NCBI RefSeq assembly: GCF_026210795.1
Contig: NC_089448.1
Span: forward strand, 2,542,001 to 2,606,000
Direction: 5' to 3'
From: Rhizophagus irregularis
Lineage: Eukaryota; Glomeromycota; Glomeromycetes; Glomerales; Glomeraceae
Length of the DNA: 64,000 bases
The position numbers and the translations under genes were made by a program. Shown here piece after piece: positions 1 through 64,000 of the stretch. Position 1 is the first letter of the stretch. Every line of letters starts with the position of its first letter. The notes under the pieces were generated by a model. That model worked only from the letters and a program-made list of their open reading frames with translations, searched no databases and had not been told where the DNA came from.

Positions 1-328
1 TACGATCCAATTTTGATTATGTGCCATCGCTGAGACCACTAATGCGACATGAACTTTTTCTTTTAGTACACCGTCATACTAGTATATTTAGCAAGATCAA
101 TAAATAATATGAATGTGTAGTTGCGTAAGCTAGAACTAAACTTACCTTAATAAAAATATCGTTTCCAATTATTTCAACGACATACTTGTAATGTATAGCT
201 TCGAGCACATGTTCGTCAATTTTACTCATGTCTAGGTCAAGGCTAATTTTAACAATATCTTTATCCGTTTGTTCTTGTTCTTGCAGCAAATCATCAATCT
301 GCGTGCAAATCTGTGTGTTCGTTAGCAT
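1..328 (-). CDS. Hypothetical small gene or decayed exon
   Basis: An open exon runs from an ATG at 328 down to 146 (61 codons) and ends exactly at a good donor (AAG/GTAAG, 145-141). A TACTAA branch-like string and AAAAG acceptor lie at about 60-70, after which the phase-0 frame continues only a few residues to a stop near 45. The product would be a roughly 65-residue acidic, Glu/Asp/Gln-rich peptide with no domain I recognise. An upstream in-frame stretch on the same strand (about 350-430) is separated from the ATG by a stop, so this may be a broken larger gene. It sits next to transposon debris; a real gene is uncertain. Confidence 0.3.
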
Positions 329-539
329 ACTTAGACATTATTCATAAGTAGTCTCCAGCCACTTAGATACCTGATTAATCATAGAGGTTTGTCTGGTCAT
401 CCGAGTGGACGTGGACGTTTCTTCTGTACCTTCAATTTCAATTGCTCAAAGGGCAACGGGAGATACAAGATAAACGGAGAAGCAGCAAAAAGAAACCGTT
501 TCCATTATATAGAGATCGCAATATATATATACTAATAAA

Positions 540-640
540 TTTAATATCTAATATGTATAATATGACTAACATGTTCCATATGTCGATCATGTTCGATATG
601 TTAATTAGGTTCGACATGTTAATGTTAATCATGATCAATG
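540..640. repeat. Degenerate palindromic repeats
   Basis: Short degenerate units such as AACATGTTCGATATGTTAAT recur in alternating orientation across about 100 bases. They create overlapping open frames on both strands that I do not regard as genes. The block lies at the 3' side of the minus-strand DNA polymerase remnant. Confidence 0.45.
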
Positions 641-794
641 GCTCCGCAGCGCAACGCATCTATCACAATAATTGGCAGTCGCATCAAAAGGGCGTTCTTT
701 CGCCTCTGAATAGTTTCTCCACATTTTGTTGAACTGCATATCTGCTTTACTTTCAAGTCTAAGAAAAATGCGAGTGTGCTTACTTCTGTGCGAG
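640..794 (-). pseudogene. Family-B DNA polymerase remnant, 3' part (left of hAT insertion)
   Basis: Minus-strand codons here include the string ADMQFNKMW, which I recall from the family-B DNA polymerases amplified in Rhizophagus, just C-terminal to the exonuclease domain. A frameshift near 745 separates it from a short matching stretch before it. It lines up as the continuation of the exonuclease-domain fragment at 4350-5131, with the dead hAT element lying between. No intact reading frame survives. The polymerase resembles large-DNA-virus or polymerase-delta type enzymes; the viral link is inference. Only the fragments are described, without reconstruction. Confidence 0.6.
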
Positions 795-1338
795 GGTATT
801 TTTAGCAAAGACCAGTCCTGCATCGGTCTTGGGACCGGTCCTCACGGTCTTCTGTCCGGGGACTGATCCTTTTGATTTATATCCAATAAAAATGTTTGTG
901 CTCATTTATTTCTAATTTGATATTTTTGTTCGATTTTTTGATTCAAAAAATTTTTTCTTTTTAAATTTTCAAAATAAGTGTATTTGTAATAAAGTTATTA
1001 TTAAAGTTTGAAATCTGACTCCAAAGATCTATAAATCGTATTCTAAAATGTTTCTTTACACCATAATAGTACAATACTCGATTCAAATTTCCATTTAAGT
1101 TATTACTATGATAATTTTCTATTTAAATACGTTAAGTCAATAGAAACACGCAAACTTTTCAATCTCAATACATTTGTGTAAATTAAAATGGGGAAGAGCA
1201 AAGATTATTCAAAAGAATATGAAGACGCTACTGAACTTGAAGATGAAGATGATGAAACTATGAATGACAGAACCAAGGACGAAGATGAGTACAGAACCAA
1301 GGATGAGAATGAGGATGAACTCATAGCTGAAGATGAAC

Positions 1339-1563
1339 AGGACCCCGCTTACTTATAAGATAGGTCACCTCCAGGCCTAAGGTAAAAATCATATATAAAA
1401 TTCTTTGCAGATCCTACTATAAAAGGAAATTTTATGTTACATTGTTATGATTTTTTCTTTTTTAGCTAATTAACCAATAGAATTTAAGAAAAAAGTAAGG
1501 TAAAAACTATTAGTAAAGGGCCAATTTTTTACGGTAACCTTTATTATAAGTAAGCGAGGTCCT
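1339..1563. mobile_element. 225-bp MITE inside the hAT transposase frame
   Basis: The termini are inverted repeats: AGGACCCCGCTTACTTATAA at the left, and its complement with one mismatch at 1544-1563. The element is flanked by perfect 8-bp direct duplications AGATGAAC (1331-1338 and 1564-1571). An 8-bp duplication is the hAT signature. The flanking frame is the same on both sides, so removing the insertion and one duplication leaves the transposase N-terminus open. The locally repeated host sequence could mimic a duplication, but the TIRs fix the ends precisely. Confidence 0.85.
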
Positions 1564-1565
1564 AG

Positions 1566-1660
1566 ATGAACTCATAGCTGAAGATGAACTCATGGCTGAA
1601 GATGAACTCATGGCTGAAGATGAACTCATGGCTGAAGATGAACTCATGGCTGAAGACAAA
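1566..1660 (+). repeat. 18-bp tandem repeats encoding an acidic hexapeptide
   Basis: Five nearly identical 18-mers (GATGAACTCATGGCTGAA and a variant with ATAG) run from 1566 to 1655 and then drift into diverged units to about 1740. Another unit lies before the MITE at about 1315-1338. They encode repeats of the type Asp-Glu-Leu-Met-Ala-Glu at the N-terminus of the transposase. Confidence 0.85.
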
Positions 1661-4349
1661 CTTGTGGCTGAAAAAGAAGACGAACTTGTGGCCAGAAACG
1701 AGAACGAACCTGTGACTGAAGACGAAGAAGAACCCAGGGCTGAAGTCGAAGTAGAACTTAGGGATGAAGACGAAGATGGAACTAGGCCTGAAGTTCCTAT
1801 CCAAGTAATCCAACGTAGTAGAAGAAGAACACGAGCTATTAAATCACGATCAAAAAATAAGGGAAGTACTTCTAAGTCAATCGTATGGAATCATTTTGAT
1901 ACTAAAATGGCTAAATATTCTGGTCGTTCTGTTTGTCAAAAATGCAATGCTTTATTTTTGGCTGGATCAGGAACTTCTACTTTAAGAAGACACTTGTCTT
2001 CTCACAAAATTGCGGCATTAAAGCAGCACCAAAGAACTATTCACGATTACTGTATTGATCCTCATCCTAAAAATGAACAAGAGGAACAGGGTGTGTTAGT
2101 TGCTAATTGGGTTATATGTAATATTCAACCTTTTAGCATTGTAAAATATGATGAATGGTGACAAATGATCGCTAAATTTGATCTGAGATATCGATTTCAC
2201 AATCGACATACTTTGAAGGACAATATTGTAAATTTATTCAAAGAAAAGTTAGAAATAGTTAAAGTGGCAGTACGACAAATTTCAGGAAAGGCAGCGCTAA
2301 TTTCGAATATGTGGACAGCTTCGAATAGCTCACTTTTCCTTAGTCTTAGTACCTTTCATTATATAGATTCTTCTTGGAAACTAAAAAAATTTCTTCTTGA
2401 TATTATACCAATTGAAGTTCGACATAATGGATATAACATGGCAAATGTAATAATGGAAGTTCTTCGTAAGTTTGGTTTAGCTGAGAAAACTTTAGCACTA
2501 ACAACTGATAATGCATCTTCGATGATTTCTTATGGCGAATTTATAGTGGAGGAACTCGAAGAAGAATTTCAGAACCTCAATTTCGCCCATTACCGATGTG
2601 CCACGCATGTCTTGAATTTTGCAGTCAACAAAGAATTAAATTTGATTTCTGAATCCGTTAAGAAAGTAAGATCTCTAATGTCTTACATTAAAACTTTTCA
2701 ACTGGTCGTTAAAGACGCTATGTGAGGTAAAGGGAATTGATTATCTAGCGCTCAAGCTGGATGTTAATACCAAATGGAATTCCACCTTTTATATGTTGGA
2801 GAAATGGAAAAGGATGGAGCCTGCTTTAAATTTACTTGCCGCCGATGATTTAAATGTTCGTCGAAGATATCTTACCAATTTTAATCGTATTAATATTGAT
2901 GTAAGCGAAATATTTTATACTTTCGCATATTTTTAATGATAATTTCAAGTTATTTAGATAGATTTAAACAATTTATAACTTTTATTCATGAAAAATGATA
3001 CCAACATGTTTATAAATTAAAAGTGTTTTCAATTTTTTTGGAATCTAGTTCGTCTGTTTTTTAATTTTGCAAGTAAATTGCAGAAACTTACTATATTTCT
3101 AATTTTATTAGGATACTATGGTTCTTTTAAGTCTAATCGAATGTGCAACTCGTCTCCTTTCAGCATTTAGTTATCCAACCCATGGTAACGTTCGGTTCAT
3201 TTTTCTTAGTATTCAGGAGCATTTATCTCGATATATTAGTGATGAAAGCATACTGTGGCAGATGCAATTTATCAAAAATTAAGTGATTACTGACCGGTTA
3301 TGAGCGAATCTTCTCAAATTTCTTCATTATTAGATTCAAGAGTGAAGTTCTCTGCATTTGAAAATAAAATTGAAAGAGCAAGTGCAAAAAAATTTAGTGT
3401 TGGATCTTATTGAATATTCATCCTCATCATTACCATTACTTGCAGAAACTACAAGAGGAGATGATATTATAGATACACAAAATTTTTTTTGAAATTTACG
3501 TAATAATACGACATTAAATTCGTTAAAAAACACTAATACATCAGCATTTAGGACACTCAAGAATGAAATAGAAAGGTATTTGGCAATACCGTTAGAAAAC
3601 CAGGTTGATCCCTTACTCTGGTGACAAGTTTGATGGGAAGAATTTCCAATTTTAAGCAAAATTGTGCGAGATTATTTGTGTATTTAAGCCACAAGCATAG
3701 TTTCAGAGCAAGCTTTCTCAGTAGCTGGGTTAACAATTTCGCTATTAAGTAATAGGCTGGATGCTGAAACAGCCAGAGTAACATTATGTTTGAAGAGTTG
3801 CCATTTGTTAATTGCCATTTGATGTATTGTTCTTGAAATTATCGTATTGAAGTCATCACATAATAAAACGAATAAAATTTTTGAACTTTATTTTAAATAA
3901 ATGAGAATTTTATTAAATTATATTTAAGGGACTTAATAAATTAAATTTTTAAATACATTACAAATTTTTTTCTTTTCTTTATAATTTAATTGATTAAAAA
4001 TGAAACAAAATAATTCATAATACATGTGATTTCTCTATACTAAAACCAAAAAAAAATACTAATTTTCAATTATTTTAGTACATTTCAAATTTTTCTTTAA
4101 TTAATTCATAACGATAATACATGTGATCATTTACGCTAAAACCAAAAAAAACATTATTGTACTGAATTTTAATTATCATTTATTTAACTATAAATCTTTT
4201 CCGTAAATATGCAAATGATTAATAACTTAAAACATAGGAACAAATTTTCTCAATTTAAATTGATCTGGTCTAGGTCCGGTCTGGTCCAGATTAAAAGACT
4301 GGTCTTTTTGGGATTGGACTGGACTGGACCAGACTAATCCAACCCTAAT

Positions 4350-5131
4350 TAGTACACAACCTGGTATTTTAAGGAAAAGAATTTATCTTCCAGGCTGATT
4401 TGATTTTGATTGTCTGAATCTTTTGATCTTCTTCAATCCTTTAGCCTCTGGCATGTTGTCAGCCCCCATACAGCACCTTTTCCATTCGTGAATTCGTCTT
4501 TAGAGTTTTCTCAATAATTCTATTTTTGTATATCTTTAGACGATTTAAAGCTTCCTGCCAACTGTTTTCACATCTGCTCTTTCGATAATAAAAGGCCAAT
4601 CATAGGTAGAATCATTGAACCTGAGCTGGATATCAGGCTGAAATGATTTCCAACATAATGTAAACGCTTTTAGTAAATTTATCTGATTTCCACATACAAC
4701 TGTTATCCATCGTGGGTCTGGCACAGTTTCAAGATCGATAAGACAGATTTGTTTTGGGGTCGTCTTTCCAATGCAAGGTTATGCATATCATAAATGCATT
4801 AGCACCGTCAAGGGTAAGTACTTCTGGAGATTTCCAAATCCGCATGCATGAACCACATGTTTCTATATCCCATGTGAGGATAAGTGTGCAGTTTTTTGTG
4901 AGAGGTCTTCTATTGGTCAGAAATTCTTTACAGAAACATAGAACTGTGTGTATAGTGAGAATGTCCCCCTGTATCTACAAGTACTTATCATTGACCAACC
5001 AGAAATTGTGATTCCATTCTCTCTATCTTACGATGTAATGAGTACATGTCATCAGATGCGGTCTCGTATTTTTTGTCTTGGATAGCTTTAAGGGCATTCT
5101 TTCTATCCCCAGTTCCACAATTACTCATCAT
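4350..5131 (-). pseudogene. Family-B DNA polymerase remnant, exonuclease-domain part
   Basis: The frame from ATG 5131 stays open for 47 codons and is then broken by several stops. Further down the minus strand are a WDIET string (Exo I, about 4868) and an [10 protein letters not shown] string (Exo II, about 4595), both hallmarks of the 3'-5' exonuclease domain of family-B DNA polymerases. The similarity runs up to about 4352, where the inverted terminus of the hAT element begins, and resumes at 640-794. Stops, frameshifts and the insertion show it is dead. Possibly related minus-strand sequence (DGWCESGRR near 6030) lies further 5'. The donor could be an endogenised large DNA virus or a Maverick-like element; this is inference. 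Confidence 0.7.
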
Positions 5132-5296
5132 TATTTATTTATTTATATAGAAAATAAATCTAAAAAGATTATCAAATGATCAATTGAACCCGGTTCACCA
5201 GCCAGCCATACTTTACTCTAAAAATCATGTCCAAAATCTCTATTATTTTATTAATAATAAATTTTCTCCATCTTTACTTTCTCCTTTCACTAATAT

Positions 5297-5702
5297 AATG
5301 AGGTGGATGCCAGAAAAAAGACCAAACTGTTAAAATTTTTTTAAATAAAGGATGTTCTGAATCAAATATTCAGTGTTATTATGTCATTTTTAACATGCCA
5401 ATATTTTTTAATAAATTATTATTGCATAAATATTTATTGATACATGACGTCATTTAGATTAAATATCTATTAATTTTTATAAATATCTATTGTCTACTAT
5501 GCTAATAAATAAGCTTATAGAGTTTATTTATTGTTTTTTTATATGGAATAATTGGAACATGATCTTGGACGTCTGCATAATAACGGTATGGTGGTTAAAA
5601 TCTGCTTCACAGTTCGGAGATATTTCAAACCCCACCCAATATATTGATTGATCACATGTGTTAAAAAAATTGTTTTTTCCACCCTTTTCTGGCACCTCAC
5701 AC
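5297..5702. mobile_element. Possible MITE between polymerase fragments
   Basis: Inverted ends match imperfectly: GAGGTGGATGCCAGAAAA near 5300 and the complement of a GAGGTGCCAGAAAAGG-type end near 5685-5702. The stretch is flanked by TATA-like sequence and contains no reading frame. Terminal similarity is short and gapped, so this is tentative. Confidence 0.4.
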
Positions 5703-6864
5703 TATATAGTTACAAAGAATATCCACGTTCTGATCTTTCCGTTGTTAGACCTCATAAGAATAAATAAATCAAGGAAAATTGCTGTATGCTAAATGCAACA
5801 TCATATACAATGAAGTTCTTTAATTTACAAGAAAATTAATTCAACACCATAAAAATGTCCTGCAGATTCCAGAAATGCTTTACTGACCTGCTTTTTATAT
5901 TTAATCACAATTCAAAAATGGTCAGTGATATTGCAGCAGTCGTTTACAGTACATGAATTTACAATCCAGCCCAAGCAATTTGCAAAGTGATCCATTCATT
6001 TACATTGAAATCCTTCTTCCACTTTCACACCATCCGTCCAACTTCAGAAGCTTCAGCGTAAGCGCAATACTTGCTTGTGGTATGTCTTATTGTCAAATTT
6101 TTATGCCTGGAGCTAGAAGTAAAAGAGAGTAATTTTTTGTTTTCACAGAAAGCTATGTATACAAAAATAGCATTTAACAATTCGCAATAAAAAAAGAAAA
6201 ATACGTAAAGTATGCCTTATCAAAGCTTTGCTAATGAAAATATGAAAATACAGTACTATCCACTTTATCATTTTATGATCGAAAAAAAATTCTAATAATA
6301 ATTTCTTTTCGTACAGTACGAATAGTAATTATAAAAACACTTGTCCGATTTGCAACTATTAGAGACTCCAACAAGTATGAAGTATGAACATTTCACACTT
6401 TATAAAATATATATTCACAATTGTTTGCGTAATGATTGTGTTTTGATAATATTTCACATTGCTTGATAGTTGTAATCACTGAAACTTTATTTCAAGAATC
6501 TAAGAATCTTATTTATGTCACAAAAGATAAAGTGGATATCGATTAATACCTGAACGTTTTTCAAAAATCATCTCGGAAGCTCGTATCAAACAAGAGAAAA
6601 TGAAAGTGGGTTCATGATTACCTTTATGGTATTTTCACTACATTTCAGTTTAAACCTAAAAGTAAAACCTACTAATATCGAAATCTGATAATTGAGGAAT
6701 GCAAATTACCCCTTGGGACAAACAATATAGATCATGTGACTGACTGCGAAATATACTACTATATCAGATATGATATAAAAATATGAGTATAATTTTTTTT
6801 AAGGGTTTCGTACATATAGTTTTATCGGAGTTAGTTATATAATATTGTATGTTAATGAATATTA
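5703..6864. other. No intact gene
   Basis: The minus strand at about 5870-6090 shows short stretches that may be the decayed N-terminal part of the polymerase remnant. Apart from that I see only AT-rich sequence without convincing frames. Confidence 0.4.
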
Positions 6865-7060
6865 GCCCCGTTCAATTCTGGTCGGTTGCATTTTTCGGTC
6901 GGGTTTTCTTTATTTTGTCCGATTTTTTGTGTAACACATTTTATATCCGACCTTTTGACTCATAAAATTTTTGGTTTTTTTTCAGTCGAACGCGTTTTAC
7001 CAATAGAATGGTTATTTTGCGTATGACCAAAAAATGCAACCTACCGGAATTGAAAAGGGC
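6865..7060. mobile_element. 196-bp MITE with TA target duplication
   Basis: Terminal inverted repeats of about 36 bp: the left end reads GCCCCGTTCAATTCTGGTCG and continues GTTGCATTTTT, and the right end is its imperfect complement (about 80 percent identical). TA dinucleotides flank both ends (6863-6864 and 7061-7062). A related half-element starts at about 13081. The open frame that begins at 7008 partly overlaps this element and is not considered coding. Confidence 0.7.
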
Positions 7061-9306
7061 TATTGTGAATTTTGTGAAAATATTTGAAATTATAATGAAC
7101 GGAGTTCTACCAATACCAAATGTCTCCCTATATTATTTATTATTTTCACGGGTGCAGATCTTTTTGAAGGATGACAGATTGTTATTAAAAATAACACAAA
7201 AAATATTTTTAATTTAAGTGGTTCCTTTGTTTGGGAAATGCAGTATTATGAGAAACAACCTTATTTTGAAAATCAAAACAATAATTAATGAAAAAAAAGA
7301 AATTTTCATGTTAAGAAAAAAAAAGAAATGATGAGAACTGTTAAATCATTCGTTCTGATTAATTAATTCAACCATTTCTATCTACATAAAGAGTTGTTGT
7401 TGATATTATGGCTCATTTTAGCAATAAATGACTAAATATTAAGGGGAAAGCGGAAAGGTTTGATAATTATACAATTACAATTGATCTGGACTTCCATTAA
7501 ATTAATGAAACCGCGTACCATGCGTGATTCTAGATTCGTATGTGTGTTGATCTAGAATTTCTTTTAAAGTTGTGTGAACTCGAATCTTTTCGAATACATT
7601 AATTGGTTTATGAAACGATGCACAATGTGGTACACCATTTTAAAGCATGACTACTTTTTTTTTTTAAAAAAAAAAAGTGTTATCTCTTAGATAAACAATG
7701 AGATTATCGATAATTCCATATGATATCTATAAACTGAAGTGAACTGAGTCATTGTTTCCGCTTTTTAGCTTTAAAAGAATTTATTAAATATCACAAGAAA
7801 AAAAATGATTGATTTAGCATTTATTAAGGCTAAAGTCATTCAAGTTTAATGCTATTGACTTTCGTTCGTTCTTTTATTTATTTATAAAATCTCTAATACA
7901 ACACCACATAACTTTTAGCGCTGATGATTGAATTATATAAACTCATTCTAATTGTAATCTTTGTAATCTTAACATTGTTTTTTTTGGCTCCTTTAATAAC
8001 CTGGCTTGGTATTATTTATTATTATTGATTTATATCGTGCTTATTCGGTATTTCCGGTATATGCTTTTGTTGGTAATACACGTAATGATTATTCATCTTT
8101 CATTCAGATGACCTGCTGATACAGTTTCTAAAATTCTTAAAATTAATGAAGAATTTGTGTTCAACTCGTTGTATCACAATAAATTATTAATTATATAATA
8201 TTTTTATTTATTTTTCTTTAGTCCAATGTTTTCCGACTTTCTTTTTTTTTTTAGATTCTGGAACAGGATATATTAGATATATTGTTTTGAGAGGGGTAGG
8301 AAATTTTTTTGTAAATTAAAAACAAATAATACAAATTTGGAATAATGGGTATAGCTGACATGTTGTCATGTTGTTTCCTAAATTATAATATCATTTACGA
8401 ATAAAAAAAAATGTGATAATATTTATAAATTTGATTATGTTATTATCTAATAAATCAAAAAATTTAAACGCGTTTCTTATGTCGATCATGTCTTATCAGT
8501 TTTAAATGACGGCGTAATGTGTTAATATTTCCAATATTTCCAACATATACAAAAGTTTTTCCGTTACTAATGTGATATATAACTTGTTTATGAAGTTGAA
8601 TCGCTTCTTTTGATTTATAAATATTATTATTATTATTTTCTTTCTTTTTTTCTTTTTTTATTCGAATCTGTAATTCTAGACTCTTGAGACTCTGTCACAA
8701 ATGACGAAAAGAATTTGTTTTTTTTTTAAGTAACAGATGATTAAACTTGGTACTCCCTCTCAAAAGAACCAATTAAATTCCTAAAAATAAAGCTTAAAAA
8801 CCTTTGATTTTTGCAAATAATTCGGATTTCTCAAGAAAATTAATTAAGCTTTGATAATTTCATAAAATTATGAAATATAAGTCAAATAACAATAAGGTTA
8901 AAAATAAGCTTGTAAGGAAAGCTTTTTTCTTTACGTTCCCAAGCTTAAATTATAAGCAATCATAAGTCTTAAAATATATAAAACAAAAAAAAAACATTTA
9001 TGACTATCCAATACATTAACAAAAGAAAGAAACCTGTTTTTTTTTTCATAAAAGTTTCTTTCAAAAGTAAATTCTTTTTTTTTTATTCTAGTTTACGTTT
9101 ATTCATATTTCAAACACGTTCGAATACGTTCGAATACGCGAATACGCGAATACTTTTATGCTTAAATCTTAGTTTCTTAAATTTTATTAACTTATTATGT
9201 TCATACGTTCTTAAATTCTTACAATAAATGAATACAAACAAATTATAATCTTAATTTTTATAATCTTATATATTTAATATCATCATGTTATAATCGTCGT
9301 TTTTTT

Positions 9307-10148
9307 TTAAATATAATATACTAACTCCGAGAAAAGATCCTTCATAATTTCTCGTTCCTCCGACATTGTTAACTTACAGACCAGCACCTTAGCAGCTGGA
9401 GCTGGGGCTACTATGACTTCTCCCGCATTTTTAATTTGTGACTCATCGATATTGTTGTCACTTTTTTTATTGTTGTCATTATTGCCTATAAATTAAAAAA
9501 TTAATTATTATTATCTTTAGCGACATAAATGGTTTTCTACATGCATAAATTTACATATACTTACAGGAATCAGGAGCTAACGGTGTAAAAAATTCGATAA
9601 TTAACCGCCCTCTCCTCCATTCCATGCTCGTCTTATTATAAAGGTCCGTGAAAATATTTTTTAAAACGGGATCATTCATCTTCACCCATTTCCAGAGTGA
9701 GGATGAAATCTTTGAGACCTCATTCCTCTCATACCGGAAATGAAGCTCATGAAGTGCTTTTTGAACGGGGTTTCTGAAAATTAGGAATACTGTGGGTGGT
9801 TTGCGAGAGTTTTTCTGAAATCAAAAAAAAAAAAATTTGTTAATACAATTTGATCTACAAAATCATTTTCAAATTAGGCTAGTTTGGATAATTTGAAAAA
9901 TAGGTTCGTTCATAACACTATTTATTGTTTTCTTGATCAATTGACGTAGAAAAGTACGTGTTTAGCAATTTAAATACCTTGCAAGTCTTTAGTATTCCTA
10001 TTGGAGAAGGAATTTCAAATTCAGTAATATTATCGTACCCCAAAAGACCGAAAGAATACTGTCCCGTCGCAATACGAAAGAGGGTAGCAATAGGAAGGAG
10101 TTGAGAATTTTGAGAATTTTGAGATCTTGAATTATTCGTGTTTGCCAT
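9307..10148 (-). CDS. HMG-box (MATA_HMG-like) protein, copy A
   Basis: Three exons (10148-9978, 9814-9565, 9485-9307) with GT..AG junctions join into a 199-residue protein. Residues 58-140 (exon 2) look like a divergent HMG box: a KPPTVFLIFR start (the Pro-Pro-x-x-Phe-x-x-(Phe/Tyr)-(Arg/Lys) pattern), then VSKISSSLWKW and a helix ending in MEWRR. This suggests a sequence-specific DNA-binding nuclear protein like the MATA_HMG proteins expanded in Rhizophagus, some of which sit at mating-type-like loci. The short Asn-rich N-terminus and the C-terminal tail (LFSELVYYI) are shared in outline with copy B at 15400-16156. The HMG assignment is by pattern only; the gene structure is well supported by the conserved paralogue. 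Confidence 0.7.
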
Positions 10149-12105
10149 TTTTTTTTAAGGACCGAGTAGACCGAGTAGAACGATTGTGGATGTTGTAGGA
10201 AATGTGGAGGATACGGGAAACGACGGAGTATTATACTATTTTTTTTCTTTGAAGGAATTTAACTCAAAAAGTGAGGGAGGAAATTTCGATTCTTTTTATA
10301 ATTAAAAAAAACAAAGTCATTAGATATTATTATAATAACATAACTTTTACTCTTATTAACTTTTGATTTTGGGGGCGGATGATATAATTTAATCGGAGTT
10401 CGTCGACATATTATTAGACACTTTGTTAACATATTGGACACAGAGTCTGAAAGCAAATTTGATCACAAAATGAAATATAATCAATTTCTTTATGAATAAG
10501 GTATGACATTTTCCGTGTAATAATAATTTTTTTTTATAATATAAAATTTGATTACTGCGCTTTGAATTCAACGCGCAAAAACGTATTACGTAATATGTAT
10601 TCCAATAATTTCAATACATTATTCTAGGCTTTAATTATAAAATTGTATGTTTGAATGGAATGTATGTAAAAGTAAAATTAAATAAAGTAAAAAAGTAAGA
10701 ATAATATTTTTTTATTTATTATATATAATTCTAATAATATAACATACTGTGTATATAACAAATATAAGATGATCATTTTTTATCAAATAATAAGCACGCG
10801 TAATGCAATAAATTCTAGTGTTACTTCGATTCAAAAAAGAAAAAATAAAAAATAAAGAATATAAAAAGGAAATATCCATCGCTGTTCGGCTTGTCATTAT
10901 AATTTTAAAATAATTTAAAAAAGGTAATTACATAATTAGTCGCGTATTACTTAAAGTTACTCAAATAATCTAATTATAAGAATTTTAAAAGATTTGATTT
11001 GATTTATAAATTTGGTTGGTCAAGGAATTAAAGATTGGAGCTTTCAAAGTTGAGTTATTAAATAAAAAAAAACTGACGGAATAAAGTAAATAATATAACT
11101 GGAATACTCATCATTTTTATTTAAGTGGCTTACGGAATTTATAAAATCATTAGAAAGTGTGACCTTACATATATCAAAGGGCTTTTTAATGATATTAGGA
11201 AAACTTATAATACTTTTCTAGAAAATTTTCCGGAAATTAAAATTATTATATAAATAAATTTAAATAATGTTTAATCAGATCTAATCGTTTTTCTTAATAT
11301 TATTCTTTGACAAATGACCAAAAAAAGGAAAGAGTTTGAAAGAATACCTCCAATATTTAAAATATTTTGAGATGTTGATCAAGTTCAATGAATTTATTTG
11401 TGATGCAATGTAATGTAACATCGCATCTTCAGGGAGTTTCTCTTGCAGGAATAGTATAATTTCCGGAGTATATTCCGAGTAAACCTAAATTTAATTTCGA
11501 ATTTTTTGAATATTTTTTTTTTCTTAATATTTAAATTTTGTTTCATTAGTATATGATATTTTAAGGAATATAAACTTGTTATTTCTTATAAATCGTCAAA
11601 AATTTCTCTGAAATTTAAGTAAAATCGGAATTAAATCCGCATGTCTATCAATATTTGTAATTAAAAAGCAAGGAGGCTTTGTATCACTTTAAGATTCAAA
11701 ATATTTAATATTTCCAAATATGTGATAAAAAAGTAACAAAAGTACAAAAGTAATAATAATAATGATGAGGTTTCGAACACCATTCGTGTCGAACGATAGA
11801 CAAAAAGGAATTTAGAATTGCGTTAAGCCACACCCATTATAATTTTTTATGCATACTCTCATTGTTAAATTTGGAGCAATAGAAATTTGTTTTAATTCTT
11901 TTGCTTTAAAATGAAAAGTCAAATATGATATAACAATAAATGATTCTAATTTCAATTCGTTATATTATATTATATATAAGGTATAGATAGTATTTGTATG
12001 TTTTGAAAGAACGCCGTATTTACGGTTAATGATAATATTAACTAACCTAATTTGGATAAATACTCTTTCTATGTATTCTCCTGTAAGAAAAAAGATGATG
12101 TCAAA

Positions 12106-12130
12106 ATATATATATATATATATATATATT
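12106..12130. repeat. (TA)n microsatellite
   Basis: An uninterrupted run of about 12 TA units. Confidence 0.9.
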
Positions 12131-12621
12131 CGTCTCATTTAGAGTCCAGATTTAAGATATATTGAATGCAAAACGTACGGTTTGATCTTTAAAATGAAGG
12201 GAGTGCTATTATATTCACGCATAATGATGTTTATAATAAAAAATCTACCTATTGCACATTTTTTTTAATGAGGGTGATTAATGTCACACATGAACACAAA
12301 AAGAGATTATATTTAGGTTCAAGGTTGAAATCATTTTTACTTTTTGTGTAGCGAACAAACATTGCATCACTATGATTTCCATGTAAAATTCTTTTTTTTT
12401 TTGAAAATAAAAGTGAAAAGATTCCTCTTTTTTCTCCTATTGTAAAAATTCTCCGACCCAAGTTGAATTATCTAGCCATTTTAATATCTAAATTACATAT
12501 CACGTGTACGGCTAACTTTTGCTATTGTAGATAAATTTAGATAAGTAATCATATTTAGTTTAAAAGGCTAAAAAGGAATAACTGCCCGTTGTATAATCAC
12601 CTGATCTTATACAGATCAACG

Positions 12622-12936
12622 GACGACCATAGCGTCGCCTCCAAAAAATGGTAGCCGGATTATTTTGCCGGTTCTTTAGTGTTAGGGTTAGGATTAGGGT
12701 TGGGATTAGGTAAGGGGATTAGGATTAGGATTAGGGTAAGGGGATTAGGGTTAGGAATTCGTCACATAATGTCACTCCCTAACGTTTCTTTAATTTTATA
12801 ATTATTCTGAGGACTTAGAAAATTTTTTATACGTAAAGTACTAAATGTCACGTATTATTTATCACCTCTCAATAATATATGTAACCTGGCAAATTAGAAC
12901 CGGCTACCATTTTTTGGAGGCGACGCTAGGGTGGTT
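12622..12936. mobile_element. 315-bp Mutator-like MITE containing telomere-like repeats
   Basis: Long inverted termini share the core TAGCGTCGCCTCCAAAAAAT followed by GGTAGCCGG at both ends (12630-12658 and complement at 12900-12928), with a few mismatches at the outermost 8 bases. Perfect 10-bp direct repeats CAGATCAACG flank it (12612-12621 and 12937-12946), a length in the Mutator range. Inside lie TTAGGG, TTAGGATTAGGG and GGGGATTAGG variants (about 12677-12755). The matching place in unit B (about 18606-18615, ATGATCAACATAGGG) looks like an empty site. Confidence 0.8.
12677..12755 (+). repeat. Interstitial TTAGGG-type repeats
   Basis: Degenerate tandem units TTAGGG / TTAGGA / AAGGGGA fill about 80 bases. 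TTAGGG is the usual fungal telomere repeat. Their position inside a transposon with TIRs argues against a chromosome-end fusion at this point. Confidence 0.8.
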
Positions 12937-13080
12937 CAGATCAACGTAATGTTAGGGAGTCTTTCAAGCTATACTGTACATAAAAAGCATGATATGCAAT
13001 TTTATTTCTCATTTATTCCTGATATCCTGATATTATAATATTATTACACTCTATCCTTAAAAATAAATGCAAGGATACAT

Positions 13081-14149
13081 AGCCTTGTTCCTTTCCGGTC
13101 GGTTGCATTTTTGTTCGGGGGTTTGTTTATTTTGATTTGTTTGTTTTTACCTACTAATGCATTTACATTATTTAGTTCTAATTAGAAACAAAGTTACCTG
13201 TAGATTAATAAAAAGTAATAAATAAAATTGTTTAAACATCAATAATAAAAAATATATATATATTTATATTTTTTATTAATCCTAGGTAGTGGTAAATGTC
13301 AGTTTGGCCTAATAAAATCCAAATTTTGTATCTGATTCTGCAAATTTTGGACTTGGGTTTGCGAATTTCTATATTGACCTTTCTAATTCTGAGCCTGAAG
13401 AATACAACCGGCATGTCTTCTCCAACGTTCTGCATTGATAAATACTAATCGTACAAATTTATTTTTATTTGGACTACAATTTTGTCCGATTTATACTAGT
13501 CTAATTTGGCAAGAACTAAATTTTGGTATAATGATTGTCGGTAAATTGATTAATTAATTAATTGAAGTTGTAACATGTATATCATAGTAACACGAATTTA
13601 TTAGCATAAGTCTTTATTTAATACGGCGTTTTCGTAATTTTGAGTCGTAAACCGAAATTACTAGGTCTGTAACCTAGGTGTAATCTGAAATGCCTTGATT
13701 ATTACTAGCGGCTACTAACTTCAACTGACAATTTAAAAAGGATTCGTTTGGGATTTTGATACATTCTTTTAATCATTCTTTTGGTCAAAACAATTACTTG
13801 TGTAATATCGATATTAAAATCCTAAATGAACTCTTAAAATCTATGAATAATGTATACAAATTGTTAAGGACATTTTACTGTACTGCATTAGACGATCCCA
13901 TGCGATTTTTTCCTTCCTTCCACTAACGTCATCATATTAACCTTTGCTTTTTCCTATATACCTTCTTATTTGGTGTTACATATTTTTATATTATGCTATA
14001 ATTTTTTAGATATTGAGCAAATAAATGCGACGGTTTCTGTTTTCCTAGTAAAAGAAGTACAAGTTTATGCACAAATTTATAAACAAAACTTTAACAATAT
14101 TTGTATACGATCTATTATCTTTTATCCGAATTCATTATTTATATTGTGA
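13081..14149. other. Spacer between duplication units
   Basis: It begins with a half copy of the TIR seen at 6865 (CCGGTCGGTTGCATTTTTG at 13096), with no matching right end that I can find. The rest is AT-rich without a convincing gene; the open frames at 13232-13435 and 14067-14264 have no recognisable features. Confidence 0.5.
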
Positions 14150-15347
14150 AATTTTTTTAAATTACAATGAAGCGGCTCTACCAATGATTTCAATTTTTCC
14201 ATGCAGATTTTTCCATGCAGCTCTTTTGAAAATAATGATATGCAAACATTTGAAAAATTTGTAAAGGCACGAGCATTTTTGAGTTACAATCAATGTTTCT
14301 TATATTAAAGAAAATTGTTGAGCTATTCGTTCTTTTTAATTAATAAAAAATTATTTCAACTATTTTTGTCGATATAAAGAGTTATTGTATTTGTTGATAT
14401 TTAATTCTGTTACAACATTAATCGGATAAATATTAAGGGGAAAGGGGGCAAACTATGCAAATGGGCTTGGACTTTCATTAAAATTAAATGAACTACAGAT
14501 GATATGTGGGAGATTTGAGTTGATACATTAGCTCAGATCTTGATTGGTTAATAGAAGGAATGTACACCATTTTAAGCATGTCATAAAAAAAAAAAATTGA
14601 TAAACAATGCGATTGTTAATAATAATGGCATGAAACGGAAATTCATTGTTACCCGTACGTTTTTAGTTGGAAAATTCATTCAAATTTAATACTAAATATT
14701 AAACATTATTTTTTGTTCCTTTTATAATCTGTCTTGCATTTATACTACCACATTTATTTAAAATTATATATATCCGTGCTTATTTCGGTATGTATTTACA
14801 AAGTGTGTCTTCTAAAAGATAATAAAGGATTAGTTTACAATTTGTTGTATCACCAACCAATAATTATTAATCAAATTACTTTTAGACCGAATTTTACTTG
14901 ATTTTTTTCTTTAATCGAACTTCTGGAGTGGGACTAATGAGGAAGAAGAGATCACTATTAAGTTAAATTGCTTTTTGATTTATAAATATTATTTTATTTT
15001 TTTATTTTCTTATGAATTTTCGATTCTAGAATCTGAAAAAAAAAAAATCATACAATTTCTGAAAATAGGCTAAAAAAGACTATTTTAATTAACCCCCAAT
15101 ATCCAATTACAACACAAAAATAAAGCTTAAAAACTTTTGATTTTCGCCATAATTCTATTTTTTCGAAGAAAATTAAGCCATAATAATTCATAATTTATAT
15201 TGTTTGTAAAGAAAGCAACGAAAGCTTTTTTTTTTACGTTTTACAAGTTTAAATTATAAGCAATCACACAAGCGTGATAGCAAGATAAATGATGCCTATC
15301 CAATACTTTAAAAAAAAAAGATAATAAACGATTTCGGTATGTCGATA

Positions 15348-15351
<4 letters not shown>

Positions 15352-15379
<28 letters not shown>
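15352..15379. repeat. (TA)n microsatellite
   Basis: About 14 TA units just downstream of the stop codon of HMG-box copy B. Confidence 0.9.
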
Positions 15380-15381
<2 letters not shown>

Positions 15382-15399
15382 ATATATATTGATCATGAT

Positions 15400-16156
15400 T
15401 TAATCATGATCTTCGATGTATGCTAGCTCGGAAAACAGCTCCCGGCTGATTTTCTGCTCCTCATACTTTGATAATCGGCAAATTAATTTGTTCTCATTTC
15501 GATCTTTTGCCAAATCATCATCTTCCTTTAACGTACCCCCGAGAATTGTGATCTCATGATCCGAGTGAGGTTGTTCTTCTTGATTTTTTTTTTTACCGCC
15601 ACGGTCGCCACCGGCTATTAATTAAAAAAAAAAAATTGTTTATATATGTATTTAATCAAAATTAGATTTTTGGATTGATTAATATACTTACGCGGCTTGG
15701 TAGATTCCAATGGAGTCAATGGAGTGAAAAACTCGAAGATCAAGTTTTCTTTCCTCCATTGTTTCGCTACGTCACCATAAAGGTTGACGAAAATATCTGC
15801 GAGATTTGGGTTCTTGGTTTTCACTTTCTTCCATAACAGCGAAGAGATCCGCGAAATATCCTTTCGCTCAAAATGGAAGTTGAGCGTTATTAAACATAAT
15901 TGTACTGGTCTGCGAAAAATTAGAAAGATCGTGGGAGGTTTTTTACTCCCTGGCTATAGTCAAAAATATCAAAAATATGTTAGTAGAATTCACATTATCT
16001 GGATAAGTATGTGTCTAACAATTTAAATACCTTGCACACGCCTAATACTTCCACGATAGTCGGAATTGTAAAGAGTGTAACTTTCCCGGAAATGCAGAAC
16101 AGATATTGGTCATTATCTTCATATAATTCTGCTTCGGGCAATGAATTGGCGGCCAT
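15400..16156 (-). CDS. HMG-box (MATA_HMG-like) protein, copy B
   Basis: Three exons (16156-16031, 15953-15692, 15614-15400) give a 200-residue protein. Exon/intron phases are identical to copy A, and the first intron starts with the same GTATTTAAATTG. The box (residues 43-125) reads KKPPTIFLIFR, then ISRISSLLWKKV and a helix ending in KQWRKE. The C-terminus (ELFSELAYIEDHD) parallels copy A. N-termini differ strongly, while the box and the ELFSELxY tail are best kept, which suggests purifying selection on both. Predicted nuclear DNA-binding protein; the target is unknown. Confidence 0.7.
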
Positions 16157-18740
16157 CTTTTTACTTTAGTTGGTGGATCGAAAGAAAGAAAAAAAGTAAT
16201 GGAAAAGTAAATTATGATAATTATTAACAAAGATGGTTTGTATAATTATAAGCGGCAGCTATTCGCAGGAGGAATTGAGGAAAGTCCGTACTTGTACGAG
16301 ATTTGATTTAATTCAAAAAATGAGGGAGAAAATTTTCGATTCTTTTTATAATTAAAAAAACAAAGACATTACTTATCATAATGACATAACTTTTTACTCC
16401 TATAAAATTTAAAGTACTCAAAATCACTTATTTTTTAGTTTTTAGGAGGATCGTTATAAGTTAATCGGAGTTTGTTAACAAATCAGACATAGCATATGAA
16501 AGAAATTTTGATCACAAAGTTTCCTTTATGTAATTATAATAACCAAATTTTATTATAATGAAAGATTTATTTGCTACGCTTTAGATCTTTTACGATTACA
16601 TTTTCTAAATTTTTACTTCTTTTTTTAAGTTAATAAGTTAATTATAGTTTTTTCTGTTTCAATTGAATTGTATGTAAAAGTAAATAAAATAAAGTAAAGA
16701 ATATTTAAAATATTATTATTATATTTTAATGTTAATAATAATAAATTGTTTATGTGTATATAAAAACACTTTGGTATTGTAACATCAAATCGTTAATTTA
16801 AAATCGGGACAACACGTTTGTTTGTGATACTTGTCGATTAAAAAGAAAGAATAAAGGAAATAACCATTACTATCTATAACTTGAAAAATAATAGATTAAA
16901 TGATAATAAATGATCGAGTATTATTTAAATTACTCATATGATCTAATTTTTTTTTATATTTACGAATTAATCATATTTTTTTCCATGTGTCGTTTGTTGT
17001 TTAATAAATTGATTTTTAACTTTGATTGGTAGGGAATTTATAGATAAATTTTGAATTGTTAGGTAAAAACAATAAAACTGCTGACGGTATAAAATATTTA
17101 TAACTGGAAATGTATGATGATTTCATCTTTTTGAAAGAAAATGATTTTACGGATCATTGGAAATGAATTGTCGTCCATATTACTCGTATTTGTATATCAA
17201 AGGGTCCCAATGATATTGGGAAAACTTATTTCCGAGGAAGAAAATAAAATAAACAAATATTTATTAATATGGTCTAAATCGGTTTTTTTTTCTGTTCTTT
17301 GATAAATTATCAAAAAGGCAAAGATTTGAATGAATCACCACTATCCAAAAATTTGATGATCAATATGATGCAATGTAATGCAATATCGCAGCATCCCTTA
17401 TAGTGTTTCTTGCAGAAAATAGATAATTTCCGGAATACGTTCCGAACGATCATAAAAATATTTTTATTTTTTTTAATATTTGAATTTTATTTACTTATTT
17501 TTAATTTATTATTATTATTTATTATTTATTTGTTATCATTATTTTTTGTATTGGAAAGAATATTTTAAGGAATAAATTTTTATTAATCGTCAGAATTTTT
17601 GTCAAATAAACCGGATTATTAAATCCGCTTATTTTATCATAATGTAAGGAGATGTTTGTAACACTTTATATTTCAATTTTTATTCAACTTTTCCAAATTA
17701 GTAGATTAGTAATAAAGAATAACAAAAGTACAATAGTAATAATAGTAAAAAATAAAACTTCTACCAATTCTTGAACGAATGGATCGTTCCGGACATGGAA
17801 TTTAGAATTTTTCTCAGCCCTATCATTATATTATTAATTCATGATTTTCTTTTCCGTTAAGAAAGAAGTTAACGGATCATGCATATCTTTGATTGTTTAA
17901 ATTTTGAAGCAGTAGAAATCTTTTTGATTTTTTTTTTAAAATGAAAATTTTAATATGAAATAACAATAAATAATTATAAATATATATATATATACTTTTT
18001 TTTTTATTAGTGTTTATCATTGTATGAGAAAATTGCGATGATTATAATAAGACTAACCTAATTTGGATTATATATGCTTTATATGTAAGAAAAATGACTT
18101 GAAGGTAAGAAAGAAATTTTGTCTCATCTGTATTTATTGAATTTTTACATGTACGGTTAATCAACACAAGTTATCAGATTGTTTTGTAAATTTACGTCAT
18201 AATCAGTATATGTTTAAAGCATAAGCACTAGATATCTTTATTATATTGACATTTACAGATGCACATTTGAATTTAAGGTTACACACGAGGATAACATTGC
18301 GCAATGTGCATATAATAATCATTTTGAAGATTAAAGAGATAAGATTAAAAACAATTAAGTTTTAGAATGACACATTGAAGACATAAACATAATAAGAAAT
18401 CATAATAACATGTGTGTTTGTTGGAAGAATCATTGTTTGAATTACTATCGTGCATATAAGGCGTATTCTAAGTCCTCCATCTAGCCATTTTATTAACCGT
18501 TATTGAAGTGTTAAAATCTATAAATAAGGGTATAAAATGAACGGTAACAATGCTATTGTAGATAAATTAAGCAACTACTCTTTATATGATCACTTGATCA
18601 TATGATCAACATAGGGCTGTGTGGACTTTCAATATACAAATAAGCTATGCAAAAAAAAAGCATGATACGAATGTATTCCAAATTCTATTTCTCATTTTTT
18701 ACTGATAATGTAAACATTATCGCATTCTATCCCTAAAATA

Positions 18741-20064
18741 AATGCAATAAGATATCATTATCAACTCGAATTTATCATAAATTAACGCATTTACGTTCTA
18801 GTCAATAAGTTACAGTAATTGAAGTTGCTAGAAATCCCAATTTCAAAATAATAGATTTGTTAAACATTTTCAACAATAAGATTTTTTTGATGTACTCGCT
18901 TTCAAGAGGTACACTAGTTATAGTACCTCTCTGGTTATAATTCGTGATGGTTGTATTTCTGTTTAATGAATCTTTGATAACATTCATCCTCTTGGACATT
19001 CTAAATACAAATTCGATTTTTTACTTTTATCTGTCAATCAAATTTTATAATTATGAACTTACTTTTACTTAAATGCCGAGACAGAAATGCAATACTATGT
19101 TTGGTTGTGTTTGTAAGTTTTGCAGGTTATTTCATGCTCCCTTATCTCATATGTAATATCAAACCTTCCAGGTTTTTTTTGGCAATTTACCTCTTTCTGC
19201 GAGATATTTTCATTTCAATTTCAGTTAGTACACTATATAGGCGATAATAATAATAATAGTAACTAACTTATATACTACTTTAATATTTCCTTCTTCTAGT
19301 ATCGATTAACTCCGTACATTTACTTGGAATATCTTTATAAAGAATATTATTGTAAAATATTGAAAATATATCGTGAAATTTTTTTTATATCAATATTATA
19401 CAAGTAAATAAATGTTTCTTTGAGAGAGAGGTCGGAAAGAAATACTAGTCATGCGCCGTCGATATTTTATTCAAATAATTGTTGCACTTAATTTAACTTA
19501 TTTAACTCAATTATTTCGGATTTAATCTCAGATGAATAACCGCATTTGGCATCAAAGTACGAATTTACGGTCACATGTATAATTTATGAATCGGGTTCTG
19601 TCTAGGATTTCATGCCTAAAAAGTAGTGTGATTTAGACAAAAGTGCGGTTTTTAATTCTGACCGGATTTAGTGCAATTTCGGTTGGAATTAAATCATAAA
19701 TTTACTTAATTTGGGCCGAGATTTGTTAAAATGAATCATATGATCAGAATGTGCGTGAAAATTTTCCAAAAAAAATACGAAAAGTGTGAAAAAATAGCAA
19801 AAGTGCGAAAAAATGTGGTCGTTCCATCCTGGACACTCTAGTTCATGAGAAGAGCTTCGTAGATTTCGTTTGAAAGGTGGGCCTGCAAATAAAGTTTCTG
19901 AATTTACTAGTATGATAGTTAAAGACCGAGCTAATAAGTAATTAAGGCTCGTATAATGAATGTTCTTTATAGCATATAACTAATGATTTTCCGATTCACA
20001 AATAGAAAAATTAATTGGATTATGGAAACAGCATTAAAAATTTTTGGTGTATGTATTTACAGTA
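18741..20064. other. No gene seen
   Basis: AT-rich intergenic DNA. At about 19625-19830 there are repeated AAAAGTGCGAAAAA-type strings that look like a decayed small transposon end. The open frames at 18802-18999 (-) and 19053-19247 (+) show no domain, intron or codon signal I can support. Confidence 0.5.
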
Positions 20065-20997
20065 CAGACCCCGGCAAAAGTAATGGCGGTCAGTTTTTTT
20101 AATATAGACAACATAACGCCGAAGCCATTTCGCCGAAAATGATAGAAATAATATTAATCGCGCAATGAAAATAAATTATTTATTAAAAAACATCAGGAAC
20201 CTTAATAGATATTCTGATTTACATTCGAGTATGATACAAATGATAAATGCATAAAATAAAACTTAGATGTTGTCGATTCTTGATTTTCATTTTTTAGTTT
20301 CTATTTTACATTTTTCTGCCACGTCACCTATTTTTGCAATAAAAATAAAAAAAAATTCTTTTTATTTTTAAGTGTCTTTTCTTCTATGATATTATCACTT
20401 TAACATTCAAGTAACTGATATTAATTGTTAATCAATAAATAAATAACTTTATTTTCCTGAAAACATTTATTCAGTAAAAAATGATTATTATATTATAAAC
20501 AACAGGACAAATTTAATAAAAATTAGCCGATTCAAAAAATTTTCTAGGAAAGATTCTTCATGTATTTAGTATAAATAATAAAATAAACAAATGTAATAAA
20601 TAATATTTCGGCAAACGTCCATTCGGCGAAATGGCTTCGGCGAAATGTCCATTCGGCGAAATAACCATTCGGCGAAATTGATTCGGCGAAATAACCATTC
20701 GGCAAAATTGCTTCGGCGAAATGGGAATTCGGTGAAATGGGTTTCGGCGAAACGTCCCTTCAGCGAAACATCCCTTCAGCAAAATGGCTTCGGCGAAATG
20801 TCCTGATACCTTAGTATTGACATTTAAAATAAAAATATTTAGAATTTTGGCATTTTTTATAAGAGAGGTATATATTGCTTAAATGAGCATTCCACTGTTT
20901 AATTTGGTATAAAAGTAATGCTCTAATTGGGATAGTAATGAGTTATGATCAAATTAAGAAACGATATTCTCACCGCCATTATTTTCGCCGGGGACTG
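20065..20997. mobile_element. Non-autonomous Tc1/mariner-like element (933 bp)
   Basis: Inverted ends CAGACCCCGGCAAAAGTAAT (left, continuing GGCGG) and the complement of CAGTCCCCGGCGAAAATAAT (right) match the typical Tc1/mariner terminus, and TA flanks both ends (20063-20064, 20998-20999). No transposase frame is present. The interior carries the GGCGAAAT-repeat block at 20609-20805. A third, related terminus at 22742-22764 has the orientation of a right end, so the outer element could alternatively run to 22764. Confidence 0.75.
20609..20805. repeat. TTCGGCGAAAT tandem repeat block
   Basis: About twelve units of 15-18 bp built on TTCGGCGAAATGNCC are arranged head to tail. A single inverted copy, GCCGAAGCCATTTCGCCGAA, lies at 20122-20141. 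The minus-strand frame at 20558-20782 is a by-product of the repeats and is not counted as a gene. Confidence 0.85.
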
Positions 20998-22432
20998 TAT
21001 ATACAATATTTTTGGGAGAATGATGAAAGAAGTACGTAGTAATATTTGAAGATCTTTTTACTGTGGAACTTGCACTATGATAAAGACGGGCAAGATTTAT
21101 AGTTTCTGTTTTGAAATATTTGTAATTATAAATCAATTTTAATTTTTCTTGGATTTCTCAAAATATCGACAAATTCGAATTTCGAGATTCTAATTTTGCT
21201 CGAACGAATACTAGTTATACTAGTTGCAAATGGAAACTCTGGCTAGATTAATCATTAGAGCTAGTAGCGCATAATGTCTTGAAAAATCTCGATTATTTTG
21301 AAATTCATTCATTGCTATTTTTCGTTAAAAAGCATTTAAGATTTGATATAAATACATTATCAGTGAAAGCTTGCTTCGAGAATTTCGGAGATGTACTTCA
21401 AAGTGGAATTGTGCCATGTCATATAACACAAAATTATATAGCATCAATGACATATAAACATAATTGCAGATACTGTATAACGTGTTATTATGTTTATAAC
21501 ATGCGTTATTTATGTTATATAACACGTTACATAACGGTTATATATGTGATATAAGTGTTATCTGTTATATGCCCCATGCAGAATATTAATTTTTTAGATG
21601 AGGAGTCACTTTTTGTTTTGAACGTAAGATCTGCATTTTTACTTTCTCTAATTAATATTTGCCGTAAAGCTAAATAGAATATTATTTTTAAAAAAACAAT
21701 AAAAAAAAAAGAAATTTTATTATTATTTATGCTTAATTATCTCAAAGTGTTAAAAAGTTATAAATTTAATAAAAATGGCGCTTAATTATAATGTAATAAA
21801 AATTTATTAAAATGTACAAAATCCTACAAAAAAATTTTGAGCAAAATATTTGTTTAATTTTGACTATTTAACTACTATGGTAGAATTTTTTTATATCATA
21901 TTAATTTATCGCTGAACACCGATTTTTAAATTCTCCTGCATATAATTGACTTTAACCTTCATTTTCTTGCCATCTATAGGTCAGATTGAAATAAAATTAC
22001 CATTACTAGATTCCCTGTGAAAGCACAATTTAACTGATAATATTTTGGACTCAAACATACCGTCTTTGAAAGTAGTTAGCTTTGTTATGTACAAGAATTT
22101 GATTTTTATCGTCCGGGGCGAAGCTTCGTCTGTTGGTATAAATGCAGTGGACTTTGCCATCGGAAAGGTGGGCATATTATTTACAAGAGGCGAATCTAAC
22201 GTTATATTCATGCGAATTTAGTGACATATTATCACGTGGAGATATCGCACACTGAAATTTTGTGCAGGTTTTAAAGTCCACCATTTAAGCAGCATGTCAG
22301 ATGGATTCCAATGATGGTAATTTTGTGGAAATCTGACTACTGGATAGCGAGAAAATAGAGAAATAATTAAAAAATTAGATTATAAAAATGAAAGTTAACA
22401 GGATTATTAAATAAATACATTTATTAGTTACT
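20998..22432. other. No gene seen; palindromic AT stretch
   Basis: At 21470-21570 there are overlapping palindromes built on GTTATATAAC / ATAACACGTTAC. The minus-strand frame at 21981-22211 has no recognisable domain. If the mariner terminus at 22764 pairs with the one at 20065, this stretch would be element interior. Confidence 0.4.
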
Positions 22433-22579
22433 CATGGAATAACAGGCTTATCTCATTGTGTATGACGTATACACCGATGGATTTTATACTTTCACTTTTT
22501 TTTATACCGGTGGAATAATTTACAAAAATATCCATCAGTGTATACGTCATACACAATGAGATAAGCCTGTTATTCCATG
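22433..22579. mobile_element. Fold-back element (48-bp arms)
   Basis: Arms 22433-22480 and 22532-22579 are inverted repeats of 48 bp with one mismatch, beginning CATGGAATAACAGGCTTATC, around a loop of about 51 bp. There is no reading frame. TACTCAT motifs recur around it (22429, 22593, 22657), possibly marking a larger decayed element. Confidence 0.85.
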
Positions 22580-22600
22580 GGTATCTAATAAATACTCATA

Positions 22601-22624
22601 TGGCCCCTCCCCGAAGGGAGGGGA
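22601..22624. repeat. Small GC-rich hairpin
   Basis: CCCCTCCC-CGAA-GGGAGGGG can form an 8-bp G/C stem in otherwise AT-rich DNA. Confidence 0.75.
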
Positions 22625-22741
22625 GCATCAATGAATATTTCAGTTATTCATTGATACTCATGGAATGTATTTTCATCCTTTTTTCAGAATATAAAAAATT
22701 TCATATTTAATTTAATTTTTTTCATAATGTTAATTAAAACT

Positions 22742-22764
22742 GACCGCCATTATTTTCGCCAGGG
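22742..22764. mobile_element. Solo mariner-like terminus
   Basis: GACCGCCATTATTTTCGCCA continues into GGGTTTGTA and matches the right end of the element at 20065-20997. Its ACTGACCGCC flank is closer to the left end at 20065, so the two may be the outer pair of a larger element. Confidence 0.6.
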
Positions 22765-24540
22765 TTTGTAATCATTCTTAGCCTTTAGCAAATGATTCAT
22801 TAGTCTGCTTTTTTTGCCTAATCTCTTTGTAATCCTCTCGCATTATCCACTTTTTCATAGAAATTCACCATCCTGAAAAGAAATATAATTAAGTAAAGCT
22901 AACGATGATTATATTTTTAATATAGGAGGATCATCCTTAATAACTGGGACCTTAACTTTTCTTATTGAAGTTATTGAAGATTTTCATCATTAGATGATAA
23001 AATTGAATTAGCTTTCGATTGAATTCAATTTGTCATTCAATACAATTTTATTTTTGATCTAAGAGTAATAATGATCATCTCTTCGCTCAATAGTTGATGT
23101 CATTTCTTCATAAATATCTATATATGATATCAAGATCATTTTCAGTGGCCGTTGTATTTTCTAGAATATAGAAATATTATTTATTCTCTTCATACTTATT
23201 TTATATTAGTATTAAAGTAAAAGCAAAAACATCCAAAATCACTTAGATTATGGAATTTAAAGGTTACAAAGATTACGTATCAGTGTAGTCGTGCCATATT
23301 AGCACAAATATAATCCATTTTTTGAAGATGAAGAAATTAAAATTAGTCAACTTCATAAATGCACACTCTATGAATGCACCCACTATATGCTTTATAATTA
23401 TTTTACTCTATAAATGCATGCCCTCTTTAAATATGCTCCCGTAAAAAATTTTATCCGTAATTTTGTATGAATATGAGACATTTAACATGGATTAAAAAAT
23501 GCGGAATAATTTTTTTTATAGGGGTTATTTTAAAAAATATACAAAGTCCCAAGTTTGTAGAAAGTTGACTAACATAAAAATTGATGTTCGATATCCGGAT
23601 ATTCGGATCAAGTACAGGGCCGTGGCACAATATAAGTGTACCCTTAAGCGTGTAACCTGAGATTTCCAGTTAACCCTTACGAAATGTGATTTATTAAAAC
23701 TTTGTCAATCATCAGCTTAACAAATCTGATGCATCCAAATTATCGGACTTTTTAGTTTAAAGGAAAGGTTCCTCTCTTACCAATTTTTTGAAACGTTGTT
23801 GTCTTTCCACTTTATTTTTAATAAAATATGCAGAAAATATACAGATGATTTTTAGCATCTAGTAGGCGAAATACTGTGAACACGTGTAAATATTATACTC
23901 AATCTGTCTAGACATCCTTGTGTATCCCCCGCTTCGGGCAAATAATCTAAAAAAAGTGATGATCTTTGAAAAGTAATTAAACCAGTAAAATTAAAAGATG
24001 TTCTTTATGTGAAATTGTAGATTTATATTCCGAGAAAATATTTTATACACAGTACATTACATAATCCTTAAATCCCACCCCTTATATTAAATTTCGACTA
24101 AATATATTATTTAATTAAAGTTCTTAAATGTAACGTACATATATATATGTATAATATATAGAAAGATGATAACTTCATCATCCTTCGGATGATAACCCAT
24201 TTATATACTACTAGAAACACAATCGTTGATGTTCCCACAAATCATTTACTTTTTCGTCTGATTGTAAGATGGACCCGAGATTGCTTTTTTTATCATTTCC
24301 GAAATACATTATTTTTTTACAATAACATTAGATCGTGTTAAAACTCGATCGAAATCTTATTTTTTTTTATTATTTTTTTTTTTTGCCACGCCCAATAATA
24401 AGCCGGATGTTTTTTGTTCCATCAAAAAAAAAAAATTTTTAAATTACAATAAAAAAAAAAATTTTTAAAATTACAATAAACAATTAAAAAAATAATATGA
24501 TTGCAGTAACCAGTACTGCTTGTTTTTTCTGTCATTCAGA
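22765..24540. other. No gene seen
   Basis: AT-rich intergenic DNA with a few homopolymer runs and a duplicated AATTTTTAAATTACAATAAA string at about 24435-24480. No convincing reading frame. Confidence 0.5.
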
Positions 24541-26062
24541 CTATTCAGCCTTTGAATTATTGTTATTTGAATTATTGTTATTTGAATTATTTGCAGAGGA
24601 AGTCAGTGAATCTTTGTAATTTACCACTGTACTATTAATCAAAAGTTTTTTTAAGAAAAAGAATACTGTCAACCAATTTGTCACAATTAATAAATGAAAA
24701 AATAATAATTCCCATAATCTTTAAATCTTAATGAAATACTTAATGAATACTTACTAATAAATCAAAAAACTTTCAACAGTCAATGCGAGTAACGGGAAGA
24801 AAACATATTGAATCCAATAATAAAACATATTCCACATAAAAACATAAATTGTATTGGTTCTATGCGAAATACTCATAATGACAAATATAATTGCTTGAGA
24901 AAGTAATCCACCAAAGATCGCCATTACAGGTGTAGTTATCTACGTAGATAAAATATTAATACGATATAAGAAATAAATAAACATATTAAATGGTATATAA
25001 TATACATAAAGAACAATAATTACATTTCTGGCACTCTTTTTGATACTTTGTACTTGACCGCTACTAGTAACCCCCGATGAAATGTTACGATCTTCTATTA
25101 CTTTAATATAACTCTTTATTACAGACATTAACTTGTACCAAAAGTATATTAACACCAAACTGTATATTACTTCCCAGATTACAATAGCAATATATTTTGC
25201 TGCAAAATAGTAATTTGCTGCTTCGATATCATTCCTATCAGCATATTCTCCTGTTAATGAAGATAGTGGAAACCACGCGAATATTGGTAACAAAAATAAT
25301 AATATTCCAATAATGTCAACAAGAAGTATATTTGGTCCATATTTTTTACATAAGAGCTCATAATTCTCATTAAACTGTACGTTTGGTGTTGCATAAACTA
25401 ACGACGAATTAGAAAGTTATTATTATAAAGAATCAAAGAAAGAAATCATTTGTTTTTTTAATTAATATGAATTATTTATAATTTACCTATACTAATGGTA
25501 TAAAGTATAGCGGCTGATGCAGAAAAGACCACTGCCGATACATTACCAACTGTTAATATTTTAAAAAAGTTCAATAAAGTTTCTTTTACACATAAAACAT
25601 TTAAACTTTGTCAAAAAAAAAATCTTACGTTCTGCCGCTTTGACACTAGGATACAATTCAACTTCCAAAGCAATCAGATGAAATGCTTCAACTAAAAAAA
25701 AAAGGGAATTTAACCTCTAATAATTTCGCTGTGACAAAATATCAAAAATATCCAAACTTACGAGCCATATATGCAATCACTAACAAGTGATATGAATGCA
25801 TAGGTTTGGGTCTTATCCATCCTCTCTCATTGGAAGCAGGCAAGAAGAATGGTTGCTTCCTAACTTTAATAAGATATATCAAAAGTCCACTGGCCATAAT
25901 TGTTGCCAATATAGACATTATTGCCAATATCCATCCAGAAGTAACATAAAGTTCACTATGTTCACATCCATATATATTTACGCGGAAATCACAAGAGCAA
26001 ATTTCTTCTCCATTTTCTGTTTTTTTACACAAAAGAGTGAAATTATTTATAAGACGAACCAT
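24541..26062 (-). CDS. Seven-transmembrane receptor-like protein
   Basis: Six exons (26062-25762, 25691-25629, 25549-25487, 25397-25006, 24939-24755, 24631-24541) join in phase to 364 residues. Seven hydrophobic segments are visible at about 42-66, 90-112, 124-143, 164-187, 208-230, 266-296 and 303-335. A short Cys-containing N-terminus precedes them, a hydrophilic loop of about 35 residues lies between segments 5 and 6 (231-265), and an Asn/Ser-rich tail ends the protein. This is the layout of a fungal GPCR-like protein, with the tail predicted cytosolic. I cannot assign a ligand or a GPCR class. The junctions at exons 4/5 and 5/6 were chosen because they restore segments 6-7 and the tail; without the 4/5 splice the frame stops after segment 5. 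Confidence 0.75.
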
Positions 26063-27706
26063 ATTTGAAGTTGGGATTTACTTTGAGTGAAGATAGAAAA
26101 AGTTAACTTATATATATAGGATTTTTTATTATATATGTATATGTAATCTGCGTACTTAAATTAAAATTAAATCTTAAATTACAAAGCCAATCGAAGTATT
26201 TTGTTAAGTTTCTGTGTTTAAATTTACCAATAGGGTTTGCATTTAATTGCATTTAATTGTTGGTAAATCATTATGAAAGCATTATTTGATTATTTCATAA
26301 AAAAAAAATGAGTAAACATAAATAAAAATAATTATTGAGTTTCCGATTGATTCGGATAAACTTTCTTGTAACTCCAAATAAAAAAATATATTTTAAAATT
26401 ATCTTTGCTCATTCCATTTTTTTTTCCCCAATTAATTTATAGTTAAAACAAAATATTCTTTTCTATAAGCTCATAACTTTAATTTTCTAGCATAAAATGT
26501 ATTAATCTTAGATAGATTAATAATTAATTAAAATGCTTTTACTAGTAATTACCTAAATTTTAAATATTCTAATTACTAATTATTTGTTCAACGTAACTGG
26601 ATAAAGTATAAAAGGACGTTTATCATTGCTACTTACAACAAATTATCATTCGTTCCCAATGATCTTATTTACGGGCAACTTATGATGGTTCTTTTTCTAG
26701 AATTTGAGCGAATATACTGTGCATATATATAAAAATGAATGATTCAATCATTTATTTACATATTATATTATATTAATTCGAATTAAGTATTCTTCCTGAT
26801 TTACCTTTCGAAAATCCTTCTATTTCTGATAGAATTAAACAATTATTATACTATTAATGTTAGTAATATTAAATTAAAGCACCAATAATTTCAATAATTT
26901 CCTATTGGGAAATCATTGATGAAAGTTATAATTTTAAGAGCGCATTGGTATTTTTAGTATAATTAATTTAGAAAATTATTACGTATAATTTGTAATCTTG
27001 CTTATAAACCGAATTTCTCCCGGAATAGAAATAAAGTATTACAGCATTACGAGTACATTTGTACAAAAGTAGTTATGCTGGGAATATTAGAAAGTAAACA
27101 ATTAATTATTACTTCCCCACGGAAATATTCGGCCTGTCGATCCAGACTCCAAGTTGTTATCTGCATATCTGATATTGCGCCATTTTTTTTATAGAATTAT
27201 ACATTTGGTAGTTTTTGAGAGGAAACCGCGCAGGGTTTACAAGATCATCAAGATACTGTAATAGGGTACTAATGAAGCACAGACCGGAACAACCTGCTCC
27301 CGGATGCATATTCTACTCTTGCATAATTGCATTGTTTCCATAGATTACTATTTTATATCAAGAGTTCAAAAGGCATCTACGATAAATATCAAAACTTTTT
27401 TTATATATCAATATCGATACCGATTTGGTAATTTTTAATATATACAAAGACACTACTTATTTTGAGTCGTAAATTCTACTTAGTATATTTGTTAAATCAC
27501 GGAGATTTGAATTACCGTTCTGTTTGTTTAATAATAAATCAGCAGTCGTCATTTGTTTTGTTTAGGTCTGCGGGTGATCATTAACAATAAATCATAATAA
27601 TCATAAAATCATAAATCTATAATGCCGGCTGAGAAATCAATTTATATCCATAAATATTCAGTTGATTTATAAAAACACGTTCCAGTTCTTTTATACCCCA
27701 AGAAAT
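26063..27706. promoter_or_regulatory. Divergent intergenic region
   Basis: This 1.6-kb stretch separates the 7TM gene (-) and the Rad1-like gene (+) and must hold both promoters. I see AT-rich DNA only, with no specific site I can defend. Confidence 0.4.
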
Positions 27707-29200
27707 ATGTCTTCTGCATTTTTAACAACGGTAAATAAAAAAAATTATCATGTTGAAAGATAATTCTCGTGATTTCATTATTTTAACAAATATCTTAATA
27801 ATTCTAAGGATTCGTCGGAGCAAATAACGCCTTTATTTAAGGCTAACACAACGAATCCAAAACGACTTTTTGAAATTCTCAAAGGTGTTAGCTTGAAAAA
27901 AAAAGTGAATAATAATAATGAACAACAATAATAATAAATTAATAATAGATTAATTGTCTTTTTTTTAAAAGATGTGATTAATTTTCCTTAAGAATTACTT
28001 ATCTGTTCCTTCTTTTTCTCGTTTTAGGACTTGGGTCATATGTCTATAACACGTAATGGTATATCCGTGAAAACCGGTTCAACTGGTCAATTTCAAGGTA
28101 AAGAAGTTCCTTTTTTTTAAAAAAAATAATAAATAAATATTTTATTTAACTATATTATTTATTTACCTTGTTTTTTTAGCTGTAACGTTCATTCCGCGCG
28201 AATTCTTCTATTCATATACTTTTAATGGAACGGAAACACTTGAAATTGTTATTATATTATCAGATCTGTATGGAATTTTAGGGATTGTCCAAGATGATTA
28301 TGATTCTTTTGATCAACCTTTGGATGAGGAATATCACTCTTTACAAGGATATTCTTCTGAACTAGGAGATCAAGAAGGTCAACAACAGTTATTCACAGAT
28401 GACGGTGGTGATGAATCAATTACGAGTAATGAATTCGGATTCAACTATCAAGAACTTGAAGCATCATTTGAATATGAGAGAGAGGATGCAACATTTAATG
28501 TAAACTTATTTGATAATACGACTTCAAGTATGATTGAAATAATTCCTGTATTACAAGAACCATTACATGATATTCCTGAACCACCAAATAAGGTTATCTT
28601 TTTCAAAATTTTATTTTACGAATTGAAAAAGATTCTAAGAGACTGCATCAAAACTGGATCAAAATTTCGATTGAATGGATACAAACATGAAATAACCGTA
28701 TTGAGATTTAGTAGTCGTAATGAACATCAATTTGTTGAAGTAATAATGTTTATAGTGTTATTGAAATTTATCGTATTATTTGAATTTATATTTATTTTCT
28801 TTTGTTAATATTAATAGCATTCTATTAGACCCGATGCATTTTTTCAATACAGGATTAATGATGATTTTCAATTCACGTACGTAAAAAGGTATTAAACTCA
28901 AATATTTTTATACAATGGATTTTGTTCATGTTCTATAAAATTTTTTTTATTAAAATAGATACCCAAAGCAACACATTCAACCTTTGTTATCCTTACTTAT
29001 CAATAAAAAGGAAAATATAGAAGTGGCAATTTATACAAATGGACTAATGAAGATGAAGTTTTGCCCTGGTGATGTACATAATTCATACGTAAATTATATG
29101 GTAAGTATATGTGTAATTGTGAACATGAAGTATTTTATTATAATAAGTTGACCTTTTTTTTTAAAAAAAAAAGATGACGACAATGGTTGAAGGCGAGTGA
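27707..29200 (+). CDS. Rad1-like checkpoint clamp subunit (PCNA fold)
   Basis: Seven exons (27707-27730, 27809-27904, 28028-28097, 28180-28739, 28818-28876, 28959-29100, 29174-29200) join in phase to 325 residues, close to Rad1 family length. The start resembles the first PCNA-like fold of Rad1 (LFEILKGVSL, then HMSITRNGISVKTGS and AVTFIPREFFYSYTF). The second half ends with HIQPLLSLLINKKENIEVAIYTNG in the manner of the second clamp fold. An acidic, probably disordered insert lies at about residues 90-170. Rad1 is part of the 9-1-1 clamp that loads at DNA damage. Exon 2 uses a GTGAAT donor. The family call is by pattern and moderate; Hus1 or Rad9 relatives are alternatives. Confidence 0.6.
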
Positions 29201-29358
29201 TCTATTATACGAACTTAGTATTTGCGGTTATATATTATATTTGTATATATATTCCATTTGTAAATATTTTAATAATTCTTATGTACAAAATAAACACTCT
29301 TTGCAGTTAAATATCTTACTGGAATATGTCATATCATAATAAATACTACTACTACACT

Positions 29359-30758
29359 TTACTTAAATTTAGCTAAAAATTCTTCTTTAAACTTGCTTTT
29401 TTCTAATAAAATAATAAAATTTGGAATTCCATCTTTAATAACATATTTAGGATGAGATAAAACTTCTTTTAAAGTACAATTTTTTCCAACTTTAACTAAT
29501 TTAGTTGTCGGTACAGCATCACTACCACCTACTACAGGTGTGGGTAAATTATATTCAAAATAAATCAATAATTGAGAAGGGATATATTTCTTTTCATTAT
29601 CCCATGGAGCATGTTGTTCAAACATTACTTCTAAATGATCTAAAAATGTTGATTCCTCATTAAATGATTCAATAAAGTCCGATTCTTTATACTCTGGGTA
29701 TAAAAAAAATACTGGCCAAATTAAATTATTTGTTTGTTTATCTAATCGAACTGATCTTAGTGATGTTTGTGCTTTTGATGATGAATATTCCATTCTTATA
29801 TTTCTTTCCTATAAAGAATTTTTTGATCAATAAAGGCTTGACTTGCGAAGAACAAAAAAAAAAATTTTAAATACCTTTATCGCTCTCTTTAATTCTTCTT
29901 CTGATTCACGTTCTTTATGCTCTCTTTCTTCTTTCTCTTTACGTTTCTTATCCAGAACTTCTTTTTTCTTTAAACATTTTTCTTTTTCATTCTGTAATGC
30001 TAAATTATTAGGTTGTATCTATATAGTAAAAATTTGAATTAGAATTACTTAATCTCCAAACAAAAAATTAGATTTAAAATGAGGCATTTTACCGCAAGTC
30101 CATGTTCGCAACAATCTATAGCTTCTTCAATTCTATCAAGAGCATATAATGCTTTTACAGAACGATAATATGCTTTAATGTTTTTTGGATTTAATTTTAA
30201 TGCTTTTGAACAATCTATTAAGACTTTTCTATAATTTTCTATTTTAACATCAAAAAGAAGTTAATTAATTAGTAATTTTTAAAAAATATATATCACTTTT
30301 CATTTTTTTTTGAGTATATACACATATACATACCTAATTCGAGATTAACAGCGGCTCTATTAGTTAAACAAGCCTCAATAATTTTATCATCTTTACAATC
30401 TGTTTCTAATGCTTTTGTGTAATAATTTATTGCATCTTTATATTGTGATTTACCAACTTTAAAACATTCATTTCCTTGATTCTTAAAATTTTCTGCTACC
30501 TCTATTATTTTAAAAATATATTTAAAAGAATTTTACTAAACTTATATAGAAAAATAAAAAGATAACTATGATATTACAAAGAATACCTTCAGGAGGACCG
30601 TCATAGATCAGAGACTGTAAAGCGGCTAAAGTATCATTCTCTTCTTCAGGTAATTCGGTCATGAATAAAGGTATTTTATTCATTTCTTTAAGTAAATCAG
30701 TACCTTCCCCAAATCCTCCATCTACTTTTGCTTTTTGTGGTCCTAACATATTTGTCAT
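29359..30758 (-). CDS. CNS1: Hsp90 co-chaperone CNS1/TTC4 homologue
   Basis: Five exons (30758-30587, 30501-30334, 30238-30093, 30018-29875, 29808-29359) give 359 residues. An N-terminal segment with the conserved PLFMTELPEEE stretch is followed by three TPR motifs (about 60-165; NFKNQGNECFKVGKSQYKDA, LTNRAAVNLELENY, AYYRSVKALYALDRIEEA). Next come a charged Lys/Glu helix (about 166-215) and the C-terminal wheel domain (WPVFFLYPEYKESDFIESF at about 237). The TPR block clamps the C-terminus of Hsp90/Hsp70, and the wheel domain contacts translation elongation factor 2 in yeast. The gene is convergent with the Rad1-like gene, with about 160 bp between the stops. Confidence 0.9.
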
Positions 30759-30959
30759 TATTTGAAATACTCGAACTTTTTTTTTTCGAAAAAAAAAACT
30801 TTTTAATCATGATAATCTACAATTATTTTCACGTGATGTAAACTCTTCACAGGCCACATATACAATTCACAACATAATTGCTTTATACTTAAAAGTTTAC
30901 TCCGGTGGAAAAATGAAAGAAAGTTACGAAACATCAATGTACCTTTGCTACTTTTACTT

Positions 30960-31150
30960 GGATTATCGCAAAGATTTCCATATTAATTAAGATGCACCAT
31001 ATCTTTGCCGAAGAGGAAGACGCTATTCAACTATGCGCGTGATTTATATGACGAAAAGAACGATCCAGGAGTTCAGTATGAAATCACGAAGGGAAATGGT
31101 ATGATTCTCTGGCAGCTGATGGTGTTGGTGAGTTGGTCGTATCGCAGTGG
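30960..31150 (+). pseudogene. Decayed duplicate of the small gene that follows
   Basis: Broken frames here match the next gene: a YLDYRKDFH string near 30957-30985 parallels YWDYRKENSVIFH of the intact frame, and EEEDAIQLCARDLYDEKN near 31010 parallels its ALEFAEELGDGKE region. Stops and a frameshift separate the pieces. This suggests a head-to-tail duplication of the domain. Confidence 0.6.
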
Positions 31151-31473
31151 ATAATATCATCACCTATCTACATCACGATATTGAAGAATATGAACCTGGG
31201 ACTGTTATGTATATCGTTTACGCTTATTGGGATTATCGCAAAGAAAATAGTGTCATCTTCCATGCCGCATTCGACAATGAAGTTGAAGCACTCGAATTTG
31301 CGGAAGAGTTAGGAGATGGAAAGGAAAGTGAAGGTGAATATGCATGTCAAAGTGGAATGCTATTCGATCAACATGAGAAGGATCAAGAGAGTCTATGGAG
31401 GATCGCCGTGGACTATGTAATCAATGCATATAATGCATATGTATGTAAAATGTTTCAAAAAATGTTTCAATAA
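31147..31473 (+). CDS. Small protein of unknown function (108 aa)
   Basis: A single open frame encodes an acidic 108-residue protein with YIVYAYWDYRKENSVIFHAA followed by a Glu-rich helix. I do not recognise the family. The decayed duplicate immediately upstream shows the same module, so the true protein may originally have been larger and this ATG may not be the native start. No membrane segment or signal peptide is visible. Confidence 0.5.
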   Translation: MDNIITYLHHDIEEYEPGTVMYIVYAYWDYRKENSVIFHAAFDNEVEALEFAEELGDGKESEGEYACQSGMLFDQHEKDQESLWRIAVDYVINAYNAYVCKMFQKMFQ

Positions 31474-33042
31474 TATAATTCTTGAATCTCGACAATTCCG
31501 GATTACTCACCGTAAAAGGTCAATTCATATGACCTTTTGTTTATTGAACTTCCAAATGTGAGTTAAATTAATTCGTGATCCTACGATGATCGATAGAAAA
31601 TCTTGACTGGGGAAAAACAGGACCTTTTTATTAGTAAATGTTGCACAGGTAATGAAATCCTGTTTAAATATTTGTGCAACATGTGTTTTAATTAAGAGAC
31701 AATAATATTAATTATTTAAATTTTGTTAATTATTATTACAATAACATTTTTAAATCATCCATTTGCAGATTCCTTTCGATCGGATGAATGTCCAAAAATT
31801 TTTATTTGTTAACATAATAATACTGCATAAATGTTCCTTTTGTAGGTTTATAATTAATCTATTGGCTTTGTGAATAAATGCACTGCATATTTGCATGTAC
31901 CTGAATGATATATTAATTAGAAATAAAATGGAGTATTATTAGTTTTTTGAACAAAAATAAAGATTTCAGATGATAGATATTACGATATTACGAGCGTTTC
32001 ACACCCTTAATTTTGTAATATTACAATTATCGATTCCCAGGTTATCAATCAATAGTCTTACAAGAATATTTTTTATTCACAGTTTTGGTCAAATCGTTCA
32101 ACTATAGGTGCATTTTTTGAAGATCCACTATCTACAAAAAAAAAACCAATTAAAAATTAGATATCAACCACTCTGAACAAATTTGGTTAAATTTCAATAA
32201 ATATAAATATACCGTTATTGTACGAATAAAAAATATTTCGAAACTTTGTCTACATGATTATAACTGACTCTATAACTAATTTATATTTATTAATATATAA
32301 TTGCTTTTTTTAACCAAACAACCTTTAAATCGTTTCATGATAAAAAGAAATATAAAAAGAAAATCTAGGAAGAGATCTTTTTTAATCTATCTAATTTATA
32401 GATCTAATAAAAAAATAGAAAAATATGAAAAAAAAAAATTATTAACGTAACTGAAAAAGTGACTGAAAAGCATTTGAATTTCTTGCATAAAAAGGTTAGT
32501 TATTTTTAATCTCAACGTGGAAACAATTATTAATGGTTTACTAATTGCTTGTTTTGAATTATATATACTCTTAACTTTTTACACTCATGGCAATATGCTA
32601 AACACTAATAGGCTAAAACTTTCCCCTTATGTTATATATTTAAATTGTATAATTATAAATAACAGATAGGTTTACTTTATAAGCAAATGATTTACTTTAT
32701 AAGGTAGTGAATTTAAAACAAATTGATTATAATAAATAAGGTATGATCATCAATTTCATTATTACTTACCAAAAAAAAAAATTATTTATAACAATTCCAA
32801 CGCATATAGCCGATGGCTTTGTGGAAAAAAAGGGATATAATAATCTGAAAAGAAGTTTCTTATTTTAACTTTCTAAAAAAAAAAATTTACTATATATATA
32901 AAATTATAAAAAAAAAAGTTGCTTCGTCTCTTTTAATAATAATTGAGTTATGGTTATTTGAGAGCTCAACTTTATTTTATATATATATATATGTATATTT
33001 TTTTTATATTATTTAAAAAGATTTTTTTTTTACTAGTAAAAT
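31474..33042. other. No gene seen; promoter side of the RING gene
   Basis: AT-rich DNA with many poly-A/T runs. A (TA)n tract at about 32980-32993 and TATATAT strings lie 30-70 bp upstream of the next ATG and could act as a TATA region. Confidence 0.4.
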
Positions 33043-34944
33043 ATGCCATTTACGTTAGCAGCACCACACTCAGAGGTTGAACCTTCTAGACAAGAAACTC
33101 AAAGAGCTTCGCTTTTCAATACTAACGCCGTTTCCGATACCGCCACTACCACAAATCATCACCCACAAAGACAAAGAAGTGCATGTAGTTTATTAATTCA
33201 AACCCTAAAAACGAATTCAATGGTTCGTTATGGTGTATTAATATTTATAATAGCATTAATTAGCATATTATATTTTGCTACAACACATCAAGTATTAAAA
33301 CCGACAGGAGCGGGACCAACAATAACAAGTGAATTATTAACCTTTAACCCAAAGAAAGTTCCAGATACTATTCAAAAGCCACCCGATGATGGATTTCTTT
33401 CATCAATAGGTGGTACTCAACTATATGATACTTATGATGCCAATGGTAAAGGAAATGTACAGCAGAAAGTTGAAGGTACTTTAACAAATAATACAAGTCA
33501 AAATTTAAGGGGAATATTATATGATCGTGGAGATGGTTGCCAAAGTATTAAGTTCGGTTCAGCTGAACCATCACCACCGGGAACTATTCCTTCAATTCCA
33601 GTACCTAATGCACTTTCACCTTATAAAATTGGTTTAATAACATCTGATGCTAGTCCAGCGAATCCAAATTGTAATTTAGCAACGAAAATTAATAATTCGA
33701 TAGCTGATAATGATACAGCATTAATTTTAACTTATCAAAGTAATATGGATGAAGTTTTAAAATTGAAACAAAATGATTATGAAATAACAATATTTACTAT
33801 TAATAAATCAGCGGGTAAGAGTTTATCAGATGAATTAGATCTTATACATAGCAAGTATTTGTCGAATAAAGATGAAACTACTAGAACTGTCTTAACTGTT
33901 ACTTTGAGCCCTTACCGTCAATTGGTCGTTAGTTCTTGGTTATTCGCTATGTTTGCAGTTGGTGGTATTTTAGTTGCTTCATTTTTTGTGTCCATTTTAA
34001 TTCATATGAGACTTTATCGTTTAAGGAGGAATCAACAAGATGAAGTAAGAAGACAGAGAGCTGTTGATGAAGAATTAGGAATGAAAAAATGGACTCTAGA
34101 TAAAGAAGATATTGACACTTTCCCTATCGTTGTTTATGTTAAAAAAACTGTGACAACTTCGAGTAATGTAGTAGAATCAACTAATGATGCTGCAAAATCA
34201 TCAACGAGCGATTCGGATGAACAAAATGAAAATGATGATCCAAGAACACAAAATAAAAACAATGAATCCACTTCAAGGGATCAACAACTTCATCGTTCAG
34301 GATCAACACGTTCAACACGTTCAACAAAATCAACAAGATCAGTTAATGCGATTAATAACGCAACAAATTTATATAATTCAACAACCACTCCAACCACTCC
34401 AACCACTCCAGTCACTCCGATCGCTCCAATCACCTCTCCAACCTCTCCAACCGTTTCAACCACTCCAACCACTCCAATCACTTCAACTACTCCAACAGCA
34501 TCAGCAGCAACTGTAACAGATGACAGTGATGTAGATACGTGTGCAATATGTATAGAAGATTTTGAGGACGGTGAAAAATTAAGATTATTACCCTGTAAAC
34601 ACTGGTATCACGTAGAATGTATTGATCCTTGGTTAACAACAAAAAGTAGCAGTTGTCCTTTATGTAAAACAGATTGTAGGCCAAATCAAATTGAAGAAAT
34701 AGTTACTGATAGTAGACCTGATCAAGATAATAATGTTGAAAGCGAAGAAAGTGACAGAAATGTTAATAATGTTGTCGGTAGAATGAGTAAAGCCGTTGGT
34801 AAATTATTTGGTAGTATAGGAAGAAGAAGTACAAGCGTAAGACCGGTAAATACACAACAACCACAACAACCACAACAATCACGAAATAATAATGATAGTA
34901 CCGTAGTTGAATTAGAAATGGAAAACATTAATTCTTCGAGATAA
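33043..34944 (+). CDS. PA-TM-RING type E3 ubiquitin ligase
   Basis: An intron-less frame of 633 residues. Residues 59-84 form a hydrophobic signal-anchor segment. Residues about 160-240 contain a protease-associated-like lumenal region ([12 protein letters not shown]..., [12 protein letters not shown]). A second membrane segment lies at about 299-327 ([20 protein letters not shown]). A C3H2C3 RING-H2 finger occupies residues 500-543 ([28 protein letters not shown]). Thr/Pro-rich tandem repeats (about 446-490) precede the RING, and an Asn/Gln-rich tail ends the protein. The topology fits the RNF13/RNF167-like PA-TM-RING family, which ubiquitinates endosomal or vacuolar membrane proteins. Substrates are unknown. 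The single-exon structure is unusual beside its intron-rich neighbours. Confidence 0.88.
34381..34500 (+). repeat. ACCACTCCA tandem repeats within the RING gene
   Basis: Nine-base units ACCACTCCA and variants encode a Thr-Thr-Pro-rich linker. They also generate open frames in other registers on both strands. Confidence 0.85.
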
Positions 34945-35383
34945 GAAGAAATATTATATTTATTGTTATTAATTTTTATATATATATATATATTTAACGA
35001 CATTCTTTTATATATTAGGAATGGGTGAGGCGTGTATAAGTGTATTATAATTTTTTCCCCTGTATTTTAGTTAAAATAAAAAAAAAAAATATTCATGTTG
35101 AATAAGTCTTCAAATAAAAAAATTTTTTAATTATGAGATAAAGGCTCTATTATACCTTGAATCGTACAAGTCTTTCAGATAGTGAAACGTGATACAGGTG
35201 ATAAATAAACACCGTAGAGGTATATAAAATCTCGTAACGGGCTAACGGCTCTTCGTATTTAAATTAAAGTTTAGATCTTTAAGTTTATGTATCACGTTGC
35301 ACCGTCAAATTCTATAAATACATGCCAATTATAGGTTATAATAGTAATTAGAAATTGAAATTTTGCGAATATTTCATAATCTA
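34945..35383. other. Intergenic, no gene seen
   Basis: It holds the 3' flank of the RING gene (with a short (TA)n tract at about 34979-34993) and the 5' flank of the first tRNA gene. No further feature is seen. Confidence 0.5.
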
Positions 35384-35454
35384 GCATGCTTGGTTTAGTG
35401 GTATAATTCGCGCCTGCCACGCGCGAGACCCGAGTTCGATTCTCGGAGCATGCA
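35384..35454 (+). tRNA. tRNA-Gly(GCC), copy 1
   Basis: A 71-nt cloverleaf: acceptor GCATGCT/AGCATGC with discriminator A, a D arm with GGTTTAGTGGTA (A box), anticodon stem CGCGC/GCGCG with loop CTGCCAC (anticodon GCC), and a T arm CCGAG-TTCGATT-CTCGG (B box). There is no intron. A run of 14 T follows at about 35466-35479 and can serve as the polymerase III terminator. Confidence 0.95.
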
Positions 35455-35465
35455 AAAAGTTGAAA

Positions 35466-35479
35466 TTTTTTTTTTTTTT
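35466..35479 (+). terminator. Pol III T-run after tRNA-Gly copy 1
   Basis: An uninterrupted T-run about 12 nt downstream of the tRNA 3' end. Confidence 0.7.
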
Positions 35480-35647
35480 GAGTTTTAAAAGTTCTCCGTC
35501 TGAGTTAGTTCAGCTTACCTTTTCTAAAACTAACTGAGTTGTTTGATTAACAAAAGATTACCATGGCAATTTATTTCAACCATCCTCACCAGCGGAATAT
35601 CTTTAAAATGTATAATTATTAATAATTTGAGCTCTATTAGCAATTGA

Positions 35648-35718
35648 GCATGCTTGGTTTAGTGGTATAATTCGCGCCTGCCACGCGCGAGACCCGAGTT
35701 CGATTCTCGGAGCATGCA
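35648..35718 (+). tRNA. tRNA-Gly(GCC), copy 2
   Basis: Identical over all 71 nt to the copy at 35384-35454, and starts 264 bp downstream of the start of copy 1. The flanking sequences differ, so the pair is not a recent block duplication, or only the tRNA has stayed homogeneous. It is followed by a T-run at about 35728-35739. Confidence 0.95.
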
Positions 35719-35727
35719 ATTAAATTC

Positions 35728-35739
35728 TCTTTTTTTTTT
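35728..35739 (+). terminator. Pol III T-run after tRNA-Gly copy 2
   Basis: A poly-T stretch about 10 nt after the second tRNA. Confidence 0.7.
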
Positions 35740-37022
35740 TTATCCCATTTCCCCGAGAAATTTCTATGGAAATTTCCCACCTTTTATATATAAATTATAT
35801 GTAACTTATGATTTCTTTTTTGTAAGGTCAAACAAATATATTTCTTTTTAAAGAATGATGGCACGATAGAAGTTTTTTATGTAACATTTTTGAAACTTTA
35901 TTTTTTTTTTCATAAATAATGTAAAAATTGTGACATTGACATGCGGTGACTTTATTACTGTAAAAAGTATGTACTATTACTTTTAGACTTTGACCCCCAA
36001 AAAATTTTTTTTTTGTTCTAAAAAAAATTTCAAACAATTCAAACAATTGCGAAATAACGAACTTTTTATAAAATCAAAATAAGGGTTTGTTTCATTGTTT
36101 AAACAAGGAAGGTTAAATAATAGATCCGCATAGAGAAAAAAAATGGAATTTACTAATTTTACTGAATAAATATAGCGGGTAATACGGAAAGAAATTTCGC
36201 AGTATTACAATATTTTATACCATTATTTAAATGGTTTGTAATTTTATCGATTTTATCATTACACGAGATCTATTTAAATAGAATGACACAAAAAATTCTT
36301 TATCGAACTGATCTTATTTTAGTTTAGAAGATTTGATAGAAAGTCAGAATCGCATCATTACGTTAAAAGGAAATATGGATATTTTGTATAATAATCGTTA
36401 AAAAGAAAATGTCTTTAATTTAAGAAATTATATTCAAGTATTTAAAACTTTAAAATCATAGAAAAAGAAGACCAAAACGTCAAAATTCGTACGTTTTTCA
36501 TAGAATTAGAAAAGGAAATTATTTGTCGTACGTAGAAGGGAATTACCTCAGTATGACAAAATTGGGAACAACTGAAAAAAAACAAGGAGTTTTACTTCGA
36601 GAATAAAAAAAATTCATATTATTTCATAAATGTGATTTTCACACACTATACATTTGTGGTTTAGTTTGTTGATGAAATATTTTCCTAATAAATATAATTT
36701 CTTAACTTTGTATTGGGAAACTTATAACCTTTTTGACTTTTTTGGGATTTGTAGTCTACTTGGAGTGATATATTGTGATAATGTCGCCATGATGATCGGT
36801 CAACCCCTAAAACGTTTTTCAACCTCGAAATTTTTTTTAAACGAAAATCTAAACCTGAATCGCTTCTTAAAATTTCCTTAATTTCTTTTTATTCGATATC
36901 CCTAATTCTTTAAATGTTTATTTGTTTGTATAAAATCAAGGAATAAAAGTGTTGTGACGCGTTCATTTTACTTTTAAGCTTTGATCGATCTATAAACTTT
37001 ACAGTCAAGAAGCCATTTAAAT
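35740..37022. other. No gene seen
   Basis: AT-rich intergenic DNA ahead of the channel gene. The frames at 35828-36046 (-) and 36654-36881 (+) show no recognisable protein features. Confidence 0.5.
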
Positions 37023-40000
37023 ATGGCTACGATTGAGACTGCATACTATAATTCTACTTATTTGGGTTTGGGAACTCAATTAGGAATATCAGTCTCCATT
37101 TCTATATATTGTTTATTACAATTTGAATGGAATAGAAGGAAAAAATCTATGCAGTATCTATATACTCCTAGGACAAGATTAGCAAAGTGAGTTTATTTCT
37201 TTTCTTTCTTTATAGGGTCTCTTAACCAGAACCTGACTTTCAATGATTTTTTATTACAGAAATGCTTCACCACCAATACCACCAGGTTTATTTTCGTGGA
37301 TAAGGGCAACTATATTTTTAAAGGATGATTTTTATTTAAAAAATGTTGGACTTGATGCGTTAATGCATATTAGATTTCTTAAGATGGCATTTCAATTTGT
37401 ATTGTTTAATGCTATTATTGTTGGTTCGATTCTAATACCAATAAATTATACCGCGTCTCCTAAAGAGAAGGAAGTACCAAGAATCTCTCTTAGTAATGTT
37501 GATCCTTCAAATATTACTATTTTATGGGCTCATGTTGCATGTACATATATAGTGAGCCTTAGTTGGATGTATCTCTTATACACAAATTATTGTGATTATA
37601 TGAAATTATATCAAAAACATCTTTTAGATAAGATTTTAAATGGTTCAATAACCGAACGAACCGTTATGATATCTAGAATTCCTAAAGATTTAAGATTTGA
37701 AGAAGAACTTCAAAAGTTTATTAGTAATCTTGGATTAGGTGAAGTAGAGTCTGTTAGAATGGTAAGACTTACTGGAAAATTAGATCGAAGAATTTCAAGG
37801 AGAGAAAGTGCTCTTATGTCATTAGAAAAGGCACATATTCAACTTGCAAAGAATGTTTGTTATGCTATAAAAAGGAGGAGATTACTTGGAACTGGATTTT
37901 GGGCAAGATTATTTGGTTATAATAATAATGATATAAACAGTTTTAATCTTGAAACAGGTGAAGGAAGAGATAATCAAAGAATTCACAGTCTTGTTGACCG
38001 TTTAGATCCTCGTAAGAGACGACGTACAAATACGAATGAATCCATATCAGAGAATAATAATGAGAGTACAATTAGACATTCTAAATTTCCCACATCTGAA
38101 ACTTTTTCAAGTAATGATTTAATGGATCGTGAAGATGGTTACGGACGTCAATTCTTAATATGGAATGCTCTTCGTCATCTATCAAGGAATGTGATAGATA
38201 TATATCAACCAACTCATAGGAAAGGTTTTTTTGGAGATAAAGAAATTTCTATTGATACTTTTTTAAAGAAATTTAATTATCTTGATCGCCGTATTGCCGA
38301 ATTACGTTCAAAATCAATTCAAGGACCTCCTTATAAAGCTACAAGTACAGGATTTGTCACATTTAAAGATCATATTAGCGCGCAGTTATGTGCTCAAAGC
38401 ATAATGAGCTCAGAACCCCATACCTGTACTACACAAATGGCTCCTGAACCAAGAGACATTCTTTGGGATAACTTAACAAAGGATTTTAGAGAAAAGTTAG
38501 TTCGTTATCTAGTCGTAAATGCTTGTGTCTGGTGAGTTAATTTATTTGTACCTAATAATTAATTCATTATTTAAGTATATTTAACCTAGTCTTTCTTTTT
38601 CTTAGGGCGTTGATAATATTTTGGCTTTTCCCAATTGTTGCCTTTCTTACTCTTACGACCATTGATTCACTTTCTAGTAAAATAAAATTTTTAGGTCCGT
38701 TCTTAGATACAACACCCATTATAAGAACTATGCTTCAAAATGTGTTACCAACAGTATTAGTTACATTCTTTATGTCATTTTTGCCTTGGATTTTGATGGG
38801 TTTGTCATAAAATTTAAAATTTTCTTTTTCATTCCTTTTCTAACGATGTGTAAATAAACTTATTATTGATTTAATTTATAGAATTATCAAAACAAGAAGC
38901 TTTTCCTTCATACTCAGAACTTGAAAAAGCTGTTTTAACACGATATTATTATTTTAGTATTTTCAATGTGTTCATTGTATTCTTATTGGGTACCACATTT
39001 TTATCATCTATTTTTGATGTACTTCAACAACCAACATCTATACTTGAAGTTTTAGCAAATGCATTGCCTAAGGTAAGAATCCATAATTTAAATATATTTA
39101 ATGACAGATCATTTTTTTTATGTAAATTTTTTTTTTATTAGGGTGCCACGTTTTTCATAAGTTATATCATATTTAATACTTGTACTCATGGGCTTGAACT
39201 TGTTCAAGTTGGATCACAATTATTTCTTCACATCATTCTTACTTCCCGATTTATAGCAACAACTCCCCGCATGCTTCAACGTGTGACACATCCTTGGTCT
39301 TTTCCATATTATTATTATTACCCGAATCATATTTTAGTTTTTGTTATTACGGTCACTTACTCCGTGATTAATCCTTTAATTTTAGTGTTTTCTGTTTTAT
39401 ATTATGGCTTTGCACTAGTTGTGTTCAAACATCAATTTGCATATTGCTATGTACGTCGATATGAGGCAGGTGGAAATTTTTATCGACGTGTTTTTCGTTA
39501 CACCACAGATGGTTTGATCATATTTCAACTCACTATAATTGGTGTGATTTGGTTGCGTAAAGCAATTGTGTCAGGTGCCATATTAGTACCTCTCTTGATT
39601 GGTACGGGGTATTTCAAATATTATTGTTATAAAACATTTTATTCTAGAACGCATTATTTAGCTTTGGATTCTCGCTTGTCAGTACAAAATAGTCAGCAGA
39701 ATGAACAAAGCGGTCAAAGTGATCAAGGAGATATTAATATAAATGAAAATGAGCGTATTGTGCCTTCTAATTTACCTGAATCATCTCATACTGAAAAAGA
39801 ATCGGATTTGTTAATTAAAGGAGAGGCTAACACGATTGGTGCTGCAAATAACAATAATAAAAATGATGATATAATATTTAAGAAACTTAACACAAATAAT
39901 GGATTTAGCGAATTAGCAGAAAAGAATAGTATAGAAAGTGATACTAGTACGAAAATAGCTTCCACAAAAACCAATGGAATTATTATAAAAGATAACGTTG

Positions 40001-40953
40001 AAAATAATAGTCAAAATGGAGATGATGATAAAAAATCACACAATTCTATTGAGATAGTTAGAATATCTACAGAAAAATCACGTAATAGTTCAGAGAAATA
40101 TCACCACGGACAAGAATCAGTTTCAATATCACTGAGTGAACAAAATGAAGGGAGCGTGAGTGTTAAAGATAATCATGTTTCTTCTGCAACTAGTGATACT
40201 TTAATAAATTCAGCTTATAATTCAAGTAATAATAATATGTTAATTAAACCACAAAGAGTATCATCAATTCAAGGAACTGAGGATAATAATAATGATTATG
40301 ATAATAATTTAAGTTCAAGTAAAAAACCACATATAAAATTTAAAAAAGGAAATAATAAATTGACAATAATTCCTCCAGAAAATAGAAATAATCTCCTTGA
40401 CAAACCAATGACAGCTTCACCTATTGAAAATTTACGAAGCGGACATGCTCAACGTTTACCTTCAGCAGGAAATTTAAGATCTTATCATCCAGCACATTTT
40501 ACACATGACCCAAATTTTAAAGTAATTCAAGACGAAACATCAACATATCAAACTTATACACATCCAAATCTCATTAAAGCATTAAATCGTAAACTTTGGT
40601 TACCGCGTAATCCTCTAAAGAAAATTTGCGTAGAAGATAATGTCGAATTAAGTAAAGCATTGACATCTAGTGAGGGAGGAAATGGATATGTTGGATATTG
40701 GGGCGGTAATTCGCAATATTTGGGTGAAGCAAAAGTTAGCGCTTATGGAAATCATGAATTTCCTTCAAAATTATTTATACACGTACGAGAGCCAACGAAT
40801 GAAGGAAGAGGAGTTGGAGAGGAAGGAGAAGGAGAAAACAAACCCTCGCAACATGAGGAATCAGAAATTTCATTTAATCCACTTTCACCTGAAGATGATC
40901 GTTTAAATGAATTTACGGCACCTGATGAATTATCAAGTGGAGAAGAATATTAA
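37023..40953 (+). CDS. CSC1/OSCA/TMEM63-type cation channel (DUF221, RSN1/PHM7-like)
   Basis: Five exons (37023-37186, 37260-38531, 38606-38799, 38882-39072, 39142-40953) join in phase to 1210 residues. The N-terminus has the family's first membrane helix and the YTPRTRLAK stretch, followed by PPGLFSWIRATIFLKDDFYL. Two more helices precede a large cytosolic region (about 120-430) with the family's TVMISRIPKDLR element and GFVTFKDHISAQLCAQ. The helical pore domain follows at about 460-770 (LPTVLVTFFMSFLPWILM; FFISYIIFNTCTHGLELVQ). A long Asn/Ser-rich cytosolic tail occupies about 780-1210. Relatives are plasma or internal membrane osmosensitive calcium-permeable channels. The reading frame is intact throughout, and exon 3 ends at a GTTTGT donor. 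Confidence 0.92.
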
Positions 40954-42214
40954 TTATCTTTATTTATAGAATTATTTATATATAGTATTATTATTTATTA
41001 TTATTCAGATGACAAAAGACAATGGAAAATAAGAAAAAATTAATATTTAATTTATTTAATTTTTTACTACTACTATTATTATTATTTATTGAAAAAAAAA
41101 ACTTTGATTTTTTTGATTGTAATATAGTAAATTTTTTATTTATAATTAGATATTGGACTTTACTAATTTTTTTTTTCGTTCTTTGTAGTATAATAAAAAA
41201 ATTTCGATTTTAAACCGAAAATTCGATTTTTTTTTGTTTATTGATGGTAAGCGCAATAGCAGTAACACATGAAAAATTTAAGCTATCCAAATTAATCTAT
41301 CCAAAAATATTATGTGGCTACGCTATATATTTAAATTAAGAAATAATGATTTCCAAACGTGAGTGCATGAAAGGCTATTCCATTCCTGACAAAATTAAGG
41401 TCTTGGCATCCCATGTATTTCAATATTTTTGAATTATTGTGTAATTAATATTATTAAAATAATTGAAATAATATACTCAAAATGTCGCGTAACATTAGTG
41501 AAGTGAACATAAAAATGTCTCATTAAATTATTTAATAAAGCTGTACATTTTGTTATATTGATCAAATTTCTGCGGGTAAAATCAATCACATATCCCTATT
41601 TCCCTAGAATATACTATTTATAATTCGAATAATAAAAAATGCAACAATGTATGTGCGTATGATGCACCACTCTAAGTCGTATCTTTGAATCCTGCGGATG
41701 AGGAACAAGATCAGTGGAATAAGATGTTAAAAAAAAAAAGAAACGAGCCAATGAGTTTTGGTTTATTTATATATATATAAATTGTTTATTTATAACTTTT
41801 GCGTTTGTTGTGTAATTTTTCCAATTTGATCAGTTTCTAACAAACCTGCAAAACAATTACTAAATTTATGTATTTATTTTTTCCAATTATGTATCGTGAG
41901 ACATGGCTTGTAAGAATCGATCCTTTCCCGTGATGTAACAGTAATATGAAACGTACATCAAATTCTATTATTATTACAACGACAACAATAAAAAAAATTT
42001 CTTACAAGTAAAAAAATCTGGTAATATTATGATAGTTATACTGAATACTGTAGTGATTAAATAATACATGAATAAATAACGCATAAATGAAAATGATTAT
42101 ATATACTAGTCTTTTCCCACATCAAAAAATGAACTTTTTTTTTTTTCCTACCCTTGTTAATTGATTTAACAAAAAACAATTATTTTCAGGAATATTGATA
42201 CATAAAAAAAAAAA
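40954..42214. other. Intergenic, no gene seen
   Basis: AT-rich region between two same-strand channel genes; it should include the CSC1-like terminator and the P2X promoter. No motif I can defend. Confidence 0.45.
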
Positions 42215-44117
42215 ATGAAGAAATACGATTTGGATGAACTTTTTGCGTAAGTAATTCAATTCTAATTTCTTTTTAATAATAATAATTAATACTAATATTA
42301 ATTTTCTATCTTATTTTTTTTTAGGTACGAGACTTTTAAGATTGTCAAAGTTAAAGAGTATGTACAAAATAATAAATAATCAATCTTTTTTTTTAAATTA
42401 TTTATGATTAAATTTTGGTCTTTAAAATTATTAGTCGAAGATTAGGTATTCTTTATCGAGTATTTCAAGTTGCTATTTTAGCATATATATTATTTACTAT
42501 CTTCAATGATGAATCATATTTGAAAAAGGTACGTATCTCGCGAAATTTCAACCCATAATAACACTCATTATTAATCATTTTACGTATTTTGAATATAGGA
42601 ACCTCCGATTCCTGGTGCAATAAGAATAACTTTACAAGCACCAAATACATTTACGAATCAACCATATTGTACAGGGGGTGATTTACCTTGTGTATATTGG
42701 GGAGCCAATGAAATACAATATCCGAGTGACGGAGCAGGTTTCGCTTTTTTTACTACAAGGGCAACAGTGACAAGCTATCCACCAGGAACATGTAATTTTC
42801 TTACAGCATCATCACCAAACGATCCTTGTGTTTTTAATCCTATTACCAATCCCAGTAATGTTATAGTTCCTAAATCTTATATTGGTGATATTGAAAGTCA
42901 TACCGTAAGTATAAGATAAACTTAATGTGAAAAAATAAATATTGTCAATCTTGATAATAAATAGCTTAAATATGTTAGGTTATGATTGAACATTCCATTA
43001 GAGGAAAGGTTAATTCTATTTCGCTTCGTAATGGAGTTATGGATGGTGTACTTAAAGATAGTAATGGTAATACCATTAAAAGAATCAGTAACGCTACAAG
43101 AGTAAGGAAAATATATTTTTTTTCCATCCTCTGTAATGTGCCACATTTTATAATTGACTTATATTTCTTTTTTACAGACTCTGACGGACCCGAAAGCCAA
43201 CGGTGACATTTTCACCGTAAAAGAACTCTTAGACGCCGCAGGTTCGCTTAAATTGTGTTACTTGTATTATTATTATTAATTATTTTAAAGTTTCTATTAA
43301 CTTTATTTTCTAAAATATATATCATATATGAAAGGCGTGGACTTAGATGGTAAATATCATTTGTTTAAATTCTTTAAAAAGTAAATACGTTTATTTATTT
43401 GTTATTTGTTTATTTATTTAAGGCCCCTCATTTGCTCCTGGTGCGGCCCCGGGTGAAATAAATAGATCTTCTGGTATCGTCATCGTAATTGCGATAGATT
43501 ATGCAAATGTTAAATTAAAGGTATACTTATTTGTTTATTTTTTATTTTATGATTTATGACTTATAATTAACGATATATATATATATATTATCAATAGTTG
43601 GATGAAATTAAATATACATATAGACCACAACTTATTAATGGAGCTGAATATAAAGCAACTGAAAATATTTATAATCCCGATGGTTCTTACACAATCAAAG
43701 ATCGTCATGGGTAAATATTTGAACGTAAAAAATTATTTTTGGCAGCCCAATATATTTATTTTTAAGTTTTTTCTTCCCTTTTTTTTTAGAATTCGTTTCG
43801 TATTTCAACAAATTGGACAAATCGGTTCGTTTAATGCTGTCTCTCTGTTAACGAATTTAGTAGCAGCTCTTGCTTTATTCGTAAGTTTGCTTATATTTCC
43901 TTCTTTGCATATGATTCAAATCAAATAATAATTTTGTTTTTTTGATAAACAGAAAGTTGCAACGACTCTTGTAGAATTATTAATGTTGCATGTTTTACCT
44001 CAAAAGGAACATTATGGAACCTTTAAATACGAAGAAACTCACGATTTTGGTGATTTTCGTAAGGGTATTTTATCAAGGGAAAAGGAAAATAATGGCGAAG
44101 TTTCCGCTCAACCTTAA
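42215..44117 (+). CDS. P2X-type ATP-gated cation channel
   Basis: Eleven exons (42215-42246, 42325-42357, 42435-42528, 42599-42904, 42979-43101, 43178-43241, 43335-43349, 43423-43520, 43598-43710, 43790-43880, 43953-44117) give 377 residues, normal P2X length. The N-terminus holds the Tyr-x-Thr-x-Lys motif (YETFKIVKVKDRRLG) before helix 1 (about 30-47). The ectodomain has four cysteines. The GIRFVFQQIGQIGSFN stretch, the P2X signature before the pore helix, is at about 290, and helix 2 (SLLTNLVAALALF) follows. A Tyr-x-x-x-Lys trafficking motif (YGTFK) lies in the C-tail. The vertebrate ATP-binding lysine pair after helix 1 is not evident. Exon 7 (15 nt) can be skipped without frame change. 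Confidence 0.9.
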
Positions 44118-44594
44118 AAAAATACATAAAAGCCTTATTAGTAAAAAAATTTCGTTTCTGTTAAAATTTTTATTTAATTAATTTAATATTTAAAATAGAT
44201 TTAGTAATTTTAAAAAAATTGATTTTAGCAACCCTGCAATATCTGTATTAAGAAAAGATATTTAATAAAAAAATAAATTTACTTGAATGAATTTTGTTAT
44301 TTTAATACATATATATAAATATAAATAACAAAAATGTAAATACAAAGAAAAAAAAAATATTACATAAAAATGAATTTGATTTACAAAAATAAAAGTTTGT
44401 TGAATATATGAAAAAATACAAAATATGTTATGATTTATAAAAATTCCTAATTATAGATGATGAATAATAATAATAAATAATAATGATTTTTTTTTAAAAC
44501 TTCTACAATAACTTCTCCTTCAAAAAATAACCAAAAAAAAGTATATACAAACAAAAATAAAATTACACATCTTTATACTTCACGTCATTATCAA
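44118..44594. other. Convergent 3' intergenic region
   Basis: It lies between the stops of the P2X (+) and RhoGAP (-) genes; AT-rich, with homopolymers that could serve as polyadenylation signals for both. No gene. Confidence 0.5.
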
Positions 44595-47059
44595 TCAACT
44601 CATTCCATTAAATTTTAAAATTTGATCACGAACTTTATTTTTACCAACCAAATTTTCTATATCCTTTTCATCATGAATAGTCGTGTCATCATCAACAACG
44701 ACATTTGATGGTTCAGTTGTATTAATATTTGATAAAAATATTTTTTTCCATTTTTCTGTTTCTTCTAAGCTTGGTCTCTTTCTTACCCACGCAGCTGTTG
44801 CTCTACTTTTATCGCCTCCAACTCCATTATGATGTAACACCCAATTTGGTCTTGGAGATAAGTTTAATACTCCCGAGTTTTTTATCCCATGGTTATCCAG
44901 GTAATCGAATGTCATAAAAGATGAATTATCACTTGTTTTCTTTTCTAGTTCTTCTTCTGATGAATCAGATGAGTATTCAATAGCTGTAAAAGGTACATCT
45001 CTTAAACCCGTAGACCTAGAGCGCATACGAAAAGAAGGTTTTGATGATGAGGACGAAGATGATGTTTTCGCTGTGTCAATTATATTTACTGTTCGTTGAC
45101 GTTTATCGTGATTAGTTGACGGAAGATCGATGGAAGATAAAAATTCATCACTATTAAAAGGATTATTCGTATCTTTACTATTATAATTAGTTAATGGTGG
45201 TGTTGGAGGCGATGTTATAGATGATGATGATGAAAGAGTCGGTGAAATAGTTGCAATTGTAGAATTGTTTGTCGTGTGATTTTTTACAGAATCGTTTTGA
45301 TTTTCAGTGTCCCTATTTACATATAAACCAATAATAGATGATGATGATGATGAAGGATATGAATGATTTGAAGAACGATTATTAACATGTTCTGCATCAA
45401 GACTTAATAAATCGTCAAAACTTCTTGAAAATTCGCCTGATATATTTGTCTTGTGATATACTTCTGGTGCTAGCCTTTCTTTAGCTTCTTGCTCCTTTTT
45501 TTCTTCTTCAAGCATTTCATCTTCGGTTTTACATCCAATCTCAAAAACTACGTCAATATGTTCTACCAAAGTTTTAAATAAGATTGAACCTATTCCTAAA
45601 CTAGGACAAAAAACTACTCCAAGGTTACTAATATTCATTTTGTTTATTTCACTTTTTCTATTTACAAGAGAAAGATGCGAACAAAGAGCTCGCAAAAGAT
45701 AAAAATTTTGAGGGGGTAAACGTGAAACAATACTAGAAAGAGCCTTTGGCAACTTGTCTGGAACTACTGTTGGTGCTGATATAGTAGGAGTTGGAGTTGT
45801 TGTAGGTTGTGCGACTACAGCTGAATTTGTATGGTTTGCTACACATGTATTGAATTCTGGTAATAAAACATCCGTTAATATAGGTTCAGGTACTACAAAT
45901 TAGAGGACATTAATTTAGAATATTACTTATAATATCATTATTAGAACATTATTTACTACGTACACTCTCTTATATACATCTTTAAAAGTGTTGCTACCAC
46001 ATGTGGATCTTTGGCCGAACTTTGTAAAAAATTCAAATCCGCGCCTAATTACAAACAAAATAGATGATATTATTTACAATTACAATTACAACATAAATTA
46101 ATAAATAATTAAATTGCATACCGGAATCAAAGATATTTTTCATCCGCGCAACTGTCAACGTACTTCCTGGTATTCTATTAACATTATAAATTAATAAATG
46201 TAATTACACATGATTCAGAAATAGAAAATTTAAAGCATACCGATATAAACCAATTTCCTCCAAACCTAAAAAATGAAATATAACAGAATAAGTTAATATT
46301 TAAATTATCCAAATATACCACATACTTCCATGGAATTATATTTGCTTACCATAAATATCTAAAAATTCGATACATCTCACCATTACTGCCGGTAACCAGT
46401 ACCTGGATGGATCATTTTCAATATCTTTTTCTATGCGTGTTAGTCTAACAGCTGTGATAAGAGGCGCTCCAAAAATATTTATGCCAGCAACATTTTTGGA
46501 ATTTGAATTAGATAACCCGTTAGAAGAAGGTTCTAAATGAAATCAAAAAAGGCTATTTAATGAAAATAATTATATGATAAATGATGAATAATTATTAATT
46601 CAACAGACCTTCTTTCTTTTTTTTCAAGCGCTCAACAACTGCTTCCTTAGCTAAACATCCTAATTCTACAGTTTCGTTACCCATTTCTTGAACAGTAGCG
46701 GTAAATTCTGCTATTTTCTGTGTGATGTTTATATCTTTTAATCGAGAAGTTTGCTCACGGAAACGTTGGAAACTTGGAAATGTTGGGGACTGCAGATTTG
46801 TGGAAGAAGAGGTTGACGCTTGTTCTTGTGTTGAATTTGGATCATTGTTAACATTTTGATTCGTATTTGAGGCACTATTTGCAGTAGTAGAAACACGCCT
46901 AAGACGGCGGATGCTTCCTCGAACAGAGTTAAAGCCATTTCCTAAAGTGTTAGTTGAGTTTGCAGGTGATTCAGAGGATGGCTTTGTTCTAAAAGATAGT
47001 CTCCGTCGAAATGGCTTCGGTGGCGGGACTTTAATATTGTTAGTCTCACTGGAAGACAT
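44595..47059 (-). CDS. RhoGAP-domain protein
   Basis: Six exons (47059-46609, 46532-46350, 46265-46241, 46174-46122, 46044-45964, 45892-44595) join in phase to 696 residues. A basic, Ser-rich N-terminus (1-100) precedes an amphipathic helical segment (about 110-148). The RhoGAP domain spans about 165-420: FGAPLITAV, EEIGLYRIPGS with the arginine finger at R220, LLKMYIRELPEPILT, and KMNISNLGVVFCPSL. The long C-terminal tail (about 425-696) is Ser/Asp/Asn-rich with acidic runs and is probably disordered and phosphorylated. The role is to switch off Rho/Rac/Cdc42-type GTPases; the specific GTPase cannot be read from the sequence. Exon 3 is only 25 nt, and the exon 5 donor was picked because it restores RELPEPILT. 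Confidence 0.88.
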
Positions 47060-47362
47060 TAAATCAGTGTTATAAGGTCAAGTCCAAAATCAATTTCTCC
47101 ATGAGGCTAACAAGTTATATCAAATCTCATTATAGTCATTACAAAGGATTACAGATCAGTGTTACTTCTAAACTTGATAAAGAAATACCAGTTAAATCCG
47201 ATCACGTGGATAACTATTATTCATGGTGGACAATACGATCCTCTTCTATTTATGCAATTTGTCTAATTGTATTTTTATTAATTTATTGATTCAACAATGC
47301 TTAAAGTTTATTTAAACACAATATACTAGAATGATCATAATCATTAATTTAAATTTAATTCT

Positions 47363-49014
47363 TTAATCTTCAGGATTATTATTTCGAAGTGAATTATAAT
47401 GAGAGCCTAACCCATACATATATTGATGGAATCTAAAAAGAGATCAAAATCAAGGATACCAATTCAAACAAATATTCAAGAATTTAATAAAAATGTGAAA
47501 ATAAATAAGGATACGATATTATTATTGGTTTTGTATTTGGGAATATGTCATCAAAAATCTTTAATAATGGCGAATTCATTTGGACTACATGAACCGGTAA
47601 TTTCAAAGACTTCGAAATTGCATGAATCTATATTGAAAATTAGGTATTTAATGGAAGATTGATAAAATCCATGGTGAAAAAAAACTACCTACTTCTAACT
47701 GTCCACCCCATACTGCCGTATTCTCCAGATCATCACAATATTTGCTAAATTGTTCTAATAAAGAGAAAAAAAACATAATGAACAGTAAGATACGAAAAAT
47801 CGTAATTAAGAAAATCAAATATAGGTTGTTGACGGACCTGCACTAAACAATACTCCGTCTTGAGTAGTCGGTAAAAATGGAATAAATTCATCAGAATGTT
47901 CGCGCATATATGCTGCAGCTTTACGCCTTAGCTCCTTATAATCAGTCTATCTTAATTAAAATTAGAAATTATGATTAAATATATTTATACACAAATGGTA
48001 AATGTTCTTTCTACACACCGCAATATTATGTCCAATTTGCAATTGATCCGATATGGCATTATAGAGGCTGCATCAAATTTGATAAGATTAAGATTAAAAA
48101 ATTTAATTAAATATTGTAAAAGATTCAGAAACATACCAATGTCCGTCAGGCGCAATCTAAAATCGAGAAATAAAGTTACCAGTTTCTCATTCAATAAGAA
48201 ATTAAGAAATAAATCTTCAAATAAGATATTACCTCCTTAATAGATAATCCCATTGTAATAATCTTTTCGGTAATTTTTTTGTCTTCAATTTCCTTCATAT
48301 TGACCTGATTATTAGCTTCATTTTCGGCTTCAAGTTGCGATTCGGCCATTATAGCTGCTTTGCGTGCCTTAGAAAAATAAATCTCAGCTTCTGGAAACAA
48401 AATCTACCGACTATACAATTATATTACATAAGTCACCTGTCTAATTTTATGTCGATTTGGTTTTTTGCTTTTCGGAACTTCTATATTTGTGGTCTTTGAA
48501 GCTTTCAAGGCAGCCTTTTCTTCTTCCTCAACGCGTTTTGCTTCCATCCTAGCTAATAACTTATCAGTAATGTCTACATCTTCATCACTACTATCCTCAT
48601 TCTTGTTATTCTGTATATGACAAACATAAAAAGAAGTAAACCTAACGCATCAATTTGAGTTGTAAACAATCATATAAATACTAATAGTTGTCGAGTTCTC
48701 GATACTGCTTTTATATAAACCTTAATTTCTTCCTTTAAAGTCTTCCCGGAAGATTCATTTTTACTTGGAGATTGTTGTTGTAACTGTCTTACTTCTTCTT
48801 CCTGCCTCTTACGAAATTCTGTTTCCAATTTTGCTATGTCATTTTGAACCTCTTTTTTACGTTTTTTGTCGCCTTTTGTTGCTGTTTTTTTTAGCGCAGT
48901 GATTTTAGCAGTAAGTTCCTTTAGTTCTTTTTTATGTCGTAAGGTTAACTCCTCGAAAGTTTCAGCAATCGAAGCATTATCTGGCTTGTAAGTTTCGATT
49001 TCTTCAGTAGTCAT
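47363..49014 (-). CDS. OTU-domain protein (OTUD6B/Otu2 homologue), probable active-site His loss
   Basis: Nine exons (49014-48721, 48610-48437, 48367-48233, 48156-48137, 48067-48019, 47946-47838, 47754-47693, 47627-47515, 47432-47363) give 341 residues. A charged coiled-coil N-half (about 20-190; HKKELKELTAKITALKK, KPNRHKIRQARKAA) is typical of OTUD6/Otu2. The OTU domain follows: APDGHCLYNAISDQL with catalytic Asp205/Cys208, YMREHSDEFIPFL, AVWGGQLE and YGLGSHYNSL. The residue two before YGLG, where family members carry the catalytic His, is Tyr323; a His sits at 321 instead. Otu2 trims ubiquitin on ribosomal proteins in yeast. The exon 3 acceptor (TCTAAG) was chosen because it gives a normal intron and a conserved junction. 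Confidence 0.85.
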
Positions 49015-50546
49015 TATAACTTCATAATTACTTGGTTTATAATCTGTAAACTATAAAGTATCGTGTGATGAATTATGTTCACATGACCTCAAATAATTTG
49101 TCACCCCTCATTTTTAATGCCTGCCAAAATTACATGGAAGTGGAAAAATGACGATACTTATAACTTTTTAACTTTTTAATATTTGTTGACAAAAAATATT
49201 TCAAGATAAAATATAATTGGTAAATGGTAATTCTGGTTCTATAGCAATCCTATATGATTAGCTAATAAAATTGGAATATGTAATATGTATTTTTTATAGA
49301 ATTTAATGAGTTATATTATTTTAATTTCAATATTTTTCTGGGTCTTATACAAAAAATCTGGTTCAAAAATTGAATAAATACCAGGGTATTTTGTGAAATA
49401 CTGGGTATTATAATATATAAGAAATATAAAATATAATTTTTATCAAAATTAAACCTAAGGGGAATCAACTACATTTCTCACCTGACTATTTTCCCAGCTG
49501 AAGGAGAAGCTCAAACTTTTCTTACCTGAGTGACTGTAAGATGCTTTTTATTGTTTAAAGACTTCAGGGGATTTTTTAAAACTTGTCCAGATCTTAAACT
49601 TTTAGTTATTTAACTGGAGCAGTTCTTACCAAAAATAAATTACTTCTGTGAAACTTTTTTTCCATCAGAATTATCACAGTTACTCTTAAATAATGCTTAT
49701 AAATTTTCATCTCAAAACATGCTAACTTTTTATACAATAATTTTTAAATGAGTACATTCATTAGTAGATGAGGTCCAAAGATAAAAAGTATTGATATTGA
49801 TTATTTGTATATCATTTTGCTGATAAGTGGAGGAACTCTATAGTAGAATTATAGGAAATTTAATTATTAATTTTATTTTAGATTTTTGATGTTTTTATAA
49901 TGATAATAAGAGTCATATCAGGGTTAGTTTTGTAATTTGTTAAGCTTAGATTGCAAAGCCTAAAGGGTTATCAGAATTAATAGAATTAAGTTTAGAATAC
50001 ATTTAAGGGTAAAATTTTTATATCTAGTAAATACCTAAATCTTATAAAGTAAAAGTATATTTAAAAGAAAATATTATATGCAGTATTAAATGGTATTAAA
50101 TAAAAAACCATTTAAAATACAAAGTTTAAAACTTTATTAATACATAATAATTTAAAAAACTTTTTTAATTATTTAATATATTACTAGATAATGGAATCTA
50201 TTGTAATATCTGAAGCACTCGTTTAAAATCATGTGTCAGGCATGTCACTAAAAATCTGATCACGTGATAATAATCAATAATAAGATTAATCACGTATGCG
50301 GACAGATATACTTTGCATTACAATGTGTCTAATCATTAATGTCTTCCACTATACTTCAGACAAAAAATAATGATATTAAATTAAATATTTTGATATGATT
50401 TAATAATTGGATTAAAGTTTCAAATAGATAAGATCAGGTTAAAGTTACTTATCAAAATTAGTGAATTTTATCATGTTAAAATTGTTAAAATTATTTTTTT
50501 ATTTTATTATTTCAATTTTAATAATAAATAATAAAGTTTGCTATTT
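49015..50546. other. No gene seen
   Basis: AT-rich intergenic DNA upstream of the OTU gene, including its promoter. No frame of note. Confidence 0.5.
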
Positions 50547-51855
50547 ACCACCACTGGTGGTTAGCACCAGTATCACGTGATTATAATTAATTAATGAAAC
50601 TTATTTATTTTATTTGTGTAATTTTTTTATACGACCGACTAAAAAATAAAAAATTGCGTACACCTTTAATTTTTAAGAACACCACAGTCAAATAAATAAT
50701 AATGGCAAAAAGAGTATAAGGAATAAGAAAGAACAAAAATAGTAATAAGAAACAATATAGGATGAAATGATAATGGAAAAAGAACAATAGGAGACGAAAT
50801 AACAATGAAAAGAAAAGTATAGAATGAAATGATGAAGAAAAAGCAATATAGAATGAAGTAATGATAGAGAAAAAATGATATAGGACATGATGGTGATGAA
50901 AGAAAATTATAAAGTGATATAGAACGAAATGGTGATGAAAGGAATGGTATGAGGACGAAATTATAATGATGAAGTGATATAAACCGAAATGGTAATGGAA
51001 AAGAATAATAGGAGATGATTCAGACGAAATAGCAATGAAAAGAACAGTATATATGGGATGAAATGATGATGAAAAGCAATATAAAATGAAATGATGATAG
51101 AAAAATAGGAGACAAAAGGTGATTAAAGGAATGGTATGGGTTGAAATGATGATGAAAACGTGATATAGAACGAAATGGGAATAGAAAAAAATGATAAAGA
51201 CGAAATGGTGATGAAAGGAATGAAATGATACAGAACAAAATTGTAATGAAAAAATGATATAGAATGAAATAAAGATGAAAAAATAATGTGGAACGAAATG
51301 GAGATGGTAAAAGAATGATAGGAGACGAAATGGTAAAGAAAGAAACAATAGGCATAATAAGAAAGAAAAAAAACCATAAAGCCCAAAAAAGAAGTGAAAG
51401 TCTGACCAAAAAAAGTAAAATATATAGTTAGTTAAAGAAAATTAAGTCCCAATCCCAAAAGACCAAAATGAACTTACTATTTATAAGGATACTGGTGCCA
51501 AAGTTTTAAAGCCGTTAAAATGTGGAAAGAACTACTTACAAATAGTGACAAAGTGGTGAAGTGGAACAAAATGGAGGTAGAAGTGATGAAGTGGAATGAA
51601 ATAAAGGTGGAAGAACGAAATGGAAGCAGAAGTGACAAAGTGAAACAAAAAGAAGAGAGAATAGTTAATATTAATAAAGGAAAAAAGACATACACAACGT
51701 TAAAAAATATGTATAACTTACTGAAAGCAAAGAAAGCAACTACAAAAAAAATAAAATCGCGTAAAAAAAACAAAAATAAACTAATAAATCTGATGAGTGA
51801 CGCAATAACAAATAGAAACACGTGACACTGGTGCTGAACACCACTGGTGTTACGT
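50547..51855. mobile_element. 1.3-kb element with palindromic termini
   Basis: The left end (50547-50581) carries CCACTGGTGG, then AGCACCAGTATCACGTGA. The right end (51818-51855) carries the inverted series CACGTGACACTGGTGCT, then CCACTGGTG. Each terminus therefore contains both a palindrome and a shared inverted block. The interior is mostly a purine-rich minisatellite and no transposase is visible. A further ACTGGTGCC sits internally at 51492. I could not fix a target duplication. Confidence 0.65.
50690..51400 (+). repeat. Purine-rich degenerate minisatellite
   Basis: Diverged units of roughly 35-60 bp built from GATATAGAACGAAATGGTGATGAAAGGAATG-like pieces. The plus strand is almost C-free, so the minus strand is open in several frames as Phe/Ser/His/Ile-rich peptides (for example 50605-51348). 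These frames are repeat shadows and are not listed as genes. Confidence 0.8.
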
Positions 51856-52153
51856 AGTAATTTTATAAAATAATTCATCAAAATTATTTTTACTATTTTG
51901 GCAATAATTTTTAGCCTATAAATTAGATTTAAAATCACTAATGATTCAAATGGAATTGAAAATAATGCATGAGGTTTATTAGGAGTTGGTAAATAATTTT
52001 CTTTATATTTTTCATATTTTTTATATAAAATTCCCTCTTCTTCTACTTTATTATTTATAGACTTAATTCTGAGATTTAGTATTATTAATAATATATAATT
52101 TTTAAATAAAATATTTCAATAAAAATATATACTATTATAAGATTTTTTTTTAC
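51856..52153. other. AT-rich 3' flank of a dead hAT
   Basis: No frame. It may include the decayed dimerisation end of the transposase remnant that follows on the minus strand. Confidence 0.35.
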
Positions 52154-53480
52154 TTAATTTAAAAGATCTTTAGATTCTAATAGTTTAGTCAAATTAATTT
52201 TATCTTCTTTTACCTGATTATTATTATTTATAATATCATTTTCTAAAATTTTCACTTTCCTTATTAAAACAAAAATGTTAGCTGTATTTTCAATTTTCTG
52301 ATATATTTTTAATGTATTAAAAGCTGTTATAGGTAATATAGATGATATAAATAATATAGTTGTAAATGAATTAGATAAATTAAATAATGGTAAAAATAAT
52401 AAAGTTTTAATTTGTTCAATTATTGGATTTATAATGCTATATATAATATTTTTCTCCACCAAGATAATTAGTTGCTTCTTCAAATGTTATAACCAATTGT
52501 TATAAAAATTCCCATTTATCAGAACTTAACATAATTTTATCAAGTTATTTTCCATGCATCAATATTACTTTTATTATTTACTAATTTTACAGTTTGCATT
52601 TAAATATAACTTTTAATTTTAATTAATCTATTTCATCAAAGCATAATATGTTAAATTCCATTTAATGAATATATCTATGAATACTTGAAGGAAATATTTA
52701 CTAGTTTTACCAGCATTCTAATTATTATAAAAATTATTATATAAATAAAAATAATTTAAATAATTAATAAACATAAATTATAAAATTAAAATCCTTATTA
52801 CATTAACTTGATTTTATGAATTTTTTTGAATTTTCTCTAATCTTTGACTTTATTTTAGTCTTAAAAAAATCAATCAGTTTTTTTACCTTTAAAACTAATA
52901 ATTTAACTGAATTTAAACTTTTTTCCATCACTAATTGTAAAGTATATGTAGTACATGGCTGCCATTTTATATTAGAAGTAATATTATTCATTTCTTTTAT
53001 GGCTTTTTTCATATTCATCCTATTATTAGTTACTATTACATATGTTTTATCTCTTAAATTCCATTCATCTAGAATTACAAATAATGCATCAGATATATTT
53101 TGTGTGATATGAAGATATCTAATATATTCAATTGTAAGAATAACTTCATGAATAGTAAAATTTTTATTTAAAAAAGAACAGGTTCCACCTAAAAATCCCT
53201 GTCTATTTCTACCAGTCCACATATCAGTAGTCAAATTAATCGAAATTGCATTATTTTTGACAAATTTTTGAATTAAAGGAAATGTACAATTATAGGCACT
53301 TTGGATGGTTTGTTTAATTAATTTAACATTTGGAATGTTAAATGCTGAGTCAAGTTCTTTATAAATCTTTGAAAAGATTTTGAATGTGTAATATTTAAAA
53401 GTTGAGTATCAAAAATTATCCAACTAATTAATAGATTACATCATCAGAGATAGAAGGTCAGGATTTGTTAGATGATCTTA
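52154..53480 (-). pseudogene. Second hAT transposase remnant
   Basis: The frame at 53234-52803 shows hAT core features (TTDMWTGRNRQGF, ALFVILDEWNLRDKTYVIVT, then CTTYTLQLVMEKSLN). The frame at 52483-52154 resembles the region before the C-terminal dimerisation domain (TLLFLPLFNLSNSF). The stretches between and around them are decayed. It belongs to a different hAT lineage from the copy at 1188-3823. No TIRs or target duplication could be identified. Confidence 0.75.
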
Positions 53481-53512
53481 CCTGAGGTGTAGATAATATA
53501 CAGTATTTACTT

Positions 53513-54925
53513 CTATATCAGGTAATTTTTCTCCAAAGAATCCTCAAGTAATACACTTACTTTAATTTCTTCTTCACATGGTGAAGACCGGCACTTAATG
53601 TAGTAAGAACCCTTTATGCATTGGCCAACTACCTTTCCTTCATTGTGCTTTTTTTCACATCTAGAACATAAGTCCGAATTTTTAAATTCATATGCATCAT
53701 TATGTTTGTCACTATTATATAAGGATAGGTGGGAATATTCTTTCAAAGCCACATTGATAAAGGGAGCACGAGCACCATATTGGGTGACTGGCGAATTGAC
53801 CGGGCCTGAAGAATCCAAGCATTGTGCCTCCAATACATTAGCCTGATTGGTTTTCGAAGCTTGAGATGTAGGTGGAGTATTTACCCTGGCATCTGGTAAA
53901 TTTTTTGGGACAGACCCTTGACTTTTCTCTAGGTCTCACTTTTCTATATTTTTGCATCCAGAATATCCAGAATATGAATTAGTTCCATATTAGCATAGAC
54001 AAATCCACTGAAATAATCCAGAATAATTTGGATTTGAAGTTTAGTAAACTTTGGAATAGAATCCGCGCTATAAAACTTGATATTCTTAATTCTATCTTCC
54101 TATCTTTTTGAATAGTTTGTAGATCTTTATGGCCCTTTAAATTTCTTTTCTAACGGTTTCGTTTATGTTATTCCAGAAAGATGCTTTATTATATCCTGGA
54201 ATAATTGTTTTCTTGCATCTGATCTGAAACATTATCTCTGGCAATAATTTCTTGAACGCTCCCTTCGAACTTTTTCCCATATGAGTGGCGGCATGAAATC
54301 TCTTTTTGTTTAGCTTGCGTAGTGTTCTACCCTTCAATACTTACTTCTAGAAATAGATGAGCAAGCTCAACTTCTATTGTCATGTCTGTTGTAAGCTCCT
54401 GTTTTCCGTCAATAACTTGGATATCATCTTCATCTAGCAATTCCAAAGACACTTTTTGTATAAAGTCTTGGGCTACTAGATAATCGCGGAAAACTTTTTT
54501 TTCTTTGGGTATAGAGGAAGTATTTTGAGAAATTGAATGCTCGTCCTGATCTTGGCATGAGAGTGCTGACTCACGCAAAAGCTTCTTCTCCTTGTTTCTT
54601 TGTCTCATCATATCACTAACCTTTTTCTTACTCACCAAGACTAAGAATTATCAGTCTTCTTATCCTCTAACGATTTATTAGATGTACTAGGCTGTGTTGC
54701 AACGTCAACAACAACTCGCTCCTGCTTGATTTTCCCGACATCACAATTGAGTTCTGCAATGAGTTTAGCCTTTTTTTATCACTCTGCCCTAATTTTGCAA
54801 GTCTGGTCTCATTCTCTTCCATAGCCTGTCTTAGCTTAGCATTTTCAATTTTAACCTTGGCATTTTCAGCCTTAATCTCGTCATTCTCGGCCAGGAGTTC
54901 GACGATGATGTTATTTCAATGAATC
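53513..54925 (-). pseudogene. Decayed member of a coiled-coil family amplified in Rhizophagus-like genomes
   Basis: From the 5' side on the minus strand: a coiled coil of the ENDEIKAENAKVKIENAKL type (about 54905-54800), a KKVSDMMRQRNKEKKLLRES stretch (54630-54570), an acidic segment (54500-54330), a basic segment ending at 54137, and a zinc-ribbon-like CSRCEKKHN stretch (about 53670). The pieces lie in several frames with stops between. The order matches my recollection of a large Rhizophagus-specific family of unknown function. It could include introns, but the frame breaks point to a pseudogene. Confidence 0.55.
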
Positions 54926-55080
54926 AAGTCCGGATTGCATATTCGATAACAACTTTTATATAGAACGTGATTTATTTAAAATGCATTTTACCCAAGCGGG
55001 ACTTTAGGTCTCAATTTTTTTATTCACCATACGTATACTTGATACAATGTTCGGCTTGATTTCTTTATTGGTGCAGTAAA
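54925..55080. repeat. Direct repeat, copy 1 (about 150 bp)
   Basis: Matches 57948-58108 in the same orientation with substitutions and small indels (anchors GATTGCATATTCGAT, GCGGGACTTTAGGTCTC versus GTGGGACTTTAGGTCTC, TTATTCACCATAC, CTTGATACAATGT). It lies at the 5' flank of the coiled-coil family pseudogene. Confidence 0.8.
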
Positions 55081-55660
55081 TAAATTACATGATTCTGATT
55101 CTGCTTGTAACTGTGATACATAAAATTACAAACAAAATGGTTTTTCTACATTAATTCTAAACTACCTGTACTAACATATTTATCTATAATCCAGCTTCAC
55201 TCGTCCCAATCATAGTTATTCTGGATAAAATAACTTGGTTGTCAATTATACTTATAAGACATGCATTTTCAGAAATAAATGAACGACATTGATCTTGGTA
55301 AAACTTACCGAATTTTAAGTTGTTTGCATTCAGTAATGCTAGTAAGATCTACAAAAAAAATGGACATTAATTTGCAAACTTCGAAATCGTTTTCTTGTAA
55401 ATGCTCCGAAAAAAAATATATACTTCATTCATACCTGAATCGCGTAATATCTCAATATTTCTTCGCCAACGCTTCTTTCATTCTTTCAAACTGCAGTACG
55501 CCGGTTTCTTTTAACCGAATTCATAACATTTAGGCTCAATACAGAAAAAAAGTAGGGTTACTGCGCTTTATTTTTTTTAAAATTTCATGCACATTTAAAA
55601 AATTGTGTACACCAAAAAAATCATGTGCACACGTTGCACGTTGTGCACTGTCAAATACGG
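55081..55660. other. No gene seen
   Basis: AT-rich DNA. At about 55585-55650 there is a cluster of GTGCAC/GTTGCAC motifs. The frame at 55279-55533 (+) is not convincing. Confidence 0.45.
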
Positions 55661-56009
55661 TAGGACCCAGAAATATATATAAAAGGGTCAGCGTATTTTG
55701 AACTAAAAAAAATCGTGAAAATCTTTCCATTTTTAGATAATTTTTTATAATTCCAGTCAGAATATTGACATTATCATAATTCCGGCCCTGAAAATGCTTA
55801 CAGCTCATAGTAAAAAATTATTTTCATCACCTGACCCCTATATATTAACGTACAGTAGGGGTGTACAATATTAACGTACAAACTGGCCCAAGTTTAGGAG
55901 TTATGCACTTGCACGTGATAGCGTTAACGTTAACTCCAGCCAGTTCGTACATTAATATCGTACACCCCCACTGTACATTAAGGAATCCCATATATATTTC
56001 TGGGTCCTA
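55661..56009. mobile_element. 349-bp MITE (outer of a nested pair)
   Basis: Perfect 20-bp inverted ends TAGGACCCAGAAATATATAT (55661-55680 and complement at 55990-56009), flanked by the 6-bp direct repeat ATACGG (55655-55660 and 56010-56015). There is no coding capacity. It contains the inner element at 55853-55973. Confidence 0.85.
55853..55973. mobile_element. 121-bp MITE (inner, mariner-like)
   Basis: Near-complete fold-back. The left arm starts CAGTAGGGGTGTACAATATT, and the right arm is the complement of CAGTGGGGGTGTACGATATT; homology extends about 50 bp into each arm. TA dinucleotides flank both ends (55851-55852, 55974-55975), as for Tc1/mariner insertions. Confidence 0.85.
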
Positions 56010-56167
56010 ATACGGTCAATCGTACGACTAATATTTTAATTACTTCAGGAGTCATTCCTTAAATTGTTTCAGTCTTATTATTAGTCACAATGTACCCAGA
56101 AAAGTATATAAGTACACCCTCAAAACTCTCTCAACATAATTCAAACCATTGAATTCTTTACTAATAA

Positions 56168-57291
56168 TGTCTTCCTTTTTTCATTTTGTTAACCGTCAAG
56201 TACAAGACAAAAAGAATATATTTAGATTTTTATTTATACTCTTGATGTTACATCTTTGTTTTTAATTTTACTTCTTTTCAGTACCAATCTCGCAAATGCA
56301 ATTTCCTATCAATTGCTCGCACTCGGTTACTTCCCCCACGCCTCTTCCGATTATGATTATTTCTCCCCCTTACACATTATAGTATGAGCATATTTGTTGT
56401 TTTTGATTATTGCCCGATTAAATTTCTAATCACATTCTCACTATTTTTAGAGTTACATTTTTGGTTCCGTTTGGATTATAGATTTCTGAAAAACCTTCCA
56501 AATATAGTAGATTCAACAATTTCTCAAGATCAAATTATGTTCAGAGCATCAATTTGTACTGAAGCATCAAAAACTCTGCTGTATTTGTTTCTAGTGAAGG
56601 AGTTGTCTCAAAAATAATGATGTGTAAGTATTCTATTTTCCTTCTTGAGGGAAATATCTGACTTACAGATCGTGATTCTTATTTTAGCTCGAGGTGCCTG
56701 GTCCCGAGCAATAGCGCCACCAATGGAAATCAGTGACATCAGTGAAGAAGAATCAATGAATTACCTGATTGAGAAACGTAAGATTGATAAAGAAACAGCA
56801 AAAGAATTATATCAATTGGTTAGTGGTCGCATTTTAGAGTTGAAAACTGTTGCGAATGGTATTTAGCCGGACGATCCATTGAAGGTAGGAATTAGTTTTA
56901 TTATTTTGCAATCAATTTTACACAATTCTGCTTTGCTTAATTCTTTTTCATAGTTATCAAGAAACAAAAATTAATTGAAATTGAGCAGAAATTTTCTTCA
57001 GCGAAATTTCTTAAAAGACAAAAATACCATGAAATAGGAAAGCGTGCAATTAATGCTTTACTGGATTCCAAAGAAATTAATATTAATATATTTATAGATT
57101 TCTTTGAGAATAATGATGAGGAATGTGAGGAATACCAAGAAGTTTTAGGAGCTAACGTGTTTGCCTACCATCTATCAAGCAATACTGTGACTTTTCAGTC
57201 GCGATCAGTAGAATTTTACATTCGGGAAAACTCTAATTTACTTGGTCTTGGTGATAATTCCAATTCTAATCGAACGTTAACCTCCGAATAG
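56168..57291 (+). pseudogene. P-loop NTPase family pseudogene
   Basis: A start-like stretch (MSSFFHFVNRQVQDKKN) precedes LANAISYQLLALGYFPHASS at about 56287-56345 after an intron-like gap. Then come SSEGVVSKIMM (about 56590-56622), ARGAWSRAIAPPMEISDISE (from 56689), a helical ATPase lid-like region, and INALLDSKEIN to the end (VFAYHLSSNTVTFQSRSVEF, stop at 57291). A one-base frameshift near 56860 makes a premature TAG, another break is near 56600, and no Walker A motif is left. The piece order fits the AAA-like/archaeal-type ATPase family that is common in Rhizophagus; this is by recollection. Confidence 0.6.
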
Positions 57292-59476
57292 AATTCAAAA
57301 ATTAAAATGTGAATTATAATCAAACAATCATCCCAAAATAAGAAAACTATACAATTAATAATATTATAATAATAAAGCTTTTTTTACAGGATAAATTTGG
57401 TGTTTTTTTTTCGACAAAATAAATGTTTGTTTATTCCAATGTATAAAAACTAAAGCACAAATTAAGGGAAAATAGCGAAATATATGACATGCTTTCAAAG
57501 GAGGAAGTACGCAGATTCTAGACCATTTAATGCGAGGTAAAAAAAATAATCAATTCATGTGTTACCGATGTTACCGATACACTGCGCCAGGTTTCGTGAC
57601 GCCAATGAGGCACGTGCTGGCGATCACGATTTTCTCATGTTAAAAAAGATCGAGCATCTATAGAGCCAAAAATCGATTAACATTGTAGCTGAGCAATACT
57701 CAACATACCTTATATTAATTTGCGAGTTCGATTTTGGGATTCGCTTTTGGGGGGAAATTACGTTAATATGATCACATCACGAAACGAATCCGCTTAAAAT
57801 CATAATAAAAACATTGATGCTACCCATATACAAGGATCAACAAGGAGGTCTTCTTTGTTATAAAACTTTGAGTACATGCGGGAAAGTTCGAGAATAAATT
57901 ACTTGTTCCCGGGAGACATGATGTCTAACATTACTGCGCATTTATTTATCAAGTTCAGATTGCATATTCGATTATAACTTACATATAGGACGCGATGTAT
58001 TTTATCCAAGTGGGACTTTAGGTCTCTCTTTTTTTTATTCACCATACATCTCTATTCCACGCTTGATACAATGTATAGCCTTTTCGCCAAATTCTTTATT
58101 GACACCTACCCTTTCCTCTTTTTCATAAAATGCGAATGTTATTAATGTCAATATTAATTATGGTGACGGTGATTCCAAAGGAATTGGTTTAGACGAGCAG
58201 AATTAGGCTATTTTTCATTAAATGTATTATTATTATTTTTCATGGACGCGGGCGAAATTTTAATAAATTTTCAGATAAATACCTTTCTAGCTAAGAAATA
58301 TAAAAAATTTGCCCAAAGACGCTTCAAAGAGAAATGATAAAGATATTAAGCGAAACAATATGATGCTATCAACAGATCTGAGTCAATATAACGAGCCGAA
58401 GGCTCTTTGCATGACGTAATCATAAAAAATTCATCTCTCTGGCTCCTTGACAGTTTCCAGGCAGTTCTTCGACACTAGTTACCATAAATCACGAGATGAT
58501 CATCCAATAATGTTCCGCCTTTCTTGATCTTGAATAGCTGCGTACATTATATATATATATATACTGTATATATTTTTTATCTAAATTAATAAACAAAAAC
58601 ATAATTTGTTTAACTTAAATTTTTATTATTGTCATATTATATATATATAAATTTTTTTAACTTGAAAAGTGGCCAAATAATTTTGATCGCTCTCTGTATA
58701 TGCAATTCCATTAAAATCTATAACAAATCAGAAAATAAATATAAAGAGATTTAATGTTAAATATTTGACTATAGCCAGTTTGTAATTATTTATTATTACA
58801 TTAATCTGTAAAAATAGATGCTTATAAAAGAATGTGATTATATAAAATATATCTGACTGTATACAATCTGATATCATGTAAGATTTTACTTTACTTCTTT
58901 ACTTTCGAAATATCTATAATCTCTTTAAATTAGAAGTTAATTAAACTTAAATCAAAGATATAAATTACAATTGGAATTCAGTTAAAATAGTTTAAATATT
59001 AATAATTATTTCATATGGATTTCTATTTATATTAGCTTTTAAAATTGAATATCTTATTCACATTGTATTATATTAAAATTAATAAAAGCTAAAAATAAAA
59101 AAAAACCATTCATACATATGTAAAACCTAATTATGCAAAACTTTTAAACTATTGTATAACCTAAAACCTAATGACTTAATTATATGCAATGTGTGTGTAA
59201 GTTCTAACAGCTAACTTACTTGAAAAATAGTTCTTTTGAAAATACTTATAATAATATATAAGTATAAATGTTATTTAAAATAATTTGTTGAAAATATTTA
59301 TTGTTTTGAGATGTGTTAAATGTTTAATATAAAATAGTAATGGTAAATGCAAAGATATATACAAAAAAAAAATTGTTAGATGTTACTATTTTATTCTGAT
59401 ACTAACTGCGAATTTTTAAATTCGAAGTTAATCGAATTGATTTTACTTCGCGGAAAACTTTTCAATCAAATTTCCT
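57292..59476. other. No gene seen
   Basis: AT-rich DNA with the second direct repeat at 57948-58108 and a (TA)n tract at about 58549-58562. Nothing else stands out. Confidence 0.5.
57948..58108. repeat. Direct repeat, copy 2 (about 150 bp)
   Basis: The same sequence and orientation as 54925-55080, about 3.0 kb downstream, but here without an adjacent coiled-coil gene. Confidence 0.8.
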
Positions 59477-61304
59477 TCATTTCTTCAATACTTGGAATAC
59501 TTCATAATCATCTACCTGGAAATAGTTAAATTTATCTCTAATGCTATGTTCATATTTCAACCCACCTGAAGCATAACTACTACTTCCTTCATGAGCATCA
59601 TCGATGATTTTCAATTCATAGAAACCAAACGAAGGGCCCAGTTTATCCTGTAATTGTATAGCTTCATTAACGCAATCTTTTTTAATTCTCGATATTTTAG
59701 ATTTAGGTGTCGATACGTTGTTGGAAGAATCGCTGTGTGAGTTCGACAAAGAAAATATGAAAGAGTCACGTGTACCGCGCCATTCAACATCTCTAGGTGA
59801 AGACCAACCGATTGGGTTATAACCACCTATTAATTCTTTTGTTCCGCTCACTCTAACCACCACTATTGTCGCACCTCGACCATCGCATTTGTCGTGAAAT
59901 GTCTTTGCGCTAAATCCATCTCTACTTCCGCGGAAAAGCAATCTAAAAAAAGACGATGATTAAATTTTCATTTTTAAAAAATTTTTTTTTTTTTTAAAAA
60001 AAAAGCAATTTACCTGAAAATGTATGGAATTGATGTCAATGGAGTGAAATCTTTAACATTTTTTCTGTCTATCCAACAAGCGATGAGAGCAGCTTGCTGA
60101 TGAGTGATAATTGTAGAATCAATTGTTCTCACAGGCGGTGAAAAAGGCGTAACAGATGGACTTACAGGCGGAGATACAGTAAGACTATTACTATAACTAG
60201 CACTCTTTTTTGTAATATTATGAAGCGATAAAATTAAATCATTAGATGATAGGATTGGAGACACTTCAGTGGGAGAAGTTCCAGGAGTCACTAAACCAGT
60301 ATTAATATTCAAAGAAGCACTACCGCTATTACTATTTGTATTATTATTACTAGATTTAGTGGATGAGAAATGACGTAATAATTTGAGTTTAAGATTCCTT
60401 GGTAATATTTCAGCATAAGGTCTAACTTTGCTATTAAAGTCTTCCAAAGACAATTGCCAAAATCTAATTAATGGAATACAACGTTGTAATGTCTTTTCAA
60501 GAGAACAAAATTCTTCAATAGACCATTTAGAAGCATCCTTATTTTTTATACCATAAGTATTTTTTAAACCCCAGTTAATCAGATAATCCCAAATTTTCCC
60601 TTCATCCATACAAAAATCATCTCTTGATAGTAATGATACTAAAGTTGTTTCATCTAAACTCATAAATTCTTTTGAATCAAAGTATTTTTGTGGTTCAGGA
60701 CATACTATTGATAAACAATGTGATCGTAATCTACTACATGCATTACGTTCTATCACTGTATTCAACACATAAAGTATATTATCTTGAATCCATTTCTGTT
60801 TATTTTGTAATAAGTATTCTTGAAGAGGATATATTAATTCTTCAAATATCAATTCGTCTGCTGCAATCAACAACTTCACAATATCTCCTTCTCCTAATTT
60901 TTCCAATCCTATTCTTCCACTATATATGTATCTATATAAACATACTTGATTAGTTTTGTTGTTTAGTGCCGCTAAGGGAATAATATTCTATTTTTCTCTT
61001 ACCTTAATATGACTTCGAAGACAGTCGGACTAATATTTGGCTTTTCAAAAATAAATGTTTCTCCCTCCTTTCTTGCCCATTTACTTGACAAAGCTGTCCG
61101 AAAATATTCTGACCTAGCTCGTAAGATGAGTGAATGTGCTTGAAACTCTAGTTGTCGTATATATCTATTACAAGTATTTTTACCGCTATTACTACTATTA
61201 TTATTGCTTCCACCGCCTACCCTAATAATAACATCATAATCCTCTGCATATTCGAGCAAACTACACAAATTTTCTGATAATCGCGGGAATAAATTCAAAG
61301 ACAT
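59477..61304 (-). CDS. BTB-BACK-TLDc domain protein
   Basis: Three exons (61304-61003, 60931-60014, 59942-59477) join in phase to 561 residues. Residues 15-130 form a BTB domain with an Asn/Gly/Ser-rich insertion (YDVIIRVGGG, EFQAHSLILRARSEYFRTAL, ISPTVFEVILRYIYSGRIGL). Residues 135-270 form the BACK region with KIWDYLINWGLKN. A Ser/Pro/Asn linker follows (about 295-370). The TLDc domain (about 350-555) carries LLFRGSRDGFSAKTFHDKCD, VVVRVSGTKELIGGYNPIGW and SFGFYELKI. Such proteins are very numerous in Rhizophagus. The BTB-BACK part suggests a Cullin-3 adaptor, while TLDc links to oxidative-stress protection and V-ATPase binding in other eukaryotes. The frame is intact and looks functional. 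Confidence 0.92.
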
Positions 61305-63530
61305 TTGAAAATTTTAGTTAAAGAGTGAATTTTTTTTTTGTTAAAAAAAGAAAAAGTGGACTCAACAATTTTATAGCGCAAAACTCGTGATTGGTGTATT
61401 AATTACTATAAAGTGGCTTAGTAATTGCGTAACGAAGTAGCAAAACCAATAATTCCTCAATTTCGGGTTTCCTTTTACGGCCGTAAAGTGTGAATTTTGG
61501 TGTGAATCATTATTTTTGATGCACCTCATGTGCGCGTTAAATATTTGGGCGTATTTACATCACAGAGACATTTATTGTCCAAACTTGTATACTAATAATT
61601 CCAAACGAAAGCTACTGATGCGCATTATGCATTATATGTTGAAAGTTATGCAATCATCTAGCTTTTTTTAACATTTTCAATTGTTGGTTCTTTTTGTCTT
61701 AAATAACGGATTGAATATAGTAAAATAAAACTGATCACCCAATTACCAATTACTATTCGATATGAGTGTTTACTGTGTTACTGTTTATATCCATTTATAT
61801 CGTAAATAAAAATGGTAAAAAATTTGCGCACATTGTAACATTTTAGTAAAATTTTATGGTTAAATATACGAGAATACTATATATAGATGTCAATCTATAA
61901 TGTATAAAATATAAACCTGCAGAAATAAAAAAAATTTAAAAAGCTAAGTTATTTATAAAAACTATATATCTATATTATAATTTCTTTTTATTATTAAGGC
62001 TTTTTCTTAAAATTCCTTTTTTTTAAAAAATTATTTCTTATTCTTCTAATTCAATTTTTGACTATTTACTTTTCTTCTTTTCCTTTACTTTTTTTTATTT
62101 TATGTATTTAAATATAATGTATAAATCATATATTAAATATCTTTTTATATAATTATCTTTCTTATTCTAAAATGAATAAGAAATTTCAAATTTATTTTCA
62201 ACAAATTCTAATTAAAAAGTAATTCATTGTGAAATCTGACAAATAGCCAAATACACAATATAAACCATTATTTACAAAAATAAAAATATTATTTTTTAGC
62301 TATTTATTATTTTTTCTTAAAATTTTTTACATTTATAATGTTTTCACAATTTTAGTATTTACTAAACATATAAAAATTTGAAATAAAGTCAAATCTGTAA
62401 CTGACTCAATATAAACTTTTTATTTACTATAATAAATATACAGCTTTTTTATTTTATTCTTTTTCCCAAATTTTTTTGCATATATATAATACAACTTATA
62501 AATAGATTTTTATAATTTAGTATTTATTTATTGCCAATAATTTGTATAACTATTATATAGAACATCATTTTTACAATTATAAATATATGATTTTTTAATT
62601 TATAAATATATAATTTTTTTAGTTTATTCTTTTTCTTGAATTTTACAAAATTTTATAATTATTGTATTTATATATTATAGCCAATTGGATGTAAAATATT
62701 CTTCTGGTTTTTTATATGAAAATTCTGCTATTCTTTAATAGATTAGCTCTTAAATAATTAAATAAATTATTATTTGAAAAACCTAATTGTTTATTATTAA
62801 CAATAATAATAGTTTGATTTGAATATATAATTGGTTATAGTAATTAATCCAATCTAAAATTTAATAAATAAAAAATCAAAACAAAGTAAATTACCATAAC
62901 CTGTAGAAGTATCCATTATTATATTATACATTTTAAATGCAAAACATCTTATTTTTCAACATAAAACTGATAAAAGTTTATTAAACAATCAAATAAATAA
63001 TAATAAATAATAATAACAATAACTGATAATAATAGTAATATTATATTAACTAATATATAATATATAAATATATAAATATTTATTCCATTGTTTTGATAAA
63101 TCAATACTATATAAATTTAATAATACCTTTATTATATTCGTAAAATTTGTATATATATACAAATATAAAATTAAACTATTAAATATACAAACTACAGTAT
63201 ATTGACGGTAAAAAACGAATATTTTAGCGTACATAAAATATAGTTTTTTCGTTTCTGTTTCATGTGATATACGTAATCTATTGTGATATCATGTCTAGGA
63301 TGATTATATTTTTTTTGTTCCATAATATGTTTCATGTGAGAAGGCATTCTTTGCCGTAAAATACTCTTGCTTTTTTGGCAGAAATTGATTAGCAAAAAAA
63401 CCCGTTAGTAACGATCGACGTTATACAACCATATCATGTGACAAACTTTAAATTGTTATAGATTCTGCACTGATTCTGCACTGTACAATTTACGATTTTA
63501 CTTTTGGTTTTGGTCGTAAAGAAAAAGATA
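61305..63530. other. No gene seen
   Basis: Very AT-rich, with long A/T tracts. Minus-strand frames at 63046-63395 lack any protein-like features. It must include the promoters of the BTB gene (-) and the gene at 63531 (+). Confidence 0.5.
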
Positions 63531-64000
63531 ATGCCGAACCGAGTATCCGAAGAAGAACTTCCTATACTTGAATCAATTATTAATATTAGGAATCGTCTCC
63601 AGGCATTGAAAAAGGATCGTGACCATTATATTAAATCTTCGGCAGTTACTGAGATCTACGATGAGGTAATTATCGAATTTTAAGTGTACTTCAAAATTAG
63701 TAACAATAGGTAGAGTTAAAGCAGAGCTAGAGTGGTTTTTTATTTAGCATTAATATAAATTTATAATAACGTATTTTTTTGCTAGGTTACGGAACTAGTT
63801 AAAAAGTTAATTGAAATTCGTGACCAGTCTGCAGAAAGCCCAACATCAGATAATCGTGTTAACGCCGTTTTCGATGATGTATTTCAATTACTTTCGTTGT
63901 TCTTTATGGCAGTAGGTAAAAATAAAGAAAGTCCTGCTACCTATGCTCATCTTGCTACTCTTAAGGTATTTTAACATTTTTGATCGGTTATGAGATTTAT
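63531..64000 (+). CDS. Conserved fungal protein, 5' part (possibly DUF2408/UPF0662)
   Basis: Exon 1 (63531-63665, 45 codons, from the first ATG) and exon 2 (63786-63965, 60 codons) are joined in phase 0 by a GTAATT..TAG intron. A third exon must lie beyond the window, as exon 2 ends at a GTATTT donor. The 105 residues seen are helical and charged (LPILESIINIRNRLQALKKD, VFDDVFQLLSLFFMAVGKN). This resembles fungal DUF2408 proteins of unknown function, but the family name is a tentative recollection. Confidence 0.75.

Follow-up and report, generated by a model that had tools for sequence, protein, structure and literature searches.

A MITE-like insertion with a telomere-like repeat array, probably Mutator-like, in one of two tandem units of the Rhizophagus irregularis genome

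Introduction

Short sequences bounded by terminal inverted repeats (TIRs), 50 bp to 1 kb in length and without transposase, are filed as miniature inverted-repeat elements (MITEs) in the portion of a study of Rhizophagus irregularis cited here (PMC11075540). In the same fungus, Mutator-like elements (MULEs) are among the recently expanded transposable element families and are located close to gene families that have themselves expanded, according to an excerpt of PMC8647823. The target-site duplications (TSDs) of MULEs are 8–11 bp long and their TIRs commonly reach hundreds of bp; the fungal subgroup Mutyl has a 9–10-bp TSD and a 22-bp TIR, and group 35, fungi included, has TIRs of 22 to 220 bp among the rows shown (PMC6446971, sections excerpted). 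MITEs with passenger tandem repeats have been described in Xenopus (Xmix/Xstir, miDNA4) and in Lepidoptera (the (GTCY)n MITEs), as reported in part of the review PMC9659126. Telomeric repeats are also carried by Penelope-like retroelements at chromosome ends, including those of a fungus (extracts of PMC6431247 and PMC4522978), and 1,229 degenerate telomere tracts are given for C. elegans in the cited part of PMC9071541.

Here we describe an element at 12622-12936 of the window, by which we mean the whole 64-kb stretch of R. irregularis DNA that was analysed. Like MULEs and their short non-autonomous derivatives, the element has TIRs, a 10-bp TSD (within the 8–11 bp range) and a neighbouring gene of a duplicated family; unlike them, it has a TIR core of 37 nt and a telomere-like array, and no transposase was found for it. 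With the passenger-repeat MITEs of Xenopus and Lepidoptera it shares the combination of a short non-coding TIR element and an associated tandem array, but its array is telomere-like and it is known from one copy. The likeness to telomere-associated Penelope-like elements is that of a mobile element with telomeric repeats; those, as far as the extracts of PMC4522978 and PMC6431247 describe them, are retroelements in which the repeats occupy an end and presumably pair with the end of the chromosome, whereas the element described here is of the DNA type, has its array in the interior and is flanked by a TSD. Interstitial telomere sequences resemble the array in being short, degenerate, telomere-like tracts inside a chromosome, and differ from it in that the array is enclosed by TIRs and a TSD. 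No Mutator-like MITE with TTAGGG repeats appeared among the matches listed in a search of titles and abstract beginnings in the open-access literature, where one may nevertheless exist. Among the passenger-repeat MITEs, a DNA-type element with a telomere-like array in its interior would be a modest addition, unusual in its passenger.

Anatomy of the element

The element is 315 bp long and has inverted repeats at both of its boundaries (Table 1). Its TIR arms are 94% complementary over 36 nt (12623-12658 and 12900-12935), or 34/37 with the outermost base added; that base is mismatched, and all three mismatches fall within the outermost eight bases. From the left TIR a weaker, gapped similarity extends inward to about 12675 in the extended alignment, and the total TIR length is perhaps about 55 nt if gaps are allowed, with a core of 37 nt. 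Allowing up to 3 mismatches, a 29-nt TIR core was found at two places in the window, one per arm, with 0.00 matches expected by chance (100 shuffles). A structural scan for TIRs of at least 20 nt with an exact TSD of 8–11 bp returned three places in the window versus 0 in each of 20 Markov-simulated control windows, and the element has both the longest arms and the longest TSD among the three. Its single-stranded fold is much better than that of its shuffles (z −10.1, 0/100 as good), a strength of folding that the TIRs themselves imply. We found no open reading frame (ORF) of at least 50 aa wholly inside the element; a 52-aa ORF on the minus strand (12560-12718) overlaps its left part. GC content is 27% over 12758-12876 in the element interior and has a mean near 28% in the window. 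An imperfect inverted repeat (12774-12794 and 12940-12960; 21 nt, 81%), perhaps due to chance, links one inverted TTAGGG within the element to one just beyond the right TSD.

Table 1. Coordinates of the element, its parts and the paralogous empty site (positions within the window)
Feature	Position	Strand	Basis or remark
Left TSD, CAGATCAACG	12612-12621		Exact 10-bp direct repeat flanking the TIRs
Left TIR, 37-nt core	12622-12658	+	34/37 identical to the right arm
Telomere-like G-rich array with TTAGGG, TTAGGA, TTGGGA and TAAGGGGA variants and a 25–26-bp higher-order repeat	12681-12756	+	TRF; (TTAGGG)n alignment
AT-rich right-side interior, including the inner part of the right TIR similarity	12757-12899		Sequence, composition
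Right TIR, 37 nt	12900-12936	−	
Right TSD, CAGATCAACG	12937-12946		Exact 10 bp
Empty site in paralogous unit B, GATCAACA	18604-18611	+	Alignments; one target copy, element absent, edges accurate to a few bases

The tandem units and the empty site

The element stands in one of two tandem units. Their duplication is visible as six BLAST pieces between 8589-11949 and 14956-17979 (66–85% identity), and each unit has a minus-strand ORF for an HMG-box-like protein, at 9554-9820 in unit A and at 15621-15953 in unit B; the two proteins are 53% identical, and the element lies about 2.8 kb upstream of the former. Pfam HMG_box was found in the unit A ORF at E 0.0091, under its cut-off, and gave no match in the unit B ORF, while a profile of both proteins yielded one unrelated match only (E 0.057) among PDB sequences.

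As the query for an empty site we used the unit A flanks minus the element and minus one TSD copy. One blastn match ran across the junction of the joined flanks, to 18573-18747 (188 columns, 65%, E 2.8e-8). The single flanks already have low E-values (5.7e-8 for the right flank, at 18681-18747, and 8e-4 for the left, at 18551-18571), so the strength of the empty site lies in the order and spacing of the flanks more than in the joined E-value. The right flank also matches another repeat slightly better, at 6863-6917 (E 1.6e-8). Aligned to its counterpart in unit B, each flank scored higher than any of 5000 random window segments, drawn with the unit A and unit B loci both excluded (75.0 and 117.5, versus random maxima of 68.0 and 92.5). 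The edges of the empty site are known to a few bases, because the alignment of the two units around the junction is gappy, at about 65% identity. Unit B has a single target copy and lacks the element, which indicates that the insertion postdates the duplication or that the element was cleanly lost from unit B; of these, insertion after duplication is the simpler.

The telomere-like array

The array lies on one side of the element only and starts directly where the left-TIR similarity stops. Over 12676-12755, TRF reported a period of 6 with the consensus TTAGGG (12.8 copies, 70% matches, 12% indels), and the array agrees with (TTAGGG)n at 64/77 columns. TTAGG occurs 9 times in 80 bp of the array; the densest place elsewhere in the window has 3, and 3 is also the maximum in 20 simulated windows. 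Perfect TTAGGG is present 4 times in the array and 17 times in the whole window, both strands counted; no two perfect units are adjacent in the array, AGGGTTAGGG is absent from the window, and the array does not consist of the uniform TTAGGG units of a telomeric (TTAGGG)n array. TRF also reported a 26-bp unit with 90% matches. Two copies of this 25–26-bp higher-order repeat agree at 23/26 columns and have in common an unusual 13-mer, TAAGGGGATTAGG, which is found in the window at 12711 and 12737 only. The same complex variant occurring twice at a 25–26-bp spacing points to local, minisatellite-like duplication after divergence, and the degeneracy and higher-order duplication together suggest that the array grew in a minisatellite-like manner once degenerate. 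For these same reasons we do not read it as a recent telomere stretch: the seed of the array may have been telomere, though the array itself is not fresh telomere.

A preliminary description of this locus had claimed that TIRs and a 10-bp duplication bracket about 80 bases of TTAGGG variants, and that the element is missing from the paralogous position in unit B. Both claims are borne out, the first by TIRs that agree at 34/37 positions, the exact CAGATCAACG duplication and the TRF array, the second by the blastn match across the junction and the flank controls (0/5000). Its wording ‘TTAGGG variants’ was apt, as at 64/77 columns plain ‘telomere repeats’ would overstate the likeness.

Origin of the element and its array

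Our preferred reading, to which we give a probability of about 0.7, is that a non-autonomous Mutator-like MITE inserted into one of the two tandem units after the units had been duplicated, with the array as a passenger. A transposase from elsewhere in the genome would have bound the TIRs and inserted the 315-bp element at a staggered cut of 10 bp, from which the CAGATCAACG duplication resulted. The array, which we infer to have been within the element before the present insertion, would probably have started next to the left TIR as a short simple repeat, G-rich or related to telomeres, seeded by gap-repair capture or by slippage birth, and would then have diverged and expanded through 25–26-bp tandem duplication.

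It is possible, at less than an even chance, that the array does not derive from telomeres at all but arose within the MITE by slippage, as a G-rich minisatellite whose likeness to TTAGGG is convergence. Consistent with this, the unit TTAGGGTTAGGA fits the array better than TTAGGG does (scores of 56.0 and 49.5, the longer unit having more freedom to fit) and TTAGGA fits about equally well (50.0); the 26-bp period and the absence of AGGGTTAGGG from the window point the same way. Convergence is harder to reconcile with the strong G-strand bias of 35 G to 1 C over 12676-12760, with the 4 perfect TTAGGG units, and with a fit to TTAGGG that exceeds those to TTTAGGG (37.5) and TTAGG (36.0).

We consider it somewhat unlikely that this locus alone gained the array, in a MITE of a family generally without it, through telomeric or interstitial telomere DNA copied in at break repair or through addition by telomerase. 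Such an addition would suit a single known copy with an array on one side only, directly past the end of the left-TIR similarity, and R. irregularis telomeres consist of TTAGGG repeats according to the part of PMC10234402 cited here. The array, however, differs from (TTAGGG)n at 13/77 columns whereas the TIRs differ from each other at 3/37 and the TSD copies at 0/10, which argues weakly against addition at one locus (the array-versus-TIR difference is non-significant, Fisher p 0.26), and the 25–26-bp higher-order repeat would need local duplication of an array that had already diverged.

The preliminary description went further and proposed a mobile carrier that would seed interstitial telomere sequences across the genome. 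Within the preferred reading of a Mutator-like MITE with a passenger array, such a step would be a MITE family with the array in all of its copies, such that transposition scattered telomere-like tracts; we hold this to be unlikely. If it were true, the scattered tracts could be binding sites for telomere-repeat proteins or seeds of new chromosome ends. Interstitial telomere sequences are usually explained as fusion scars or repair patches, and cut-and-paste transposition would be a source of them if other copies of the element carry the array. If this is the sole copy with an array, it is a local curiosity.

Classification of the element

There is good support for a MITE-like insertion whose paralogous site is empty. 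The element is 315 bp long and bounded by TIRs, with CAGATCAACG on both sides and a single target copy at the empty site, and since no ORF of 50 aa is contained entirely within it, it is best read as a MITE, which is likely what it is. Judged from structure alone, namely a TSD of 10 bp that falls in the 8–11 bp range of MULEs, membership of the Mutator-like group is probable. The label ‘Mutator-like MITE’ of the preliminary description accordingly stands as to the MITE-like insertion and the 10-bp TSD and is weaker as to the superfamily, for which the TIR core of 37 nt is short, though longer than the 22-bp TIR of Mutyl; no MULE transposase was found among the 19 distinct protein pieces, part of the window’s ORFs, that were given to Pfam. 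The 64-kb window contains one copy of the element, and because a single copy is seen, we infer its mobility from one insertion.

It is quite improbable that the element is instead a non-autonomous member of another superfamily with long TSDs, such as hAT or KDZ. BED zinc fingers and DUF659 occur in hAT elements, and in the window there is a BED zinc finger at 1550-2158 as well as, under its cut-off, a DUF659-like piece at 52806-53408; two other small TIR elements in the window have 8-bp TSDs, and the short TIR core suits other superfamilies too. The TSD of the element is, however, an exact 10-bp repeat, whereas that of hAT elements is usually 8 bp, and the ends of the element do not resemble those of the two other small TIR elements. 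That the inverted repeats came about by chance around a relic of interstitial telomere is made very improbable by the 0.00 TIR matches expected in 100 shuffles, by the 0 combinations of TIR and TSD in 20 simulated windows, and by the empty site.

Searches outside the window

Four TIR patterns and one array pattern gave 0 matches in viral contigs, and a TIR 22-mer gave 0 matches in prokaryotic genome contigs. A TIR 19-mer gave 4 matches in the latter collection, all in contigs of bacterial metagenome-assembled genomes (MAGs). The 8-kb extracts around these each carried a 12-nt core once, on a single strand, and had 0 occurrences of TTAGG[GA]TTAGG; at the core, blastn aligned 19 to 33 nt with the element, the longest match being in a Porticoccus MAG (L003; 33 nt, 88%, E 1.7e-5 in a search of the four extracts only). 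We judged the four to be chance matches and not relatives. By blastn, the element had no match among plasmids and phages. Absence from these collections says little, because they are prokaryotic and viral and the element is eukaryotic.

Other features of the window

BACK, TLDc, RSN1/PHM7, RhoGAP and RING domains were identified in the window by Pfam, as were two candidate transposase remnants, at 1550-2725 (BED zinc finger above cut-off) and at 52803-53408 (DUF659-like, under cut-off), which we take to be hAT-like transposase. One small TIR element, of 347 bp, lies at 55662-56008 and has AGGACCCAGAAATATATAT ends and an exact 8-bp TSD, AATACGGT. Another, of 225 bp, lies at 1339-1563 and has AGGACCYCGCTTACTTATAA ends and an 8-bp duplication, AGATGAAC; it may be a chance structure, because its right duplication falls on the opening bases of an 18-bp tandem array that begins at 1564. 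The ends of both begin with AGGACC. A small inverted-repeat element of about 200 bp is present at 6863-7063, with ends near AGCCC..TTCAATTC.GGT.GGTTGCATTTTT, and a segment at 13080-13134, just right of the element at 12622-12936, is 82% like its left end and is possibly a half copy. A minisatellite at 20607-20803 is made of TTCGGCGAAATGTCCA-like units (about 13 copies of 16 bp, 73% matches in TRF). Finally, two tRNA-Gly(GCC) genes are arranged in tandem at 35384-35454 and 35648-35718, and the surrounding 97 columns are 93% identical.
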